Assembly: GCF_001629705.1 (NCBI RefSeq)
Contig: NZ_CP015378.1
Span: forward strand, 1,302,001 to 1,366,000
DNA length: 64,000 bases
Direction: 5' to 3'
Origin: Fictibacillus phosphorivorans
Lineage (GTDB): Bacteria; Bacillota; Bacilli; Bacillales; Fictibacillaceae
The translations under genes were made by a program, and so were the position numbers. Below the pieces are notes generated by a model. It had not been told where the DNA came from and made no database searches. It worked only from the letters and a program-made list of their open reading frames with translations. Shown here one piece after another: positions 1 through 64,000 of this stretch (the first letter of the stretch is position 1; each line of letters opens with the position of its first letter).

Positions 1-2
1 GC

Positions 3-563
3 ATCCATCTTGTAGATGTTGGTACGAGCGGTGGAACTGACGGAGCTCGTTACGGTCTTTGTGCAATGATGGGTGGAGATGACGATGCGGTTAACTACCT
101 TGCTCCTCTATACGAAAAAATCTGTGTAGAAAAAGGGTTTATGATCACAGGTCGTGCAGGTTCTGGTCATTTCTTGAAAATGGTTCATAACGGAATTGAG
201 TACGGTATGATGCAAGCAATCGGAGAAGGTTTTGAAATCTTAGATAAAAGTGACTTCGATTACGACTATGAAGCGGTTTCTAGAGTATGGAACAATGGAT
301 CAGTTATTCGTAGCTGGCTGATCGAACTTATGGAGAACGCATTCAGCAAACAACCGAAACTTGAAGACATCCGCGGAGTGATGAATTCTTCAGGTGAAGG
401 GATCTGGACAGTTGAAGCTGCCCTTGACTACCAAGCGTCAGCTCCAGTTATCGCATTGTCTCAATTCATGCGTTTCCGTTCATTAGAAGATGACACGTTC
501 CACGGTAAAGTCGTTGCAGCGCTTCGTAACGAATTTGGTGGACATGCAGTCGTAAAAAAATAA
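3..563 (+). CDS. gnd: 6-phosphogluconate dehydrogenase, short NAD-type, C-terminal part (5' end outside window)
   Basis: The frame is open from base 3, so the first ATG (66) is internal and the gene begins before the window. The visible 186 residues start with IHLVDVGTSGG and contain the catalytic segment HFLKMVHNGIEYG, with the Lys, Asn and Glu typical of 6-phosphogluconate dehydrogenases. The enzyme oxidatively decarboxylates 6-phosphogluconate to ribulose 5-phosphate in the cytoplasm. The distance from this motif to the C-terminus fits the short family of about 300 residues (like Bacillus YqeC), not the 470-residue form. A terminator follows at once. Paralogue identity and cofactor preference are inferred. 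Confidence 0.85.
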   Translation: MHLVDVGTSGGTDGARYGLCAMMGGDDDAVNYLAPLYEKICVEKGFMITGRAGSGHFLKMVHNGIEYGMMQAIGEGFEILDKSDFDYDYEAVSRVWNNGSVIRSWLIELMENAFSKQPKLEDIRGVMNSSGEGIWTVEAALDYQASAPVIALSQFMRFRSLEDDTFHGKVVAALRNEFGGHAVVKK

Positions 564-576
564 GAGTACTACGATG

Positions 577-616
577 AAGACCTCTAGGCTTGCACAGACA
601 AGCGGAGGTCTTTCAT
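577..616 (+). terminator. rho-independent terminator after gnd
   Basis: AAGACCTC pairs with GAGGTCTT, with a further GCTT/AAGC pairing inside, followed by a T-rich stretch. Confidence 0.75.
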
Positions 617-675
617 TATATTTTTACGAGTTAACATATACTATAGATGAAGAGACAAGAATAGGAGTTTTGATC

Positions 676-1194
676 ATGGAAGAAAAGTTTGTGCGCGAAT
701 CTCGTACGGTTAAATCCTCTGTAGTCCTACCGCCTGATACTAATAATCACGGTACACTGTTCGGAGGAAAATTGATGGCTTATATTGATGATGTTGCCGC
801 TATTTCTGCAATCCGGCATGCACGAAAAAATGTGGTTACGGCATCAACGGATTCTGTTGATTTTTTACAGCCGATCAAAGAAGGACATTCCGTTTGTTTA
901 GAATCATTTGTGACGTGGACAAAAACAACGTCTATGGAAGTTTTCGTAAAGGTGATCTCAGAGAATTTATTGTCTGGAGAACGAAAAGTTTGCGCTGTTT
1001 CCTTTCTCACGTTTGTTGCATTAGATGAAGAGGGTAAACCAACGCCAGTGCCAAAAGTCATACCGGAAACAGAAGAAGAAAAATGGCTACACGAGCATGC
1101 TTCAGAACGAGCGGTAGCAAGGAAAAAACGTAGAGAAGAAAGCAAGAAATTAGCGAAAGAGTTCGGAGTAAAAAAACCGTGGGATCCCATGTGA
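676..1194 (+). CDS. acyl-CoA thioesterase, YkhA-type hotdog fold
   Basis: A 172-residue protein of the acyl-CoA thioester hydrolase family, close in pattern to Bacillus YkhA. The hotdog signature NHGTLFGGKLMAYIDD lies near residues 18-33. The C-terminal tail is charged and rich in Lys/Arg. It would hydrolyse acyl-CoA thioesters in the cytoplasm. The start is set at ATG 676 because AGGAG lies 8 nt upstream; the reading frame is open further upstream but has no ribosome site there. It stands alone between the gnd terminator and a candidate small RNA. Confidence 0.85.
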   Translation: MEEKFVRESRTVKSSVVLPPDTNNHGTLFGGKLMAYIDDVAAISAIRHARKNVVTASTDSVDFLQPIKEGHSVCLESFVTWTKTTSMEVFVKVISENLLSGERKVCAVSFLTFVALDEEGKPTPVPKVIPETEEEKWLHEHASERAVARKKRREESKKLAKEFGVKKPWDPM

Positions 1195-1233
1195 GCATAA
1201 AGATATATTTTTAACATTTTGCAGTTCATAAAA

Positions 1234-1262
1234 TTCGCATTTTGAAAATAAGATGCTATAAT
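1234..1262 (+). promoter_or_regulatory. sigma-A promoter with extended -10, upstream of a non-coding unit
   Basis: TTCGCA at 1234-1239, a 17-nt spacer, then TATAAT at 1257-1262 preceded by TGC (extended -10). No start codon with a ribosome site follows before the terminator at 1321. Confidence 0.5.
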
Positions 1263-1268
1263 TAAGTT

Positions 1269-1367
1269 ACCTTTTTCCAGCCAGGGATACAGAACCCTGG
1301 CATTTATACTGTTAATTGTTAAAGCCCCAGACCGTTTGTGAATGAAAACGATCTGGGGCTTTTTTGT
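1269..1367 (+). ncRNA. candidate small RNA, about 100 nt
   Basis: A strong-looking extended -10 promoter (1234-1262) is followed about 100 nt later by a strong intrinsic terminator, with no convincing ORF between. The predicted transcript holds one hairpin with CCAGGG/CCCTGG arms (1281-1300), a single-stranded AU-rich linker, and the terminator hairpin. It does not match an RNA family I recognise. It could instead be a stray promoter and leftover terminator. Confidence 0.4.
1321..1367 (+). terminator. rho-independent terminator
   Basis: AAAGCCCCAGACCGTTT pairs with AAACGATCTGGGGCTTT, followed by a T run. It is the 3' end of the candidate small RNA and insulates the germination operon. Confidence 0.8.
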
Positions 1368-1515
1368 GCGCAATAAAAGCTGAACGTATGATTCTTATCA
1401 AAAGGTTAATGCAGCATGGGAATAATTTAACCAGAGGCGTTTCCTTCCTTTTATTACATAACCAAAGCGTGTTGTGCAAATGCTAAGAAAAGTTTGGTAA
1501 AAAAGGCGGATGGTT

Positions 1516-3186
1516 ATGCGAAATAGAAGAAAACGTCCAATCATTAAAACTCATAAAAAGTTAACAGATATGTTGGCAGATAAAAAGCTTGATGATCCTT
1601 CTTCTCTTCGGTCAAAAACCATTTCTATGGAAACCTCATATAAGCAGGAAAAAACAAAAAAGGTTGTCGGAGAGCTTAGTCCAGTTATGCATGTAATGGT
1701 TGACAGGGTTAAGAAACTATTAGGTGACCCAATGGATTTGATCGTTCGTGAGTTTGAATTCGAGTTAGAACATAAGGTTACGGCAACTTTATTATTCTTA
1801 GAAGAAATGAACGATACTCAAATTTTGAATGAGTTCATTCTTTTACCATTGATGTCTCTGTCATCACATAAGCAATCTTCTCCAGTCCCTGTGGACCATG
1901 CATTACACTACATCAAACAAAATGCATTAGCATTAGGAAGAGTTCTGGATGTTGAAACAGAAGATGAACTAGTTGAAGGTCTTCTTGCTGGGTTCAGTGT
2001 TCTATTGGTTGAAGGAAATACAAAAGGCCTGAAACTAGGGACGACCGGTGGAAAGGTTAGGGGAATAGAAGAGCCTTCTTCTGAGGTTGTTATCCGTGGG
2101 CCTAAGGATTCGTTCACAGAGTCAATAAAAACAAATATCTCTTTAATAAGACGTAGGGTACGCTCTAAAGATATTAGAGTGGAAAAATTCAAAATAGGAG
2201 AGGTCACACATACCGATGTGGCGATCGTTTATCTAGAGAACATCGCAAATCCTCTATTGATCAAGGAGGTCAAAGAAAGAATAGAAGGAGTGAAGACAGA
2301 TGGCTTGTTAGAATCCGGTCAACTTGAAGAGTTTATCCAAGATGAGACCGTTACGGTGTTTCCACAATTCTTGAATACAGAACGGCCGGATGTAGTGATT
2401 GGAAATCTGCTCGAGGGCCGCGTAGGGATCATTATTAATGGAACACCGTTCGTACTTATTGCACCTGCACAATTTATACAGTTCTTTCAATCATCTGAAG
2501 ATTATTATATGAGATATGACATCAGCACTTTTCTTCGTTTGTTGAGATTTTCAGTCTTTATTATTTCCTTGATCGCTCCATCCATCTATATTGCTCTTAC
2601 CACTTTTCATCAAGCTATGATTCCAACAACTCTCTTGTTTGGGATCGCAGCTCAGCGTGAAGGAGTCCCTTTTCCGGCAATTGCAGAAGCATTAGTCATG
2701 GAGATTACTTTTGAAATATTACGAGAAGCAGGTATTCGGATGCCACGTGCTGTGGGCGTCGCTGTTTCAATCGTGGGAGCTCTCGTTTTGGGACAGGCAG
2801 CAGTGCAAGCAGGTCTTGTATCACCTGCTATGGTCATCGTTGTAGGAATTACTGCTGTGGCGAGCTTTGCGATTCCATCTTTTGCAGTCGCCACATCTGC
2901 TCGATTATTGCGATTTCCGTTGATGCTGATTTCCTCTGTCTTTGGCTTCTATGGTCTTACACTCGCTCTAATCGTGATTATCGCTCATTTATCAAGTTTA
3001 AGATCTTTTGGATATCCTTATTTGAGTCCTTTTGCTCCTATTCAAACAGAGGATCTAAAAGATAGCTTATTTCGATTTCCAATAAAAAAGTTATTCAAGA
3101 GACCAGAGAAGCTCTCGAAACGTAACCAAACACGCACTCGCCCTTATTCTGTGAAAAAGAAAAGGGAGGAGGAAACAACACGTTGA
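1516..3186 (+). CDS. spore germination protein, GerA family A subunit
   Basis: About 556 residues. This is the A subunit of a germinant receptor, located in the spore inner membrane. It has a large hydrophilic N-terminal region (to about residue 330), with the family segment DVAIVYLENIANP, then a hydrophobic region with several membrane segments to about residue 495, and a basic tail. ATG 1516 is preferred over ATG 1510 because the AAGGCGG site ends 6 nt before 1516. It is first of three genes (A, C, B) with overlapping ends. The germinant cannot be read from sequence. Expression in the forespore under sigma G is expected, but no clear sigma-G promoter was found. Confidence 0.92.
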   Translation: MRNRRKRPIIKTHKKLTDMLADKKLDDPSSLRSKTISMETSYKQEKTKKVVGELSPVMHVMVDRVKKLLGDPMDLIVREFEFELEHKVTATLLFLEEMNDTQILNEFILLPLMSLSSHKQSSPVPVDHALHYIKQNALALGRVLDVETEDELVEGLLAGFSVLLVEGNTKGLKLGTTGGKVRGIEEPSSEVVIRGPKDSFTESIKTNISLIRRRVRSKDIRVEKFKIGEVTHTDVAIVYLENIANPLLIKEVKERIEGVKTDGLLESGQLEEFIQDETVTVFPQFLNTERPDVVIGNLLEGRVGIIINGTPFVLIAPAQFIQFFQSSEDYYMRYDISTFLRLLRFSVFIISLIAPSIYIALTTFHQAMIPTTLLFGIAAQREGVPFPAIAEALVMEITFEILREAGIRMPRAVGVAVSIVGALVLGQAAVQAGLVSPAMVIVVGITAVASFAIPSFAVATSARLLRFPLMLISSVFGFYGLTLALIVIIAHLSSLRSFGYPYLSPFAPIQTEDLKDSLFRFPIKKLFKRPEKLSKRNQTRTRPYSVKKKREEETTR

Positions 3187-4406
3187 AACTGTTAAAAAGT
3201 TGCCTCTCCCTCTCTATCTGCCTTCTATTTCTCACAGGATGCTGGGATCAGAATGAGCTGGATGAGCTTTCAATCGTAATGGGAATCGGAATTAACATCG
3301 ATAAAAAAGGAGATCTGATCGTGACTTATCAAGTGGTCAATCCCACCGAAGTCGCACCAGGTATAACTGGGGCAGGAGGAGGAAAACAACCTGTCTTTAC
3401 TGTTTATGAAACAACAGGAAGAAACTTGATGGAAGCGACGAGAAAAGCAAGTAAACAAACTTCACGACGTTTGTTTTTTGCTCATGCGAGAATGCTTGTT
3501 TTCAGTGAGAAGATCGCAAAAGACAGTATTTATCAAGCGGTCGATATGATTTCACGTGACCCGGAAGTTCGTTCGACGATACAAGTTGTTGTTGCGAGGG
3601 ATACTACGCCATCGAAACTGTTAAGAACGTTTACCGCCATCGATAAAGTTACGTCTGATGAAGTGGCTACGATATTAAAGATCTCAGAGAAAAATTGGGG
3701 AGAAAACATGCAGCAAGATATTAATGAAGTGTTACAATCCATTATCGATGAAGGCGGAGAGCCGATCATCAATGGCATTAAAATTACAGGTGACAAAAAG
3801 TTGGCTGTGACAGCACAAAACTATGAAGTAGGTGATCCTGCGAGAGTACAACTATCAGGTATGGGGGTTTTCAGAGATGGCAAGCTTCAAGGCTGGCTGG
3901 ATGGCCCAGAAGCTAGAGGGGTTCTATGGATAAAGGGGAAGCTTGTTAGTTCTGCGATCACCGTGCCTTGTATGGGTAATGATAACGGCTATTCTATCGA
4001 GATTGTTCGTTCAAATACTGAGCTTTCAGCAGATACTAAAAAAATTATACCGTCTTTAACGATTGACGTATTTCCTGAAGCGAACATTGCTGAAGCGAAC
4101 TGTGCAGTGAATCTAGAACAACCTTCTGAGATCTTTAAAATCGAAAAGAAGTTAAACGGAGTCATTGAAAAAGAGATTGAAAATACGATAAAAGCTGCAC
4201 AAAATTTTAATAGCGATGTTCTTGGGTTTGGTGAATTGTTGTATCGAGAAAATCCGAAAAAATGGCGCAATGAATATAAAAAGAACTACAAAGAAATCTT
4301 TACACAGTTAAAAGTGGAGGTTCACGTTGATTCCCGTATTAGACGATCAGGTATTCGAACTTCACCGTTCTTATTTGAAGAAAAGAAAAAGAAAGAGGCT
4401 CCCTAA
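3183..4406 (+). CDS. spore germination lipoprotein, GerA family C subunit (Ger(x)C)
   Basis: 407 residues. The N-terminal signal peptide ends in the lipobox LTGC at about residue 20, followed by the WDQNELDEL segment typical of Ger(x)C proteins. This lipid-anchored subunit completes the germinant receptor at the outer face of the inner spore membrane. The start is TTG 3183, overlapping the A-subunit stop (TTGA) with GGGAGG about 15 nt upstream, so translation is probably coupled. The stop overlaps the B-subunit start (TAATG). Confidence 0.92.
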   Translation: MKLLKSCLSLSICLLFLTGCWDQNELDELSIVMGIGINIDKKGDLIVTYQVVNPTEVAPGITGAGGGKQPVFTVYETTGRNLMEATRKASKQTSRRLFFAHARMLVFSEKIAKDSIYQAVDMISRDPEVRSTIQVVVARDTTPSKLLRTFTAIDKVTSDEVATILKISEKNWGENMQQDINEVLQSIIDEGGEPIINGIKITGDKKLAVTAQNYEVGDPARVQLSGMGVFRDGKLQGWLDGPEARGVLWIKGKLVSSAITVPCMGNDNGYSIEIVRSNTELSADTKKIIPSLTIDVFPEANIAEANCAVNLEQPSEIFKIEKKLNGVIEKEIENTIKAAQNFNSDVLGFGELLYRENPKKWRNEYKKNYKEIFTQLKVEVHVDSRIRRSGIRTSPFLFEEKKKKEAP

Positions 4407-5539
4407 TGAAGACCATCAAGATCGATATTCAACAATACTTTATCATTATCGTTCTATTTGAACTTGGAAGTGCGATTCTTGTTGGTCTTGGAATGGATGC
4501 CGGCAGAGATGCATGGATCGCGATACTATTAGGGATGATTTGCGGTATGGTTCTTTTTCTAGGTTATTTCTTTCTTTATAAGCAGTTTCCTGAGCAATCT
4601 TTAACTCAATATGTAGAGATCTTGTTCGGCAAGTATGTTGGAAAGCTGTTTGCTTTTTTATATCTCATGTACTTCATGTACCTAGCTGCTCGTGTTTTAC
4701 GCGATTTTGGAAGCCTTCTGCTATCAGCTGTATTTGTACAAACACCCATTATTGTTGTAAATGCGCTAATGATTGCTACGATCGTGTATGTTCTCAAATT
4801 AGGTTTTGAAGTGCTTGTACGAACTGGAGAGATCATATTTTCATTAGTTGTTTTATTAGGAGTTATTCTTGCTGTACTCGTACTATCAGCAGACTTAATG
4901 AAATATAATTACCTTCTTCCCGTATTAGGTCAGGGATTCTTTCCGGTCTTGAAGGCAGCTTTCCCAGTAACGCCGACGTTTCCTTTTGGAGAGATGGTGG
5001 TTTTTACGATGCTGTTTCCTTATCTAAAAACAACAAAGAAAACGAAAGCACTCACAGTTGGTTTATTTGCCATCATGCTGAGCGGTGTGATCTTAAGTGT
5101 GACAGTAGCGATGGACATTGCGATTTTAGGAGGACATGTTGCCACTCATGTCTACTTTCCATTACTTGCAGCAGTTGCGAAGATTAATTTAGGAGAATTT
5201 ATACAACGATTAGATGCGCTAGTGGTGTTCACCTTAATTATAGGAGGATTCTTCAAAATCTCTGTTTTGTTCTATGTTGCTGTTAAAGCTACACAAGACA
5301 TCTTCGGAGTAAAAGACGAAAAAAAGCTCATCGGTCCGATCGGTATTGTATTGATCCTTTCTTCTATTGTTATAGCAGCAAATTATGTGGAACATATTAC
5401 GGAAGGCTTGAAGATCGTTCCACATTTTATCCATATTCCGTTTCAAGTTGTTTTACCGAGTCTGTTCATTATTGTATGCTTGATGAGAAGAAAGAAACTT
5501 AAACATTTTGCTTCTTCTCCATCCACTTCGACAGAATAA
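4406..5539 (+). CDS. spore germination protein, GerA family B subunit (permease-like)
   Basis: 377 residues with about ten hydrophobic segments. It belongs to the GerAB/GerKB spore germination permeases of the APC superfamily and is the subunit thought to bind the germinant. It starts at ATG 4406, one base overlapping the C-subunit stop. Gene order A-C-B is the less common arrangement and recalls the Bacillus gerK operon. Its last 41 bases overlap, on the opposite strand, the 3' end of the small membrane gene 5499-5729. Confidence 0.92.
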   Translation: MKTIKIDIQQYFIIIVLFELGSAILVGLGMDAGRDAWIAILLGMICGMVLFLGYFFLYKQFPEQSLTQYVEILFGKYVGKLFAFLYLMYFMYLAARVLRDFGSLLLSAVFVQTPIIVVNALMIATIVYVLKLGFEVLVRTGEIIFSLVVLLGVILAVLVLSADLMKYNYLLPVLGQGFFPVLKAAFPVTPTFPFGEMVVFTMLFPYLKTTKKTKALTVGLFAIMLSGVILSVTVAMDIAILGGHVATHVYFPLLAAVAKINLGEFIQRLDALVVFTLIIGGFFKISVLFYVAVKATQDIFGVKDEKKLIGPIGIVLILSSIVIAANYVEHITEGLKIVPHFIHIPFQVVLPSLFIIVCLMRRKKLKHFASSPSTSTE

Positions 5540-5729
5540 ATGTCAGTATAGGAAAGAGTATCAGAGCGATAACAAGGAAATACTCGACCTTGTCCACATA
5601 GTGAAAGAATGACATAAATGATCTTTTTATCACGGTTGCAGGATCAATTCCTAAGAACCAATCGATCGTGATGAGTATAGAGAACAGACTCAATAGCAAA
5701 ATGAGATAAATAAGTACAGGGTTTTTCAT
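5499..5729 (-). CDS. small two-helix membrane protein, candidate germinant-receptor D subunit
   Basis: 76 residues with two hydrophobic segments (about residues 4-24 and 50-68) and a charged C-terminus (WMEKKQNV). AGGAGG sits 8 nt before ATG 5729, a strong site, so the gene is likely real; an in-frame GTG further upstream lies within the ribosome site and was not used. It converges on the germination operon and overlaps the 3' end of the B-subunit gene by 41 bp. Small two-transmembrane D-subunit proteins are known next to Bacillus germinant receptor operons and modulate germination. Assignment here rests on size, topology and position only. Confidence 0.6.
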   Translation of the reverse strand: MKNPVLIYLILLLSLFSILITIDWFLGIDPATVIKRSFMSFFHYVDKVEYFLVIALILFPILTFILSKWMEKKQNV

Positions 5730-5803
5730 TATATACACCTCCTGTTATTAGTTTTAACACGATTAATTTCCTTATCCATACGTTTAAATTGAGGTGATGC
5801 GTT

Positions 5804-6451
5804 TTGTGTGGGCGATATATGCTTTACTATGACAAAGATGTGATCATTGATGCCTTTAATCTAGAAAATGATTTTGATTATGGTGAGCGCTTCAATATTG
5901 CTCCGAGTCAGCAAGTTCTCTCTGTAATAAAAGCTAGCTCAGGAAATAGGGCAGGATACATGAAATGGGGACTTGTCCCAGGTTGGGCGAAAGATCCGAA
6001 AATAGGAAATAAATTAATGAATGCTAGAAGTGAGACCGTTTCCGATAAACCAAGCTTTAAAGACTCCTTTCATCAAAAAAGGTGTTTGATTCCTGCGAGC
6101 GGTTTCTACGAATGGGTGATTGAAGAGGGGAGCGGCAAAAAGCAACCATTGCAATTTAGCTTGAAAGATAAAAAGCCGTTTGCATTTGCAGGCATTTGGT
6201 CAAGGTGGATCGGAGAAGTCAACGGTCAACAAGAAGAAAGAATAACCTGTTCGATTTTAACGAAAGCCGCAAATTCATCAATGATAAAATATCACCATCG
6301 AATGCCGGTGATGCTTGAACCACACATAGGAGAAGAATGGTTGGATCGCTCAGCAGGGAAGGGCAAACTGTTTGCTATCCTTCAAGACAACGATCCTGAA
6401 CTATTTGCTGAGCAAGTGACTTTAGATTTAAACGTTCATAGAACGAACTGA
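5804..6451 (+). CDS. SOS response-associated peptidase (SRAP/HMCES family)
   Basis: 215 residues. It begins with (M)CGRY; removal of the initiator exposes the catalytic Cys2 that forms a thiazolidine link with abasic sites in single-stranded DNA. Other family residues are visible: Asn in LMNARSE, Glu in SGFYEW and His in HHRMPVML. The start is TTG 5804, with GAGGTGAT 5 nt upstream; using this codon is required to place Cys at position 2. No LexA box was recognised upstream. It stands alone, followed by a terminator. Confidence 0.92.
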   Translation: MCGRYMLYYDKDVIIDAFNLENDFDYGERFNIAPSQQVLSVIKASSGNRAGYMKWGLVPGWAKDPKIGNKLMNARSETVSDKPSFKDSFHQKRCLIPASGFYEWVIEEGSGKKQPLQFSLKDKKPFAFAGIWSRWIGEVNGQQEERITCSILTKAANSSMIKYHHRMPVMLEPHIGEEWLDRSAGKGKLFAILQDNDPELFAEQVTLDLNVHRTN

Positions 6452-6497
6452 CTGTTTTTTTTGATCAAAGTTTGATCGAAAGAATAGTCTTTTTTTA
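6450..6497 (+). terminator. rho-independent terminator after SRAP gene
   Basis: GACTGTT pairs with AATAGTC around an inner GATCAAA/TTTGATC hairpin, followed by seven Ts. Confidence 0.65.
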
Positions 6498-6652
6498 TGT
6501 GGGACATAATCCATGAGTCCTATATTGTAAATTCTTTGTAAGTCTTTCTAACTGTTTTAATATAAAACTAACAATTGAATCGACAAAATTGTGTTATATT
6601 TTTCATGGATTTACTATGTTTTACATACTATTAGTGAGGCAGGTGGAACGAT

Positions 6653-9091
6653 ATGTTCATGAAAATGACGAAAAAGGTTACAAATATAAGTATCATGCTA
6701 GTAATGGTGCTTAGCATGGTTTTGCCACTGCAACAAACAGCTTCTGCAGCTGACGTTCTAACGGTTAGCGAAGCATTGATTAAGCAGGATAAATCAATAC
6801 AGACAGTTGAAGGGTATATCGTAGGAACTGTTAAAGGAGGAAGTGGGTCTTCTATCTCATTCACACATGAAGGACCATTTACAGCGAATACAAATTTAGC
6901 TCTTGCCGATTCGCCAAGTGAAACAGATAAAACGAAGATACTGACTGTTCAGTTGCCTAATAATGCTGTTAGAAGTGCATTAAATCTCGTTGAGCATCCT
7001 GAAAACTTAGGGAAGAAAGTTCAACTCAAAGGAACGCTTGAGGCGTATTTTAGTGTGCCAGGCCTTAAAAATGTAAACGAGTATCAATTTGTTGATGGTA
7101 CTCCATCTGAACCACAAGTGGAAGAAGTAAAATCATCCGTCGAGGGCCAAGTTGTTTCTAAAGGGACTTCTGTCGCACTTTCTACTGCAACAACAGATGC
7201 AGAAATCTATTACACTATAGACGGACAAGATCCAACTACAGATAGCACGCGTTACACAGCTCCTATAATGGTGAACGAAGATGTAACGATTAAAGCTGTT
7301 GCTTTTAAGGAAGGATTAAAGAATAGTAACATTTCAGAATTTAAATACCAAGTTGCTCTATCTGGACTTCGTATCCATGATGTTCAAGGAGCAGGACACC
7401 AATCTCCTGTTGCGAACAAAGCGGTAGAAGGCGTAGAAGGTATTGTAACAAAAGTGGTGGATAACAATAATTTTTATATGCAAGACATAAAGCCGGACAA
7501 AGACTACAGAACATCTGAAGGTATCTTGGTCTATCAAAAAGACCACGGACAAGCTAAAGGAAATCTAGTATCCGTAGATGGATTAGTAAAAGAGTGGGTA
7601 CTTGAAGGATATTCAGATAAATTAAAAACAGATCTAGCTGTAACAGAAATTAATGCAAGTCACATCACAAAACTGCAAGAAGGACAAAAACTTCCAAAAT
7701 CAACGATTATCGGCTTATTTGGACTTCAACAGCCTACAAAAATAATTGATAATGATAACTTTGGAGTGTTTGATCCAAAAGAAGACGGCATTGATTTTTA
7801 TGAAAGTTTAGAAGGCATGCTTGTAGAAGTTAAGAATCCTGGTGTTCTTGCACCTCAAAATTATGGAGAACTCGTTGTAGTTCCTGATTTTTGGAAGCAA
7901 AAAGAATTTAATTCATCAGGTGGTCTGAACATCACAGAGTTTGATTACAACCCAGAACGAATTTTTATTGATATAAATGATGAATCGTTTGTGGCAAAAA
8001 CAGGAGATTTCTTCTTAGGTTCTATTACAGGTGTTGTGAGCTACGGGTTTGGTAACTATAAAGTGTTAGCGGATCGTGAGGAGCTTCCAACATTTGTTGA
8101 AGGAAAAACAAAACCGGAAGTTACAAAGATTCATGAAAAACATAAAGAGTTAACGATCGCGAGTTTTAATGTTGAGAACTTCTCTGCACTAAAAGAAGGA
8201 CGGGATAGTACGAGTGATGAAAAAGTATCACGTATCGCAAAATCGATCGTAGGTAACTTAAACGCACCAGATATCGTAGGACTCGTGGAAATGCAAGATG
8301 GAAATGGTCCAATAAATGATGGTACGACAGATGCCAAAGAAAGTGCTGACCGACTAATTGCTGAGATTACAGCTCAAGGCGGTCCTCAATATGTGTATAC
8401 AGATATTGCACCTGTTGATGGAAAAGATGGTGGGATTCCTGGTGGTAACATTCGTGTAGGATTCATCTATAATCCTGAACGTGTTTCACTTGCAGAAGGA
8501 ACAAAAGGAACAGCAACAGAAGCAGTAGGTTACAAAGATGGAAAGCTTACAGTAAACCCTGGACGTATCGATCCAACGAACCCGGCATTTGCCAACAGCC
8601 GTAAGCCTGTCGCAGCACAGTTCATATTCAAAGGTGAAAGCGTAATCGTAGTTGCCAATCATTTTAACTCAAAAGGTGGAGATCAGCCGCTGTTTGGTAA
8701 GAATCAGCCTCCTTTCTTAGGAAGTGAAGCGCAACGTTTAGAGATTGCGGGAATTGTGAATCAGTTTGTTAAAGATGTTAAGAATGAAGATAAGGATGCA
8801 AAGGTAGTCTTGTTGGGAGATTTCAATGATTTTGAGTTTACGAAGACTCTGAAGAAAGTCAAAGGCAATGAGTTGACGAACATGATTGAAGAAGTTCCAT
8901 TTAAAGAAAGATACACATATTCTTATCAAGGAAACGCTCAAGTTTTGGATCATATTCTAGTAACGAATAATATGGCGAAGAAAACAAAAGTGGACATCGT
9001 TCATATCAATTCACAGTTTATGGAAGAACACGGACGAGCAAGTGATCATGATCCAGTCGTAATTCAAGTCAAACTAGATAAAGTTAGATAA
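6653..9091 (+). CDS. secreted multidomain nuclease (ExeM/YhcR-like, endonuclease/exonuclease/phosphatase domain)
   Basis: 812 residues. Signal peptide ends near residue 32 (SASA-AD). Next come an OB-like YhcR-type domain (about 35-150), a chitobiase C-terminal-like beta domain (about 160-235, with IYYTIDG), a second OB-like region (about 240-480) and a C-terminal endonuclease/exonuclease/phosphatase domain (about 498-810). The last shows catalytic patterns FNVENF, VEMQDG, NHFNSKGG, LGDFNDF and SDHDPV. It would degrade extracellular DNA/RNA for phosphate or nucleoside scavenging. AGGTGG lies 6 nt before ATG 6653. No cell-wall anchor motif is present at the C-terminus, so it is probably released. 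A terminator follows. Confidence 0.88.
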   Translation: MFMKMTKKVTNISIMLVMVLSMVLPLQQTASAADVLTVSEALIKQDKSIQTVEGYIVGTVKGGSGSSISFTHEGPFTANTNLALADSPSETDKTKILTVQLPNNAVRSALNLVEHPENLGKKVQLKGTLEAYFSVPGLKNVNEYQFVDGTPSEPQVEEVKSSVEGQVVSKGTSVALSTATTDAEIYYTIDGQDPTTDSTRYTAPIMVNEDVTIKAVAFKEGLKNSNISEFKYQVALSGLRIHDVQGAGHQSPVANKAVEGVEGIVTKVVDNNNFYMQDIKPDKDYRTSEGILVYQKDHGQAKGNLVSVDGLVKEWVLEGYSDKLKTDLAVTEINASHITKLQEGQKLPKSTIIGLFGLQQPTKIIDNDNFGVFDPKEDGIDFYESLEGMLVEVKNPGVLAPQNYGELVVVPDFWKQKEFNSSGGLNITEFDYNPERIFIDINDESFVAKTGDFFLGSITGVVSYGFGNYKVLADREELPTFVEGKTKPEVTKIHEKHKELTIASFNVENFSALKEGRDSTSDEKVSRIAKSIVGNLNAPDIVGLVEMQDGNGPINDGTTDAKESADRLIAEITAQGGPQYVYTDIAPVDGKDGGIPGGNIRVGFIYNPERVSLAEGTKGTATEAVGYKDGKLTVNPGRIDPTNPAFANSRKPVAAQFIFKGESVIVVANHFNSKGGDQPLFGKNQPPFLGSEAQRLEIAGIVNQFVKDVKNEDKDAKVVLLGDFNDFEFTKTLKKVKGNELTNMIEEVPFKERYTYSYQGNAQVLDHILVTNNMAKKTKVDIVHINSQFMEEHGRASDHDPVVIQVKLDKVR

Positions 9092-9097
9092 ATAAAC

Positions 9098-9130
9098 AAA
9101 AGTCATCCGCATGAAGTGGATGACTTTTTC
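9098..9130 (+). terminator. rho-independent terminator after nuclease gene
   Basis: AAAGTCATCC pairs with GGATGACTTT, followed by Ts; also usable by the converging spore protein gene. Confidence 0.75.
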
Positions 9131-9144
9131 TAATTAAAATCGGT

Positions 9145-9351
9145 CTAGCGACGGTATCCGCCACCTAGCTGTTGTTCTGCCATTTGAACAAGACGTTTAG
9201 TGATTTCACCACCAACAGATCCATTCGCACGGGATGTTGTGTCTGGTCCTAGTTGAACACCAAACTCAGAAGCGATTTCATACTTCATTTGATCCAAAGC
9301 TGCTTGTGCGCCAGCTACTACTAATTCGTTAGAGTTATTGTTACGTGCCAT
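9145..9351 (-). CDS. alpha/beta-type small acid-soluble spore protein
   Basis: 68 residues, [12 protein letters not shown] at the start. It contains the germination protease recognition segment [11 protein letters not shown] and the second family block [20 protein letters not shown]. It coats and protects DNA in the dormant spore and is digested on germination. AAGGAGG lies 9 nt before ATG 9351; an in-frame GTG inside the ribosome site is not the start. A sigma-G-like promoter lies just upstream. Confidence 0.96.
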
Positions 9352-9373
9352 ATGTATCACCTCCTTGTATTAT

Positions 9374-9403
9374 TAGTTTGTATATATTTAACAAATTTAT
9401 GCA
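9374..9403 (-). promoter_or_regulatory. sigma-G-like promoter of the spore protein gene
   Basis: On the minus strand TGCATA (-35, 9403-9398), a 17-nt spacer and CAAACTA (-10, 9380-9374), close to the sigma-G pattern TGAATA/CATACTA. It lies 23 bp upstream of the start codon. Confidence 0.6.
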
Positions 9404-9525
9404 CATGCTGGAAAATGTTTTTGTGGAATCATGGCCAAATAGGTATTCGCATATTTTTTCTTTTACCGACACCAAACCCTTTAAATTTCGTATGATACAT
9501 CATCCCCCTATTTTATTTTCAAGAT

Positions 9526-9556
9526 AAGCGCTGAGCTGGTTTTTTGCTCAGTGCTT
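9526..9556. terminator. strong hairpin, possible terminator
   Basis: AAGCGCTGAGC pairs with GCTCAGTGCTT (11 bp, one G-T) around a T-rich loop. The T tract after it is weak, so its role as terminator is uncertain. No gene reads clearly into it. Confidence 0.4.
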
Positions 9557-9776
9557 TCTATTTTAGTAACCTTTGATAAAAAATAAGCTGTGTTTAATAT
9601 TTAGCCGTTTCATACATAACAAACTAAATTTGTAGAAATTAGAATAAAGAAAATGTATTTGAATTTTACGGATTCGTTCTATAATAAATGAAGGATGCAC
9701 ATTCATGAGTGATATAAAAAGCATTGAACAAAACTGTGAATCTTGCTAAAGAACTTGGCAATGGGGAAGTGGGTGT
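9557..9776 (+). other. AT-rich leader region of the EamA gene with a possible 14-codon upstream ORF
   Basis: TATAAT lies at 9680-9685 with only a weak -35 (TTGAAT, 15-nt spacer). A 14-codon ORF (9705-9749, ending CESC) has GAAGGA 9 nt upstream and precedes the EamA start by 27 nt. It could be a leader peptide or chance. Nothing else was recognised. Confidence 0.25.
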
Positions 9777-10712
9777 ATGATGGGGAATCAGATAGAAAAT
9801 TTTCGGTGGAAAGGGATAGGACTAGCATTAGCAGGAGCTTCACTTTGGGGATTCTCAGGAAATGCGGCAGAGTGGATCTTTTCACATTCAGCGATGACTG
9901 CCACGTGGTTAGTATCTGTTCGTATGGTGATGGCTGGAGCACTGCTTTTATTTCTTATCTCTTTTCATCACAATATATTTGGAGTGTGGAGAAATAAAAA
10001 AGACCGATTTGATTTAGTCGTATTTTCTTTAACGGGCATGCTCGGAGCTCAACTTACCTTCTTTTTGAGTATAGAAGCGGGGAATGCACCAACAGCAACA
10101 CTGCTTCAATTTTTAGGACCGGTCTTTATTACGCTATACTTTGCATTAAAATTATTAAAATGGCCAAAAAGAAAAGAATGGATTGCGGTTCTGATGGCGT
10201 TGTCAGGTACCTTTTTGTTATTAACAAATGGAAGTTTACAAGAGATTACGGTTTCTGAAAAAGCTATCTTCTGGGGAGTTTTGTCAGGTGTTTCTGTTGC
10301 GGTATACACCGTTTATCCTGTAAGACTCTTAAAACAATATGCATCTGCTACGATCGTCGGCTGGGCGATGTTGCTGGGAGGCTCTGCCGTTTCCATTTTT
10401 ACTCAACCTTGGCAGCCGAATGAGATCGATTGGTCATTCTCCCTATTTGGAATGCTATCATTTGTTGTTATATTCGGTACCTTATTACCTTTCTATCTTT
10501 ACTTAGATAGTTTGAAGTATATTAGTTCGACAGAAACGAGTTTACTTGGAAGTGCTGAACCTTTAGTAGCGACGATCGTATCTGTTATTTGGTTAGGCAC
10601 TGCGTTTGGAAGTTTTCAAACAGCGGGTGGGATGCTTATTATTTTGACAGTATTCTTGTTATCTATGCCAGAAAAGGGATGGATTCAAGTAAATCAATCT
10701 CTAAAAAAGTAA
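9777..10712 (+). CDS. EamA-family (DMT superfamily) metabolite exporter
   Basis: 311 residues with ten hydrophobic segments arranged as two EamA repeats. The segments GASLWGFSGNAAEW near the N-terminus and SLLGSAEPLVATIVSVIWLG in the second repeat are typical of RhaT/YdcZ/EamA drug/metabolite transporters. It sits in the cytoplasmic membrane; the substrate is unknown. Two adjacent ATGs (9777, 9780) are possible starts, with GGGGAAG a few bases upstream. It is a single gene, followed 79 bp later by the HAD phosphatase, which appears to have its own start signals. Confidence 0.88.
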   Translation: MMGNQIENFRWKGIGLALAGASLWGFSGNAAEWIFSHSAMTATWLVSVRMVMAGALLLFLISFHHNIFGVWRNKKDRFDLVVFSLTGMLGAQLTFFLSIEAGNAPTATLLQFLGPVFITLYFALKLLKWPKRKEWIAVLMALSGTFLLLTNGSLQEITVSEKAIFWGVLSGVSVAVYTVYPVRLLKQYASATIVGWAMLLGGSAVSIFTQPWQPNEIDWSFSLFGMLSFVVIFGTLLPFYLYLDSLKYISSTETSLLGSAEPLVATIVSVIWLGTAFGSFQTAGGMLIILTVFLLSMPEKGWIQVNQSLKK

Positions 10713-10791
10713 TGAGAAGCGCTTGATTTGACATTTATACGGAATCGTACCACTATTGTAAGATAAAACATTCAACAGGAGACGATACGAT

Positions 10792-11568
10792 ATGAATGAC
10801 AAGATAGTATTTTTTGATATAGATGGAACGTTAGTAAACGATGAAAAAAAGATTCCTGACAGCACGAAAGAGAGCATTGCACAATTAAAAAAGAATGGCG
10901 TACATGTTGCGATCGCTACTGGACGAGGTCCTTTTATGTTTGAACCGATTCGAGAAGAACTAGAGGTTGATTCGTTTGTAAGCTTTAACGGCTCTTATGT
11001 TGTTTTTAAAGATGAAGTGATCCACAAAACACCGTTATCGAGAGAAGCGATTCTGAAAATAGAAGAAGAAGCAGATAAGGCAGGTCATCCTCTTGTCTAC
11101 CTTGATCATGAAAGAGCAACAAGTAATGCAGATAATCATGAGATCATTAAGAACTGTACGTTTAACCTCATGCCGAGTTATCCCGTTTTCCACCCAGGAT
11201 TTTATAAAGAGAACGAGGTATATCAAGTATTATTATTCTGCCAGGAACAACACGAACATGTCTATCGAGATGGATACAAAGGTACGTTTGATTTTATCCG
11301 CTGGCATGAAAATGCATTAGACATATTACCTACTGGTGGTTCAAAAGCAAAAGGAATTCAAGCGTTTATGAACCAGATGAACATGAAGCCCGAGAACGTA
11401 TACGCTTTTGGTGATGCATTAAACGATATTGAGATGCTTACAGCAGCAGGAACAGGAATTGCGATGGGTAACGGATTAAAAGAAGCAAAAGACGCTGCAG
11501 ACTATATCACTAAATCAGTAGATGAAGATGGTATCTATCACGGACTTAAGCATTTTGGATTGATCTAA
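10792..11568 (+). CDS. Cof-type HAD-IIB family phosphatase (YkrA-like)
   Basis: 258 residues. Motif I is FFDIDGTLVND (nucleophile and acid Asp), motif II is the Thr in IATGR, and motif IV is FGDALNDIEML, with the Lys of GGSKAKG between. The large C2B cap occupies about residues 85-185. Such enzymes hydrolyse small phosphorylated metabolites in the cytoplasm; the physiological substrate cannot be predicted. CAGGAGACG lies 6-8 nt before ATG 10792. TTGACA at 10728 may be a -35, but no good -10 follows. A strong terminator ends the unit. Confidence 0.9.
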   Translation: MNDKIVFFDIDGTLVNDEKKIPDSTKESIAQLKKNGVHVAIATGRGPFMFEPIREELEVDSFVSFNGSYVVFKDEVIHKTPLSREAILKIEEEADKAGHPLVYLDHERATSNADNHEIIKNCTFNLMPSYPVFHPGFYKENEVYQVLLFCQEQHEHVYRDGYKGTFDFIRWHENALDILPTGGSKAKGIQAFMNQMNMKPENVYAFGDALNDIEMLTAAGTGIAMGNGLKEAKDAADYITKSVDEDGIYHGLKHFGLI

Positions 11569-11573
11569 TAAGT

Positions 11574-11607
11574 AACACCCTAGTTGATCACAGCTAGGGT
11601 GTTTTTT
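11574..11607 (+). terminator. rho-independent terminator after HAD phosphatase
   Basis: AACACCCTAG pairs perfectly with CTAGGGTGTT, followed by six Ts. Confidence 0.85.
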
Positions 11608-11705
11608 GTTCGCAAAAATGCAGTGAGAAAGGTCAAGAAAGCCTCTTAAGTGACGATATAACTCGTACAGCAAGTATAGAACTTTTTGAATAGGAGTTGT
11701 ATCGT

Positions 11706-13298
11706 GTGAGATCCAATGTAAAAGTGATGTATTTCTTTCTAATCGCTGTCTTATTAATCGCAAGCTTTCCATGTATACCTGTGGCTGCAGCAACTAAAAC
11801 AGCTACAGTAAATGCAACAAGCTTAAATGTACGTACGGAACCTTCCTCTTCATCTAAACAGATCGGTTCATTAAAAAAAGGGTCAAACGTTACCGTGTTT
11901 AACGTGGAAAAAGGATGGGCTAACATATCTTTTCAGGATAGAAAAGCCTGGGTTAGTTCAGCTTACCTAAAAGAGAATGGTACAAATAGTCCCTCTAAAC
12001 CATCTTTAACGAAAGAAAATACTGCAAAAACAGCAAAAGTAACCGCAACTTCGCTAAACGTGCGAAGTGGTGCAGGAACCCAGTATAAAGCGATAGGCTC
12101 TCTTAAGAATGGGACCATCGTTTCTATCGTTAAAGAAGAAGGGAATTGGACTTCTATAACCTACGGATCTATGAAAGGATGGGTAAGCAGTGCTTATCTT
12201 TTGAACCAAAATCGTACAGCTCCGACTACTCCTAAGCCTTCTGCCACTAATCCTGTAAACAGCGGAAAGTGGGGAAGGGTGACAGCGACGTATTTAAACT
12301 TTCGATCTGCTGGAAATCTATCTTCACCAATCATTGGTTCACTCAAGTATGACACTTCGGTACAGGTTGTTTCAGAATCAGGAAGTTGGCTTTACATTCA
12401 AACTACAGATGGCAAGAAAGGTTGGGTATCTAGTCAATACATATCCATACAAACGGGAGGAGCTCCAATCGTAACAAATCCTAAGCCTGCTACGAAACCT
12501 CCAGTTGTTCCACCCTCTTCAGTTTCTAAAAAAGTTGTCATCATGTCAGATGGCGTGAATATTAGGCAAGGTCCTTCTACTGCCTACTTAATAGTAGGTC
12601 ATGTAAATCAAGGTGATGAGTTTGCTTATCTGCAATCCAAGAACGACTGGGTACAAATTAAGTTGCCAAGCGGTAAAAGTGCTTGGGTAGCTGGATGGCT
12701 CGTAGTTGTACAACAGTCAGCTTCTCCTAACAGTCCTTCCACTCCTAAACCAACTTTAGGGGGATTAAAAGGAAAAAGAATTGTGATAGATCCTGGACAT
12801 GGCGGTAATGATCCAGGGACTTCTGGTAAATCATCAGGTACACAAGAAGCGAGTATGACGTTGATGAGTGCAAGATTATTAGCCACACAGCTTAGTAATG
12901 CAGGTGCAAAAGTAATCTTAACTCGAAGTGATAATACGTACATTTCTCTTAATAAACGAGTGGAGATCAGTCATTTTGCTGATGCATTCGTAAGTTTGCA
13001 CTATAATTCAGCTACAGATAAAAGCGCTACAGGGCTCTTAACCTTTTACTACGGCCAGAAGGATCTGAAACTGGCTAACTCGGTAAACACGGGATTGGTT
13101 CAAGCCAATACGGGGTTAAAAGGCGGGAATGTAAGGTATGGAAATTTCCACGTACTACGAGAGAACAAGCAGCCAGCCGTTTTAGTAGAGCTTGGGTTTT
13201 TATCAAATCCATTCGATGAATTAACTGTAAAGAGTAATTCCTTTCAAACAAAAGCGGCAACTGGTATTACAGCAGGTTTGGCTCAGTATTTTCAATAA
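11706..13298 (+). CDS. N-acetylmuramoyl-L-alanine amidase with four SH3b domains
   Basis: 530 residues. A signal peptide (about 1-28) is followed by four bacterial SH3 domains (about 30-88, 103-163, 188-246, 275-335), each with the NVR/NFR/NIR and GW(V)SS patterns and separated by Pro/Thr/Ser linkers, and by a C-terminal Amidase_3 domain (about 352-530). Zinc ligands appear as His in DPGHGG, Glu in TQEAS and His in LHYNS; the catalytic Glu is in VELGFLSN. It cleaves the amide between muramic acid and the stem peptide in the wall. Domain order and length resemble Bacillus YrvJ. GTG 11706 is the start, with AGGAG 9 nt upstream. Confidence 0.93.
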   Translation: MRSNVKVMYFFLIAVLLIASFPCIPVAAATKTATVNATSLNVRTEPSSSSKQIGSLKKGSNVTVFNVEKGWANISFQDRKAWVSSAYLKENGTNSPSKPSLTKENTAKTAKVTATSLNVRSGAGTQYKAIGSLKNGTIVSIVKEEGNWTSITYGSMKGWVSSAYLLNQNRTAPTTPKPSATNPVNSGKWGRVTATYLNFRSAGNLSSPIIGSLKYDTSVQVVSESGSWLYIQTTDGKKGWVSSQYISIQTGGAPIVTNPKPATKPPVVPPSSVSKKVVIMSDGVNIRQGPSTAYLIVGHVNQGDEFAYLQSKNDWVQIKLPSGKSAWVAGWLVVVQQSASPNSPSTPKPTLGGLKGKRIVIDPGHGGNDPGTSGKSSGTQEASMTLMSARLLATQLSNAGAKVILTRSDNTYISLNKRVEISHFADAFVSLHYNSATDKSATGLLTFYYGQKDLKLANSVNTGLVQANTGLKGGNVRYGNFHVLRENKQPAVLVELGFLSNPFDELTVKSNSFQTKAATGITAGLAQYFQ

Positions 13299-13310
13299 TT
13301 AATAGTAGCG

Positions 13311-13346
13311 GCATCTCTATAGAAGAAATTCTGAGAGATGCTGTTT
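13311..13346 (+). terminator. rho-independent terminator after amidase gene
   Basis: GCATCTCT pairs with AGAGATGC, followed by TGTTTT. Confidence 0.7.
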
Positions 13347-13494
13347 TCGTATTCATTGTTGTACTTGATTTCCGTTGCAGATGCTGTAAGCTTTTTTCTA
13401 TCTTTTAAACCGATTTACTGGATTTAAGGCGTCGTTTATTCATATAATTAAAAGCATAAATAATAAATGTAGTTAACAATAGGTGGTGCCAAAT

Positions 13495-14352
13495 TTGGAG
13501 AACTCTGGACTTATTCTTGAAGGTGGCGGAATGCGCGGTGTTTATACGGCAGGAGTACTCGATGTTTTTATGGAGAACGATCTTTATTTTCCTTATGTGA
13601 TCGGGGCATCTGCAGGTGCTTGTAATGCTGTATCATACTTATCTCGTCAGCATGGAAGAAATCGCACGGTGAACCTGGAATACAGCTCTCATCCTGAATA
13701 TATATCGTATAAGAACTGGTTGTTTAAGAAGAAGGGGTTGTTCGGAATGGACTTTATATTTGATGAACTTCCAAACCGATTAGTCCCCTTCGACTATGCC
13801 GCATTTAAACAATCGAAAGAACGTTTTGTTGTTGTTGTAACAGACGTAAGAACGGGCCAACCCGTTTACTTAAATAAAGAAGATTACGAAGAGATGGAGA
13901 TCTCAAATGTCTTACGCGCATCTTCATCCATTCCTTTTATCGCACCAGTCGTAGAGCTTGCAGGAGGTCAGATGATGGATGGAGGGATTGCAGATCCTAT
14001 ACCTGTTCATAAAGCTTTGAAAGATGGCGTCCAAAAAGGAGTTGTTGTTTTGACTCAAAACGCGGGGTATCGTAAGAAAAAGCCTAAAATGACGTGGGTA
14101 ACGAAAAAGTTCTATCCTGAGTACACAGGCCTTGATGAAAGTTTGCGTGGACGCTACATCAAGTATAATGAGACGCTTGATTTTATAGAAAAAGAAGAGA
14201 AAAGCGGAAATCTATTCGTACTTCGTCCTATGGAGAAGATGATAGTAAAAAGAATAGAACGCGATCCTAAACGACTCGGAGTTTTATACGAACAAGGAAG
14301 AGTAGATGCACTGAACCAACTGGATAACTTAAGAAGTTGGCTTGCTGAATAA
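13495..14352 (+). CDS. patatin-like phospholipase family protein
   Basis: 285 residues. The oxyanion segment LEGGGMRGVY lies at about residues 8-17, the nucleophile elbow IGASAGAC places Ser near 39, and the dyad Asp is in MMDGGIADP near 162. These are the full catalytic features of patatin-like lipid acyl hydrolases (YjjU type). No signal peptide or membrane segment is visible, so it is probably cytoplasmic. TTG 13495 is chosen because AGGTGG (13481-13486) lies 8 nt before it; the upstream in-frame GTGs are part of that ribosome site. The gene converges on the ABC-2 operon through a shared terminator. Confidence 0.88.
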   Translation: MENSGLILEGGGMRGVYTAGVLDVFMENDLYFPYVIGASAGACNAVSYLSRQHGRNRTVNLEYSSHPEYISYKNWLFKKKGLFGMDFIFDELPNRLVPFDYAAFKQSKERFVVVVTDVRTGQPVYLNKEDYEEMEISNVLRASSSIPFIAPVVELAGGQMMDGGIADPIPVHKALKDGVQKGVVVLTQNAGYRKKKPKMTWVTKKFYPEYTGLDESLRGRYIKYNETLDFIEKEEKSGNLFVLRPMEKMIVKRIERDPKRLGVLYEQGRVDALNQLDNLRSWLAE

Positions 14353-14364
14353 AAAATCCACTCA

Positions 14365-14425
14365 AAAAAGGAAGCTTACGAATGAAGTCACGGAACAGAC
14401 CTCTATCGCAAGCTTTCTTTGTTTT
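14365..14425. terminator. bidirectional terminator between patatin gene and ABC-2 operon
   Basis: AAAGGAAGCTTACGA pairs with TCGCAAGCTTTCTTT across a 25-nt loop, with A/T-rich tracts on both sides. Confidence 0.6.
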
Positions 14426-15392
14426 AATATATCTTCTGAATCACTTGCTCAATATCCGGTTCTTTCATTTGAATATCGACCGGTTCACCCCATTGTGTAA
14501 CTTTTTGAAGTAAAAGAGGGGAAGAGAGGAGAGAGCGATCATAGTCTATGATTAACTTCTCACCTTCCCATGTCATCCTTTCAATTCCTTCTACTTGAAT
14601 GTCAGAGATGTTTGGTTTTATTCGATACTGAATTTCCATGACGCTTGGTAATCCAATATTCTTTCTTAAATCTGCGAGTGTCCCATCTAATACAATCTGT
14701 CCATGATTGATCACAATCACGCGACTGCATAACATTTCGATATCGTCCATATCATGTGTGGTTAACAGGATAGTTTTCTTCTCGTTTTGGTTCAGTTCCT
14801 TTAAGAAGGCTCGTATACTCGTTTTTGCATTCACATCTAATCCGATTGTAGGTTCATCTAAAAAAAGGATGTCAGGATCATGGATCATGGCAGCAGCAAG
14901 ATCTCCACGCATACGTTGCCCTAAAGAAAGTTTTCGAACTGGAATGTCCATAAACTTTCCGATCTGAAGCATGTCATCATAAAGCTTTAAAAACTGTCGA
15001 TACTTTTCGTCAGATACTTTATACATCTCTTTTAAAATATCAAAAGAATCACGTAACGGAAGATCCCACCATAGTTGAGTACGTTGTCCAAATACAATGC
15101 CAATCTTTTTGGCTACTTCTTTTCTTTTTTTCTGAGGGCTCAATCCTCCCACTTTGATTTCGCCGCTTGTCGGATGAAGAATGCCTGATAGCATTTTAAT
15201 CGTAGTGGATTTACCAGCTCCGTTCGGGCCGATATAACCAACGAACTCACCCTCTTCAACAGAAAAAGATAGATCATCTACAGCCTTTACCACATGATGC
15301 TTTGTAGAAAGAAGGGAAGTAAACGAACCCATAAAGCCTTTCTTTGTTTCATAGATCTTAAAGTGTTTATTTAATTGCTGAGCTTGAATCAT
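14424..15392 (-). CDS. ABC-2 type exporter, ATP-binding subunit
   Basis: 322 residues. Walker [10 protein letters not shown], signature [11 protein letters not shown], Walker [13 protein letters not shown] and switch His in LLTTHDM are complete, so the ATPase should be active. A C-terminal extension of about 70 residues follows the ATPase core, as in NodI/DrrA-type subunits. It is last of three co-directional genes with 4-12 nt gaps and energises the two permeases encoded upstream. GAGGAGGG lies before ATG 15392. Likely a drug or lipid exporter; substrate unknown. Confidence 0.9.
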
Positions 15393-15404
15393 ATTTAGCC
15401 CTCC

Positions 15405-16190
15405 TCAACTTCCTGTACTATGGTAATGGCGGATTCCAAACTTCCAAAATCGTAACGCTATAAAAAGAAAAATGATTGAAACGAGTGGTGGTAATGCTAG
15501 ATTCCAAGTGTCACCACCTTTATTTAATAGAAACAGAACAGGTGTATAGTTCATAAATCCTACAGGGATGACTGTGAAAAAAATGATTTTGAGCCAGCCG
15601 GGATAGATGTTCATCGGATAGTTGGCTGCATTAAAAGGAGCATAGAGAGTAAAGGTTTGGAAATCTTTGATCCTCTGTGTCCAAAAGGCAATGGTAGCTG
15701 TGATCAACCCTAGAGAAAAACAAATAAGCACTCCCGAAAAAATAGTTACAGGTAAATAAATTAACAAAAGAAATAATTCAACGTTATTAAGTTTTAAACC
15801 GATAATAGAAATAACAAGGATTAAAATACCTTGTATCGTTCCACCTATTCGGGATAGGTCTAAGTTCTTAGTTAAAAGCAAAGATAACGGTGAGACAGGT
15901 CGAATTAAAAGACTATCGAATTCACCTTCGACCATGTATCGTTCAAAATTATGTACCTCAACACAAAATACTCTGTACAGAGTGATAGCGACAGAAGAGA
16001 TTCCATAGAGCAATCCCACTTCATAAAGATTCCAGCCCTTTACATCATCAAAACGTTGCAAAATGGCTGCGAGCAGTACAAAGTCCACTGCCATGATCAA
16101 ACCGTATGATAAGGAGGATACAAGGAAGTTCATCTTATATTGCATACGCGAACGTAAACTACCTGATAATAGTTTCAGATAAAGGTTCAT
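15405..16190 (-). CDS. ABC-2 family permease (PF06182-like), subunit 2
   Basis: 261 residues with six hydrophobic segments. The pattern matches the ABC-2 permease family formerly called DUF990, for example MVEGEFDSLLIRPVSPL after the second membrane segment. It pairs with the adjacent permease 16195-16974 and the ATPase 14424-15392 to form a heteromeric exporter. Its ribosome site AGGAGG overlaps the last codons of the upstream gene, so the two are translationally linked. Confidence 0.85.
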   Translation of the reverse strand: MNLYLKLLSGSLRSRMQYKMNFLVSSLSYGLIMAVDFVLLAAILQRFDDVKGWNLYEVGLLYGISSVAITLYRVFCVEVHNFERYMVEGEFDSLLIRPVSPLSLLLTKNLDLSRIGGTIQGILILVISIIGLKLNNVELFLLLIYLPVTIFSGVLICFSLGLITATIAFWTQRIKDFQTFTLYAPFNAANYPMNIYPGWLKIIFFTVIPVGFMNYTPVLFLLNKGGDTWNLALPPLVSIIFLFIALRFWKFGIRHYHSTGS

Positions 16191-16194
16191 TATT

Positions 16195-16974
16195 TTATCC
16201 TCCTTGAATTTCTAACTTATGACGAGCTTTCTCAGTTATCCATAGATTGAAGATTGTTAACACCATGACCCAAACTAGCTGAATAAGAATAACATCATTT
16301 GAAGCTTTCTCAAGAAATATCATGACAGGATAATAGATGGCCCCAGCAAAAGGTAAATAGGGTGTGATCAAAGACAGTGGTGCTGGAAGTAGGTCAATAG
16401 GTACGAGTTGTCCACCTAGACCAACTAATAATGTAAAGTTCACAAAATGTGCCCAGTTGATCTCAGTCGTCCAGCAAGCACTAACTCCAACTAGATAGTG
16501 CAGATTGATTGAAATAATCATGGCAAACAGAATAGAAATACATAAGAAAAAATAGGTCGGTATATGTTGAGGTATATAAAAGCCTACCGTAAAGAAAAAA
16601 ACAAGCCCGATAGGAAGAGAGCGAAAGAACAAATTATACAATAATCGTCCAGCTTCTTGAGAGGTAACATAGAGAAAAAAGTTTGTTGGTCTTGCGAGTT
16701 CTAAAGAGATTGCACCGTTTCGTACTCCGTTTTGAATGTTGAGTCCTGCCGTTAGAAATCCGGATAACCAGAGGATGCATTGTACAGCCGCAATGTAATA
16801 GGTCATATCTAGGACACTGTAGGGACTTTCATTTTCTTTTCCTTGAAGTACACCGACCCAAATAGCTATAAAAACAAAACCGAAGATTGCGCTCGCTGCA
16901 TTGTTAATCAGATGTGCCACCTTGTATTGCATGTTACGCATAAAGCTCTTTTGTAATAGAATCCAATAAACCAT
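16195..16974 (-). CDS. ABC-2 family permease (PF06182-like), subunit 1
   Basis: 259 residues with six hydrophobic segments and the family segment IQNGVRNGAISLELARPTNF. First gene of the ABC-2 operon, transcribed divergently from the EAL-domain gene. AAAGGGGG lies a few bases before ATG 16974. Together with the second permease it forms the membrane part of an export ABC transporter. Function beyond export is not predictable. Confidence 0.85.
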   Translation of the reverse strand: MVYWILLQKSFMRNMQYKVAHLINNAASAIFGFVFIAIWVGVLQGKENESPYSVLDMTYYIAAVQCILWLSGFLTAGLNIQNGVRNGAISLELARPTNFFLYVTSQEAGRLLYNLFFRSLPIGLVFFFTVGFYIPQHIPTYFFLCISILFAMIISINLHYLVGVSACWTTEINWAHFVNFTLLVGLGGQLVPIDLLPAPLSLITPYLPFAGAIYYPVMIFLEKASNDVILIQLVWVMVLTIFNLWITEKARHKLEIQGG

Positions 16975-17068
16975 AAGTCCCCCTTTATGAAGTTTTCAAT
17001 TTTTAGCGCAGAATTATAAAATAGCAAATTTTACAAAAGTTTGCAATTCTTTTTTTGGAGGTTATTCT

Positions 17069-18124
17069 ATGTCATGTTCACAGTGTCGCCCAACAGGAGA
17101 TTTTCCGGAGAGTGGCTTTATTCATATCCGTACCGATCACCCCGTACTTGTGCAAAGCTTGATGAGTTTATTCAAAGAAAACGGACTGGAAGGCATCCTT
17201 TCTGGAAATATTGCATCCGCAAAATACAGCAATCTAATAGAATTGCAAGACTTGATGACAAAGTCACTTGAAACATTCAACGACATTGCTGTGGAATCGT
17301 ATTATTGTTCACTTACTTCTTCCATGGAAGAAGTAAGTGTCTTTACACCATGGATTTCTTTTCAACACTTTGTTGAAAGAATGAAGCAAATTGATTTGTA
17401 TGAAATCATTCAACAGCAGCTATTTACTACGCATTCTCAGCCTATAGTTTCTTTACAGAGCGAAGATATTTTTGGATATGAATTCTTACTTCGACCATCA
17501 TCTGAGGAATATGAATTTAAACCATTTGAACTTTTTCAGTATGCTGAACGAACGGGTCTACAAGCATTATTAGACGGAAATGCGAGGATGACTTCTATTC
17601 GAAACAGTGCTGGAGCTGTTGCGCCAGGGGTGAAACGATTTATTAATTTTCTTCCGTCATCGATCTATGACCCAAAGCATTGTCTGGCTACAACCTTTAA
17701 AGCTGCTGCAGAAGCAGGAGTAGATCCAAACGACCTCGTCTTTGAAGTAGTGGAGACTGAAGAAATCGCAGACATCAATCATTTAAAAAGCATCCTTAAA
17801 GCTTATCAAGAACAAGGAATGAAAGTAGCACTAGATGATTTGGGAGCAGGCCATTCAACACTTTCTGTATTAAAAGAGTTAAAACCAGACTATGTGAAGA
17901 TCGACCGTAAAATCATTTCTTTCTGCGATGAAGATGAATCTAAGGAAGGTATGATTCAGAAAATCGTTGAGGTCGCAAGAGAGATAGGTGCCGTCGTACT
18001 TGCTGAAGGAATTGAGAGAAAAGAAGAAGCGGACATCGCTTTGAAATGTGGAGTAGAGCTTGCTCAAGGCTATTATTTTGGCCGTCCTGTTCCGACAGAA
18101 TCATTAGCTGCGACCGTTCAATAA
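17069..18124 (+). CDS. EAL-domain cyclic-di-GMP phosphodiesterase
   Basis: 351 residues. An N-terminal region of about 125 residues begins with a CSQC pair and has no domain I can name. The EAL domain follows (about 130-350). Catalytic and metal-binding positions look intact: EFLLR in place of EALLR, Asn in FINFLP, Glu in VFEVVETE, the Asp pair in ALDDLGAG, Lys in VKIDRK, Glu in LAEGIE and Gln in AQGYYFGRP. It should hydrolyse c-di-GMP to pGpG in the cytoplasm. The CSQC start might bind a metal or respond to redox state; this is conjecture. GGAGG lies 9 nt before ATG 17069. Confidence 0.9.
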   Translation: MSCSQCRPTGDFPESGFIHIRTDHPVLVQSLMSLFKENGLEGILSGNIASAKYSNLIELQDLMTKSLETFNDIAVESYYCSLTSSMEEVSVFTPWISFQHFVERMKQIDLYEIIQQQLFTTHSQPIVSLQSEDIFGYEFLLRPSSEEYEFKPFELFQYAERTGLQALLDGNARMTSIRNSAGAVAPGVKRFINFLPSSIYDPKHCLATTFKAAAEAGVDPNDLVFEVVETEEIADINHLKSILKAYQEQGMKVALDDLGAGHSTLSVLKELKPDYVKIDRKIISFCDEDESKEGMIQKIVEVAREIGAVVLAEGIERKEEADIALKCGVELAQGYYFGRPVPTESLAATVQ

Positions 18125-18131
18125 CTTTGCG

Positions 18132-18166
18132 AAAACCTTATCAAAAAAAGATAAGGTTTTTTTTTG
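18132..18166 (+). terminator. rho-independent terminator after EAL gene
   Basis: AAAACCTTATC pairs with GATAAGGTTTT, followed by Ts. Confidence 0.85.
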
Positions 18167-18265
18167 CGAATCACTTGGAATAGTGAACAACATCTAGTAA
18201 TCTATAGATAGACGTTTTTGTAATATAATTGTAAAATTAACGGGAATATTTCCAAAAGGAGCGGA

Positions 18266-20353
18266 ATGATGGTAACGAAAGCGGATCCGGAAAAAAAGAA
18301 AAAAAAGTCGCAAGTGCCCTTTCGTTTAAATGTCTTGTTTTTGGTCGTCTTTTTTCTTTTCTCTGTCCTTATCTTAAGGCTAGGTGTTCTCCAAATTGTA
18401 AATGGAGAGGAAAAACGACTAGAGTCTGAAGCGGTTGAAGAAGTTATTGCAAGGAAAGAAGCGCCACGAGGAAAGCTGTTAGACAGCAACTTTCGTGAGG
18501 TTGTAGGAAATGAACCTTTCTTTTCTTTAACATATACGAAAACAGTAGATACAAAAGCAAAAGACACGATGCGGATTGCAGAATGGCTCGCTGATCGCCT
18601 TGGTGTTACAGAAGATCAGATTAAAAAGATCACAGAGCGCGATAAAAAAGATTATTTCATCGCAAAACAAGATGTGACAAAGATGATAGAAGAGCGTCTT
18701 AGCAAGAAGGAAAAGAAACTAAGTGATAAAGATCAATATATCGCACTCGTCAATAAGATTACTGAAGAGGAAATCAATAGTCTTACTGACAAAGATATTA
18801 AGATTCTCGCTTATAAACGAGCGATGGATACGGGTTATGCCTATTCAGCACAGCGAATTAAAACGAACTTGAACAACCAAGAAGTTTCCGTGATCTCTGA
18901 GAATCTAGGGGATCTTCCTGGGGTAGATATAATGGCAGATTCAAAAAGGATCTATCCTTATGGTGGTTCTACCATTTTCGGACAAGTTAAACAGATTCCA
19001 AAATCAAAAACAGATTACTTTATGAGTATGGGATATGACAGAAGTGATCAAGTGGGAGTCAGTGGTCTAGAAGATCAATATGAGAATGTACTAAGAGGTA
19101 CTAAAGAAAAATCAGTATATCTTACAAACCCGAAAACAGGAGCAACGATCGGAGAACCTAAGACCATTCCAGGTCAACGTGGAAAAGATATCGTTTTAAC
19201 TTTGGATATGGAACTACAATTCCAATTAGAAAAAATTCTTGAGGAAGAAATATTACGTGCTAAGCCACTAGGGGGAAATGATCTTCTAGACTCAGCTTAT
19301 ATCGTTATGATGAATCCTAAGACCGGTGAAATAAAAGGAATTGCTGGTAAAAAATACAAAGATGGAGAATTTACAAACGACTCTTATGGAGCTTTATTTG
19401 ATGCCTATGAGATGGGGTCTACTGTAAAGGGAGCAACAGTATTAACAGGTCTCCAACATGGATATATTGGTACAGGAGAAGTAATTTATGACACTCCTTT
19501 CACAAAAAATGGCATGAATAAATCTTCATGGAAAAACATGGGTTACATTAATGACCTAGATGCTCTAAGAATGTCATCTAACGTTTATATGTTTAATATT
19601 ATGGACCGCATGATAGGGCCAGAACATTGGACACAAACATATGCCAAAGCACGTTTTTCTTTTAATCAATTTGGATTAGGCGTTAAAACCGGGATTGATT
19701 TCCCTAATGAAGCTGTTGGTTATGAAGGAAATCCACCTGAAGGCGAATCAGGAACTCTATATGATTTAGGTATTGGTCAGTTTGATACTTATACTACGAT
19801 GCAATTATTGCAATATGTTTCGACTATAGCTAATGATGGTTATCGTGTTAAGCCTCAGCTTGTAAAAGAAATTCGTGAGCCTGCATCTGATAAAGAAAGT
19901 CATGGTAAACTGTTAAAACGTTTTGAACCGGAAATACTTAATAAGATCGATATCGATCAAAAGCATATTGAGCGTGTGCAACAAGGATTTTGGCAAGTAA
20001 TGCATGCAACTGGTGGTACAGCTAAAGGCTATTTCGATGACCCGGAAAAATACCATAATCCTGCAGGAAAAACTGGAACGGCTCAGCGCATTATCAGGCA
20101 TCCTCGTACGGGGAACATTGTAGAAAAGCATAATCTTACGCTTGTAGGTTACGCACCATTCGAGAATCCTGAGATTGCATTTGCCGTAGTGGTTCCAGAA
20201 GGTACACCACAAAACGGAAACCAGAAAATCAACAAATATATCGGCCAACGTGCACTCGAAGCGTATTGGAACTTGAAAGAAGAATACGGTGAGAATGCAG
20301 CAACAGTTACCGGTAATTTAGAAAAAGATAGTGAAGAGGACTCAGCAGAATGA
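18266..20353 (+). CDS. class B penicillin-binding protein 2 (elongation type, PbpA/PbpH-like)
   Basis: 695 residues. A basic cytoplasmic tail and one membrane anchor (about 24-46) precede the dimerisation/pedestal region (about 60-310), which includes the RGKLLD segment and a Lys-rich insert. The transpeptidase domain spans about 330-675. Active-site motifs are SxxK in MGSTVKG (Ser about 384), SxN in MSSNVYM (about 436) and KTG in AGKTGTA (about 601). It cross-links peptidoglycan during rod elongation. AAAGGAG lies before ATG 18266, or ATG 18269. It is a single gene whose terminator overlaps its own stop codon. Confidence 0.93.
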   Translation: MMVTKADPEKKKKKSQVPFRLNVLFLVVFFLFSVLILRLGVLQIVNGEEKRLESEAVEEVIARKEAPRGKLLDSNFREVVGNEPFFSLTYTKTVDTKAKDTMRIAEWLADRLGVTEDQIKKITERDKKDYFIAKQDVTKMIEERLSKKEKKLSDKDQYIALVNKITEEEINSLTDKDIKILAYKRAMDTGYAYSAQRIKTNLNNQEVSVISENLGDLPGVDIMADSKRIYPYGGSTIFGQVKQIPKSKTDYFMSMGYDRSDQVGVSGLEDQYENVLRGTKEKSVYLTNPKTGATIGEPKTIPGQRGKDIVLTLDMELQFQLEKILEEEILRAKPLGGNDLLDSAYIVMMNPKTGEIKGIAGKKYKDGEFTNDSYGALFDAYEMGSTVKGATVLTGLQHGYIGTGEVIYDTPFTKNGMNKSSWKNMGYINDLDALRMSSNVYMFNIMDRMIGPEHWTQTYAKARFSFNQFGLGVKTGIDFPNEAVGYEGNPPEGESGTLYDLGIGQFDTYTTMQLLQYVSTIANDGYRVKPQLVKEIREPASDKESHGKLLKRFEPEILNKIDIDQKHIERVQQGFWQVMHATGGTAKGYFDDPEKYHNPAGKTGTAQRIIRHPRTGNIVEKHNLTLVGYAPFENPEIAFAVVVPEGTPQNGNQKINKYIGQRALEAYWNLKEEYGENAATVTGNLEKDSEEDSAE

Positions 20354-20370
20354 TGCTGAGTTTTTCTTTT
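20340..20370 (+). terminator. rho-independent terminator overlapping the PBP stop codon
   Basis: ACTCAGCA pairs with TGCTGAGT, followed by T5C and T6. The left arm lies inside the coding sequence. Confidence 0.75.
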
Positions 20371-20382
20371 TTAGTGTTAAAA

Positions 20383-20600
20383 GGCTCTTTTCTAAAGGGT
20401 TGTTGCTTTTAAATCTTTTTTATTTACGTCTTTGACTGTTGATTGGAGTGAAAGGTGCGAGACTCCTACGGGACAGGCGGGCAAGTGAGACACTTAAATG
20501 TGAAACATTCGAATGTGGCTCACCGCCTGCCCCGTGGAAAGCGAGCAGCCTGTAGCGGAAATCAACACTTCCAAGAGCAACAAAGTTTACGAAAACAGCC
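20383..20600. repeat. dispersed palindromic intergenic repeat, copy 1
   Basis: About 218 bp, more G+C-rich than its surroundings. Ends are GGCTCTTTTC and GAAAACAGCC. Inside, GACTCCTACGGGACAGGCGG faces CCGCCTGCCCCGTGGAAAGC, and GTTGATTGGAG faces CGGAAATCAAC, so the whole unit is an imperfect palindrome. A second copy lies at 27762-28105. Similar elements are scattered through Bacillaceae genomes. No ORF is supported inside. It is probably a MITE- or REP-like unit; the mode of spread is unknown. Confidence 0.8.
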
Positions 20601-20624
20601 CTTTTAAAAAACTTATGTACAAAA

Positions 20625-20650
20625 GAAAAAACCGGCACATGGCCGGTTTT
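20625..20650 (-). terminator. rho-independent terminator of yjcZ
   Basis: On the minus strand AACCGGC pairs with GCCGGTT across a short loop, followed by six Ts. Confidence 0.7.
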
Positions 20651-20671
20651 CTCCCTTCACACTATTCATTA

Positions 20672-20758
20672 TTAGCAGAAGCAAGCTGCCCCAACAATAA
20701 TCAATAGAATAAATAACACTACTACCAATGCGAAAGAATTGCCATAAGAATAACCCAT
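20672..20758 (-). CDS. yjcZ: YjcZ family sporulation-associated membrane peptide
   Basis: 28 residues, MGYSYGNSFALVV at the start and VGAACFC at the end, with one hydrophobic helix. This is the pattern of YjcZ/SscA-type peptides found in Bacillus spores or sporulating cells. AAAGGAGG lies 8 nt before ATG 20758, and a terminator follows. It is too short for routine gene finders, but ribosome site, composition and family pattern all agree. The role is not established. Confidence 0.9.
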   Translation of the reverse strand: MGYSYGNSFALVVVLFILLIIVGAACFC

Positions 20759-20799
20759 CGATTTTTCCTCCTTTAATTCTTGCAATTGTTAATTCCATA

Positions 20800-20808
20800 T
20801 ATCCTATG
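20800..20808 (-). promoter_or_regulatory. possible sigma-K -10 element of yjcZ
   Basis: On the minus strand CATAGGATA fits the sigma-K -10 pattern CATAnnnTA, about 42 bp upstream of the start codon. The -35 region is poor. Confidence 0.3.
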
Positions 20809-20979
20809 CCTGTTTTCATAATTGAAGTGGGCAGGAGCCTAGATTCCATTAAAATAGGCTGTAAATGTATGTTTGACCATGAAAGTGTCAACGATTTGTA
20901 AAGACTGGATACTTGTGAAGAACATATATTCTTTGTTTTAATGAAAGTAGAAAGAAAATACGTGACAGGGAGTCAGCTT

Positions 20980-21528
20980 ATGAAAAAGATACTTATACCG
21001 TTCTTATTATTATTCACGATCGTATTCCAACTGCCTTTATCAGCATCTGCTCATTCTGAACTTGAAACTTCTACTCCAGCCGAAGGAGAGAAAGTAACAA
21101 CAGATCTTGAAGCAGTGGTGTTAACCTTTTCTACGAAGATTGAATCATTAAGTACAATGACGCTAAAAAATGGAGACAAAGAGATTCCTCTTCAAATCAG
21201 TATAGAAGATGATCAAATGACTGGCGCGATTACTAATCCACTTGAAAATGGAAACTACACGGTAGCTTATAAGATCATCGGTGCCGATAGTCATGTGATC
21301 GAAGGGAACTATTCGTTTTCTGTTGATCGTCCTACACAAGAAGAAGCACCTGAACAAGGAACTACAGATGAAGGTGCACAAGAAAAAGAAGACAATGGTG
21401 AAAAAGCATTGAACGACCAAGAAAAAAACGACAAGCCTAATAACCCCACTTATTTTGCTCCGTTAACGATTGGTTTAATAATCGTGATCGCTATTGTGTC
21501 ATTCTTTGCTTTTAGAAGAAAACGTTAA
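20980..21528 (+). CDS. CopC-domain membrane-anchored protein (copper-resistance type)
   Basis: 182 residues. A signal peptide ends at SASA, so the mature protein starts with His (HSELETSTPAEGE), the classic copper-binding N-terminus of CopC/YcnJ domains. The domain ends near residue 118 (DSHVIEGNYSFSV, with a second His). A charged Glu/Asp/Lys linker and a single C-terminal membrane helix with RRKR stop-transfer follow. It is probably an extracellular copper-binding protein held in the membrane. ATG 20980 is used with GGGAG upstream. No CopD is adjacent, so a transport role is uncertain. Confidence 0.85.
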   Translation: MKKILIPFLLLFTIVFQLPLSASAHSELETSTPAEGEKVTTDLEAVVLTFSTKIESLSTMTLKNGDKEIPLQISIEDDQMTGAITNPLENGNYTVAYKIIGADSHVIEGNYSFSVDRPTQEEAPEQGTTDEGAQEKEDNGEKALNDQEKNDKPNNPTYFAPLTIGLIIVIAIVSFFAFRRKR

Positions 21529-21531
21529 AGG

Positions 21532-21562
21532 AAAAGCCTCGAATATATCGGGGCTTTTTTTC
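21532..21562 (+). terminator. rho-independent terminator after CopC-domain gene
   Basis: AAAAGCCTCGA pairs with TCGGGGCTTTT, followed by Ts. Confidence 0.8.
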
Positions 21563-21699
21563 GTAGTATAGGAAAGGTAACAAAGTGAAATATTTATCTT
21601 GTTTTTAGTAAAGATTATGAGCAAATAGATAGTTTTTTCTAACTATTCTGTTATATGATGTATATTGTCTTTTTATTTTAGAAGGGGGAAGGTGATGGT

Positions 21700-23463
21700 T
21701 TGGATACATTTAAAAGATTAAAAGATTTTTATTGGCCGTATAAAAAATACTTTTACTGGTCGATCTTGACTTTGATTCTAGTGTCTGGAATTACAGTCGT
21801 TTATCCGATGGTGTTACAATTTACCATTGATGAAATCATTATTAAAGGGGAATATTCAACCGTACCTTATGTTGCGATAGGCTTTATTCTTTTGATGGTA
21901 ATCAAAGGGGCAGCTACATACACTCATCAGTTTTATGGAGATCTGTTCGGTATTCGTTCAGTTTATGAACTTCGCGAATCTTTATATGAAAAGCTGCAGT
22001 TTCTGCCATTTGATTATTATGACAATGCAAAAACTGGAGATTTAATGTCGAGATTAACCGCAGATGTTGAAGGGTTTCGTTTTTTTCTTTCTTTTGGATT
22101 CTCACAGCTTATCAATTTTGTATTAATCATTGGTTTCAGTCTCTCCGTCATGTTCTTCTACTCCGTTCCGTTAGCGCTCATCACACTGTGTATGATGCCA
22201 TTCCTCGCGATCGTTGTTTACAAGTTTGATAAAGAAGTTCATCCAGCTTTCCGAGGAATTCGTAAGTCTATGGCGAATCTCAATACGAAAGTACAGGAAA
22301 ATATTAGCGGAATAAATACTGTTAAATCGTTATCACGAGAAGATTTCGAGATTAATAAGTTCGATACGTCTAATGAAGATTATAAATCTCAGTATTTAAC
22401 AACTTCTCATATTTGGGCTAAATATTTCCCGGTTATGGAATTGATCGGAAATCTTTCTGTCGTCTTGTTACTTGCATATGGAGGTTATCTCGTTATTCAA
22501 GGAAACCTGACAGCAGGAGAGCTCGTCGCCTTCTTTAGCCTTGTATGGTACATCATGGGACCCATCATGAACTTAGGGTTTATTATGAATACGTTTTCTC
22601 AATCTAAAGCATCAGGAGAACGTCTGTTAGAAGTGCTAGACGAACCACTTGAGATGGAAGGGAAGGATCGTGAACTTGAAACGGTTCGCTTTCAGGGAGA
22701 AGTGAAGTTTGAAAATGTCACACATCGTTACAAGAACGAGAAAAAAGAATCACTAAAAGATATTTCGTTTAAAGCAAAACCTGGTCAGACAATTGGATTG
22801 ATCGGTGCTACGGGTTCTGGAAAAACATCGATTACACAACTTCTATCGCGATTTTATAATCCAGAATCAGGGAAAATCAGAATAGATGGTAAACCACTTG
22901 AAGATTACTCATTACGAACGATTCGAAAAAATATCGGTACCGTTCTTCAGGAGTCGTTTTTGTTTTCGTCAACGATTAAAGATAATATCTCATATGGAAA
23001 TCCGTATGCGGAAATGGATGATATTATCGATGCGGCGAAAAGGGCTCAAGCTCATGACTTCATAATGGAGCTGCCAGATGGTTACGACACGATTCTTGGA
23101 GAAAGAGGGCTTGGGCTATCTGGAGGGCAAAAGCAGAGGATCTCAATAGCTAGAGCAATTCTTATTGATCCAACCATTTTAATTCTTGATGATGCGACGA
23201 GTGCGGTAGATATGGAAACAGAATTTAGAATTCAGAAAGCACTAAAAGAAGTGATGAGTGACCGAACGACATTTATTATTGCTCATCGCATCTCTTCCTT
23301 AAAACATGCTGATGAAATTCTTGTTCTGTCAAATGGGAAAGTGATTGAGAGGGGTACTCATGAAGAACTGATTCATCAAGAATCTGGAGCGTACCGTAAA
23401 ATTTATGACATTCAATATCAAGACAAAGATAAAGTGTTTCAAATGAACGGGCAGGGGGTGTAG
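21700..23463 (+). CDS. heterodimeric ABC multidrug exporter, half-transporter 1 (degenerate Walker B)
   Basis: 587 residues: a six-helix exporter membrane domain (about 1-320) then an ATPase. Walker A is GATGSGKTS and the signature LSGGQ is intact. Walker B reads ILILDDATSAVD, with Asp in place of the catalytic Glu. It pairs with the next gene, starting 5 nt downstream, whose signature is degenerate. Lengths resemble Bacillus YknU/YknV, but that identity is not proven. TTG 21700 is the start, with AGGTGAT just upstream. Likely exports drugs or lipids from the membrane. Confidence 0.9.
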   Translation: MDTFKRLKDFYWPYKKYFYWSILTLILVSGITVVYPMVLQFTIDEIIIKGEYSTVPYVAIGFILLMVIKGAATYTHQFYGDLFGIRSVYELRESLYEKLQFLPFDYYDNAKTGDLMSRLTADVEGFRFFLSFGFSQLINFVLIIGFSLSVMFFYSVPLALITLCMMPFLAIVVYKFDKEVHPAFRGIRKSMANLNTKVQENISGINTVKSLSREDFEINKFDTSNEDYKSQYLTTSHIWAKYFPVMELIGNLSVVLLLAYGGYLVIQGNLTAGELVAFFSLVWYIMGPIMNLGFIMNTFSQSKASGERLLEVLDEPLEMEGKDRELETVRFQGEVKFENVTHRYKNEKKESLKDISFKAKPGQTIGLIGATGSGKTSITQLLSRFYNPESGKIRIDGKPLEDYSLRTIRKNIGTVLQESFLFSSTIKDNISYGNPYAEMDDIIDAAKRAQAHDFIMELPDGYDTILGERGLGLSGGQKQRISIARAILIDPTILILDDATSAVDMETEFRIQKALKEVMSDRTTFIIAHRISSLKHADEILVLSNGKVIERGTHEELIHQESGAYRKIYDIQYQDKDKVFQMNGQGV

Positions 23464-23468
23464 GGAAG

Positions 23469-25286
23469 ATGCAAAAGGGTTTACAGGCGAAGAAGACGCC
23501 TCGTTTTAAATATTCTTCAGAGCAAGTAATCGATAAACCGTTTAATTGGGGTCAGATTATTCGATTGTTTCAATACATGAAGCCTTATAGCAAAAACTTG
23601 TTGCCAAAAGCGATTATTGCCATGATGGTTTCTACGGCGGTAAGACTTGTAGTTCCTATTTTTATAGGTGTTCTGACGTTTGATCATGCGATTAAGAACA
23701 AAGATACAAACCTTCTAGTTACATTAATCTTTGCCATAGTGGGACTCTATCTCTTATCTTGGGGTGCCAATACATTACGGATAAAATGGATGAACTATCT
23801 CGGACAATATGTGATCTATGACATACGTCAGCATCTGTTCAAGCATATTCAACGCTTATCTCACCGCTTTTTTGATCAGCGTTCTGCAGGCTCCATTCTT
23901 GTTCGTATCATCAACGACGTAAACTCGTTACAAGATTTGTTCACGAACGGCGTCATCAACGTATTGATGGATATCATCCTCTTGTTTGGTATCATCGTCA
24001 TCATGTTCATCTACAGCCCAGAACTAACACTTGCGATCATGGTCATCTTGCCGCTGATGTTCTTCATCTCAACAAGTCTTCGAAAAAAGATCAGACGCTC
24101 TTGGCAAGTGGTACGTATTAAACAAGCTAAGCTTAACTCCCATCTGAATGAAAGTATTCAAGGGATACGAGTGACTAAATCGTACACGCAAGAAAAAGAA
24201 AACATGGACTTCTTTAATGGTGTGAACAATGAAACGTATGATAGCTGGAAAACAGCTACACAACAGAACGCATTGTTCAGGCCGTTTGTTGAAATGTCCA
24301 ATGCGATTGGAACAGTCATTCTATTGTGGTTTGGTTCTTACTTGATACAAGGTGAAGCACTTGATATTGGGGTGTTTGTTACGTTTGCTTTTTATCTGGG
24401 TATGTTTTGGGAGCCGATCTCTCGACTCGGTCAAGTTTACAATCAGCTTTTAGTAGGGATGGCTTCTTCTGAAAGGATCTTTGAATTTTTAGATGAAAAA
24501 CCAAATGTACATGAAAAAGAAAACGCATATTCCTTTTCGACAATTAAAGGGGAAATTGAGTTCAAGAACGTTGAGTTTTCCTACAACGCTGATCGAAAAG
24601 CGCTAAAAGGCATCGATTTAACGATTCAAGGTGGTCAGACTGTCGCACTTGTTGGTCATACAGGATCAGGTAAGACGACGATTGCAAACTTAGTCAGCCG
24701 ATTTTATGACCCAACATCCGGTGCAGTGGAGATCGATGGGAAAGACTTAAAAGATGTTAATCTTGCGAGCCTTCGTGAAAAAGTAAGTGTCGTTCTTCAA
24801 GATACTTTCATCTTTTCAGGAACAATCATAGAGAATCTACGCTTTGGAAGACCAGGTGCTTCCGATGAAGAGGTTAAGGATGCAGCAAAAGCAGTCGGAG
24901 CACATGCTTTTATCGAAAGACTGTCGAATGGCTATGAAACTGAAGTGGAAGAAAGAGGAAATGTTTTATCAGTCGGTGAAAGACAGCTTCTTTCCTTTGC
25001 AAGAGCACTTCTTGCAGATCCTGATATTTTAATTCTTGATGAAGCGACCGCAAGTATCGATACCGAATCTGAACAAAAGATTCAACAAGCTTTAAAGACG
25101 CTGTTAAATGGAAGAACAGCAATCATCATTGCCCACCGACTTTCTACGATTAGAGAAGCAGATAATATCGTTGTTCTCGATCATGGTGAGATTATGGAAC
25201 AAGGAAGTCATGCTGAACTTATGGAGACAGAAGGCATTTATTATCATTTAGTCGTTTCTCAGTTTAAGATGCTTGACGCGATATAA
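23469..25286 (+). CDS. heterodimeric ABC multidrug exporter, half-transporter 2 (degenerate signature)
   Basis: 605 residues with the same architecture as its partner and an N-terminal cytoplasmic extension of about 35 residues. Walker A is GHTGSGKTT and Walker B ILILDEATASID is complete with the catalytic Glu. The signature reads LSVGERQ instead of LSGGQ. In the dimer this signature faces the partner's Asp-containing Walker B, giving one degenerate and one consensus ATP site. Co-transcribed with 21700-23463; a shared terminator follows. Confidence 0.92.
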   Translation: MQKGLQAKKTPRFKYSSEQVIDKPFNWGQIIRLFQYMKPYSKNLLPKAIIAMMVSTAVRLVVPIFIGVLTFDHAIKNKDTNLLVTLIFAIVGLYLLSWGANTLRIKWMNYLGQYVIYDIRQHLFKHIQRLSHRFFDQRSAGSILVRIINDVNSLQDLFTNGVINVLMDIILLFGIIVIMFIYSPELTLAIMVILPLMFFISTSLRKKIRRSWQVVRIKQAKLNSHLNESIQGIRVTKSYTQEKENMDFFNGVNNETYDSWKTATQQNALFRPFVEMSNAIGTVILLWFGSYLIQGEALDIGVFVTFAFYLGMFWEPISRLGQVYNQLLVGMASSERIFEFLDEKPNVHEKENAYSFSTIKGEIEFKNVEFSYNADRKALKGIDLTIQGGQTVALVGHTGSGKTTIANLVSRFYDPTSGAVEIDGKDLKDVNLASLREKVSVVLQDTFIFSGTIIENLRFGRPGASDEEVKDAAKAVGAHAFIERLSNGYETEVEERGNVLSVGERQLLSFARALLADPDILILDEATASIDTESEQKIQQALKTLLNGRTAIIIAHRLSTIREADNIVVLDHGEIMEQGSHAELMETEGIYYHLVVSQFKMLDAI

Positions 25287-25287
25287 A

Positions 25288-25322
25288 AAATCGCCTGGGA
25301 TTATTTTTCCCAGGCGTTTTCG
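25288..25322. terminator. bidirectional terminator
   Basis: TCGCCTGGGA pairs with CCCAGGCG across an AT-rich loop, with T tracts on both strands. It serves the ABC pair and the converging zinc lipoprotein gene. Confidence 0.8.
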
Positions 25323-25324
25323 TT

Positions 25325-26302
25325 TTATTGTAATGCTTTTGAAAGGGTGTTGATGTTTTGATTCATGATGGATAGATAGTCTCGGTCTTTTTTTATGTCG
25401 TCTTTTGTGAGAGTCTCTAAGTTATGAAGCGTTAATGTTTCTGCTCCAACTTCTTTTTTGATCATCGCAGCTACTTTGTTATTCACGTTCTCTTCAAATA
25501 AAATATAGTTTGTCTTTTCTTTTTTTGCATTTTCAATAATCTTCTCGATCTGATGCTGACTAGGTTCATGTGAGGGTGAAAGACCGCTGATTGCAATCTG
25601 TTCTAGTCCATAGCGTTCTGCCCAGTAGCCATAAGCCGCATGAGAGACGATGAACGAATTCTTTGGTGCGTTTTCAACTTTTGTTTTAAACGAAGAATCT
25701 AATTCTTTTAAATCGGCTATGAGTGCTTCATGGTTCTTTTTAAAGTCATCTTTTGCATCAGGGTTTAATTTTACAAGTCCGTTATAAATGTTATCTGCAA
25801 TCTCTTGTGCGAGAACAGGATCAAGCCAAATATGAGGATCTAGCGAACCGTGATCATGATGTTCTTCTTCCTCATGAGCGTGTTCATCTTCATGAGCATG
25901 TTCCTCTTCAGTAGCATGATCTTCACCTTCATGCTCTTTTGATTCATGGTAGGAAATTCCTTTAGCACCGTCTATAATAGGCATATCTTCTTCTTTTAAT
26001 GTATCTGCAACAGAAGATGAGAATTCATCCGATTCAAGTTTGTTGTAAACAAATGCATCCCCTTCAGTCATTTCGACCATCTTTTTTGTAGATGGCTCAT
26101 AGGTGTGTGCATCAGCTCCAGGAGGTATGATAGAAGATACGTCTACATGCTTTCCACCTATTATTTCAGTGAAATATTGTAATGGATACATGGTGGTGTA
26201 GATCTTTAATGTACCTTCTTTTTTATCAGTTGTGCTATTATTACCGCATGCTGCTGTTAAGATCAGCATGAACGTTATACTAAGTAAGCTAATTATTCGC
26301 AT
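25325..26302 (-). CDS. znuA: zinc ABC transporter substrate-binding lipoprotein (ZnuA/AdcA type)
   Basis: 325 residues. Signal peptide with lipobox LTAAC. The cluster 9 binding protein fold has metal ligands His in ADAHTYEP, His in DPHIWLDP and His in VSHAAYGYW. Between them lies a long His/Glu-rich loop (about residues 120-160; repeated HAHED/HEEEEHHDH) typical of zinc-specific members. ATG 26302 has AAAGGAGAG upstream. A near-perfect Zur box lies 38 bp upstream. No permease or ATPase gene is adjacent, unlike the usual znuABC order, so the rest of the transporter must be elsewhere. Confidence 0.93.
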   Translation of the reverse strand: MRIISLLSITFMLILTAACGNNSTTDKKEGTLKIYTTMYPLQYFTEIIGGKHVDVSSIIPPGADAHTYEPSTKKMVEMTEGDAFVYNKLESDEFSSSVADTLKEEDMPIIDGAKGISYHESKEHEGEDHATEEEHAHEDEHAHEEEEHHDHGSLDPHIWLDPVLAQEIADNIYNGLVKLNPDAKDDFKKNHEALIADLKELDSSFKTKVENAPKNSFIVSHAAYGYWAERYGLEQIAISGLSPSHEPSQHQIEKIIENAKKEKTNYILFEENVNNKVAAMIKKEVGAETLTLHNLETLTKDDIKKDRDYLSIMNQNINTLSKALQ

Positions 26303-26340
26303 TTTGCTTTCTCTCCTTTCAAACAATCCTTACTCATTAT

Positions 26341-26360
26341 AAACGTAATGATTACGATTT
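26341..26360 (-). promoter_or_regulatory. Zur box upstream of znuA
   Basis: AAACGTAATGATTACGATTT is an almost perfect palindrome around CGTAATnATTACG, matching the Bacillus Zur operator. It lies 38-58 bp upstream of the znuA start, so repression by zinc-loaded Zur is expected. Confidence 0.85.
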
Positions 26361-26468
26361 GTAAAATATTATTTGTTTCTTTAAAAGTTTTTTTACTAGA
26401 TGTGAAATATATCGTCTAAAATGATTCTCTAAAGGGTAGTGATTTATAAAGCAGATGGACATCCTTTT

Positions 26469-26511
26469 TGGTATAATAAAGAAGGTGTTTTTTATTTAAG
26501 CGTTTAAATAA
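26469..26511 (+). promoter_or_regulatory. extended -10 promoter and palindromic operator upstream of CBS gene
   Basis: TGGTATAAT (26469-26477) is an extended -10 without a clear -35. Just downstream, TTATTTAA and TTAAATAA (26492-26511) form a perfect inverted repeat around GCGT, placed where a repressor would block the start of transcription. The regulator is unknown. Confidence 0.35.
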
Positions 26512-26548
26512 GCGTGAATCAGGCTTAAAAAGGAGAGCGCGTACTAAC

Positions 26549-26971
26549 ATGAATATTGCTTTTTATTTGTTGCCTAAAGATGAAGTGAAGTATTTGAACC
26601 CAGAAGCAACGATGAGACAGGCACTTGAAAAGTTATCCTACCACAAGTACACCTCTGTGCCTCTCGTCTCAGAAGAAGGCCGTTACATAGGAACGTTAAC
26701 AGAAGGCGATCTTTTATGGAAACTTAGAGAAGCCTTCGACAAAGGGTATGATGAAGTATTAAAGACAAAGTTAGTAAATGTACCTCAGCGTATAAATAAT
26801 ATTTCCGTTTCTATTAACTCTAATATGGAAGATCTTATTACTTTGTCTACTGACCAAAATTTTATACCTGTTACAGATGATGACGGCCATTTTATCGGAA
26901 TTATAAGAAGACGAGACATTATCAAGTATTGTGCAAATTTAATCTGGAATAAGGAAGTTACGAAAGATTAA
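26549..26971 (+). CDS. CBS-domain pair protein
   Basis: 140 residues made of two CBS motifs (about 8-65, with YTSVPLVSEEGRYIGTLTEGDL, and about 72-130, with FIPVTDDDGHFIGIIRRRDI). Such stand-alone pairs bind adenine nucleotides or cyclic di-AMP and act as energy or nucleotide sensors in the cytoplasm. No partner domain is fused. AAGGAG lies upstream of ATG 26549. The terminator overlaps the stop codon, so it is a single-gene unit. The ligand cannot be predicted from sequence. Confidence 0.85.
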   Translation: MNIAFYLLPKDEVKYLNPEATMRQALEKLSYHKYTSVPLVSEEGRYIGTLTEGDLLWKLREAFDKGYDEVLKTKLVNVPQRINNISVSINSNMEDLITLSTDQNFIPVTDDDGHFIGIIRRRDIIKYCANLIWNKEVTKD

Positions 26972-26995
26972 GGCTGAATGTCTTAATCTTTTTGT
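26963..26995 (+). terminator. rho-independent terminator overlapping the CBS gene stop
   Basis: AAAGATTAAG pairs with CTTAATCTTT, followed by TTG. Confidence 0.7.
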
Positions 26996-27017
26996 ACATA
27001 CAGGAGGATTAATTTAA

Positions 27018-27407
27018 GTGAAGATACTTGCCGTTGCATGGGGTGGAATCGTTGGAGCTTTGCTTCGTTTCTGGAGTGGGCTGTTTCTTTTTAACCCAGA
27101 ATCGTCATTTCCATTTCCTACTTTTTTTGTGAACGTGGTAGGAAGTTTTATTCTAGGCTGGTTTGTTATCTATGGTGCGAAAAAGATTAAGAATAACAAC
27201 ATGATATTGGCACTGCAGACAGGTGTAATCGGTTCGTTTACAACGTTTTCTACATTTAACACAGAAATCGTGTTATTGCTCGAGGAGCAGTATTACAAGA
27301 CGGCCATTTTGTATTTTACGACTAGTGCCATTACTGGTGTAATTGCAATATATCTTGGAATGAAGGTCGGTTCGATCACACGCAGTAAAGCAGGTGCAGA
27401 ACAATGA
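27018..27407 (+). CDS. crcB: fluoride channel Fluc/CrcB, subunit 1
   Basis: 129 residues with four membrane helices. The family signatures are NVVGSFILGW and the phenylalanine-box/TTFSTF segment GSFTTFSTFNTE. Fluc channels export fluoride from the cytoplasm as dual-topology dimers. Here two different genes lie in tandem, as in other Bacillaceae, so a heterodimer of oppositely oriented subunits is likely. GTG 27018 has AGGAGG 9 nt upstream. The stop overlaps the start of the second gene by 4 bp. No fluoride riboswitch was recognised upstream. Confidence 0.93.
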   Translation: MKILAVAWGGIVGALLRFWSGLFLFNPESSFPFPTFFVNVVGSFILGWFVIYGAKKIKNNNMILALQTGVIGSFTTFSTFNTEIVLLLEEQYYKTAILYFTTSAITGVIAIYLGMKVGSITRSKAGAEQ

Positions 27408-27748
27408 TTGGACAAACGATAGCAGTAGCTGCAGGTGGAGCGCTTGGTGCAGTGGTTCGTTTCGTAGTGAGTCAAAGAATGAACAGGAATTTCCCATGGG
27501 GGACGTTTGCTGTTAACATGGCAGGATCTTTTCTGTTAGGATGGTATGTAGCAGTAGAGGGAGCTAAATTGTTGAGTTCGCTTTATGCGACTGGCTTCTT
27601 AGGCGCTCTTACCACGTTTTCTACCTTGCAATTTGAAGCTGTTACTCTATTAAAGAATCAAGCTAAAAAAGGTCTAACGTATTTGTTGCTTACATATATA
27701 TTAGGGTTATTAGCAGCTTGGACTGGCTTTATTATCGGAATAAAATAA
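27404..27748 (+). CDS. crcB: fluoride channel Fluc/CrcB, subunit 2
   Basis: 114 residues, four membrane helices, with NMAGSFLLGWY and GALTTFSTLQFE as the matching family motifs. Positive residues are distributed differently from subunit 1, in line with opposite insertion. Translationally coupled to the first gene (4-bp ATGA overlap). A dispersed repeat element begins 13 bp after the stop. Confidence 0.93.
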   Translation: MIGQTIAVAAGGALGAVVRFVVSQRMNRNFPWGTFAVNMAGSFLLGWYVAVEGAKLLSSLYATGFLGALTTFSTLQFEAVTLLKNQAKKGLTYLLLTYILGLLAAWTGFIIGIK

Positions 27749-27761
27749 AAAGAATTCTTGA

Positions 27762-28105
27762 GGCTGTTTTCTAAAAGGTTTTTGCTATTTAATGACTTGT
27801 GCACTTCTTATGCAAGTTGACTGAAACGGAAGGTTGCCGACTCCTATGGGACGAGCGGTCAGGTGGAGACTCCTAATGGCGCAAAGCGGCAGTCAGAAAA
27901 GTGGAAGTGACTCGTTCAGCCCCGACAAGCAAAAGGGAAATGGGCTTGGAAGGTGCACTTTGCCTTCTTGACCGTTTCCCTTTTGACCTCGAGGGGCTTG
28001 TCACTGCAACTAGGCAGGAGGCTCACCGTACGCCCCATGGAAAGCGAGCAAGCTGGAGTGGAAGTCAACTACTTTCATCAATCAGAATCGAATACGTAAA
28101 CAGCC
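27762..28105. repeat. dispersed palindromic intergenic repeat, copy 2, interrupted by a nested element
   Basis: Ends GGCTGTTTTC and GTAAACAGCC form an inverted repeat. Internal blocks GACTCCTATGGGA and CCCCATGGAAAGCGAGCAAGC match copy 1 (20383-20600). Unlike copy 1, the apex between GGCGCAAAGC and AGGAGGCTCACCG holds a 128-bp insert (27888-28015). Total about 344 bp; no real gene inside. Confidence 0.8.
27888..28015. repeat. nested palindromic element inside repeat copy 2
   Basis: About 128 bp. AGCCCCGACAAGC near the left faces GAGGGGCTTGTC near the right, and AAAAGGGAAA (27931-27940) pairs with TTTCCCTTTT (27975-27984). It interrupts the apex of the host repeat. It looks like a second dispersed Bacillaceae repeat family that inserted into, or was captured by, the first. 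Confidence 0.6.
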
Positions 28106-28129
28106 AATGAAAACATTAAAGGAGATACA

Positions 28130-28714
28130 ATGAAAGATTTAGTGATTTCTTTATTAGAATGGATTATGAGCTTAGGACACCTAGGAATCGCACTTGGTTT
28201 GATGGTTGAAGTAATCCCAAGTGAGCTGGTGTTATCTTATGGAGGGTACATGGTGTCCCAGGGGCACTTGAACTTCACATTGAGTGTAATTGCTGGTACG
28301 ATCGGAGGAACACTTGCACAGCTCTTTTTATATTGGATGGGCTATTATGGAGGTCGTCCGTTTCTTGAGAAATATGGAAAGTATGTGTTAATCTCTAAAA
28401 AACAGATTGATTTATCAGAAAGATGGTTCAATAAATATGGAACAGGCGTTATCTTTTTTGCACGTTTTATTCCGGTCGTAAGACATGCAATCAGTATTCC
28501 AGCGGGAATCGCGAAAATGTCATTCGCAAAGTTTACACTGTTCACAACATTAGCAGTTATACCTTGGTCCATTTTCTTCATCGAATTAGGTAGCCGCCTA
28601 GGCTCTAACTGGGAAGATATAAAAACAATCGCAGCTCCCTATACACGCGGCATCATGATCATAGCAGTTGTAGTCATCTTCTTGTTCATTCTCTATAAAG
28701 TGAAGAAGAAATAG
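28130..28714 (+). CDS. DedA family membrane protein (YngC-like)
   Basis: 194 residues with the VTT/DedA fold. The conserved glycine-rich segment FFARFIPVVRHAISIPAG with its Arg residues and the early Glu in MVEVIPSELVL are present, with four to five membrane segments. DedA proteins act in lipid scrambling and undecaprenyl phosphate recycling at the cytoplasmic membrane. AAGGAGAT lies before ATG 28130. It sits alone, between the repeat element and a terminator. Confidence 0.9.
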   Translation: MKDLVISLLEWIMSLGHLGIALGLMVEVIPSELVLSYGGYMVSQGHLNFTLSVIAGTIGGTLAQLFLYWMGYYGGRPFLEKYGKYVLISKKQIDLSERWFNKYGTGVIFFARFIPVVRHAISIPAGIAKMSFAKFTLFTTLAVIPWSIFFIELGSRLGSNWEDIKTIAAPYTRGIMIIAVVVIFLFILYKVKKK

Positions 28715-28739
28715 TTATTATCTATAAGATCTTACACGC

Positions 28740-28771
28740 AAAGCCTGGTATTTAATCACCAGGCTTTTTTC
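28740..28771 (+). terminator. rho-independent terminator after DedA gene
   Basis: AAGCCTGGT pairs with ACCAGGCTT, followed by Ts. Confidence 0.85.
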
Positions 28772-28867
28772 CTATTCTTTTTGATAATAAGATAGACAAA
28801 TTCTACTGAGGGATGTACACAGCATATATATGTCTACCGCAATATGAACGGAAGGAGTGGATAGAAG

Positions 28868-29062
28868 ATGGATACATTTATTAAGAATTATCATGAAACG
28901 TACAATGCGGCTAAAGTGAATGAGTTGCTTCTGAGGATTAAAGAACATCAAGGAAAAGAAAATATGGCTGCTAAAGTATCGGAAGCGATGGAAATCTGCG
29001 GTTTCACCCCTAAAGATATCGAGCAAGTGCTGAAACAACTGCGTGGGGGGGACAGTCCCTAG
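28868..29062 (+). CDS. small hypothetical helical protein
   Basis: 64 residues, mostly helical, charged, without Cys pair or membrane segment; it begins MDTFIKNYHETYNAAK. GGAAGGAG lies 10 nt before ATG 28868, which supports translation. The last codons run into a G-rich stretch (CTGCGTGGGGGGGAC), and the final residues GGDSP may come from an intergenic repeat fragment rather than the ancestral end. Not recognised. Not obviously linked to the downstream selenoprotein gene. Confidence 0.6.
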   Translation: MDTFIKNYHETYNAAKVNELLLRIKEHQGKENMAAKVSEAMEICGFTPKDIEQVLKQLRGGDSP

Positions 29063-29077
29063 ACAATTACATTTTCC

Positions 29078-29110
29078 TCCAGAATGTCCACCTATAGTTG
29101 ACATTCTGGA
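29078..29110. repeat. inverted repeat, role unknown
   Basis: TCCAGAATGTC and GACATTCTGGA form an 11-bp perfect stem around an 11-nt loop. No T run follows on either strand, so it is not a typical terminator. The right arm contains TTGACA, so it could also be an operator upstream of 29214. Confidence 0.5.
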
Positions 29111-29213
29111 TAGATGCTACGGTTAATTTTGTACTTAAACCATGAATAGATAAAGCCCTTTCTTAGACGATGACCTCGCATCTGCGTTATACTTCTTGTA
29201 AGAGGTGATGGTT

Positions 29214-29495
29214 ATGAATATAACATTAAGCGCTAAGAAGTATATAGAAGAAGTGCTTGAAATGAACAACGCCAATGGAATAAGAGTTTACTTCTCAGGT
29301 ATGGGCTGAGGCGGTCCTAAGCTTGGCCTGGCTCTGGATGAGCCTGAAAACACAGATATCATTGAAGAGATCAATGGCATACGAGTGGCGTTTGATCCAA
29401 GAATTAAGGAACAGACTTCTACATTAAAACTAGACTTTGAAGATTCTAAATATGGATCTGGTCTCGTGATGCTCGGACAAGAAGATTGCTGTTAA
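29214..29495 (+). CDS. HesB/IscA-like iron-sulfur cluster protein, predicted selenoprotein (in-frame TGA)
   Basis: 93 residues if TGA 29307-29309 is read as selenocysteine (Sec32). The frame is open on both sides and the family pattern crosses the TGA: FSGMG-U-GGPKLGLALDEP. The Sec takes the place of the first of three conserved cysteines that bind Fe-S or iron in A-type carriers; the other two are the terminal DCC. GAGGTG lies 6 nt before ATG 29214. A hairpin 21 nt after the TGA fits a bacterial SECIS. HesB-like selenoproteins are an established bacterial family. Read as ordinary code it would be two useless fragments. Confidence 0.85.
29307..29344 (+). promoter_or_regulatory. putative bacterial SECIS element (UGA plus hairpin) in HesB-like gene
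   Basis: After the TGA, GGCTC (29330-29334) pairs with GAGCC (29340-29344) around the loop TGGAT. The apical loop begins 25 nt after the TGA and has G at its second position, within the limits known for SelB-binding elements. Confidence 0.6.
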
Positions 29496-29501
29496 AAAAA
29501 T

Positions 29502-29540
29502 AAACCGCTAGTGACTTGTTAAAGACACTAGCGGTTTTTC
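29502..29540. terminator. bidirectional terminator
   Basis: AAACCGCTAGTG pairs perfectly with CACTAGCGGTTT, with T tracts on both strands. Shared by the HesB-like gene and the converging nuclease gene. Confidence 0.85.
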
Positions 29541-30240
29541 ATTGTTTAGATTTTCTGAAACCAGAAGCAATGGCTTCTTTTTCTGTGCAAAACCATTTTT
29601 CAGGTTTAGTTATTTTATAATACCGTCCACTTTCAAGATGATAAATTTTATCTCCGGAAGAATTAATATTACCCTTGATTGTGCATTCTTGATTTGTAAT
29701 ATTTTCAGGCTGTTTTGTATCCTCAGAAACATAACCCTCTTCTTGAACATAGTTTTCTACGCTCCAAATGCCCACACCCTTTTTTTGGGCTTGTTTTTGA
29801 AGGCGTTCGTACTGATCAACATATTTTGTATTCGGCTCAAATACATACGCTACACGGGCTAACCCTTTCTTTAGCAGGTTTTCCTGCACGCTTTGGCCAT
29901 CGGCATAAACGTAAGCAAGAAGTCGACCGTACTTATCTCTTTCCCCTATTCCGAGTTCTAACTCGACATTAGCATCTTCTAGCATTCGTAATGTGTAAGT
30001 ACTAGCTTCTTTGCTAAATGGCTGAACAGGTTTGGAAGGGTGAACGCTTTCTGGTGTATCGACGAGCAGAAAGCGGACAGTCTCTAATTTCCCATCTACT
30101 CGAACTTTAATGGTATCACCGTCAACAACCTTTTCAACTTTTACAGGAATTCTTTTATCGTCACTCGAGTTTAAATAGCTACACCCAGATATAAGGAGTA
30201 AGGCACTAAAAAAAGAGACTAGCAATTTCGATTTAAACAT
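29539..30240 (-). CDS. thermonuclease-family lipoprotein (SNase domain plus C-terminal sunset domain)
   Basis: 233 residues. Signal peptide with lipobox ISGC. The staphylococcal nuclease domain (about 30-160) shows VVDGDTIKV, LLVDTPES and ERDKYGRLLAYVY, including the catalytic Arg and Glu positions. A C-terminal module (about 185-230) with IKGNINSSGDKIYHL, YYKITKPEKWFC and EAIASGFRKSK is the small sunset domain often attached to such nucleases. It is an extracellular membrane-anchored nuclease, YncB-like. ATG 30240 has AAAGGATG upstream; the open frame before it has no ribosome site. Confidence 0.9.
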   Translation of the reverse strand: MFKSKLLVSFFSALLLISGCSYLNSSDDKRIPVKVEKVVDGDTIKVRVDGKLETVRFLLVDTPESVHPSKPVQPFSKEASTYTLRMLEDANVELELGIGERDKYGRLLAYVYADGQSVQENLLKKGLARVAYVFEPNTKYVDQYERLQKQAQKKGVGIWSVENYVQEEGYVSEDTKQPENITNQECTIKGNINSSGDKIYHLESGRYYKITKPEKWFCTEKEAIASGFRKSKQ

Positions 30241-30372
30241 GTAAACATCCTTTATTTTAAATTTGATTTCTTGTATATGCTCTACCATTTACTATTATAA
30301 TAAAAGATAGGACAAAGAGGTTATAGATTGCCATATATAATTGTTTTAGAATTTTTCCGAAAGGGGATTAGC

Positions 30373-30888
30373 ATGAAAAAGATGCAAAAGAATCTCAGTA
30401 TTTGTATAGCAATCGTTCTTATGCTCGTAGGTGCTGGATGTGGAAACGATGCAAAAATAAAAGAAGCAAAGCTAGAGAACCAAAACGGTGAACCTGTAGT
30501 TGTTTTCCCATCAGAAAAACCATCACTCATTTTTTTATTTACAACAGCGGGCTGAGGACTCTGCCAAAAACAGCTGGTTCAGCTGAATGAAAATATCAAT
30601 GAATTTAAAGATATGGATGTAAACATTTATGCGGTAAGCTCAGATACGGTTGAACGTTTATCAGTACTTCATCAAGAGATGAAGCCTGTTTTTCCGTTTT
30701 TATCAGATCCGGAATTTAAGCTCATTGATCACCTAGATATGAAAGGGGACAGTGTAGCTAAACGTGGGTACGCCCTGATTGATAAGGAAGGAAAGGTTAT
30801 CGTGACTAAGGTGAACGACCATTGGGGAGAAGAGATCAACCAAACGTCTAAACAGATTCATGAAGAATATAAAAAGCTAGAAAAATAG
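30373..30888 (+). CDS. thioredoxin-fold (peroxiredoxin/TlpA-like) lipoprotein, predicted selenoprotein (in-frame TGA)
   Basis: 171 residues if TGA 30553-30555 is selenocysteine (Sec61). The same frame runs from ATG 30373 through the TGA to the stop at 30886. The active site reads TTAG-U-GLC-QKQL, a UxxC in place of the CxxC of AhpC/TSA-TlpA proteins, after the beta strand PSLIFLF. Downstream it continues with VNIYAVSSDTVE, FPFLSDPEF and YALIDKEGKVI, as expected for the fold. The signal peptide ends at VGAGC, suggesting a lipoprotein outside the membrane. AAAGGGGA lies before the start. A hairpin with a GTT loop 21 nt after the TGA fits a SECIS. Confidence 0.85.
30553..30585 (+). promoter_or_regulatory. 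putative bacterial SECIS element (UGA plus hairpin) in thioredoxin-like gene
   Basis: CAGCTG (30571-30576) pairs with CAGCTG (30580-30585) around loop GTT, or with loop GGTTC if the closing G-C opens. The loop starts about 21 nt after the TGA and begins with G. Confidence 0.6.
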
Positions 30889-30915
30889 TCCGGCAACTAA
30901 CGGACTATTTTTTTT
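30883..30915 (+). terminator. rho-independent terminator overlapping the selenoprotein stop
   Basis: AAATAGTCCG pairs with CGGACTATTT, followed by Ts. Confidence 0.8.
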
Positions 30916-31003
30916 AGGTATGATATCTGTCACAGTATCTCCATACTACTTGTTATAAAATGGGGTTATAATGAAGGTAGAAAGACTTTAGGAGGGATTT
31001 TCC

Positions 31004-31366
31004 ATGCTAAAAAAATCTTTATGGCTTGCAGCGATCGCAGTTCTTGCTATTGGAATATTGGCAGCTTGCGGTGGAAGTAAAGACAAAGAAAAAAGCACAA
31101 AGAATGCGGAAGAAACAATCACAATTGAAGCTAGTAATTTTAAATTTGATAAAAAAGAGTATGAAATTCCAGCAAATAAAGACGTAGCTCTTAAACTTGA
31201 AAATGTTGATGGAAATCACGCGGTCATGATTGAGGGAGAAGACGTGAACGTAACAGGTGGTTCTTCTGATGTTGTAAATTTAAAGCCTGGTGAATATACT
31301 CTTCGATGCAGTGTTCCTTGTGGAAACGGTCATGCGGATATGGTATCAAAACTTGTCGTAAAATAA
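31004..31366 (+). CDS. cupredoxin-fold lipoprotein with CuA-like copper site
   Basis: 120 residues. Signal peptide with lipobox LAAC, then a Lys/Glu linker and a cupredoxin domain (about 38-120). Copper ligands resemble the dinuclear CuA centre of cytochrome oxidase subunit II: His in GNHAVMIE and CSVPCGNGHADM, which has the C-x3-C-x3-H-x2-M spacing. It is an outer-surface copper protein for electron transfer or copper delivery. AGGAGGGA lies before ATG 31004. The thioredoxin-fold selenoprotein is the upstream neighbour, separated by a terminator. Confidence 0.88.
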   Translation: MLKKSLWLAAIAVLAIGILAACGGSKDKEKSTKNAEETITIEASNFKFDKKEYEIPANKDVALKLENVDGNHAVMIEGEDVNVTGGSSDVVNLKPGEYTLRCSVPCGNGHADMVSKLVVK

Positions 31367-31372
31367 ATAATG

Positions 31373-31402
31373 GGCCTCTAGCTAAAAAGCTAGAGGCTTT
31401 AA
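31373..31402. terminator. bidirectional terminator
   Basis: GCCTCTAGC pairs with GCTAGAGGC around TAAAAA, with T/A-rich flanks. Shared by the cupredoxin gene and the converging gene 31403-32125. Confidence 0.8.
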
Positions 31403-32125
31403 TTATACCTTTTCAATCTGCACAAGCTCCTTATTGTAAGGAAATTGATTTCCTGTAGAAGCCCACAGATTCCCTAATAATTTTGGCATCATCTGGTCTG
31501 AGGGAATCGAACCATCGTGATGTAAAAAGTGTTCAAAATATAATAGATACAGCCATGATGAAGTAGGAATAAGGATATTCTGAGCAAATTCATCACTTTC
31601 CGTAATCGTTGCAAAAGAATGAGATTCCCAACCTGAGATAAATCGGGTGCGTTTACCGTTCAGCTTAGATTCTATGTAATGAAGAGAATGTGCAACTTGC
31701 GGATCGTCAGCACCATCAGCATGTGCTAGCCTGGATTGAAATTCTAATGATACGGACTCAATGTCATCTACTTCAGCGATAACATGGCATAGTGCTTTAT
31801 CATAATGAGCATGTAGAGGTGTCCAATGATTTCGCTGTAATAACTTTACAAAAGGTAGTTGTTCATTAGGAATATCCGTGTAAGGCGGTGGAAAGAGCTG
31901 TCTGCCATATTTGATCTCGTGTAGGGTTTTCCTCTTAAAAGAAGCACACACGTACCACGTATCTTTTTCGTCCTTGAATAAGCGTTCACCTGTTTTTAAA
32001 GAATATACAGTGTATAACCCTTTTTTTGAGATTTCATAAGAAGGCAATTCCTCCTCGGTCAATTGACTCAATATATCATCAGCAGGCTGTTCGATGGCTG
32101 CCATCACAAAAATCGTAATCCGCAT
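31403..32125 (-). CDS. conserved-looking hypothetical protein, 240 residues
   Basis: Not recognised. It is a soluble protein beginning MRITIFVMAAIEQPAD, rich in aromatic and His residues (HWTPLHAHYDKALCHVI, LYFEHFLHHDG), without signal peptide, membrane segment or known catalytic motif. GGAAAGG lies before ATG 32125, and the next gene downstream-facing on the same strand (32141-32425) is only 15 bp away, so the two are probably co-transcribed. No function is proposed. Confidence 0.75.
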   Translation of the reverse strand: MRITIFVMAAIEQPADDILSQLTEEELPSYEISKKGLYTVYSLKTGERLFKDEKDTWYVCASFKRKTLHEIKYGRQLFPPPYTDIPNEQLPFVKLLQRNHWTPLHAHYDKALCHVIAEVDDIESVSLEFQSRLAHADGADDPQVAHSLHYIESKLNGKRTRFISGWESHSFATITESDEFAQNILIPTSSWLYLLYFEHFLHHDGSIPSDQMMPKLLGNLWASTGNQFPYNKELVQIEKV

Positions 32126-32140
32126 GGTTATACCTTTCCT

Positions 32141-32425
32141 TTAATTTTTTATTTTCTTAAAGGTATCTTTTAAATCTGTGAATCCTTCTTTAACAGCCAC
32201 AAAGCTATTCTTCTTTTGATAAATGTCATATCTTAAATAGTCTTTCTTTTCTTGAAGAAGCTGTTGCTGTGTTTTCACATCATTCATTCGAGCGGTAATG
32301 CTGTCACCTGTACTTTTCATTTGTTGAACGGTACCCATTGATTCTTTCATCGCTTTAATTCCTGGGATCAAGATAAATAGCGCTGCAGCTGCGCATACAG
32401 CTAAGAAAATCCATAACCACATCAT
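32141..32425 (-). CDS. small membrane-anchored coiled-coil protein (DUF948-like)
   Basis: 94 residues with one N-terminal membrane helix (about 2-22), then an amphipathic, probably coiled-coil region (VQQMKSTGDSITARMNDVKTQ) and a Lys-rich end. Topology resembles DUF948/YtxG-type general stress proteins, but the match is loose. ATG 32425 is chosen since GGAGG lies 8 nt before it. First gene of a two-gene unit with 31403-32125. Confidence 0.65.
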   Translation of the reverse strand: MMWLWIFLAVCAAAALFILIPGIKAMKESMGTVQQMKSTGDSITARMNDVKTQQQLLQEKKDYLRYDIYQKKNSFVAVKEGFTDLKDTFKKIKN

Positions 32426-32483
32426 TACAATCGCCTCCAATCAATCTATCTATACTAAATTACCCGAAATTGATCAAGAAAAA

Positions 32484-32516
32484 ACAAAAAATCGAGGGAA
32501 GAGAGCCTCGATTTTA
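32484..32516 (-). terminator. rho-independent terminator of the siderophore operon
   Basis: On the minus strand AAAATCGAGG pairs with CCTCGATTTT, followed by Ts; the left arm overlaps the stop codon of the reductase gene. Confidence 0.8.
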
Positions 32517-33272
32517 TCGCTTTGGACATGTAGAACAACAAGTCCCGTTATCTGTTTTGTAATATAGACAGCAAGTCTTACGGGTCTTAGTCGGCCCGCA
32601 GCCGATGGGGACTGTAAACCGATGGAACGGGTTTTTTGTTAACCCAAAATGAAAAGCTGGTGCTTCCATAAAGAACGCATAATCTTCTTGAATTCTTTGT
32701 TTAACTTCTGCTGGATGATCTTCCGTTAACCACGTTTCATATACCCAGCGTATGTAGATCCAGGCATTCTCCCAAAGAGTTGCTTTTGAGATGCGTGCCG
32801 TGCTTGCAATATGATTCAACATGACAGACATATTTTCTTTAAAAAGTGATTCAATGACAGAAGAGCGCCAATCTGCTCTATTTTCGTCAGCGATGCGAGC
32901 AGATGCATCTTTCAGTGTGAATGATGGAAGCCACATGCTGTCTGAGTTGTGATCGATAAGATAGACATTTTTTATATTCATATCGAATGACTTATCAAGA
33001 ATGGTCATTCCATATAAACAGGAAGTTAAACTGCAATATGCATAGCGTTTAAAGAATAAAGACGCTGTCACAGGGCGTTTGTTAGAACCAATACGCGGTC
33101 CTGTTTGATCTAGAAACTGAAGCAGATGTTCAGCATTCAACAGCTGTTCGGCAGAAACGACAACTTCATTCTCATATGGTGCTTGAAAAGAGAAGCGATA
33201 GTTCGAACTGATATGATTTTTTTCTTCTGCTGTCCAACCGTTTGACTTAGGCGTACTGAGGAGTATTGACAT
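32514..33272 (-). CDS. FhuF-like ferric siderophore reductase, [2Fe-2S]
   Basis: 252 residues. The C-terminus carries [12 protein letters not shown] then CCSTCPKR, the Cys-Cys-x10-Cys-x2-Cys type cluster-binding motif of the FhuF ferric reductase family. It would release iron from imported siderophore by reducing Fe(III) in the cytoplasm. Last gene of the uptake operon; it overlaps the ATPase gene by 26 bp. ATG 33272 is chosen because AAAGGGGC lies upstream, at a somewhat long distance; ATG 33296 has no ribosome site. Confidence 0.85.
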
Positions 33273-34065
33273 GTCGAACGACTCGCCCCTTTCCATATGG
33301 AATACACATCGGTGTGCCGAAAACTGGATCAGGAATCACCGTACTCGACATCTGGAATACATCTTCCACTAATTGTTCGTTCATAATTTCTTCAGGTGCA
33401 CCCTGTGCGTAAACGGTTTTATCCTGAATCGCTACAATGTGATGAGCATAACGGCAAGCAAGATTTAAATCATGAAGCACCATCACGATTGTTCGCTTTT
33501 CTTTTTCATTTAACTCAAACAGCAGGTCGAGAATCTCTATTTGATGTGTCATGTCTAAGTAAGTAGTAGGTTCATCCAATAGTATCGTCTCTGTTCCTTG
33601 AGCGAGTGTCATAGCGATCCATGCTCTTTGACGCTGACCGCCTGACAGTGAATCTACCGGTTTTTCCATAAAAGGAATCAGATTTGTCGCACGAAGCGCG
33701 TTCATTACGGCTTTTTCGTCTTCTTGTGACCACTGTTGCAGCCATGATTGATAAGGAAAGCGACCTTGCTTAACAAGTTGTAGAACAGTTAACCCTTCAG
33801 GAGCAATTGGTCCTTGCGGCAGGATCGCCAGTTCTTTTGCTACTTGCTTTGTAGACCGTTTCGCTACATCTTTACCATTTAGCAAAACATGCCCAGCTTT
33901 TGGAGTTAATAGTCTTGCCATAGAGCGTAACAGAGTGGATTTTCCACAACCATTGCTTCCGATCAAGACGGTGATTTTACCTTTTGGGATCTGCAGGTCC
34001 AACTCGTCGATAATCGGTTCTTTTCCATAAGCTAAAGTTAGGTTAGAGGTTGTTAGTACAGCCAT
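33247..34065 (-). CDS. iron-siderophore ABC transporter ATPase (FecE/FhuC type)
   Basis: 272 residues. Walker [11 protein letters not shown]-loop in AILPQGP, signature [10 protein letters not shown], Walker [14 protein letters not shown] and switch His in VLHDLNLA are complete. The D-loop TYLD and the segment [11 protein letters not shown] are typical of iron-siderophore ATPases. It energises the two FecCD-type permeases encoded immediately upstream. Operon order is permease, permease, ATPase, reductase. Confidence 0.93.
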
Positions 34066-34081
34066 CTGTCATCCACTCCTG

Positions 34082-35125
34082 TTATTGGTTTTTAAATAAT
34101 AGATAGATAAAGTAGGGAGCACCGATCGCCGCTGTGAAAACACCGGCAGGCACTTCTAAAGGTGAGAACAAGGTACGTCCGGCAAGGTCTGCCAAAACGA
34201 CCATAATACCACCGATCAATGCCGAAGCTGGGAGCAAGCCGCCGAACGACGAGCCTGAAATTCTTCTAGCGATATGTGGTCCGATAAGTCCAACAAATCC
34301 CATCGCTCCTGCAAACGCGACTGCTGAACCTGCTAAAGCGGTGCAGACCATTAAGAGTAAGAATCGTTCACGGTGAACGGAGATTCCAGCTCCTTTTGTA
34401 AGATCATCCCCAAATCCTTGTATGTTCAATCGGCGTACGAGAAGGACTAAGATAGGTAACATTCCTATAAACCAAGGCAGCAATGCTTTTACTTCCTTCC
34501 AGGATGTACCGTACACCGTTCCGGTAAGCCATATGGTGGCTTGACTTGCTCTATAGATCGGGCCGATGAGCATCATGAGCGTTGTTAGAGCCTGTAATAA
34601 AGCCATGAGTCCGATTCCGATCAAAATGAGACGTATTGGTGTTACGCCGTCTTTCCAAGCTAGTGCATAAATCAGGAATGCAACAAGAGTCGCACCACCA
34701 AAAGCGAACAATGGTAAATAATTGATGCTTAATAATAAGTTGTTAGAATCGTCACTGAACATCGTTAGAAAAGCGACAGCTGCAAAACCGGCACCACCCG
34801 TTATTCCAATCATATCTGGAGAGGATAGTGGGTTGCGGATAATACCTTGCAAGATGGCACCAGAAAGGGCGAGCGAGGCTCCTGCAATAAAAGCGACCAA
34901 TACTCTTGGAAGTCTAAATTCGGTAATGATGAGCTGATTAATATCAAGCCCTGTTCCCATTAATGCTTGTAATACATCCCACGGTGCGATATACATATCA
35001 CCGACACCGATACTGATTAGCATGGCAACTACTGCTGCTAATGTTAGGGCAATGATGCTAACGGTGGTTTTTTTATCAATTAAAAAAGAAAATGATTTAC
35101 GCTGTAAGACCCAGTACTTTCTCAT
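34082..35125 (-). CDS. iron-siderophore ABC transporter permease (FecCD family), subunit 2
   Basis: 347 residues with about nine to ten membrane helices. FecCD patterns include FRLPRVLVAFIAGASLALSG and RNPLSSPDMIGITGGAGF near the N-terminus and FVGLIGPHIARRISG near the C-terminus (coupling helix region). The start overlaps the upstream permease stop by 4 bp, indicating coupled translation. Confidence 0.92.
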   Translation of the reverse strand: MRKYWVLQRKSFSFLIDKKTTVSIIALTLAAVVAMLISIGVGDMYIAPWDVLQALMGTGLDINQLIITEFRLPRVLVAFIAGASLALSGAILQGIIRNPLSSPDMIGITGGAGFAAVAFLTMFSDDSNNLLLSINYLPLFAFGGATLVAFLIYALAWKDGVTPIRLILIGIGLMALLQALTTLMMLIGPIYRASQATIWLTGTVYGTSWKEVKALLPWFIGMLPILVLLVRRLNIQGFGDDLTKGAGISVHRERFLLLMVCTALAGSAVAFAGAMGFVGLIGPHIARRISGSSFGGLLPASALIGGIMVVLADLAGRTLFSPLEVPAGVFTAAIGAPYFIYLLFKNQ

Positions 35126-36132
35126 TTTTGAAATATTCCTTTTCGAACAATATATATGAAGAAAGGCGTACCAATCAGAGCTGTTACAACTCCAACAGGT
35201 GCTTCTTCAGGCATGATGATATACCGTGCACCTATATCTGCCATGACGAGCATAATCCCACCGATGATGGCAGAGTATGGGACGATCCAGCGGTGATCAT
35301 TTCCCACTAGATATCTAGCAAAGTGAGGAACAACGATCCCTATGAAACTAATGGGGCCAGCTATCGCGACTGATCCTCCAGCTAGTATGATAACCATGAG
35401 AGCTGCCGCTAGTTTAAATACTACTGTTTTTTGACCTAAACTGATGGCAACATCTTCACCAAGCGCAAAGGCGTTTAACTGCCTTGATAGTAAGAGTGAT
35501 ATGAACCAAGCGATCACGAGTGCTGGTAAGACAGTGGCAAGCATAGAAAGTTTTCTTCCTTCAACAGAACCGGCGAGCCAGAATAAAACCTCATCTAGTG
35601 CTTTTTCATTGGTGACGAGCATCCCTTGTGTGAGTGAAGCAAATAGAGCGGCCATAACTGCTCCTGCGAGTGTTAACTTAACAGGTGTAAGTCCACCTTG
35701 TCCGGCAGAGCCTAATGCATAAGCCAATCCTGCAGCAACTGCAGCTCCTAAAAAACCGATCCACATAAATTGCTGTATAGATGAGATGCCAAGAAAAGTG
35801 ACACCAAAAACAATAAAGAATCCAGCTCCGGCATTCACACCGAAGATATCTGGAGATGCAATTGGATTTCGAGTTAGCGCTTGCATGAGGACCCCGGCGA
35901 TCCCTAAGGAAATTCCGACTGCCATACCTACGAGTGAACGAGGTACTCGAGAAAGTTGAATGATCAAATGTTCGTTTGAGCCGTTAAAAGCCGTATAGGC
36001 TTCAATGGCTTGTTTTAGTGAAGTGTTTGTATATCCTAGCACAACACTCAGCACCATAATAATAAGTGCAACCATTAGCCCTACGATAAGTCCAGCTGCT
36101 TTAATTTTATTTCCGTATAATATTCCGTTCAT
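35122..36132 (-). CDS. iron-siderophore ABC transporter permease (FecCD family), subunit 1
   Basis: 336 residues. FecCD patterns include SRVPRSLVGMAVGISLGIAG, RNPIASPDIFGVNAGAGF and FIGIVVPHFARYLVG. First gene of the uptake operon, divergent from the binding-protein gene. A Fur box lies 19 bp before its ATG (36132). The pair of non-identical permeases suggests a hydroxamate or citrate siderophore importer (FhuBG/YfmDE/YfiZ-YfhA class); the ligand is not predictable. Confidence 0.92.
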   Translation of the reverse strand: MNGILYGNKIKAAGLIVGLMVALIIMVLSVVLGYTNTSLKQAIEAYTAFNGSNEHLIIQLSRVPRSLVGMAVGISLGIAGVLMQALTRNPIASPDIFGVNAGAGFFIVFGVTFLGISSIQQFMWIGFLGAAVAAGLAYALGSAGQGGLTPVKLTLAGAVMAALFASLTQGMLVTNEKALDEVLFWLAGSVEGRKLSMLATVLPALVIAWFISLLLSRQLNAFALGEDVAISLGQKTVVFKLAAALMVIILAGGSVAIAGPISFIGIVVPHFARYLVGNDHRWIVPYSAIIGGIMLVMADIGARYIIMPEEAPVGVVTALIGTPFFIYIVRKGIFQK

Positions 36133-36150
36133 TAGAGCCTCTTTTATTAA

Positions 36151-36165
36151 TGAAAGTTATTCTCA
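36151..36165 (-). promoter_or_regulatory. Fur box of the permease operon
   Basis: TGAAAGTTATTCTCA matches 11 of 14 positions of the 7-1-7 Fur box TGATAATnATTATCA and lies just upstream of the permease start. Confidence 0.65.
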
Positions 36166-36206
36166 TTTATCAGTTTAAAAGTAAAGTGAGTATCTGTCAA
36201 TGACTT

Positions 36207-36221
36207 TGAAAATCATTATCA
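36207..36221. promoter_or_regulatory. Fur box in the divergent intergenic region
   Basis: TGAAAATCATTATCA matches 13 of 14 positions of the Fur 7-1-7 box. It lies between the divergent genes and could act on both. Confidence 0.8.
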
Positions 36222-36229
36222 TTTAGTTG

Positions 36230-36258
36230 TTGACAACGTATTCATATCAGTTTATGAT
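36230..36258 (+). promoter_or_regulatory. sigma-A promoter of the siderophore-binding lipoprotein gene
   Basis: TTGACA (36230-36235), 17-nt spacer, TATGAT (36253-36258). Fur boxes flank it on both sides. Confidence 0.75.
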
Positions 36259-36270
36259 ACGAATTGTAAT

Positions 36271-36285
36271 TGATTCTCATTATCA
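36271..36285 (+). promoter_or_regulatory. Fur box downstream of the binding-protein promoter
   Basis: TGATTCTCATTATCA matches 12 of 14 Fur box positions and sits just after the expected transcription start, where a repressor would block it. Confidence 0.75.
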
Positions 36286-36316
36286 TTTACAACATAAAAA
36301 GGGGAGAGAAAATCGA

Positions 36317-37273
36317 ATGAAAAAAATTACATACAAATGGCTTGCATTCGCAGCAGTGTTAACGTTAATGCTTGCATTAGCAGCATGCGGCGGGAAAGAT
36401 AAAGAAAAAGAAGAAAAATCAGAAGGAGCTTCTGCTTCCTATAAAGTAGAACATGCGATGGGTACAACAGAAGTTAAGGAAAACAAGCGAGTAGTTGTAT
36501 TAACTAATGAAGGTACTGAAGCCGTACTTGCACTTGGCGTTAAACCGGTTGGTGCCGTTAAATCTTGGCTAGGTGATCCTTGGTATGATCACATTAAGGA
36601 TGACATGAAAGGTGTAGAAGTCGTAGGTGACGAGAGTACTGTAAACGTAGAGAAAATTGCAGCTTTAAAGCCTGACTTAATCATCGGAAACAAACAACGT
36701 CAAGAGAAACAGTATGACGAACTAAACAAAATCGCACCAACTGTATTTGCAGAAGAACTTCGTGGTGATTGGAAGATCAACTTTGAACTATATGCAAAAG
36801 CATTAGATAAAGAAGAAAAAGGGAAAGAAGTTTTAGCTGCATTTGATAAGCGTATAGAAGATATAAAGAAAGAGGCAGCAGATCAATTAAAAACTGAAGT
36901 TTCAGTTGTTCGTTTCTTACCTGGAACATCTCGTATCTATCATAAAGATTCTTTCTCTGGTGTGATTCTCGATCAAATTGGATTTGCTCGCCCTGGTGAT
37001 CAAAACAACGATGATTTTATGGAAGAAGTTACACAAGAGCGCATTCCAGATATGAACGGTGATATTCTATTCTACTTCACTTATGAAGAAGGTGACGGAA
37101 AAGCGACAGACACAGAAAAAGAGTGGACTGGTAATCCGCTTTGGAAGAACCTTGAAGTTGTAAAAGCAGATAAAGCTTACAAAGTAAGTGATGCAATCTG
37201 GAATACAGCTGGTGGAGTAATAGCTGCTAACCTGATGCTAGATGATCTTGAAAAGTATTTCTTAGAAAAGTAA
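36317..37273 (+). CDS. iron-siderophore ABC transporter substrate-binding lipoprotein (FecB type)
   Basis: 318 residues. Signal peptide with lipobox LAAC followed by a Lys/Glu linker and a periplasmic binding protein fold of the cluster 8 type: EVKENKRVVVLTNEGTEAVLALGVKPVG, LKPDLIIGN, the interlobe helix and a C-terminal AGGVIAANLMLDDL. It captures ferric siderophore outside the membrane and delivers it to the divergent permease operon. ATG 36317 has GGGGAGAG 8 nt upstream; the open frame before it crosses the promoter and a Fur box and is not coding. A terminator follows. Confidence 0.93.
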   Translation: MKKITYKWLAFAAVLTLMLALAACGGKDKEKEEKSEGASASYKVEHAMGTTEVKENKRVVVLTNEGTEAVLALGVKPVGAVKSWLGDPWYDHIKDDMKGVEVVGDESTVNVEKIAALKPDLIIGNKQRQEKQYDELNKIAPTVFAEELRGDWKINFELYAKALDKEEKGKEVLAAFDKRIEDIKKEAADQLKTEVSVVRFLPGTSRIYHKDSFSGVILDQIGFARPGDQNNDDFMEEVTQERIPDMNGDILFYFTYEEGDGKATDTEKEWTGNPLWKNLEVVKADKAYKVSDAIWNTAGGVIAANLMLDDLEKYFLEK

Positions 37274-37281
37274 GAGAGTTT

Positions 37282-37317
37282 AAAAAGGGAGCGAGAAATT
37301 CGCTTCCTTTTTGTTTT
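37282..37317 (+). terminator. rho-independent terminator after binding-protein gene
   Basis: AAAAAGGGAGCG pairs with CGCTTCCTTTTT, followed by TGTTTT. Confidence 0.8.
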
Positions 37318-37450
37318 CATAGAACTGAATGAAGGCGTTCTTAATTTGTACACAATTTTGCAATAAATCTGCCATAAGTTTTCCAAGGGAATAGGAATAA
37401 TAAACATAATGTATAAGTATAGAATAAATTTATTCCTGGAGGTTTTTGTA

Positions 37451-37873
37451 ATGAACAAAAAACCATCGCTTGAAAAGGAACTACAGCAACGTGAAATCTT
37501 AATGAAAGACGAGCAAACCAATGCTTGGTTTTACGAAGATCACATTACAGCCATCGTTAACCGTGCCCGTAAAGAAGGTGCATTTGATGATTTAGAAGGC
37601 TTAGGCAAGCCACTTAAGCTCGATGAAGATCTAACTTATAATCCCGAGAAGCGTCTTCATAAAGTAATGAAAGATAATAACATTCTCCCAAGTTGGGTGA
37701 AACTTGGTCAAGAGATAGACGTACTAAAAGAGGAACTAAAAACGTATACCGTAGAATTCAACATTAAAAAGACCGTAGAGACCATTAACCAAAAAGTCTT
37801 TCAGTATAACTTAACTTGTCCACCTAGTGCACAACGGATGAAGATAAACCTGGAGGACGTTATAAATAAATAA
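37451..37873 (+). CDS. DUF1992 (DnaJ-homologue C28-like) protein
   Basis: 140 residues, helical and charged. The pattern AWFYEDHITAIVNRARKEGAFDDLEGLGKPL is the hallmark of the DUF1992 family, whose eukaryotic member is DNAJC28; no J-domain is present here. Function unknown. GGAGG lies 8 nt before ATG 37451. The next gene starts 11 bp downstream, so the pair may be co-transcribed. Confidence 0.85.
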   Translation: MNKKPSLEKELQQREILMKDEQTNAWFYEDHITAIVNRARKEGAFDDLEGLGKPLKLDEDLTYNPEKRLHKVMKDNNILPSWVKLGQEIDVLKEELKTYTVEFNIKKTVETINQKVFQYNLTCPPSAQRMKINLEDVINK

Positions 37874-37884
37874 TTGGAGGGTGT

Positions 37885-38259
37885 ATGGCAAAGAAAAGTG
37901 TTTTAAATGCAGAACATTACCAATGGGGAGATGCATGTGATGGCTGGCACCTTCTAAAGCAAGAGAACCTAAGTATCATACAAGAAAGAATGCCCCCTCA
38001 AACAGCTGAAGTGAGACATTATCACGTGTTTTCCCATCAATTTTTCTTTGTGTTAAAAGGAGAATTATTGATCGAAAAAGATGGTGAAGAAATTACACTT
38101 AGCGCGCATCAAGGAATCGATATACCAGCAGGAACAACCCATCAAGTTCGAAACGAATCGAGTATGCCTGTTGAGTTTCTATTAACTTCTCAACCACCTG
38201 CAGAGGGAGATAGAGTTGTTGTGAAAAAAGTAAAAAGTATTAGTACAGTGACCCTTTAA
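37885..38259 (+). CDS. cupin-domain protein
   Basis: 124 residues, a single cupin beta-barrel. Motif 1 is HYHVFSHQFFFVLKGE (His pair and Gln) and motif 2 is PAGTTHQVRN (His). A bound divalent metal is likely; the reaction is not predictable. TTGGAGGGTGT lies just before ATG 37885. Probably in one operon with the DUF1992 gene; a weak terminator overlaps its end. Confidence 0.85.
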   Translation: MAKKSVLNAEHYQWGDACDGWHLLKQENLSIIQERMPPQTAEVRHYHVFSHQFFFVLKGELLIEKDGEEITLSAHQGIDIPAGTTHQVRNESSMPVEFLLTSQPPAEGDRVVVKKVKSISTVTL

Positions 38260-38280
38260 ACTTAGAGGGTTATTTTTTTG
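38250..38280 (+). terminator. weak rho-independent terminator after cupin gene
   Basis: ACCCTTTAA faces TTAGAGGGT with a short stem, followed by seven Ts. Confidence 0.5.
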
Positions 38281-38335
38281 TCATGTGAATGTGAACTTAT
38301 GGGAAAGATAGAAAAAAAGGTCAGGAGTTCATGAG

Positions 38336-39271
38336 ATGTTAATGTATAAAGAGATTACGAATCAAACCGAACGAATCGAACATTTTGAAATGCCAAAAGA
38401 GAAAGAAACCATTTGGATGTTTTATCAATCTCCTGAAGAAATGAAGCAAGACGATATTCTAGAACAACTAAATCTTCATCCGCTAGCTAAAGCGGCTTTC
38501 TTGCATTTTTCTGAACATCCACAACTCAATGTGTACGCAAATCATGCTGTTGTTTCAACGTTTTATTTAGGAACAAAAAATTATGAACCGATTAGACTTA
38601 ACCTTTTAATCGGTCATAATTATTTGATCGTTATGAGTGAACATGAAATTTCCTTTCGGGAACAACTTGTTCAGGATTTCACGAACAACCCCGAACACAT
38701 GAAACATGTTAGCTATATGTTGTACTATCTGATGAAAGATATTGTGAGTTCCTATCTTGAAGTTGTGGATCAACTTTCAGATGAGTTTTTAGAGCTTGAA
38801 AAAAGTGTGTTTATTGATCCGCAAAAACGTGAGATCGGACGTGACGTGTATCGTTGGAAGACTCGTTTACATAAGCTCAGACAATATGTTGAAGCGGAAG
38901 AGAGCATCATACAGAAAATGGGTCATGAGGACTTCGAATACGCCAATGAAGAGTCAGGGTTTTATTTTAAAGATTTGTTATCCTCTTTTTCTAGGGTTAC
39001 CTCTGCTTTTGACAGTTTTAAAGAAAATTTAAAAGGGATTCTAGATCTTCAAATGTCTTTAAAATCTGATCACATGAATAGAATCATGAAAACGTTGACG
39101 CTCGTTAGTGCTGTTTTCATCCCACTTACATTTATCGCAGGTCTTTATGGCATGAATTTTGAATACATACCTGAACTAAAATGGCGATATGGCTATTTTT
39201 ATGTTTTAACGCTTTGTTTCATTTTGCCTCTCGTGATCATGAGTTATTTTAAGAAGAAAAAATGGTGGTGA
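38336..39271 (+). CDS. corA: CorA-family divalent cation transporter
   Basis: 311 residues. A long cytoplasmic N-terminal domain is followed by the stalk helix and two C-terminal membrane helices. The family motif GMN is present as YGMNFEYIPEL, and a basic KKKKWW end closes the protein. It forms a pentameric magnesium (or cobalt) channel in the cytoplasmic membrane. AGGAG lies 8 nt before ATG 38336. No magnesium riboswitch was seen in the short upstream gap. Confidence 0.92.
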   Translation: MLMYKEITNQTERIEHFEMPKEKETIWMFYQSPEEMKQDDILEQLNLHPLAKAAFLHFSEHPQLNVYANHAVVSTFYLGTKNYEPIRLNLLIGHNYLIVMSEHEISFREQLVQDFTNNPEHMKHVSYMLYYLMKDIVSSYLEVVDQLSDEFLELEKSVFIDPQKREIGRDVYRWKTRLHKLRQYVEAEESIIQKMGHEDFEYANEESGFYFKDLLSSFSRVTSAFDSFKENLKGILDLQMSLKSDHMNRIMKTLTLVSAVFIPLTFIAGLYGMNFEYIPELKWRYGYFYVLTLCFILPLVIMSYFKKKKWW

Positions 39272-39327
39272 CCTCTACATAAAAATGTATCAGCTGAGGA
39301 AAATAAAGAAAAAGGAGGACGTGAAGC

Positions 39328-39675
39328 ATGGAAAAAAGACCCTATTATATCAATGTTGAGACCGGTGAGATTCTTCCGATTAAAACCGCTTCTACTTTTC
39401 AGTTTGAAATATCTGCTTCTGATGAAGACGTAAGGCATCTCGAACGCAAATTTAGTGAGTTAGACAGTACGGCAAATGATACTTTTGTAAGGTCTCACTT
39501 ACCCTATGTACCCTATTCGAATGACTCAGACAATGACAGGTATGATCAAAAACTAAGAGAAGCCTACCAGATGATTCATGATCTCGGGCAAGAGGAAACA
39601 AGACAGTTTATTGAAAAAATGAGTTTTTGGAATCCTGAGAAACCACAAGATTTAGAAAAAAGACCAAAAGACTAG
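39328..39675 (+). CDS. hypothetical protein, 115 residues
   Basis: Not recognised. Acidic soluble protein beginning MEKRPYYINVETGEIL, a beta-rich start followed by a helical part (RHLERKFSELD, REAYQMIHDLGQEETRQF). AAAGGAGG lies before ATG 39328, so translation is well supported. It follows corA by 57 bp and ends in a shared bidirectional terminator. Confidence 0.75.
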   Translation: MEKRPYYINVETGEILPIKTASTFQFEISASDEDVRHLERKFSELDSTANDTFVRSHLPYVPYSNDSDNDRYDQKLREAYQMIHDLGQEETRQFIEKMSFWNPEKPQDLEKRPKD

Positions 39676-39693
39676 ATGTCTTTTGGTCTTTAC
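39658..39693. terminator. bidirectional terminator
   Basis: AAAGACCAAAAGAC pairs with GTCTTTTGGTCTTT around TAGAT. Shared by 39328-39675 and the converging membrane gene. Confidence 0.8.
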
Positions 39694-39697
39694 ATTC

Positions 39698-39916
39698 TTA
39701 ATAGATAAAATAGGCAATGTAGATGATAAGGCCTATGACGATTGTAAATCCTGCAAGTGCGATAAAAACAGGGTTCAACAATGCAGTATGTCTCGAGACT
39801 GCAGGGTTTACCTCATCTTCTGTATACACTTTTTGTTTTTTTGCGATTTTCATCGTCCACCATAGACCTATAGCTGCTACTAGGACAGATAACAAAATAA
39901 AGAATAGTGTAAACAA
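39698..39916 (-). CDS. small two-helix membrane protein
   Basis: About 72 residues with an N-terminal membrane helix (about 2-20), a charged linker (KKQKVYTEDEVNP) and a second helix at the C-terminus. TTG 39916 is preferred because AAGGAG lies 8 nt before it; an in-frame GTG at 39925 overlaps the ribosome site. Function unknown. Confidence 0.65.
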   Translation of the reverse strand: MFTLFFILLSVLVAAIGLWWTMKIAKKQKVYTEDEVNPAVSRHTALLNPVFIALAGFTIVIGLIIYIAYFIY

Positions 39917-39962
39917 TTCGTTCACTCCTTAAACCTTGTTTGTCCTAGTAGTGTTTGTGGAT

Positions 39963-40631
39963 TTAACGGCTTTCATGCATGAGTAAAGAAGGTTGCTTTA
40001 ATGAATGAAGGCGCGCAAGTTCATTTTTAACAAGTGTAAGGATTTTCTTCTGATCGTCTTTATCAAAAATGTTATATTGATCACTTTCAATCAACAATAC
40101 AGGTGTTTTATCATAAGCTTTAATCCACTCTTTGTATTTAGCATGAAGCGTTTTGTAATAAGCAAAAAGTTCAGGATTTTCTTCAACTTGCTCGTATGAG
40201 CGGCCCCTTTGACGGATACGGTTTAAAACCGTATCAAAATCACTATCCAAATAGACAAGCAGATCAGGACGTGACTTTGGAGTTTTGTCGATTTCGTTCA
40301 TCATCGTATCCAGAAGATCTTTATAAGTATCAAATTCAAGCTGCGTCATGTTTCCTGAATCAAAATTTAGTTCTGCAAAAATTAAATCTTCATAAAGGCT
40401 TCGATCCAGAACGTTATCCGGACTTGTACGAGCTTCACGAATCGTCTTAAAACGTGTGTTTAAGAAATAAATCTGAAGCGGGAAAGCCCATCGCTTCGGG
40501 TTTTTGTAATAATCGGGTAAAATAGGGTTGTCAACGACACTTTCATAAAAGATAGAGCTTCCAAGCTGCTCGCTCAAAAATTCAGCATATGTAGACTTAC
40601 CAGTACCGATCATACCTGCCATTAAAATCAC
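39963..40631 (-). CDS. deoxynucleoside kinase family protein (dAK/dGK type)
   Basis: 222 residues. P-loop GMIGTGKST at the N-terminus, ERS-like motif DRSLYED and the Arg-rich lid RIRQRGRSYEQ are those of the Bacillus/mycoplasma deoxyadenosine/deoxyguanosine kinase family. It phosphorylates salvaged deoxynucleosides in the cytoplasm. GTG 40631 with GGAGG 7 nt upstream is the start. It stands alone, unlike the usual dgk-dck tandem near the replication origin, so it may be an extra paralogue with altered specificity. Confidence 0.88.
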   Translation of the reverse strand: MILMAGMIGTGKSTYAEFLSEQLGSSIFYESVVDNPILPDYYKNPKRWAFPLQIYFLNTRFKTIREARTSPDNVLDRSLYEDLIFAELNFDSGNMTQLEFDTYKDLLDTMMNEIDKTPKSRPDLLVYLDSDFDTVLNRIRQRGRSYEQVEENPELFAYYKTLHAKYKEWIKAYDKTPVLLIESDQYNIFDKDDQKKILTLVKNELARLHSLKQPSLLMHESR

Positions 40632-40986
40632 GGTATATCCTCCTAAAGTGGTGCCTCATAGGCGCTTAAGCCAGTGATGCGAGACTAGTTTAAAACATAT
40701 GTATTCATAAATTTAAAAATCAATATATGGTATGTAAGGTATAAAGCCTTTCTAAATATATCATGTAATACAAAAGGTGAACAGAGATTGTTTTCATAAA
40801 TTATTAACACATATTTAGGAATTTCATAACGATCGCCATCACAAAAACGAGGAATTAGATATTTTGTGGTAGGGACTAAGTCATATTACTTGAACAATGA
40901 TCAATCTGAAAATATCATAAGCGTCACACGTGAAAACAGTAAAACGTAGAAAGTAGAAAGTATGCTGTGAAAAAGGGGATATGAAC
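40632..40986. other. gene-free AT-rich interval of 355 bp
   Basis: It lies between divergent genes (kinase on minus, DsbA-like on plus). No convincing promoter pair, operator, RNA hairpin or small ORF with a ribosome site was recognised. Long AT-rich runs suggest it simply holds the two promoters and spacer sequence. Confidence 0.5.
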
Positions 40987-41619
40987 ATGACCATTCAAAT
41001 AAAAGTATATTCTGATTTTGTTTGTCCATATTGTTACTTAGCTGAATCGCCATTATTAAAAGCGACGGAAGATAAAGATGTTGAGATTGAGTGGATGCCA
41101 TATGAACTCCGACCATTTCCGCAAGAAACATTGCGTCCTGAAGAAGATTATTTACAAAGATCGTGGCAAGAGTCTGTTCAGCCTTTATCAAAGAAAATGG
41201 GTGTTGAAATGATACTGCCAGAAGTATCTCCTCAACCTCATACTTTCTTTGCTCATGAAGGATTGTTGTTTGCCAAGAGACACAACAAGGAAAGAGAGTA
41301 TGCACATCTCGTTTTCAAAGCTTTCTATCAAAACGGAGAAGATATCGGGAAGATTGAGGTTCTTCAAAACATTGCTGAGAAAATTGGTCTCGACAGTATC
41401 GCATTTCAACAAGCATTGGAATCTCGTGAATTTAAGCAAGAAAGAGAAAGTATTCAAAAAGAGGCAACAGAAGATCTAAACATTACGGCTGTTCCAACTA
41501 TCATTATTGGTGAGAGAGTATTAAAGGGTCTGCATCCGCAAGCTAATATTGAACGTGCACTTAGAGGGGCTATCAGGGATTCGAAATTCGAATTTTGTGA
41601 CGGCGACGAATGTGAATAG
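40987..41619 (+). CDS. DsbA-family dithiol oxidoreductase (FrnE-like)
   Basis: 210 residues. Thioredoxin fold with active site FVCPYCYL near residue 12, a helical insert, cis-Pro segment ITAVPTIIIGERVLKG, and a Cys-containing acidic tail (FCDGDECE). No signal peptide, so it is a cytoplasmic FrnE-type protein (polyketide isomerase-like by old naming, oxidative stress in practice). ATG 40987 is preferred to 40981 because AAGGGG then lies 8 nt upstream. Confidence 0.88.
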   Translation: MTIQIKVYSDFVCPYCYLAESPLLKATEDKDVEIEWMPYELRPFPQETLRPEEDYLQRSWQESVQPLSKKMGVEMILPEVSPQPHTFFAHEGLLFAKRHNKEREYAHLVFKAFYQNGEDIGKIEVLQNIAEKIGLDSIAFQQALESREFKQERESIQKEATEDLNITAVPTIIIGERVLKGLHPQANIERALRGAIRDSKFEFCDGDECE

Positions 41620-41627
41620 AAATGAAA

Positions 41628-41668
41628 AAAGAGCGCTTAGAAGGACTTCCTTCTTGGCGCTCTCTTTC
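41628..41668 (+). terminator. rho-independent terminator after DsbA-like gene
   Basis: GAGCGC pairs with GCGCTC and, inside, GAAGGA with TCCTTC; TTTCG follows. Confidence 0.75.
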
Positions 41669-41821
41669 GTTCTTAACAATGAAAAAAGGGGGTTGTTGAT
41701 AGGGATGTTTATAATATAGCAAGGTCTCATTAAAAATGGACGAATATGTGATTTTTTTGATAAACGTTATTACTTTGTGACAAAGTCGCGCTGACGGACT
41801 AAAGGATGATTGATAAAAATG

Positions 41822-41855
41822 AAAAAAGCCCTAATTAGGGGAGGGCTTTTTTCGG
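41822..41855. terminator. orphan terminator-like hairpin upstream of the MFS gene
   Basis: AAAAAAGCCC pairs with GGGCTTTTTT around TAATTAGGGGA. No gene ends here. The 362-bp interval 41620-41981 otherwise shows TATAAT at 41710-41715 without a good -35 and a small palindrome ACTTTGT/ACAAAGT at 41771-41785. The hairpin could end a short untranslated transcript or attenuate the MFS gene 126 bp downstream. Confidence 0.5.
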
Positions 41856-41981
41856 GAAAGGGGGGTACACCTATATAAGACGAAGGAAGAATAGAAAAGT
41901 TTCAAAATTCGTAAAAATTCTTTTTCTAGCTCTTCAAAAAGTGATAGAGTAGGTAACAGAATAGAAGAGAGAAGGAATGGG

Positions 41982-43205
41982 ATGAGAAATTTACTTAAAA
42001 AGTGGCATCCAGCAGTCGTTGTTATTGTAGCTGGAACATTGTTTACGCGAGCGGCATTTTTTATGACTATGCCATTCTTAGCCATTTATCTGTACAACGA
42101 AAAAGGAATCGATCCTGCTATGGTTGGTTTGATTATTGGAGTAAGTGCTCTAACGGGTACGTTCGGTGGTTTCTTTGGGGGCTATCTATCTGATCGTATA
42201 GGAAGGCTTCCTGTGATGACGGTTGCTATCTTCATTTGGAGTACTGTGTTTGTTGGATTCGCGTTAGCAGACCTCGTATGGCATTTCTTTTTATTAAACA
42301 TGTTAAACGGACTTTGCCGCTCATGGTTTGAGCCCATATCAAGAGCTTTGCTTGCCGATGTAACGACAAAAGAAAACCGGCTGCATGTTTTCAATGCTCG
42401 GTACTTTGCAATCAATGTGGGTGCTGCAATTGGTCCGGTTGTAGGAACGCAGCTCGGTACATCAAATTCGACCCAAGCTTTTTACATAACGGCGATCGCG
42501 TATCTACTATATGCGTTATTAATTGTATTCACACTGAGAGGCTACTCCAACGACTTAAAGGGTGGGGAAGAAAGGAAGTTCTCAATAAAGTCTGCTATTG
42601 GTGTACTTGCAAGAGATAGAGTGCTTGCTTTTTTTCTGATCGGAAATACAATTGTTATGATGGCACAGTCACAAATGGATACGACACTCGCGCAATATAT
42701 AGGAAACGCACCTCAGTTCGAAAATGGCGTTAAGCTATTTGCATACCTTGTTGTTACAAATGCAATAACCGTTTTGTTACTTCAGTTTCCAGTCACAAAC
42801 TTTGTCAGGCGATTTCAGCCGATGAATGCACTCCGTTTCGGAAGTTTTGCATTCAGTCTTGCATTGCTTGGATTTGGATTATCAACGAATTGGATTTTTC
42901 TTGTCATCAGTATGGTGTTTTTAACCGTCGGGGAAATTATCGTGTTCGTTATGAGTGATGTACTCTTAGACGATCTAGCGCCAGAGCACATGAGAGGTAC
43001 ATATTTTGGGGCGATGTCGTTTCGATCGATTGGGTTCAGTGCGGGGCCATGGATTGGCGGTTTACTTTTAAGTACATTTGGCTTTGAACATGGATTTTAT
43101 GTGTTTGGGGTTCTAACGCTCATCTCATTGCTGTCCTTGCCATTCTTTCAATACGGAGAAGGAATCCGTAAAACGCTCCTAGAACAACAATCTGCTTCAA
43201 CTTAA
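41982..43205 (+). CDS. major facilitator superfamily exporter (DHA1-like)
   Basis: 407 residues with twelve hydrophobic segments. The MFS motif A GGYLSDRIGRLPVM lies between helices 2 and 3. The overall pattern is that of drug:proton antiporters of the MdtH/YdeG kind. It resides in the cytoplasmic membrane; the substrate is unknown. GAAGGAATGGG lies before ATG 41982. The VOC-domain gene follows after 18 bp, without terminator, so the two are likely one operon; a resistance pair (efflux plus binding/modifying VOC protein) is possible but speculative. Confidence 0.88.
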   Translation: MRNLLKKWHPAVVVIVAGTLFTRAAFFMTMPFLAIYLYNEKGIDPAMVGLIIGVSALTGTFGGFFGGYLSDRIGRLPVMTVAIFIWSTVFVGFALADLVWHFFLLNMLNGLCRSWFEPISRALLADVTTKENRLHVFNARYFAINVGAAIGPVVGTQLGTSNSTQAFYITAIAYLLYALLIVFTLRGYSNDLKGGEERKFSIKSAIGVLARDRVLAFFLIGNTIVMMAQSQMDTTLAQYIGNAPQFENGVKLFAYLVVTNAITVLLLQFPVTNFVRRFQPMNALRFGSFAFSLALLGFGLSTNWIFLVISMVFLTVGEIIVFVMSDVLLDDLAPEHMRGTYFGAMSFRSIGFSAGPWIGGLLLSTFGFEHGFYVFGVLTLISLLSLPFFQYGEGIRKTLLEQQSAST

Positions 43206-43223
43206 GAAAGGGGATATATCAGC

Positions 43224-43598
43224 ATGATTACTGGAATTGAACATACTGGAATTATGGTTTCTAACATGGAGGAGTCTATCAAATTTTATACCGAGGTACT
43301 TGGTTTAGATCTATTAGATCGTTTCGATCATACAAGCGTACCCGTCGAATTAGCCTTCTTAGGGGTAGAAGGAAAAGTGCTTGTTGAGTTGATCGCTGGT
43401 TATACAGGGCCTGTAACGAATGAAGGGAAGGTCCATCATATTGCATTTTCTGTACAGAATATTGAAGAGCAGTATGAGTTGTTGCAGAAAAAAGATGTTG
43501 TCATGAAAGATAAAGAAATTACAGAGCTTCCAAACGGAAAATACTTTTTCTTTTTTGGACCAGATGAAGAATCACTCGAATTTTTTGAGAGTAAATAG
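43224..43598 (+). CDS. VOC-family (glyoxalase-like) protein
   Basis: 124 residues, one vicinal oxygen chelate unit of two beta-alpha-beta3 modules. Likely metal ligands are His in IEHTGIMV, Glu in VLVELI, His in VHHIAFSV and Glu in LEFFES, so an active glyoxalase I or epimerase-like site is plausible. AAAGGGG lies before ATG 43224. Co-directional with the MFS gene. Confidence 0.85.
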   Translation: MITGIEHTGIMVSNMEESIKFYTEVLGLDLLDRFDHTSVPVELAFLGVEGKVLVELIAGYTGPVTNEGKVHHIAFSVQNIEEQYELLQKKDVVMKDKEITELPNGKYFFFFGPDEESLEFFESK

Positions 43599-43603
43599 AA
43601 ATG

Positions 43604-43631
43604 AAGACTGCATAATTGCAGTCTTTTTTTG
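43604..43631 (+). terminator. rho-independent terminator after VOC gene
   Basis: AAGACTGCA pairs with TGCAGTCTT around TAAT, followed by Ts. Confidence 0.85.
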
Positions 43632-43699
43632 TTTCTTTGTAAAGAGTTATCATCGGGAGAAGGTGATGATGAAGCAGTCAAGAAGTCTATGAATAAGAA

Positions 43700-44035
43700 T
43701 TAAATGCCTGGCAGCGTTTCTTTTAAATATTGATTTGAACAGTATTCAACACCATACTTGTAGCGACTTTCTCTAACATTTCTAGCTTTCTTCGGATCAA
43801 TATGAATTCGTTTGATCTCTGGGTATGTTTCCATGATTTTTAAAGCGATCTTGTCACCAGGCTCATCTGGATCAGTTAATACATATACTTCATCACAAAG
43901 AATCAATGCTTCTTCAATTGCTCTTCGTTCTTTATGCCGAAATGAAATTCCATTTAGAATAACAAAATGGGCGTGAGGATGAACACTCTGTACTCTCAGT
44001 TGATCACTTTTGCCTTCAACAATGTATCCGGTCAT
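43700..44035 (-). CDS. small TOPRIM-domain protein (YusF-like)
   Basis: 111 residues, a single TOPRIM fold: N-terminal Glu in YIVEGKSDQ and the acidic pair in VLTDPDEPGDK, the metal-binding positions of primase/topoisomerase/RNase M5 type domains. Homologues such as Bacillus YusF are of unknown function; RNase M5 is longer. AGGAGG lies just before ATG 44035. A Fur-box-like sequence overlaps the promoter region. Confidence 0.85.
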   Translation of the reverse strand: MTGYIVEGKSDQLRVQSVHPHAHFVILNGISFRHKERRAIEEALILCDEVYVLTDPDEPGDKIALKIMETYPEIKRIHIDPKKARNVRESRYKYGVEYCSNQYLKETLPGI

Positions 44036-44052
44036 AGCGCCTCCTGTAAAAC

Positions 44053-44067
44053 TAAGATTCATTATCA
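44053..44067 (-). promoter_or_regulatory. Fur-box-like sequence upstream of the TOPRIM gene
   Basis: TAAGATTCATTATCA matches 11 of 14 positions of the 7-1-7 Fur box, with a perfect ATTATCA half. It lies 18-32 bp upstream of the TOPRIM start codon and between divergent genes. Confidence 0.4.
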
Positions 44068-44133
44068 TTTTATGGAAGGCATATCGATAATAGTACGACT
44101 TCTAAAAAATATTGGACAAAGGAAGTGCATATC

Positions 44134-45228
44134 TTGAAGAAGCTTATTATCCTTACAAAAACTTTTTCTCTTAGCTTCTTCTCCTTTATTAGTATTTATG
44201 GGTTGTTTTTGTTGCTAGGCGATATTGAAGGGTTATTTATCGGGGTGTTCATTCTATTAGTATGCTTTTTCACTTTCAGCATACGATTCATTGGCTTGGT
44301 AATTGGGAGAAGGAAAATTCTTGCAATGAAAAGATACCAACCAAACCTCATATTCATTACTGTTATAGCATTCTCTACAGCCATATTATCGGTTAGCAAT
44401 TATACACTCGAAACATCGTTGAAGCACTCTTTATCAGCTAGAGTAAAAAATCATTTTTATCTGGAAGCAGTGTTAGTAGAGAAAGATAGAATTTTTGAGC
44501 GAGTATCCTTTTTAAGTACGCTAGAAAATATGAATGTAAGCAGCGCTTCGGTATTCTATGAACCGCAAGACAAGGAGTTAGCAGGATCTGCGATTCGTCA
44601 CATACGTAAAATGCAGTCTTATCACAATGGATGGATTGATGTTCATGAAGCTCTTCCTGTTACCCTTATCCTCTACCGGAATCCTTTGATCTTTCAGCAA
44701 CATCTACCGCATCATTCTTATGAAAACCTGCAAGCCTTATACGTTCCCTCCCAAGAAACGATCCATCTGCTTGTTACGAATGAAATGGATGAGAATCCTG
44801 ATCAATTTTTAGAGTTGGTCGGACATGAATATACACATCATTGGATGATTAGTTATTTGTTAGAAAATAAATTAGATAATCGGCATTTACCTAGATGGTT
44901 TGAAGAGGGGATTGCAGAATATGCCGGAAAACAAAGTGTAAGAGAGGTGCCAATCTTTGTACCTCTAAACTTCATTCCCTTCACAAGGCTTCACACAGTA
45001 GAGGATTGGGCCTATGAAAATCGAAGGAAATCTAGTCACCGTCCATACCGACAAAGCTACTATGCTATTGATCAATTGGTTAAAGACGGAAATGAATCTA
45101 AAATCAAAATCTTGTTGCTTAATAAGCAGAAAAATTTTTACCGGTTGTTTGAAGAAGTAACGGATGAATCTCTTATCGAGTTCGAGGTGCGTTTCTTAAG
45201 AGAAGAGTTTATGAATTTAAAGCGCTGA
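44134..45228 (+). CDS. membrane-bound zinc metallopeptidase (peptidase MA/gluzincin type)
   Basis: 364 residues. Three hydrophobic segments in the first 95 residues are followed by an extracytoplasmic domain. The zinc site is GHEYTHHW (HExxH, about residue 236) with the third ligand in WFEEGIAEYAG about 30 residues later, as in gluzincins of the peptidase MA group. Substrate unknown. TTG 44134 is chosen, with AAAGGA about 9 nt upstream; GTG 44125 overlaps the ribosome site. Divergent from the TOPRIM gene. Confidence 0.8.
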   Translation: MKKLIILTKTFSLSFFSFISIYGLFLLLGDIEGLFIGVFILLVCFFTFSIRFIGLVIGRRKILAMKRYQPNLIFITVIAFSTAILSVSNYTLETSLKHSLSARVKNHFYLEAVLVEKDRIFERVSFLSTLENMNVSSASVFYEPQDKELAGSAIRHIRKMQSYHNGWIDVHEALPVTLILYRNPLIFQQHLPHHSYENLQALYVPSQETIHLLVTNEMDENPDQFLELVGHEYTHHWMISYLLENKLDNRHLPRWFEEGIAEYAGKQSVREVPIFVPLNFIPFTRLHTVEDWAYENRRKSSHRPYRQSYYAIDQLVKDGNESKIKILLLNKQKNFYRLFEEVTDESLIEFEVRFLREEFMNLKR

Positions 45229-45271
45229 GCTGATGCTCATTTGTTTATAGAAGTAATACGTGTAATCAAGC

Positions 45272-45305
45272 AAAAAGAACTCCTCACGAATAAGGAGTTC
45301 TTTAT
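45272..45305. terminator. bidirectional terminator
   Basis: AAAGAACTCCT pairs with AGGAGTTCTTT. Shared by the metallopeptidase gene and the converging 35-residue gene. Confidence 0.8.
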
Positions 45306-45310
45306 TAATA

Positions 45311-45418
45311 TTATCTGCTTTTTAATTTTCTTTTAATGATCGGCAATAACCTCTTTTTACCTTGTTTGATTAAAAAAGCAACAGCCATTCCTTTAATACC
45401 TTGTTTAATACGTCCCAT
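45311..45418 (-). CDS. very small basic protein, 35 residues
   Basis: MGRIKQGIKGMAVAFLIKQG followed by KKRLLPIIKRKLKSR: strongly basic (11 Lys/Arg), amphipathic, no Cys. AGGAGG lies 6 nt before ATG 45418 and a terminator follows the stop, which supports a true gene. Not recognised. It could be a membrane-active or nucleic-acid-binding peptide. Confidence 0.6.
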   Translation of the reverse strand: MGRIKQGIKGMAVAFLIKQGKKRLLPIIKRKLKSR

Positions 45419-45572
45419 TTTCATCCTCCTATAAAAATCATAGTTGTTTCAAGTAATATACCCGAAATCAGCATGAAGCAATCCTTTTATAGTTATACGG
45501 GTTACTTGTCTATACGTTTCATCACGATATGAATAAGATGAACCGAATACAATTTTATAGGAGTTGAACGTA

Positions 45573-45986
45573 TTGAGCATGTATAGAAGTTTTCCACCTT
45601 TTCCGGGTCAAGGCGGCGGTCAAGGCGGAGGGCAAGGGTTTGGACCACCAGGTGGACCACCAGGCGGACCTCCAGGAGGCGGTGGTGGCGGTGGAATGGC
45701 GCCAACATCAGCACCTCCATCATTTACACCATCTCAAGCGCAAGGTTTTAGTTTGCAAGGTGGAGGTGGCGGAGGAAGTCAGCCAGGAGTCTATGCTGTT
45801 GATCCAGGCGCGATCAGACCTTGTTTGTACCAATATGTCTATATCTGGCCAACATGGGGACCAGGATTTTGGGCATGGCTTACTTTTGCAGGTAGAAGAT
45901 CGGTTGCAGGATTTCGCTGGACCGGAAATAGATGGATCTATTTTGGTATGGATACACGCCAAATCAGTTCCTTTTATTGTTACTAA
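45573..45986 (+). CDS. Gly/Pro-rich protein with conserved aromatic C-terminal domain
   Basis: 137 residues. The first 75 are low-complexity Gly, Gln and Pro repeats (GQGGGQ, GPPGGPPGG), followed by a compact aromatic module of about 55 residues (PCLYQYVYIWPTWGPGFWAW, RWIYFGMDTRQISSFYCY). Similar proteins occur in spore formers, often mislabelled as transporters; there is no membrane topology here. A spore-surface or coat role is a guess. TTG 45573 has AGGAG 9 nt upstream. Confidence 0.75.
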   Translation: MSMYRSFPPFPGQGGGQGGGQGFGPPGGPPGGPPGGGGGGGMAPTSAPPSFTPSQAQGFSLQGGGGGGSQPGVYAVDPGAIRPCLYQYVYIWPTWGPGFWAWLTFAGRRSVAGFRWTGNRWIYFGMDTRQISSFYCY

Positions 45987-46017
45987 AAACAGCCGCCTTT
46001 GTGCGGTTGTTTTTTTA
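45986..46017. terminator. bidirectional terminator
   Basis: AACAGCCGC pairs with GCGGTTGTT, followed by Ts. Shared by the Gly-rich gene and the converging Nudix gene. Confidence 0.75.
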
Positions 46018-46509
46018 AGTTATAGGATATAGTGGTATCTTTTGTACTCGCCATGTTTCATATATTTTCATTTCAGACGGAATACGTTTGGTCAAAGCAT
46101 ATTGCGCTGCTTCCCATACAAGAGGAGAGCACCATTCCTTCTTTAGATCACTAATAGGAATCCACCTTGCTCCGCTAGAATCTTGATCTGGGATATCAGC
46201 TATAGCCGATTGGGAATGAATGTCTATCCTGCAATCAAAGAAAACCGCTGAATGTTGTGACCGGGTCCATTCCTTATAGTTCCAAGGAAGTTCATAACAG
46301 CGTTCACCTAGTTTCATACCTTTTATCACCATATAGCCAGTCTCTTCTAGAACTTCACGAATAACCGTTTCGTATTCAGATTCACCATCGTTTGGTGTGC
46401 CTCCAGGAAGATCCAAGCGATTTTTATAAGGACCACCGTTCTTTTCGATAACGAGCAGTTCCCTAGATTCGTTCAAACAAATACAATAGATTCCTCTGTG
46501 TTTATGCAT
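46015..46509 (-). CDS. Nudix hydrolase
   Basis: 164 residues. The Nudix box is complete: GGTPNDGESEYETVIREVLEETGY (G-x5-E-x7-REVLEETG). It would hydrolyse a nucleoside diphosphate derivative in the cytoplasm; substrate unknown. GGGAG lies before ATG 46509. Single gene, downstream of the chemoreceptor on the same strand but separated by a terminator. Confidence 0.88.
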   Translation of the reverse strand: MHKHRGIYCICLNESRELLVIEKNGGPYKNRLDLPGGTPNDGESEYETVIREVLEETGYMVIKGMKLGERCYELPWNYKEWTRSQHSAVFFDCRIDIHSQSAIADIPDQDSSGARWIPISDLKKEWCSPLVWEAAQYALTKRIPSEMKIYETWRVQKIPLYPIT

Positions 46510-46525
46510 CTTATAAGCTCCCTCA

Positions 46526-46561
46526 GAAAAAATACCTTTCCAGCATCCATGAAAAGGTATT
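46526..46561 (-). terminator. rho-independent terminator after chemoreceptor gene
   Basis: On the minus strand ATACCTTTTC pairs with GAAAGGTAT, followed by six Ts. Confidence 0.75.
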
Positions 46562-46569
46562 ATATCTTA

Positions 46570-48045
46570 TTATTCTTTTACCAGTTCATTTAGTTCTGAG
46601 GTTAAGGCTTCAAATTTGTTGAAACTATCAACCACTTCTTCTACACACTTATGTTGTTCTTCTACAGATGCAAGAACTTCTTCAACAGAACCACTTGATG
46701 TTTCTGCTATTCCTGAAACCGAATGAATCTCTCCTACGATGTATCCGGTAGATTCATACAGTTGATTGATTAATTCTTGGACTTCAGAAGACTGTGCAGC
46801 AACTTGATTTGTGTTCATTAATATTTGATTAAAATTCTCTGCTGTTTTCTCTGTTGCTTCCAGACTGGATGTGACAACCCCTTGCGACCCATTTACAAAT
46901 TGGGCGGCTTGTTGCGCTTTGTTACGAATTTCACTTAATATAGATCCGATCTGCTTAGTTGAATGTTGAGAATCTTCAGCAAGGCGCCGAACTTCGTCTG
47001 CAACTACAGCAAATCCTCTACCTTGATCTCCAGCTCGTGCAGCTTCAATCGCCGCATTCAATGCAAGCAGATTCGTTTGAGAAGAGATTTCTTCTATTGT
47101 CGTTAAGATTCCTTCGATTGATTCACTCTGCTGATTTAATTCATACATAAGAGTGTTCGTTTGCTGCATCAGCTCACTCACTTCTTTCATCTTAGAAGAA
47201 AGTTCTAATATTTGATTTTCTCCTGCGTTTGTAACGATTGCCGTTTGCTCTGAAAGTTTTTTCATATCATTTGAGTGTTGAAAAAGACCTTTTGCCACAT
47301 CGTTAGTGCTTGTGACAGAATGACTCATTCCACCTACACTGACAGCCTGAGATTCTACACCTTTAGCTACTTCTGTAAAAGCATACGTAATGTTGCTTGA
47401 TATTTCACCTGTTCTTGTAACGTTTTCCTTTACAGACTGACTAAAATGATGCAGATTTTCTGATGCATCTTTTATTTTACTCAACAATTGTTCCAACTTC
47501 ATCTTATCTTGCTCTGACTGTTTTTCAGCACTTAAGATATTTTCATGCATTCGTTGACCAATTCTTGCTTGAGCTACTAATGCAGCAGTAATAACAGTTA
47601 AGAAAACGTTTAATGAGATAATAATCTTAGGATCTTGTCCAGCAAACATCGTTTCTTTATATTGAAAAAAGAAGAAATTAGTTAACAATAATCCACTAAT
47701 ACCCGATAGTAAGATTGAAAGGTAGTTATGATATAACGTGATGACTGCTAAGCATACATAAGTCATCAGGTAAGTGGAAATCTTCGGATTCGAGTCTGCC
47801 ATGATAACGGTCAGTATCGTTAACCCGATAACAACAAAATATTGAACGGCGAAGGGAGCCCACTTTCGGTACGTCCAAATCGAGAGTGATAAAAGAATTA
47901 GAAGTCCAGCTATACCATAAAAAAAGACACTGTTTATGGTTTTCGTACTCGCATATGTGCTTGCTAGACCGAGAAAATACATACCCCATAACATTTTTGT
48001 AACCAGTTTATTCGTTTGTAAATTTGAGGCAAATGATGGATTCAA
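46570..48045 (-). CDS. methyl-accepting chemotaxis protein with multi-helix membrane sensor
   Basis: 491 residues. The N-terminal 180 residues form about six membrane helices with no extracellular ligand domain and no HAMP domain; the cytoplasmic signalling helical hairpin follows. The tip is [21 protein letters not shown] then [13 protein letters not shown], the conserved CheA/CheW contact. Such receptors sense membrane-linked or internal cues (energy, oxygen). The start is TTG 48045 with GGAGATG upstream. Monocistronic. Confidence 0.92.
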
Positions 48046-48230
48046 ATTTCGTCATCTCCGTTTTAAAATGTATAAGTACTGCTTTTATATCGTCAGGAAT
48101 CTATGTGCATTTAAGATATTTACCAAATTTTGTTTTAGTTGTTCCGATACTTATCGTGAACATTTTACATAATAACTGGTTAGTAGATGAGATCTTTTAT
48201 TTGTTATCAAAATTATCGAGGTGGTTAACA

Positions 48231-49091
48231 GTGAGAAAAAAGACTTGGATATTTGCTATCATTCTGTTGCTTGCAGCTTGTAGCAACGAACCAAAAAACA
48301 CAAATACAAAAGAAGAATCAGCTCCGAAAACGACCGAACCTTCATCACCTGAAAAGAAGAATGAAGAGGTTAAAGAAGAACCTGTTACCGAAGAAGTAAC
48401 TTCTATTGAAGAAGAAGGAACGTACATTGGTCAGATTGACAATAATTCTATTGAAGTAGAGGCAGCAGGTGAAACATTAGTTCTTCGACTAACGGATGAA
48501 GTTAGAGGTACCGTCGAGAGTATGAAGGATGGTGCCAAAGTTAACATCGTCTATAAGAAGAATGACGAGGGGCAATGGGTCCTAGAGCAAATTAATGAAG
48601 TAAGTACGCCACAGGCACCTACATCAAAAAAGCTTACGTACATAGTGGATGGGACTTCAGTGGAAGAAGACGCTTTATTAACAGAGAGTGAGCTTGAATA
48701 CCATTTCTACAAACTTCCAGATTTTGAATTTACTGCAGAAGAGCCAAGAAAAGATTTATTATTTGCTACTAAATTTGCTGAGACATTTGTGAGAATAGAG
48801 CCGTTGTCAGAAGAGGCGTCCATCGATGATCTAAAAGAATGGGCAAAGGATGAACTGGAAGCAATCGGGGAAGTAAACGAAGTGAATGGAGTAGAGGTCG
48901 CTGGACCGGCATTTGAAAAGACTTCGTTATTTATTACAGCATCAAAAGAGTCTTACAAAAAATACATCGTTATTCAAGAGTTAAGTAATGGAGATCAAGT
49001 TAAATATACAGTGAATCTGCCAGAACATAAGAATGCGGCTAAATGGGAACAAGCTATTTGGGCCATGCTTTCTACTCTTCAAACGAAATAG
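48231..49091 (+). CDS. lipoprotein of unknown function
   Basis: 286 residues. Signal peptide with lipobox LLAAC, a Lys/Glu/Pro/Thr linker (about 25-60), a small beta domain (about 65-120, TYIGQIDNNSIEVEAAGETL) and a C-terminal domain with GerMN- or DUF-like mixed pattern (about 130-286). GTG 48231 is chosen with GAGGTGG just upstream. The frame is open further upstream, but that part lies opposite the chemoreceptor promoter and lacks a ribosome site. Confidence 0.8.
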   Translation: MRKKTWIFAIILLLAACSNEPKNTNTKEESAPKTTEPSSPEKKNEEVKEEPVTEEVTSIEEEGTYIGQIDNNSIEVEAAGETLVLRLTDEVRGTVESMKDGAKVNIVYKKNDEGQWVLEQINEVSTPQAPTSKKLTYIVDGTSVEEDALLTESELEYHFYKLPDFEFTAEEPRKDLLFATKFAETFVRIEPLSEEASIDDLKEWAKDELEAIGEVNEVNGVEVAGPAFEKTSLFITASKESYKKYIVIQELSNGDQVKYTVNLPEHKNAAKWEQAIWAMLSTLQTK

Positions 49092-49097
49092 TAATGT

Positions 49098-49127
49098 AAA
49101 GCGTATCCTTTCGATGCGCTTTTTTAT
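49098..49127 (+). terminator. rho-independent terminator after lipoprotein gene
   Basis: AAAGCGTAT pairs with ATGCGCTTT, followed by Ts. Confidence 0.75.
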
Positions 49128-49144
49128 TTGTATCTACAAAAAAG

Positions 49145-49183
49145 AATAAATGATTATCATAAATGTAGCATATGGCATATAAT
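49145..49183 (+). promoter_or_regulatory. promoter with overlapping Fur-like box
   Basis: TTATCA (49154-49159), 18-nt spacer, TATAAT (49178-49183). The -35 is embedded in AATAAATGATTATCA (49145-49159), which has a perfect Fur half-site and an ATGATTATCAT palindrome. It serves the 47-codon ORF that starts 49 bp after the -10. Confidence 0.4.
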
Positions 49184-49231
49184 ATTTACAAAGGTTTAAA
49201 AAGTTTCCTTAAGGAAAGATAGGTGAATGTT

Positions 49232-49375
49232 ATGTGGTATAAAGAAAGCTCATTGTTTAAGCTGCAACAATACACGATTATCTTACACAAACTCGGAATC
49301 TTTTCGCAGGAAGACAAGGTAGATATTTTAGGTAAAATACAAAAGTATAAGATGAAAGTTGGTTTGAAAGACTAG
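49232..49375 (+). CDS. small basic protein, 47 residues, possibly Fur-regulated
   Basis: Begins MWYKESSLFKLQQY and ends KMKVGLKD; basic, no Cys, no membrane segment. AGGTGA lies 5 nt before ATG 49232. The upstream promoter overlaps a Fur-like box. Small Fur-controlled basic proteins (FbpA/B/C) are known in Bacillus as partners of the iron-sparing response; the segment HKLGIFSQEDKVDILGKIQKY faintly recalls the FbpA pattern, but homology is not established. Confidence 0.55.
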   Translation: MWYKESSLFKLQQYTIILHKLGIFSQEDKVDILGKIQKYKMKVGLKD

Positions 49376-49424
49376 GCTGCCTAAGTAGGGAGCCTCTTCA
49401 AATGATCCTATTTCTTTACATAGA

Positions 49425-49456
49425 AAAGACCCGGCAGCAACTGCCGGGTCTTTATA
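49425..49456. terminator. bidirectional terminator
   Basis: AAAGACCCGGCAG pairs with CTGCCGGGTCTTT around CAA. Shared by the 47-residue gene and the converging cold shock gene. Confidence 0.85.
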
Positions 49457-49468
49457 TATAGGCTGAAC

Positions 49469-49669
49469 TTATTTTTTAGTTACGTTAGCTGCTTGTGGTC
49501 CGCGAGCTCCGTCAACAATTTCAAATTCTACTTCTTGACCTTCGTCAAGTGATTTGAATCCTTCTGATTGGATTGCAGAGAAGTGTACGAATACGTCGTC
49601 TCCACCTTCAACTTCGATGAATCCGAAACCTTTTTCAGCGTTAAACCATTTTACTTTACCTGTTTGCAT
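49469..49669 (-). CDS. cold shock protein (CspB/CspD family)
   Basis: 66 residues, a single cold shock domain. RNP1 is KGFGFIEV and RNP2 is VFVHFSAI. It binds single-stranded RNA/DNA as an RNA chaperone. AGGAGG lies 8 nt before ATG 49669. The roughly 100-nt AT-rich region upstream, with a GTGCAC-containing hairpin near the ribosome site, is in line with the long structured leaders of csp genes. Confidence 0.96.
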
Positions 49670-49921
49670 GTGAATGCCTCCTAGAACGTGTGCACTTTTT
49701 GTGCTCTGTAATTACCAAACCACTTTCAAACTCTTAAGTTAAGATGTAATCCAGTACTGAATGGTTGTCACAAATATATCATAAGAAAAAAGCTCTCGCA
49801 AGGAACTTTTCTGAAAAATAGGAATAAAGAGTCAGGATATTTTCTCGAATATAATTTTCAACTGAATCTTATGGGTTGAAGTGAATGTTGTTCAAAATTT
49901 ATGGCAGATAAACATAACAAA

Positions 49922-49963
49922 AATAAAAACCATCTGCCTTCTATTCGCTAGTAGGAGATGGTT
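49922..49963 (-). terminator. rho-independent terminator overlapping comFB stop
   Basis: On the minus strand AACCATCT pairs with AGATGGTT, with an inner CCTACTA/TAGAAGG pairing, then Ts. Confidence 0.65.
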
Positions 49964-50231
49964 TCAAATCGTGTGATGGTCGAGTTGCTACAATGCCTGT
50001 CGCTTTTACAATCTGATTTAAGATGTTAACTCTGGATTGATCATCAAAATTTTGTGCTTTGACAAAAGCGTAGCCATCTTCATTTGAAACATAACGAGGT
50101 GGCAAGTTGTTAAGTGTGATCGCGAAGACATCAGCTTTACAAATCTCGCATTTGCAAGGAAGCTGAAGCTGTCCCCAATAATTCTTTAATGCTTCTTCTA
50201 CTAGAATCTCCATGGCGTTTTTTACATTCAT
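49941..50231 (-). CDS. comFB: ComFB family protein
   Basis: 96 residues. The family pattern is clear: four-helix protein with PCKCEICKADVFAITLNNLPPRYV, where the Cys residues bind zinc in Bacillus ComFB. Related proteins bind cyclic di-nucleotides in other bacteria. In Bacillus subtilis comFB lies between comFA and comFC; here it stands alone, so its tie to DNA uptake is uncertain. Start ATG 50231. Confidence 0.85.
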   Translation of the reverse strand: MNVKNAMEILVEEALKNYWGQLQLPCKCEICKADVFAITLNNLPPRYVSNEDGYAFVKAQNFDDQSRVNILNQIVKATGIVATRPSHDLKPSPTSE

Positions 50232-50362
50232 GGGCTTTTTACCCCTTTATACACAATCTATATGAATAGAATAGCTTATTCTTACTACATATGTAAACTT
50301 TTACTGTGAGTAACAAGACTATTTAACTATAGTTTTTTTTATTGTTTTCTCACTATCATACT

Positions 50363-50426
50363 TTGTTCCTAAATTAACAATAATATATGATTTTTCTGAA
50401 AATTAACTTGAAATCATATATGATTT
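50363..50426 (+). promoter_or_regulatory. promoter and GntR-type operator of the hpa operon
   Basis: TTGTTC (50363-50368), 17-nt spacer, TATGAT (50386-50391). A perfect 16-bp palindrome AAATCATATATGATTT (50411-50426) lies just after the expected start site; its half ATATGATTT also occurs at 50385-50393, 33 bp (about three helical turns) away. Autoregulation by the adjacent GntR protein is likely. Confidence 0.55.
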
Positions 50427-50443
50427 GAGATTAACATAGGTAT

Positions 50444-51109
50444 ATGAAGACTAAACACAAAACAAACAAACAGCAGTATGCTTATCAAGTCATCCGTTCC
50501 CGTATCTTAGATGGCAGGTATCCGCCAGGTCACAAACTTGTCATTGACCAACTTGCTAGAGAACTTCAGACAAGTGCGATTCCTGTTCGTGAAGCGATCA
50601 GGTTGCTAGAAGCGGATTCTCTAATCTCGTTTAAACCATACTCAGGAGCGATTGTTACCCCCTTTGATGAACAAGCATATTTAGAAACTTTATCCGTTCT
50701 AGCCGTATTAGAAGGTTTTGCGACTGCAGAATCATCAATACACTTTCCTCACGAAAAACTTGATGGTTTAAGAGTGTATACAAAACTTATGGAAGATGCA
50801 CTTGAACGACTTGATTACTCTCTTTTCTCCAATTACAACAAAGAATTTCATAAACTCACTTACAGATATTGCACCAATCAATTTCTATTAGAACAGATTC
50901 ATACAACTTGGGAAAGGCTGGGGACTGTTCGTCAGCAGGGATCAACAATGAAACCTGTTCGAATGAAGCGATCAGTTATAGAACACTATCAACTAATCGA
51001 GATGATGGAAAAAAGAGAAGACCCCAAAATAGTAGAGGCATTTGCAAGAAACCATAAATTAAATACACTAAAAGCTTTTCTTGAGGATTCCCCACAAAAT
51101 TCTATTTGA
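50444..51109 (+). CDS. GntR-family regulator (FadR/FCD type) of the hpa operon
   Basis: 221 residues. N-terminal winged helix (about 8-75) with YQVIRSRILDGRYPPGHKL and SAIPVREAIRLLEADSLI, then an all-helical FCD ligand domain with the metal-binding His pattern (KEFHKLTYRYC). First gene of the hydroxyphenylacetate operon, 12 bp before the aldolase gene, so it is probably the autoregulated repressor with a pathway intermediate as inducer. ATG 50444 has only a weak ribosome site. Confidence 0.88.
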   Translation: MKTKHKTNKQQYAYQVIRSRILDGRYPPGHKLVIDQLARELQTSAIPVREAIRLLEADSLISFKPYSGAIVTPFDEQAYLETLSVLAVLEGFATAESSIHFPHEKLDGLRVYTKLMEDALERLDYSLFSNYNKEFHKLTYRYCTNQFLLEQIHTTWERLGTVRQQGSTMKPVRMKRSVIEHYQLIEMMEKREDPKIVEAFARNHKLNTLKAFLEDSPQNSI

Positions 51110-51121
51110 GGAGATGAAAGT

Positions 51122-52045
51122 ATGAAAGTGGAAGAAGTTAAGAAATCGCTAAGAGGATCAATCGCTCCAATCATCACCCCTTTTCATGAAGATGAATCGT
51201 TAGATCTTGAAACACTTAAAAGGTTGATAGACTGGCACATCCAATCTGGAAGTCATGGTATCTCTGTTACAGGAACAACAGGGGAACCGTCATCACTGAC
51301 ATTAAAAGAACGTGAGCTTGTCATGGAAACAGCAATTAAAGCGGTAAACAAGCGTGTACCAATTGTACCTGGAACAGGTTCCACCAACCATCAAGAATCA
51401 CTTCACTTAACAAAACTCGCTCAAGAAATGGGAGCAGATGCCGCTATGGTGATCGTCCCTTACTACAATAAGCCCTCACAACACGCACTTTACAAACATT
51501 TTAAACTCATCGCAGATTCAGTAGACATCCCACTCATCATTTATAACATCCCAGGTAGAACAGCAGTGAATTTGGAAGTAAAGACGCTAGCGCGACTTAA
51601 TGAAGACTGTCCAAACATTATTGGAGTAAAAGAATCTAATAAAGACTTTGAACACATAAACCGAGTGCTTTTACATTGTGGACGTGACTTTTTGCTGTAT
51701 TCGGGAATAGAGCTGCTTTGCTATCCGATGCTTGCCATTGGAGGGGCAGGATACATATCTGCAACAGCGAACGTACTTCCTTCCAAAGTGGCAGAAGTAT
51801 ACAACGCATGGGATTCTGGAAATGTAGAAGAAGCATTGAAGCTGCATTATGATTTGATGCCTTTAAATGATGTTCTTTTTAAAGATACGAATCCAGCACC
51901 GTTGAAAGCTGCACTTGGAATGATGGGCAGAATCAATCCAACATTAAGAATGCCGATGGATCTACCAACTGAATCTCTGCAAAAAGAAATCAGAGCCGTC
52001 CTTGCTGATTACGGATTAGTAGAAAAAATAGGGAGTGAAGTATAA
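51122..52045 (+). CDS. DapA-family aldolase, probable 2,4-dihydroxyhept-2-ene-1,7-dioate aldolase of the hpa pathway
   Basis: 307 residues of the DHDPS/NAL superfamily: GTTGEPSSL, the Tyr in IVPYYNKP, IIYNIPGRT and the Schiff-base Lys in IIGVKESNKDF. Name-wise it resembles 4-hydroxy-tetrahydrodipicolinate synthase, but its place inside a homoprotocatechuate operon argues for a catabolic class I aldolase that replaces the class II HpaI and gives pyruvate plus succinic semialdehyde. GAGGAGATG lies before ATG 51122. Its stop is directly followed by the next start. Confidence 0.8.
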   Translation: MKVEEVKKSLRGSIAPIITPFHEDESLDLETLKRLIDWHIQSGSHGISVTGTTGEPSSLTLKERELVMETAIKAVNKRVPIVPGTGSTNHQESLHLTKLAQEMGADAAMVIVPYYNKPSQHALYKHFKLIADSVDIPLIIYNIPGRTAVNLEVKTLARLNEDCPNIIGVKESNKDFEHINRVLLHCGRDFLLYSGIELLCYPMLAIGGAGYISATANVLPSKVAEVYNAWDSGNVEEALKLHYDLMPLNDVLFKDTNPAPLKAALGMMGRINPTLRMPMDLPTESLQKEIRAVLADYGLVEKIGSEV

Positions 52046-52837
52046 ATGAAACACGCACGCGTTATTTTTGAAGGAAGAGAACAAAAAGGAACAATTGTTG
52101 ATGATGTGATTACGTTTTCATCAGGTAAAACAGCAAATCTAACCGAAATTGAAACATGGCTGCCTCCGTTTCAACCGAACAAAATGATAGGCCTTGCACT
52201 AAATTACGCAGATCATGCAGATGAACTAGGACTTGAGAAGCCAGCAGAACCCGTTCTGTTTATTAAACCAAACTCATCACTTGTAGGACATAAAGGCCAA
52301 GTGTTCTATCCAGACGGTGCAACATACATGCACTATGAAAATGAACTGGCGGTCGTCATCGGTAAAGAGGGACGAAACATCAAAGCTGAACATGCGATGG
52401 AATTTGTAAGCGGTTACACTATTGCGAATGATGTTACCGTCCGTGACTTCGTGAACAACTGGTATCGTCCGCCTGTTCGAGCAAAAGGGCACGACACGTT
52501 TGGTCCGATGGGTCCTTATTATGTAGATGCAGCTGACATTCCGGATGTGACAAACCTTGAACTTCGCACGTATGTAAACGGTGAATTAAGACAGCAAGGA
52601 AATACAAAAGATTTAATGTATTCGATCCCGGAAATCATTGAATTTGTGTCATCGTTCATGACGCTTGAACCCAATGATGTGATTTGGACCGGTACACCAA
52701 AAGGTATCTCTCACGTTCACCCTGGTGATGTTGTAAGACTTGAGATCGATTATCTTGGGTCACTTGAAAATACGATTGTTGATGGACGAACTGAAAAGGT
52801 GCCAACTGGAGGGAAGGATCATGAAGCCGGAAATTAA
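52046..52837 (+). CDS. hpaG: fumarylacetoacetate hydrolase-family enzyme (HpaG-like)
   Basis: 263 residues of the FAH fold. Metal ligands are in MHYENELAVVIG (E-x-E) and the later Asp in IANDVTVRD; FIKPNSSLVGHKGQV and TGTPKGISHVHPGD are family segments. In the homoprotocatechuate pathway FAH proteins act as decarboxylase and isomerase of 5-oxopent-3-ene-1,2,5-tricarboxylate (HpaG). Only one FAH copy is present, without the fused second half of the enterobacterial HpaG. It abuts the aldolase gene and overlaps hpaE by 17 bp. Confidence 0.85.
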   Translation: MKHARVIFEGREQKGTIVDDVITFSSGKTANLTEIETWLPPFQPNKMIGLALNYADHADELGLEKPAEPVLFIKPNSSLVGHKGQVFYPDGATYMHYENELAVVIGKEGRNIKAEHAMEFVSGYTIANDVTVRDFVNNWYRPPVRAKGHDTFGPMGPYYVDAADIPDVTNLELRTYVNGELRQQGNTKDLMYSIPEIIEFVSSFMTLEPNDVIWTGTPKGISHVHPGDVVRLEIDYLGSLENTIVDGRTEKVPTGGKDHEAGN

Positions 52838-54335
52838 AGAAATGATTCAACACTATATAGATGGACAGTTTGTTTCGGGACATAAGGGAGATTTTTTCGT
52901 TAATGTAAATCCGTATACGAACGAAAAGATCAACTCGGTAAGCGAAGGAACGAAAGAAGATATTAATCTAGCAGCAAAAGCGGCAAAGGAAGCTTTTAAA
53001 CAAGGTCCTTGGGGTAAGATGAAGCAGGAAAAGCGTCTTCAATACATCTATAAGATTGCTGATTTGATTGATCGTGATGTAGAAGAGATTTCGTTGTTAG
53101 AATCCTATGATACGGGACTTCCTATAGCTCAAACAAGAAAGATGGTAGGACGTGCGGCAGATAACTTTCGGTTTTATGCCGAGATGGTAAAGAACCGTAT
53201 GTCTGGTGAAGCTTATCATGTGGATGATGAGTTCATGAACTATACGATTCAAAAGCCTGTAGGTGTGGCCGGGCTTATTACACCATGGAATGCGCCGTTC
53301 ATGCTTGAGACATGGAAAATTGCACCTGCACTTGCAACAGGGAACACGGTGATTCTAAAGCCAGCAGAGTGGTCGCCGTTAACTGCTAATAAACTAGCAG
53401 AACTTGTGGATGAAGCAGGACTGCCAAAAGGTGTGTTTAACGTCGTTCATGGTTTTGGTGAAACAGCTGGTGCATCGCTTGTTGCACATGATGATGTGCA
53501 GCTTATCTCGTTTACCGGAGAGACGAAGACAGGTTCCGAGATTATGAGAAACGGTGCTGCTTCATTGAAACGCTTTTCTATGGAACTTGGCGGAAAGTCA
53601 CCGATCATCGTATTTGATGACTGTGACTTTGAGCGTGCGCTAGACGCTTGTGTATGGGGCATCTTCTCTTTTAACGGAGAAAGGTGTACAGCAAATTCTC
53701 GTTTGTTTCTTCAAGAATCCGTTAAAGATGAGTTTGTGGCTCGTTTAAAGGAGAGGGTGGATAACATTATCGTTGGGGATCCATCTGATCCAGATACGGA
53801 AGTTGGCCCACTCATCCATACGGAACACTATGAAAATGTGAAGCGTTATTTACAGATTGCTGTAGACGAAGGTGCAGAAGTATATACACAAGCACTCTCT
53901 GCATCTCACAAAAAAGGGAATTTTGTAGCTCCGACACTTTTATTAAACGTAAAAAATGATATGACGGTGGCGCAAGAAGAAATATTCGGTCCTGTTTTAT
54001 CTGTGATGACGTTTAAAGATGAACAAGAAGTGATCGAATACGCAAATGATATTAAGTACGGTCTCGCAGGCTATGTGTGGACGAACGACATGAAAAAAGG
54101 TCTCCGTGTCGCAAATGCCGTTGAAGCTGGTATGCTCTGGGTGAATTCACAGAACGTACGTGATCTTCGTATTCCGTTTGGTGGCTCAAAAAATTCGGGT
54201 ATCGGCCGTGAAGGCGGACACTATGCGTTTGAGTTTTACACCGAGATGAAAGTAGTGCATGTTGCACTCGCAGATCATCACATTCAACAGTTCGGAAAGA
54301 AAAAACAGTCGCTTCAAACCGAAGCGAAACATTAG
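52821..54335 (+). CDS. hpaE: 5-carboxymethyl-2-hydroxymuconate semialdehyde dehydrogenase
   Basis: 504 residues, aldehyde dehydrogenase superfamily. The catalytic Cys is in FNGERCTANSR, the general-base Glu in SMELGGKSP, and the NAD fold shows TPWNAPFM and FTGETKTGSEI. It oxidises the ring-cleavage semialdehyde to 5-carboxymethyl-2-hydroxymuconate. ATG 52821 with GGAGGG upstream, overlapping the end of the FAH gene. The next gene starts 11 bp after its stop. Confidence 0.9.
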   Translation: MKPEIKEMIQHYIDGQFVSGHKGDFFVNVNPYTNEKINSVSEGTKEDINLAAKAAKEAFKQGPWGKMKQEKRLQYIYKIADLIDRDVEEISLLESYDTGLPIAQTRKMVGRAADNFRFYAEMVKNRMSGEAYHVDDEFMNYTIQKPVGVAGLITPWNAPFMLETWKIAPALATGNTVILKPAEWSPLTANKLAELVDEAGLPKGVFNVVHGFGETAGASLVAHDDVQLISFTGETKTGSEIMRNGAASLKRFSMELGGKSPIIVFDDCDFERALDACVWGIFSFNGERCTANSRLFLQESVKDEFVARLKERVDNIIVGDPSDPDTEVGPLIHTEHYENVKRYLQIAVDEGAEVYTQALSASHKKGNFVAPTLLLNVKNDMTVAQEEIFGPVLSVMTFKDEQEVIEYANDIKYGLAGYVWTNDMKKGLRVANAVEAGMLWVNSQNVRDLRIPFGGSKNSGIGREGGHYAFEFYTEMKVVHVALADHHIQQFGKKKQSLQTEAKH

Positions 54336-54346
54336 GAGGGATTTCT

Positions 54347-55810
54347 TTGCCTGCACGCACGGGGGAACAATATATTCAAGGTATTTCAAAGGCTAAGAAT
54401 AACGTTTGGATTCATGGTGAGAAAGTAGATGATGTTCCTTCTCATCCGGCATTTCGAAACATTGTAAGGTCCATTGCTAACCTGTATGACCTCCAGCACG
54501 AAAAAGCAGACAAGATGCTCTATACCTCTGAACAAACGGGTGATAAAGTAGGTCTTTCCTTTATTGCGCCCAAAACGGTAGACGATCTGATCCGCCGCCG
54601 CGAAATGATCTCTGAGTGGGCAGGCTACACAGGTGGGATGATGGGGCGTACGCCAGATTATTTAAATACGAGTGTTATGGCGTTCGGTACGTCAGGCAAC
54701 TTTTTTGCCCAAAACGATCCGATGTTCGCAGAAAACGCCAGAAAGTATTATGACTATTGCCGGGAAAATGACATCAGCTTAACGCATACACTCATCCACC
54801 CGCAAACGAATCGTTCAAAAAAACAGTCTGAGCAAAAAGATCCGTACTTATCTGCTCGTATCGTGGAAAAGAACAAGGACGGAATCGTAGTAAAAGGAGC
54901 AAGATTGCTGGCGACGCTTGGTGGGGTAACAGATGAAATCGTTGTGTTCCCATCAACACTGAATAAAGCTTCTTCTGAAGACGATCCATATGCGATGGCT
55001 TTTGCTATCCCGAATAATACAGAAGGATTAAAGTTCTTATGCCGTGAATCGTTTGATACCGGTCGAAGTCAATGGGATCATCCGCTAAGCTCTCGATTTG
55101 AAGAAAGTGATGCCATCGTTGTTTTTGATAATGTGCTAGTACCTTGGGAACGCGTTTTCGTTAGCGGTAGCTCAGATATTTGTAACCGTACGTACGTAGA
55201 GACAAACGCGATCGTTCACATGGCACATCAAGTAATCGCGAAGAATACGGTAAAAACTGAATTTGTACTCGGTGTAATCTTAAATATGATGGAATCGATC
55301 GGCATCGATGTGTTTCCTCATGTTAAAGAGAAAGCATCTGAAGTCATGCTTATACTGGAAACGATGCGTTCTCACCTTTACCGTGCAGAGCACAATGCTT
55401 CAATCGATAAGTATGGAAACATGACACCGGACTTTGCACCGCTGAACGCTGCGCGTAACTGGTACCCGAAAATGTATCAGCGCATTGTTGAAATCGTGAA
55501 AATTCTTGGGGCATCAGGTTTGATGGGGATTCCGACAGAAGCGGATTTTAACGCGGATGACATCGGAGAACTTGTTCATCGTTATACACAAGGAGCTAAC
55601 ATTGATGGTTACGAGCGCACGCAATTGTTCCGCTTGGCCTGGGACATTTCCATCAGTACGTTCGGCGGCCGCCAAGCTCTTTATGAGTATTACTTCTTTG
55701 GAGATCCGGCGCGTATGTCGAACATTTATTATGATCAATTTAACAAAGAGCCTTATAAAGCGATGGTAAAGGATTTTCTGCAGCGCGACGAATCGCGCGT
55801 GTTGTCATGA
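54347..55810 (+). CDS. hpaB: 4-hydroxyphenylacetate 3-monooxygenase, oxygenase component
   Basis: 487 residues, the usual size for HpaB flavin-dependent two-component hydroxylases. Family segments include ARTGEQYIQGI at the start, RTPDYLNTSVMAF, LTHTLIHPQTNRS and FDNVLVPWERVF. It hydroxylates 4-hydroxyphenylacetate to 3,4-dihydroxyphenylacetate using FADH2 from a reductase. TTG 54347 with AGGAGGG 6 nt upstream is the start. The partner reductase HpaC is not in this window. The stop overlaps the start of hpaD (ATGA). Confidence 0.93.
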   Translation: MPARTGEQYIQGISKAKNNVWIHGEKVDDVPSHPAFRNIVRSIANLYDLQHEKADKMLYTSEQTGDKVGLSFIAPKTVDDLIRRREMISEWAGYTGGMMGRTPDYLNTSVMAFGTSGNFFAQNDPMFAENARKYYDYCRENDISLTHTLIHPQTNRSKKQSEQKDPYLSARIVEKNKDGIVVKGARLLATLGGVTDEIVVFPSTLNKASSEDDPYAMAFAIPNNTEGLKFLCRESFDTGRSQWDHPLSSRFEESDAIVVFDNVLVPWERVFVSGSSDICNRTYVETNAIVHMAHQVIAKNTVKTEFVLGVILNMMESIGIDVFPHVKEKASEVMLILETMRSHLYRAEHNASIDKYGNMTPDFAPLNAARNWYPKMYQRIVEIVKILGASGLMGIPTEADFNADDIGELVHRYTQGANIDGYERTQLFRLAWDISISTFGGRQALYEYYFFGDPARMSNIYYDQFNKEPYKAMVKDFLQRDESRVLS

Positions 55811-56754
55811 ACGTTACCGACCTCCATGCTTCCCGTGATTTTTATGTGAATGCCTTAGGTTTCATTGAAACGGCCGCTACTTCAGAGTGGATGGCCTTGC
55901 GTGGACTAGAAGAACACTCGCATCATAGCTTATTGTTAAAAAAGGCAGATAAGCCTGGCGTTCATGTCGTGAGCTACAAAGTGTGGGAAGACAGTCACTT
56001 AAATGAGCTTGAAACTTTCTTTAAAGGGAAGGGTGCAAAAGTTCTGTGGAAAGATGTAGATCCTGCCGTTGGAATGGGCAAGACGTTATGTGTAGAAGAT
56101 CCTTCTGGTATACCGCTCGAATTTTTTGTTGAGATGGAGAGTGTTGAACGCTGCATTCAAAAATATGATCTGTACAGAGGTGCTCGTGTTCAGCGTATTG
56201 ATCACATCAACTGTATGGTACCTGATGTGGAAGCAGCTGTTCAGTTTTATACGGATGAGCTAGGGTTTAGAGTTTCAGAATATACGGCAACCGAAGACGA
56301 TCGAACATGGGCAGCCTGGCTGCACCGCAAACCGACTGTTCATGATGTGGCGTTTATGAACGGAGAAGGTCCTCGCCTTCACCACGTAGGTTTCTGGCTA
56401 TCTGATCCGATGAGTTTAATTCATTGCTGTGATGTGATGGCTAGCATGGGGTATGCGGACAACATCGAGCGTGGACCTGGACGTCATGGCTTATCGAACG
56501 CATTCTTTTTGTATGTTCGCGATCCGGATGGAAACCGAATCGAATTATATAACGGAGATTATCTGACGAGTGATCCAGACTTCAAGCCGATTAAATGGGA
56601 TATTAACGATCCAAGACGTCAAACGTTTTGGGGACATAAAGCTCCTGACAGCTGGTTTAATGAAGCGACTTCCTTCTTGAGTCTTGAAAAAGGAGAGCCT
56701 GTCGAGCTGAAAAGTCCGACTTTAGCGCAACGGAAGCCTGATTTTGTGACTTGA
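55807..56754 (+). CDS. hpaD: 3,4-dihydroxyphenylacetate 2,3-dioxygenase (extradiol), short N-terminus
   Basis: 315 residues, two VOC modules. Iron/manganese ligands are His in RIDHINCMV, His in RLHHVGFW and Glu in RIELYNGDY; the loop IERGPGRHGLSNAF matches homoprotocatechuate dioxygenases. It cleaves the ring to 5-carboxymethyl-2-hydroxymuconate semialdehyde. It starts directly at NVTDL, lacking the first strand present in Brevibacterium-type enzymes. The same frame is open for 45 nt upstream inside hpaB and encodes RRIARVV, similar to the missing strand, but no standard start codon exists there. Translation is coupled to hpaB. Confidence 0.9.
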   Translation: MNVTDLHASRDFYVNALGFIETAATSEWMALRGLEEHSHHSLLLKKADKPGVHVVSYKVWEDSHLNELETFFKGKGAKVLWKDVDPAVGMGKTLCVEDPSGIPLEFFVEMESVERCIQKYDLYRGARVQRIDHINCMVPDVEAAVQFYTDELGFRVSEYTATEDDRTWAAWLHRKPTVHDVAFMNGEGPRLHHVGFWLSDPMSLIHCCDVMASMGYADNIERGPGRHGLSNAFFLYVRDPDGNRIELYNGDYLTSDPDFKPIKWDINDPRRQTFWGHKAPDSWFNEATSFLSLEKGEPVELKSPTLAQRKPDFVT

Positions 56755-56788
56755 TCTTAGGGTTAAGGATAGATAAGTGAAATAATTG

Positions 56789-56829
56789 AAGCCGGCTCTG
56801 CTTTTAATTTGCAGGAGTCGGCTTTTTTG
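56789..56829 (+). terminator. rho-independent terminator of the hpa operon
   Basis: AGCCGGCTCTGC pairs with GCAGGAGTCGGCT, followed by six Ts. Confidence 0.8.
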
Positions 56830-56858
56830 ATGTTTTTTTAGGATGTGTAGGAACATTC

Positions 56859-56898
56859 TCGCTCATCCAGCGGCATGAAATGCACGCTGGATGAGCGA
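56859..56898. repeat. long hairpin at the edge of the tandem array
   Basis: TCGCTCATCCAGCG (56859-56872) pairs perfectly with CGCTGGATGAGCGA (56885-56898), and the loop itself folds as GCAT-GAA-ATGC. The right arm contains the first eight bases of tandem copy 1. Confidence 0.8.
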
Positions 56899-57150
56899 TT
56901 CTCAAGTTTTATGAGCGATTCTCAAGTTTTATGAGCGATTCTCAAGTTTTATGAGCGATTCTCAAGTTTTATGAGCGATTCTCAAGTTTTATGAGCGATT
57001 CTCAAGTTTTATGAGCGATTCTCAAGTTTTATGAGCGATTCTCAAGTTTTATGAGCGATTCTCAAGTTTTATGAGCGATTCTCAAGTTTTATGAGCGATT
57101 CTCAAGTTTTATGAGCGATTCTCAAGTTTTATGAGCGATTCTCAAGTTTT
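56891..57150. repeat. perfect tandem array, 13 copies of a 20-bp unit
   Basis: The unit ATGAGCGATTCTCAAGTTTT is repeated 13 times without a single change (260 bp). The last two bases belong to the stop codon of the minus-strand sigma-54 activator gene. The period is not a multiple of three, so it is not coding. A degenerate partial copy (ACTCTCAAGTT) lies just inside the 3' end of that gene. Confidence 0.97.
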
Positions 57151-59221
57151 ATAAACTCTCAAGTTCATTTTTAATATAGACTAGCCCGTTTTCAGTCAAC
57201 CTTGTTCCTCTTCGACCTTTACTTTTCACGACAAACCCTTTTCGCTCCAAAAGGTCTAATCGTAATCTGACTTGAGCTTCTGAGAGCTTAAGGCTTAGTG
57301 CTTCCAAGTCCGACAGTAAGCTCTTCCGGCTGGAGGCTTTACCAGAAAGATAGTTACGATAGATGCAGCTCATAATCGCAGCTTCTTCGTTTGGTGCTAT
57401 AAGCGGAATTTCCTCAGAGGTTGCTGCAGTCTCTTTGAATGTCTCTGCCGTATAAACCCTCTCATCATTATTAATCCTCATCGCTTCCTGAGGCAGATCC
57501 TTAACAGTGATCTTCTCGTTTTCAGAAACGGCAAGCATATAGTCAATGGTGTTCTTCAGTTCTCTGATATTACCAGTCCATGATCGGTTTATTAAATGGC
57601 CGAGGACTTCATTCTCCACTTTCATTTTTTTAGAGGTACGAATGGCTAAAAAATGATTCAGTAGAAGGGGGATATCCTCTTTCCTTTCACGGAGAGCTGG
57701 GATTTTTAAATATAGAACATTTAATCGATGATACAGATCTTCTCGGAACAATCCTTTTTTTATGTCAGAGGCCAAGTCTTTGTTCGTTGCAGAAATAACC
57801 CTTACGTCAATAGGGAGTACACGAGTTCCGCCGACTCGCCTTAATTCCTTTTCTTGCAGAACACGTAAGAGACGCGTTTGAAGTTTTACGCTAATATCAC
57901 CAATTTCGTCCAGAAAAATAGTACCGCCTTCTGCTTGTTCAAAGAGACCTTGTTTTCCGCCTTTTTTTGCACCTGTAAATGCACCTTCTTCATATCCGAA
58001 TAGTTCACTTTCTAATAAATCTTCAGGCAGGGCAGAACAGTTTACTGCGAGAAAGGGACCGTTTCTTCTGCTGGATTCGTTATGAATGGCACTTGCAAAG
58101 AGTTCTTTGCCTGTGCCGCTCTCGCCTTGTAAAAGAAGGGAAAGATCCGTTACAGCCAGTTTCTTTGCAATGTTTTTCGTTTGAACGATTGCTTCTGAGT
58201 CGCCGACGATATCACTAAAGTAATATTTTCCGATATAGCCTTTTCGTTTGAGTTCATATCGTGCGGCTTTTTCCATTGAGATTGTAGTACTTGTGTTTTT
58301 AAATGTTGCAATCACCGTGTTTTCAGCTGGCAATGCAAATCTGTGAACCATATAATTTGTATCATTGATTGTAAAAAATTGATCAGATGGTTCACTCGCC
58401 GTATTTGTTAGAAAGTGAAGCAACTCTTTATCTTTAATTATCTGTTTAATATGTTTTCCCACAGCTTGCTTTGAGTCGGTTAGAAATATATTCTTCAGTT
58501 CTTCGTTAAATACGGTGATCTTTCCCGTATGATCAAATGATAGAATACCATCATTTACGCCATTTAATACTTTGTCTAAGTGTTCGTTAAGTTGAAGGGC
58601 CTTTTGATTAGCGTGTGCAAGTTTCTTCGACAACTGAATAATTTTTTCTGTAAATCGTTCAGATATGCCTGTTGCGCGGTCATCTAAGACACCAAGTTCT
58701 CCCAAGATCTCTGTTATGGTAGTAATGTCGATCAGACGTACACCAATATTAATAATTCTCTTAACCTCTTTTGGTACTAGATGCATCTCACCAGGTGTTA
58801 CAGCGATGTCGGCATGTTGGTAGTGAGGAACTCCCGGATAGTAAGGATGGTAATTTAAGTGATTGATTCCTAGGTGTATGAGAGTTTGTATGGACTGTTC
58901 TACCGTTTGAGGAAAATCGTTCACACACATAACATCTGTACCCTCAGGCAGCTGTAATAGCTGATCTATATATTCATAGTTGACTGTGCGCCTTGCCGTA
59001 ATCACTCTACAGGATTCACTCAAACAATGAGTTACCTCACGTTTTATCAGATAAGAGGATAGAATTACAATTTCATTTTCTAATTGTGTAGGAAGCATCT
59101 CTTCAGAAGAGTAACTTCGAATATGAAAATAATCGCCCAATATAGATTGAAGTTGATTGGATAGTGCTATACGTGTTTCCTTTGTACCTGCTAATAGAAC
59201 AATCTGTTTCTTTGTTTCCAT
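57149..59221 (-). CDS. sigma-54-dependent transcriptional activator with PrpR/PAS sensor and C-terminal winged helix
   Basis: 690 residues. The N-terminal part (about 1-190) resembles the PrpR receptor domain, followed by a coiled-coil and a PAS domain (about 210-310). The AAA+ domain (about 335-570) has Walker A GESGTGKE, the sigma-54 contact loop GAFTGA, Walker B GTIFLDEIGD and the Arg fingers in FREDLYHRLN. The end (about 620-690) looks like a winged helix (LSEAQVRLRLDLLERKGFV) instead of the usual Fis-type domain. Divergent from the YfcC operon, which has a -24/-12 promoter. ATG 59221 has GAAGGTG upstream. Confidence 0.9.
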   Translation of the reverse strand: METKKQIVLLAGTKETRIALSNQLQSILGDYFHIRSYSSEEMLPTQLENEIVILSSYLIKREVTHCLSESCRVITARRTVNYEYIDQLLQLPEGTDVMCVNDFPQTVEQSIQTLIHLGINHLNYHPYYPGVPHYQHADIAVTPGEMHLVPKEVKRIINIGVRLIDITTITEILGELGVLDDRATGISERFTEKIIQLSKKLAHANQKALQLNEHLDKVLNGVNDGILSFDHTGKITVFNEELKNIFLTDSKQAVGKHIKQIIKDKELLHFLTNTASEPSDQFFTINDTNYMVHRFALPAENTVIATFKNTSTTISMEKAARYELKRKGYIGKYYFSDIVGDSEAIVQTKNIAKKLAVTDLSLLLQGESGTGKELFASAIHNESSRRNGPFLAVNCSALPEDLLESELFGYEEGAFTGAKKGGKQGLFEQAEGGTIFLDEIGDISVKLQTRLLRVLQEKELRRVGGTRVLPIDVRVISATNKDLASDIKKGLFREDLYHRLNVLYLKIPALRERKEDIPLLLNHFLAIRTSKKMKVENEVLGHLINRSWTGNIRELKNTIDYMLAVSENEKITVKDLPQEAMRINNDERVYTAETFKETAATSEEIPLIAPNEEAAIMSCIYRNYLSGKASSRKSLLSDLEALSLKLSEAQVRLRLDLLERKGFVVKSKGRRGTRLTENGLVYIKNELESL

Positions 59222-59342
59222 TATATACACCTTCTTTAATGGTTTTTTTAGGGTGTTTTTTGGTTATGAAACTATTATCTTATAACTAGCCAATTAATAA
59301 AACAAAATATTTAAAAAGCTTTAACAATGGTAGGCGTAATGT

Positions 59343-59357
59343 TGGCACAATTCTTGC
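59343..59357 (+). promoter_or_regulatory. sigma-54 (-24/-12) promoter of the YfcC-iadA operon
   Basis: TGGCAC-AATTC-TTGC matches the sigma-54 consensus with exact N5 spacing; transcription would start near 59369. About 60-80 bp upstream, GTTAT (59263) and ATAAC (59282) arms could be the activator site. Confidence 0.85.
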
Positions 59358-59394
59358 TTGTGTATAACGTGAAGTTAGAAAAGGGGGAAGAAAC

Positions 59395-60900
59395 GTGGAT
59401 AAAAGGAAAAGAAAGTTTGAGATGCCAGATACGTTTGTTATCGTATTTTTTGTTGTAGCCTTAATGGCACTATTAACGTACGTCATTCCGGCAGGTCAAT
59501 TTGAAACGAAAGAAACAACGTATACGCAAGGCGGGGAAGAGCAAACGAAAACAGTTCTTGTTCCTGACAGCTTTTCTTATGTAAAAGGGGAGGACGGTGA
59601 GCCTGCTACTCAAGGTGTCAGCCTGTTTGAAGAAGGTGGCGGTGCTGGGTTCTTAAACTATATCTTTGAAGGCTTAGTTACTGGGGATAAGTGGGGATCG
59701 GCTGTTGGGGTTGTAGCGTTTATTCTTATTATTGGTGGCGCATTCGGAATTATTATGAAGACGCGTGCGATAGAAGATAGTATTTTAAAGATGATCGATC
59801 GTACAAAAGGAAAAGAAGTCCTTATTATTCCTATTATGTTCTTGTTATTCTCTTTAGGTGGAGCTGTTTTTGGAATGGGTGAAGAAGCCATTGCATTTGC
59901 GATGATTCTTGTACCAGTCGTAATTGCTCTTGGTTATGATGCGATTACAGCAGTTATGATTACATATGTTGCGACACAGATTGGATTTGCAACATCGTGG
60001 ATGAATCCGTTTGGTGTAGCGATTGCACAAGGAATTGCGGGAGTTCCAGTATTATCCGGTGCACCTTTCCGTATTGGTATGTGGGCATTCTTTACATTAG
60101 TGGGTATTGTTTATACATGGATATATGCTTCTAAAATTAGAAAAGATCCTAAACGTTCATTATCTTATGATTCCGATGCATACTTCCGAGAAGATTTTAA
60201 ACAAACGGATATTAAAGCTAACTTTGGAATAGGACATATCCTTATTCTTTTAACAATAGTAGCAGGGGTAATCTGGATTGTATGGGGCGTTGTTGAAAGA
60301 GCATACTACATTCCTGAGATTGCAACTCAATTTTTCACAATCGGTTTAGTTGCGGGTATAATTGGAGTAATCTTCAAATTAAATAACATGACAGTTAACG
60401 GTATATCTGATGGATTCAAACAAGGAGCTAGAGATATTCTCCCTGCAGCTCTCATAGTTGGTATGGCAAAAGGGGTTATTATCATGTTAGGTGGTGACAA
60501 CCCCGCTGAACCTTCCGTATTAAACACAATGCTTAATGCAGCTGGCGGTCTAGTTTCAGATGTACCTGTAGCAGTTTCTGCCTGGATCATGTATGTGTTC
60601 CAAGCTGTGTTCAACTTCTTTATCGTATCAGGTTCAGGTCAAGCCGCTCTTACTATGCCTTTGATGTCTCCGCTTGCTGACATGGCAGGGGTTACTAGAC
60701 AAGTGGCAGTACTTGCTTTTCAGCTTGGTGACGGATTTACTAACATGATTGTACCGACTTCCGGAGCATTGATGGGAACATTGGGAGCGGCACGTATCGA
60801 GTGGTCCAAATGGTTTAAATTCCAAATTAAGTTTCAGCTATTATTATTTATTTTAGCTTCTATAGTAATCATTACAGCAGTACTTATTGGTTTTAAATAA
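59395..60900 (+). CDS. YfcC-family transporter (putative basic amino acid or peptide antiporter)
   Basis: 501 residues with about twelve membrane segments, of the YfcC/ArgR-like ion transporter superfamily (MPDTFVIVFFVVALMALLTYVIPAGQF at the N-terminus; GMGEEAIAFAMILVPVV; the paired GNPAEPSVLNT-like and SGSGQAALTMPLMSPLAD segments). It probably moves amino acids or dipeptides across the cytoplasmic membrane. GTG 59395 with GGGGGAAG upstream. First gene of a sigma-54 operon with the isoaspartyl dipeptidase, suggesting uptake of the dipeptidase substrate. Confidence 0.85.
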   Translation: MDKRKRKFEMPDTFVIVFFVVALMALLTYVIPAGQFETKETTYTQGGEEQTKTVLVPDSFSYVKGEDGEPATQGVSLFEEGGGAGFLNYIFEGLVTGDKWGSAVGVVAFILIIGGAFGIIMKTRAIEDSILKMIDRTKGKEVLIIPIMFLLFSLGGAVFGMGEEAIAFAMILVPVVIALGYDAITAVMITYVATQIGFATSWMNPFGVAIAQGIAGVPVLSGAPFRIGMWAFFTLVGIVYTWIYASKIRKDPKRSLSYDSDAYFREDFKQTDIKANFGIGHILILLTIVAGVIWIVWGVVERAYYIPEIATQFFTIGLVAGIIGVIFKLNNMTVNGISDGFKQGARDILPAALIVGMAKGVIIMLGGDNPAEPSVLNTMLNAAGGLVSDVPVAVSAWIMYVFQAVFNFFIVSGSGQAALTMPLMSPLADMAGVTRQVAVLAFQLGDGFTNMIVPTSGALMGTLGAARIEWSKWFKFQIKFQLLLFILASIVIITAVLIGFK

Positions 60901-60935
60901 TCTATCTATCTTTTTAAAATAAAGGAATGATTCAC

Positions 60936-62108
60936 ATGTTTACACTTATAAAAGGCGGTGAGGTGTACGCACCTCAATATCTCGGAAAAAAAGACATCCT
61001 ACTCGCTGCCGGGAAAATTACCAACATCTCAGATCATATTGAATGGCCCGCACCAGCACTTGATATTCAAGTTATTGATGCAACAGGAAAAATCGTGGCA
61101 CCAGGTTTTATTGATGGACATGTTCATATTACTGGCGGTGGAGGAGAAGGTGGGTATAAAACGAGAACTCCTGAGATTTATCTGTCAGATGTAACGAAAG
61201 CTGGAGTTACAACAATCGTAGGTGTGATTGGTACAGACGGAACAGCTAGGACGATGACGAATCTAATCGCAAAAGCAAAAGCGCTTAAAGAAGAAGGAAT
61301 CTCGTGCTTTGTACACACCGGTTCCTATCAAGTTCCTGTTAAAACGTTAACAGGAAATATTGAAACAGACATCATGATGATTGATGAGATTATCGGTGTA
61401 GGTGAAATTGCGATTTCTGATCATCGCTCCAGCCAGCCGGACGCTCATGAACTGGCTAGACTTGCCTCCCAAGCAAGAGTTGGAGGCATGCTTTCAGGAA
61501 AATCAGGTGTTGTGAACATTCACCTTGGCGACAGCAAACGTATGTTATCTTTGATTGAAGAAGTTGTAGAAACGACCGATCTGCCTCTTTCTCAATTTTA
61601 TCCGACGCATATCAACCGTAATTCTTATTTGTTTGAAGCGGGAATTCAATATGCGAAAAAAGGCGGTATCGTAGATTTCACAACAAGTACGACGAAGCAA
61701 TTTTTAGAAGAAGGCGAAGTTAAATGCTCAATCGGGCTTAAGAGAATGTTAGATGCTGGAGTGGCAATCGAGCAAATCACGTTTACATCAGACGCACAAG
61801 GAAGTTTGCCTGCATTTAATGAATTTGGAGAATTTACGGGCTTGCGTATCGGCAAAGTGAACTCGCTGTTTGGTGAAGTGCGTGATGCTGTTCAATTAGA
61901 AGGGATTCCACTTCATGAGGCGTTGCAGACAATCACTTCTAATCCTGCCCGCATTTTAAAGCTTAAACAAAAAGGAAGACTGCAAGAAGGGCTGGATGCT
62001 GATCTTGTTCTGCTTAATGAAGATCTCAGCATTGATTCAGTTATCGCGTTGGGTCAAGTGATGGTTCTAGACGGAGAGGCTGTAATTAAGGGAACCTTTG
62101 AAGATTAA
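60936..62108 (+). CDS. iadA: isoaspartyl dipeptidase (beta-aspartyl peptidase)
   Basis: 390 residues of the amidohydrolase superfamily. FIDGHVHITGGGGEGG carries the first two zinc His and the Gly run typical of IadA; further ligands are in GEIAISDHRSS, VVNIHLGDS, YPTHINRN and the Asp in TFTSDAQGS. It releases isoaspartate from beta-linked dipeptides arising in damaged or wall-derived peptides. ATG 60936 has AAAGGA 9 nt upstream. It is 35 bp after the transporter gene, in the same sigma-54 operon. Confidence 0.92.
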   Translation: MFTLIKGGEVYAPQYLGKKDILLAAGKITNISDHIEWPAPALDIQVIDATGKIVAPGFIDGHVHITGGGGEGGYKTRTPEIYLSDVTKAGVTTIVGVIGTDGTARTMTNLIAKAKALKEEGISCFVHTGSYQVPVKTLTGNIETDIMMIDEIIGVGEIAISDHRSSQPDAHELARLASQARVGGMLSGKSGVVNIHLGDSKRMLSLIEEVVETTDLPLSQFYPTHINRNSYLFEAGIQYAKKGGIVDFTTSTTKQFLEEGEVKCSIGLKRMLDAGVAIEQITFTSDAQGSLPAFNEFGEFTGLRIGKVNSLFGEVRDAVQLEGIPLHEALQTITSNPARILKLKQKGRLQEGLDADLVLLNEDLSIDSVIALGQVMVLDGEAVIKGTFED

Positions 62109-62136
62109 AGGGAGCGATATTAACGCTTCCTTTTTC
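62107..62136 (+). terminator. rho-independent terminator after iadA
   Basis: AAAGGGAGCG pairs with CGCTTCCTTT, followed by Ts. Confidence 0.75.
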
Positions 62137-62204
62137 ACTTTCAACTTATGAAATATATGGTAAAATAGATAACATACATAATTTTCTTAAAAGGTGGCGA
62201 TCAT

Positions 62205-62660
62205 GTGGCAAAACAAGAAATTCCAACAACGTTAAGTCCTGAATTGTATGAACACCTGCAAGGCGAACAGCTTGTCCTCTTAGGGACCGTTGACGTGGAA
62301 ACAACAGCTCCATCTGTTAACGCAATATCATGGGTAAAGAGTTTGTCGAAAGAGAAGATTCGGTTTACGGTGACGAACAATTCACGCATCGTAACAAATA
62401 TTAAAGATAATCCACATGTGGTCCTTACAGTAGTTGGTCTTGAAACTGTGTATTCAATTAATGGAAAAGCGAACATACTGCAAGAAACCATGGAAGGTGT
62501 ACCATTAAAGCTTGCGAAGATCGAAGTAGACATCGATCAAGTGTTTGAAAGTATGTTCTGGGGTGCAAAGATCGTTCAAGAACCAGTATATGAAAAAACG
62601 TATAACGAAAAGAAAGCAAAAGAGTTAGATGTACAAGTATATGACGCTTTAATGAAATAA
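62205..62660 (+). CDS. pyridoxamine 5'-phosphate oxidase-like flavin-binding protein
   Basis: 151 residues, split-barrel flavoprotein fold (LVLLGTVDVETTAPSVNAISWV, IRFTVTNNSRIVTNIKDNPHVVLTVVG). Such small proteins bind FMN or F420-like cofactors; substrate unknown. The start is GTG 62205 with AAGGTGG upstream; an out-of-frame ATG at 62203 leads to a short dead end. Monocistronic between terminators. It is not a convincing HpaC. Confidence 0.82.
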   Translation: MAKQEIPTTLSPELYEHLQGEQLVLLGTVDVETTAPSVNAISWVKSLSKEKIRFTVTNNSRIVTNIKDNPHVVLTVVGLETVYSINGKANILQETMEGVPLKLAKIEVDIDQVFESMFWGAKIVQEPVYEKTYNEKKAKELDVQVYDALMK

Positions 62661-62691
62661 AGCTGACTTTTTCGCAACTAGAAGAAATGTA

Positions 62692-62727
62692 CAAACCGTC
62701 AAAACATTATGTTGTGGCGGTTTTTTG
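62692..62727 (+). terminator. rho-independent terminator
   Basis: AAACCGTCAAAAC faces GTTGTGGCGGTTT with mostly paired bases, followed by Ts. Confidence 0.65.
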
Positions 62728-62787
62728 GTTATTTTTTAAATTTGTGCAAGAAGAAAAGAGTGTCAGATCATAAAGGGGGAATCACAA

Positions 62788-63165
62788 ATGCCTATCCAGT
62801 ACCGATTGTTTCTCTTGTCGGGGCTTATTTCAATATTGGTCGGGATCTTACAGATCACGAGTCTTTTAGAAACGAAAGCGGATGGTTTGAGTGTTTGGGG
62901 GTATTTTCTTTTAATATGGGGGATTGTTGCATTTCTTTGTGCGTTAAACCGTTTTAAGATCGGGTGGATAAATAACTTAATAGCTACAATGGGAGCAGTT
63001 ATACATGGAGCGGTGGTTATGTACAGCCTCTTATTCCCGTTTGAAACGGTTACAAAAGGAATGTCGTACTTGTACCCGATCATGTCTTTCATCTCAGTAT
63101 GTTGCTGTGCGGTAATTCTAGGATTAAAAAGTGATAAAACACATTCAAAAATGATCAGCAAATAG
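62788..63165 (+). CDS. four-helix membrane protein, hypothetical
   Basis: 125 residues with four hydrophobic segments and no charged active-site pattern; a VCCCAV cluster lies in the last helix. AAAGGGGG lies before ATG 62788. Not recognised. It is followed after about 110 bp by the VTT-domain gene on the same strand. Confidence 0.7.
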   Translation: MPIQYRLFLLSGLISILVGILQITSLLETKADGLSVWGYFLLIWGIVAFLCALNRFKIGWINNLIATMGAVIHGAVVMYSLLFPFETVTKGMSYLYPIMSFISVCCCAVILGLKSDKTHSKMISK

Positions 63166-63276
63166 TGTGCTTTTTTACTTTATGATAAAATTAGATCATT
63201 AACTCCTTGTTAGTTGGTTTTAAACAAGGTAACTGTGGCTACGATGAGGGTATGAGGAAGAAAAGGAGAACGATTG

Positions 63277-63882
63277 ATGGACTGGCGAAACTGGGAACGC
63301 TATTTTACTGAAAAAAACATATTAGAGCTACTCGATCAATACAAAGATCTAGGTTTCTTGCCAGGAATATTGCTACCTATGCTCGAATCATTTTTGCCGA
63401 TTCTTCCACTTTTTATTTTTGTAGCGGGAAATGCAGCGGCATACGGATTTTGGTTAGGCTTTCTTTATTCGTGGATCGGGGTATGCGTAGGATCAATCAT
63501 TGTGTTTCTACTAGTACGACGTTTTGGACAGAAGCGATTCTTGAACTTTTTAAACAGACATACGAACACAACACGGATGCTAGGATGGGTTGAGAGGCAC
63601 GGCTTTGGTATGCTTTTTCTTATTTATTGTTTTCCGTTTACTCCATCTGCTCTTGTAAACGTAGTAGGCGGATTATCACGGATTAATACGAAAACCTTCT
63701 TGCTGGCGTTAACTCTAGGTAAATTGGTGATGATCGCGATCGTTTCATTTATCGGATATGACTTTGTTGATGTGTTGAAGAGTCCTTTAAAACTTGGAAT
63801 GATTGCTTTTGGTATATTCGTATTGTGGCTAGGTGGAAAAATTGTTGAATCCAGACTTAAAGAATCAGAGCACCGGGCGTGA
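63277..63882 (+). CDS. VTT-domain (TVP38/DedA-related) membrane protein
   Basis: 201 residues with five to six membrane segments. PMLESFLPILPLFIFVAGNAAAYGFWLGF and CFPFTPSALVNVVGGLSRI are the two halves of the VTT fold, similar to Bacillus YhjE. A role in lipid flipping or envelope balance is likely by family. ATG 63277 has AGGAG 8 nt upstream. Confidence 0.85.
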   Translation: MDWRNWERYFTEKNILELLDQYKDLGFLPGILLPMLESFLPILPLFIFVAGNAAAYGFWLGFLYSWIGVCVGSIIVFLLVRRFGQKRFLNFLNRHTNTTRMLGWVERHGFGMLFLIYCFPFTPSALVNVVGGLSRINTKTFLLALTLGKLVMIAIVSFIGYDFVDVLKSPLKLGMIAFGIFVLWLGGKIVESRLKESEHRA

Positions 63883-63905
63883 TAAAAGCGCTAGGTGCTT
63901 TTTTG
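63869..63905 (+). terminator. rho-independent terminator overlapping the VTT gene end
   Basis: AGCACCGGGCG pairs with CGCTAGGTGCT, followed by Ts; the left arm is in the last codons. Confidence 0.7.
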
Positions 63906-63963
63906 CTTTCACGAAGATCTTTTTCCTTGAATATAGTTAAAAAAGAGGAAGGGAGACTTTGTA

Positions 63964-64000
63964 TTGATTAAGATCAAGTCACAAAAGCAGATTGAAAAGA
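63964..64000 (+). CDS. start of a probable type I methionine aminopeptidase (cut by window end)
   Basis: TTG 63964 opens a frame reading MIKIKSQKQIEK to the window end, with AAGGGAG upstream. Methionine aminopeptidases commonly begin MIxIKSxxEIExM. Only twelve residues are visible, so this is tentative. Confidence 0.4.
   Translation, partial: MIKIKSQKQIEK

Follow-up and report, generated by a model that had tools for sequence, protein, structure and literature searches.

Does the TGA that interrupts a reading frame of Fictibacillus phosphorivorans end translation, or is it read as selenocysteine (Sec)? And if it is Sec, what would the enzyme do? The frame lies in a stretch of 64,000 nucleotides (the window), positions 1,302,001-1,366,000 of a genome assembled as a single contig of 4,230,665 bases. 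It extends on the forward strand over 30373-30888, from ATG 30373 to TAG 30886-30888 (171 residues plus TAG), and its sole internal stop is TGA 30553-30555 (U61), set in the motif FTTAG-U-GLC; here the open reading frame read-out agrees with a first-pass annotation of the window, which had described a single frame broken only by TGA 30553. Judged from the sequence, the product is very probably a secreted, lipid-anchored peroxiredoxin-fold selenoprotein, with UGA 30553 read as Sec via SelB and a hairpin at 30571-30585.

The flanking signals belong to the whole frame and not just to the part before the TGA. A Shine-Dalgarno-like AAAGGGG (30360-30366, forward strand) stands six bases 5' of the ATG, and a terminator-like hairpin, T-rich on both flanks, spans the TAG at 30881-30912 (the scan lists it on the minus strand only). 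Promoter-like sites were no more numerous in the scan than in shuffled sequence. Directly downstream is a cupredoxin-like lipoprotein gene (31004-31366), which among the clusters listed shows no tie to the selenoprotein gene outside the genus. The window also holds an Rfam cspA thermoregulator (49422-49823, minus strand, 90.3 bits).

Conservation of the TGA

Is the TGA peculiar to one genome? A collection of species genomes was scanned with six peptide patterns, none covering the Sec position, and all 30 loci found have TGA at the aligned codon. By title, nine are Fictibacillus and 21 belong to other genera: Cytobacillus, Bacillus, Neobacillus, Niallia, Pseudoneobacillus, Sediminibacillus, Salinibacillus, Sporosarcina, Paenibacillus and (one) Pseudomonas. 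The genes of Pseudomonas sp. ISL-84 (L025), Sporosarcina globispora (L030) and Paenibacillus sp. FSL R5-0490 (L033) fall inside the Cytobacillus clade, a placement that reflects either mislabelled records or transfer. TGA is present in 62 of 63 family rows, a count in which the window is entered twice and Fictibacillus contigs recur under a second locus id; the remaining row, L069, has TGT. In a set of 120 genomes, which includes the genome under study and in which the nine Fictibacillus contigs of the species scan recur, matches below 1e-20 occur in 33, of which 31 carry a single TGA, G020 has a Cys codon (L069, motif CDLC) and G009 a decayed copy.

Relatives carrying other disabling mutations had been named by the first-pass annotation as a ground for doubt. 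The G009 copy (L108) is such a case, with frame breaks and several further stops, yet 15 of 18 Fictibacillus genomes (the present one included) retain one frame with a single TGA, so that the decay is lineage-specific. Genomes G008 and G017 show just weak matches to other peroxiredoxin (Prx)-like proteins. Missing or decayed in three of the 18 genomes, the gene is dispensable; G008, G009 and G017 still carry SelB and a TGA-bearing HesB frame, and the gene's loss there is thus not coupled to that of the machinery.

How widespread is the family? An even draw of 398 Bacilli genomes contains it in eight at E <= 1e-15 (five already seen), with one TGA in nine of nine matches. Five of 398 genomes drawn phylum-wide matched at E <= 1e-10, where G000 and G116 alone, both already seen, hold members; the other three matches (42-47 bits, stop-free) were rejected as non-members, as was a single record from the plasmid collection, annotated ahpC and 28.7% identical. 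Cys forms besides L069 were not found in the sets searched, within the limit of search sensitivity. Within the genomes searched the family is rare and, by its codons, almost entirely in putative Sec form. Weaker matches in G061, G103, G048, G002, G024 and G033 are other Prx-like frames with one TGA, apparently representing further Sec families; among the stretches taken from three such genomes (L113-L116), L116 alone gave a tblastn alignment to the query.

The gene neighbourhood was compared by clustering open reading frames from the 30 named loci together with those of the window stretch. Among the 30 clusters listed, i.e. those with most non-Fictibacillus loci, the gene alone spanned Fictibacillus and other genera. 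With no conserved neighbour among these clusters, context names no function.

A SECIS-type hairpin

Does the transcript carry a signal for Sec insertion? A SECIS-type hairpin is found on the forward strand at 30571-30585, where CAGCTG (30571-30576), a GTT loop (30577-30579) and CAGCTG (30580-30585) form 6 bp. It had been said to start 16 nt after the TGA, which is right in that its base one is the 16th past the last base of the TGA, with 15 nt between. Its 6 bp, GUU loop and UGA-to-loop distance of 21 nt agree with the geometry of the bacterial SECIS model, as the rules are worded in the Fig. 2 legend of PMC13188914. The energy rule of that legend is reached with neighbouring sequence (-12.5 kcal/mol over 46 nt and -8.2 kcal/mol over 45 nt from the UGA); the isolated stem-loop, at -6.4 kcal/mol, falls short, and the legend is silent on which stretch is folded. 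Folding of the single sequence gave a z-score of just -1.56 and was set aside as too weak for proof of a SECIS. Hairpins this stable and with SECIS spacing accompany 21 of 1408 TGAs on the forward strand (its own included) and 13 of 1200 on the reverse strand, or 34 of 2608 in the window.

Comparison between homologues is more telling, and the stem shows compensatory change. Pair 21-31 is GC in 22, AU in 20 and GU in three of 45 distinct Sec sequences, and is mispaired in none. For the 45 sequences, the covariation score, the percentage paired and the doubly changed cells were reached by 0 of 500 shuffles; two of the five measures fail against shuffles, namely doubly changed pairs (151/500) and pair types (339/500). 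Slid controls lower the paired fraction from 90% to 13-37%. A set thinned to 32 rows had a similar outcome (doubly changed pairs 65/500, pair types 199/500), and in it pair 24-28 is CG in three rows and GC in 15. Four of the seven stem pairs are invariant, whereas pair 24-28 is open in 24 and pair 18-34 in eight of the 45 sequences. Since QLVQL is conserved in the protein, coding accounts for some of the stem's constancy.

Synonymous change offers a second line of evidence. Ten sequences were compared pairwise and the synonymous difference was averaged per eight-codon window: it falls to 0.10 over the hairpin (codons 65-72) and is 0.27-0.41 in the surrounding windows (codons 53-76), whereas the rest of the gene has 0.61-0.97, apart from codons 1-8 with 0.37. 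This sharp drop indicates RNA constraint beyond that of the protein. The codon for Leu71 is CTG or TTG in 45 of 45 distinct sequences; in the long open reading frames of the 30 named loci the two account for 1886 of 5785 Leu codons.

The Cys homologue L069 bears on both the codon and the hairpin. Comparison with CxxC homologues had been called for, and L069 has CDLC where the frame has UxxC; both redox positions thus stay redox residues. L069 is without the SECIS hairpin (best fold -2.2 kcal/mol). In the tree, where it is flagged among the long branches, it is placed inside the Sec rows, with 15 rows of the genus Fictibacillus (support 97/91). The simplest reading is a single change from Sec to Cys, after which the unneeded SECIS decayed.

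Sec machinery and other candidate Sec frames in the genome

Absence of Sec machinery had been given as grounds for abandoning the Sec reading, but tRNA-Sec, SelA, SelB and SelD are all encoded on the same chromosome. The tRNA-Sec (Rfam 58 bits, cut-off 47; ARAGORN tRNA-SeC, anticodon TCA) adjoins selB, selD and selA are within 9 kb, and MnmH/SelU is about 7 kb away on the opposite side. NCBIfam bits are above the curated cut-offs throughout (selA 545.2, selD 375, selB 372.8, MnmH 344.4). A CcdA/DsbD_TM-like gene that ends about 1.9 kb upstream of the genome's own selB was set aside as evidence, because the four SelB loci from other genera extend just 1.5 kb past selB; a motif scan for such a gene had no match in these loci, which are too short to tell.

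The gene had been termed a second selenoprotein, after the HesB-like frame next to it at 29214-29495 (forward strand), where TGA 29307 occurs in GMGUGGP (UGGP). That label falls short, as there are at least five candidate Sec frames genome-wide: the HesB-like frame, the UxxC lipoprotein, SelD, a TxxU peroxiredoxin and an AhpC-TSA_2 frame with UPYY. The HesB-like frame is below curated model cut-offs, and its homologues have one TGA in many relatives and are stop-free in others. SelD is itself a Sec frame (C1 about 1804309, L009, minus strand), reading GGUGCKIG through an in-frame TGA that lies 5' of the ORF in a plain listing, and it has an 8-bp hairpin at fitting SECIS spacing. The candidate TxxU peroxiredoxin at C1 448313 (L129:1182-1646) reads PLDFTPGU, with TGA on the peroxidatic position and a hairpin at fitting SECIS spacing; it has 125.5 bits to AhpC-TSA, and its nearest NCBIfam model is PrxU (84.5 bits, below the cut-off of 270). 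The candidate AhpC-TSA_2 frame at C1 734237 (L130:1228-1884; 48.3 bits, cut-off 27), with GUPYY, also has a hairpin whose spacing fits. By residue count its U is at the same place as U61, and it has Tyr instead of C64.

Stop codon, leakage or selenocysteine?

Could TGA 30553 be a true stop or a sequencing error that leaves a broken gene or two short ORFs? A TGA in a lone genome could be a mutation, G009 carries a decayed copy, and a crude scan (at least 25 codons after ATG, then TGA, then about 55 or more codons) finds that 14 of 2604 in-frame TGAs in the window join comparable frames. The earlier argument that two in-frame TGAs make chance very unlikely is therefore weak alone. Against a true stop are the identical TGA across many genera, the terminator-like hairpin at the TAG rather than at the TGA and the link of the family to SelB. 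The codons past the TGA are, moreover, under purifying selection: for codons 62-171 against nine Fictibacillus homologues, dN/dS is 0.031-0.071 in six of nine pairs, with dS near 2 or more in three of these six, and the other three pairs are saturated at synonymous sites and give no ratio. Together, the TGA in 30 of 30 homologues, dN/dS of 0.03-0.07 past it and the hairpin covariation exclude chance, and a true stop or an error is very improbable.

Read-through by other means, e.g. by a near-cognate Trp or Cys tRNA or by leakiness, is compatible with the sequence, but TGA is a working stop in this genome, since it ends 13 of 47 ATG-started ORFs of at least 150 aa in the window. The presence of tRNA-Sec and SelB, the RNA constraint on the hairpin and Cys as the sole replacement seen also speak against it, as does the distribution of the family. 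Of the 120 genomes, 75 have a SelB above the curated cut-off, and intact Sec members occur in 31 of these 75 against 0 of the 45 SelB-negative genomes (Fisher p 2.3e-8); without the genus Fictibacillus the counts are 16 of 57 and 0 of 45 (p 3.1e-5), both p-values being optimistic because the genomes are related. Such read-through is thus given hardly any weight, and Sec decoding of UGA 30553 through SelB and the hairpin is strongly supported by the comparison of genomes.

Fold and active site

What kind of protein would result? The frame has 68.1 bits to the AhpC-TSA domain (PF00578; cut-off 26), and all 50 structure matches listed are peroxiredoxins. By Pfam and structure, the protein is nearer to AhpC/PrxQ peroxiredoxins than to TlpA. 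None of 17 NCBIfam models listed reaches its cut-off for the frame.

A lipoprotein signal peptide is predicted at 30373-30441 (forward strand), ending at Cys C23 of LVGAGC, which we take to be a lipobox. The Cys column is at least 90% Cys in alignments A1 and A3 (22 rows each); L041, with Phe, is the only row noted without it.

U61 aligns with the first Cys of the thioredoxin-type CxxC and with the Thr of the peroxiredoxin TxxC, and UxxC falls on the CxxC of the genome's ResA-like protein. The first-pass annotation had placed the TGA on the catalytic Cys of a peroxiredoxin/TlpA-like site; this is so for the thioredoxin/TlpA nucleophile, but the peroxiredoxin catalytic residue corresponds to C64. 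This partner Cys of the UxxC (30562-30564, forward strand) is set by hhalign on the peroxidatic Cys of the genome's own AhpC and on that position of its TxxU peroxiredoxin. R131 (30763-30765, forward strand) aligns with the Arg of the own AhpC (RGYALID / RGMFIIN); it is presumably the peroxiredoxin catalytic Arg ahead of the last core strand. C64 and R131 are invariant in A1 and A3. The PxxxTxxC/U motif of peroxiredoxins proper is absent, its place being taken by TxxxUxxC, with T57 (invariant in A3) in the Pro column and U61 in the Thr column. A1 and A3 have no conserved Pro just before RGY, the presumed place of the thioredoxin-type cis-Pro, which in the ResA-like protein reads IPTT; a Pro does occur near RGY in L069 and L112. 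There is no Cys after C64.

A possible reaction

On the preferred reading, SelB and Sec-tRNA(Sec) would decode UGA 30553 as Sec, directed by the hairpin at 30571-30585, and processing by signal peptidase II at C23 would, as the lipobox suggests, put the enzyme on the outer face of the cytoplasmic membrane. The UxxC redox pair, U61 and C64, would stand where the active-site helix begins. Most likely the U61 selenolate would attack the oxidant and C64 resolve it to a Se-S bond, which an extracytoplasmic thioredoxin-like protein would re-reduce.

What is the oxidant? A hydroperoxide is modestly favoured as the putative substrate, given that R131, the peroxiredoxin Arg, does not vary and that no conserved cis-Pro is seen. 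The missing PxxxT part of the peroxiredoxin motif is the main argument against peroxide and speaks against an ordinary peroxiredoxin mechanism. A protein disulfide is a less likely though still serious candidate; the protein would then be an extracytoplasmic thiol-disulfide oxidoreductase doing ResA/TlpA-like work and no peroxidase, a possibility of the same lesser weight. Such a role would suit the alignment of UxxC with the CxxC of the ResA-like protein and the name 'Prx-like thiol:disulfide oxidoreductase' given to Prx-fold UxxC proteins in PMC13188914. The retained Arg, the want of a conserved Pro before RGY (L069 and L112 having one nearby) and the uniformly peroxiredoxin structure matches listed point the other way. 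The roles of the two residues could also be exchanged, with C64 attacking peroxide and U61, which replaces the motif Thr, resolving and activating. The alignments do set C64 on the peroxidatic Cys and U61 on the Thr, and C64 is invariant; however, selenoenzymes usually attack with their Sec, and CDLC in the Cys homologue keeps both redox positions, so that this exchange is unlikely.

Relation to known selenoproteins and significance

'Prx-like UxxC' selenoproteins were described in 2005 (PMC1088965), Prx-like thiol:disulfide oxidoreductases were counted in a 2006 survey (PMC1794560), and UxxC Prx-like selenoproteins are listed under PF00578 in a 2026 review (PMC13188914, Table 1) and in PMC9312934. 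The present protein shares with them (PMC1088965, PMC1794560, PMC13188914) a peroxiredoxin-type sequence, UxxC for TxxU/TxxC and Sec decoding; on the 2005 description it would be a known kind of selenoprotein in a new lipoprotein clade. It differs in forming a lipoprotein clade in Bacilli, mostly in records titled Bacillaceae genera or Fictibacillus; the reference protein of the class is WP_010940744.1. With Sec peroxiredoxins (TxxU), of which the genome has its own copy, it shares the fold family and the Arg, but TxxU has Sec on the peroxidatic position, three residues beyond U61. Unlike PrxQ/BCP, AhpE and AhpC, it has TxxxUxxC for PxxxTxxC, an added lipoprotein signal and no later Cys. ResA/TlpA resemble it in their probable membrane-side location and in having CxxC at the UxxC position; they appear to differ in the cis-Pro motif, of which the present protein shows no conserved form, and they lack its peroxiredoxin-type C-terminal half. 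Similarity to NCBIfam NF040769 (SelL_rel_redox) and NF053656 (TUGYCR) is weak and local, at 27.7 and 17.9 bits, far below the curated cut-offs of 120 and 100.

Within the literature searched, the Bacilli lipoprotein clade, nearly all Sec, and its SECIS evidence are new, and so is selenium at two positions of one fold in one genome. Titles and abstract beginnings in open-licence PMC yielded nothing on a selenoprotein with Fictibacillus and nothing on this gene, and PMC12013277 has none of the terms looked for.

Annotation in which UGA counts as a stop would break the gene in two or drop it, and no listed NCBIfam model reaches its cut-off. The window gene and L069 provide a natural Sec/Cys pair in which the Sec form has the SECIS hairpin and the Cys form lacks it, and the genome places selenium at two sites of the same fold, U61 and the TxxU copy at C1 448313; the benefit of Sec over Cys is thus testable within one fold. 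The finding adds a probable extracytoplasmic Sec enzyme to the Bacilli. More speculatively, and with considerable doubt, selenium in place of the peroxiredoxin Thr, beside a Cys at the peroxidatic position, might yield a mixed Se/S peroxidase anchored in the membrane at the outside of the cell. As the clade, in the genomes searched, is nearly all Sec, with one escape to Cys accompanied by hairpin loss, it may help to explain why Bacillaceae keep the Sec trait.
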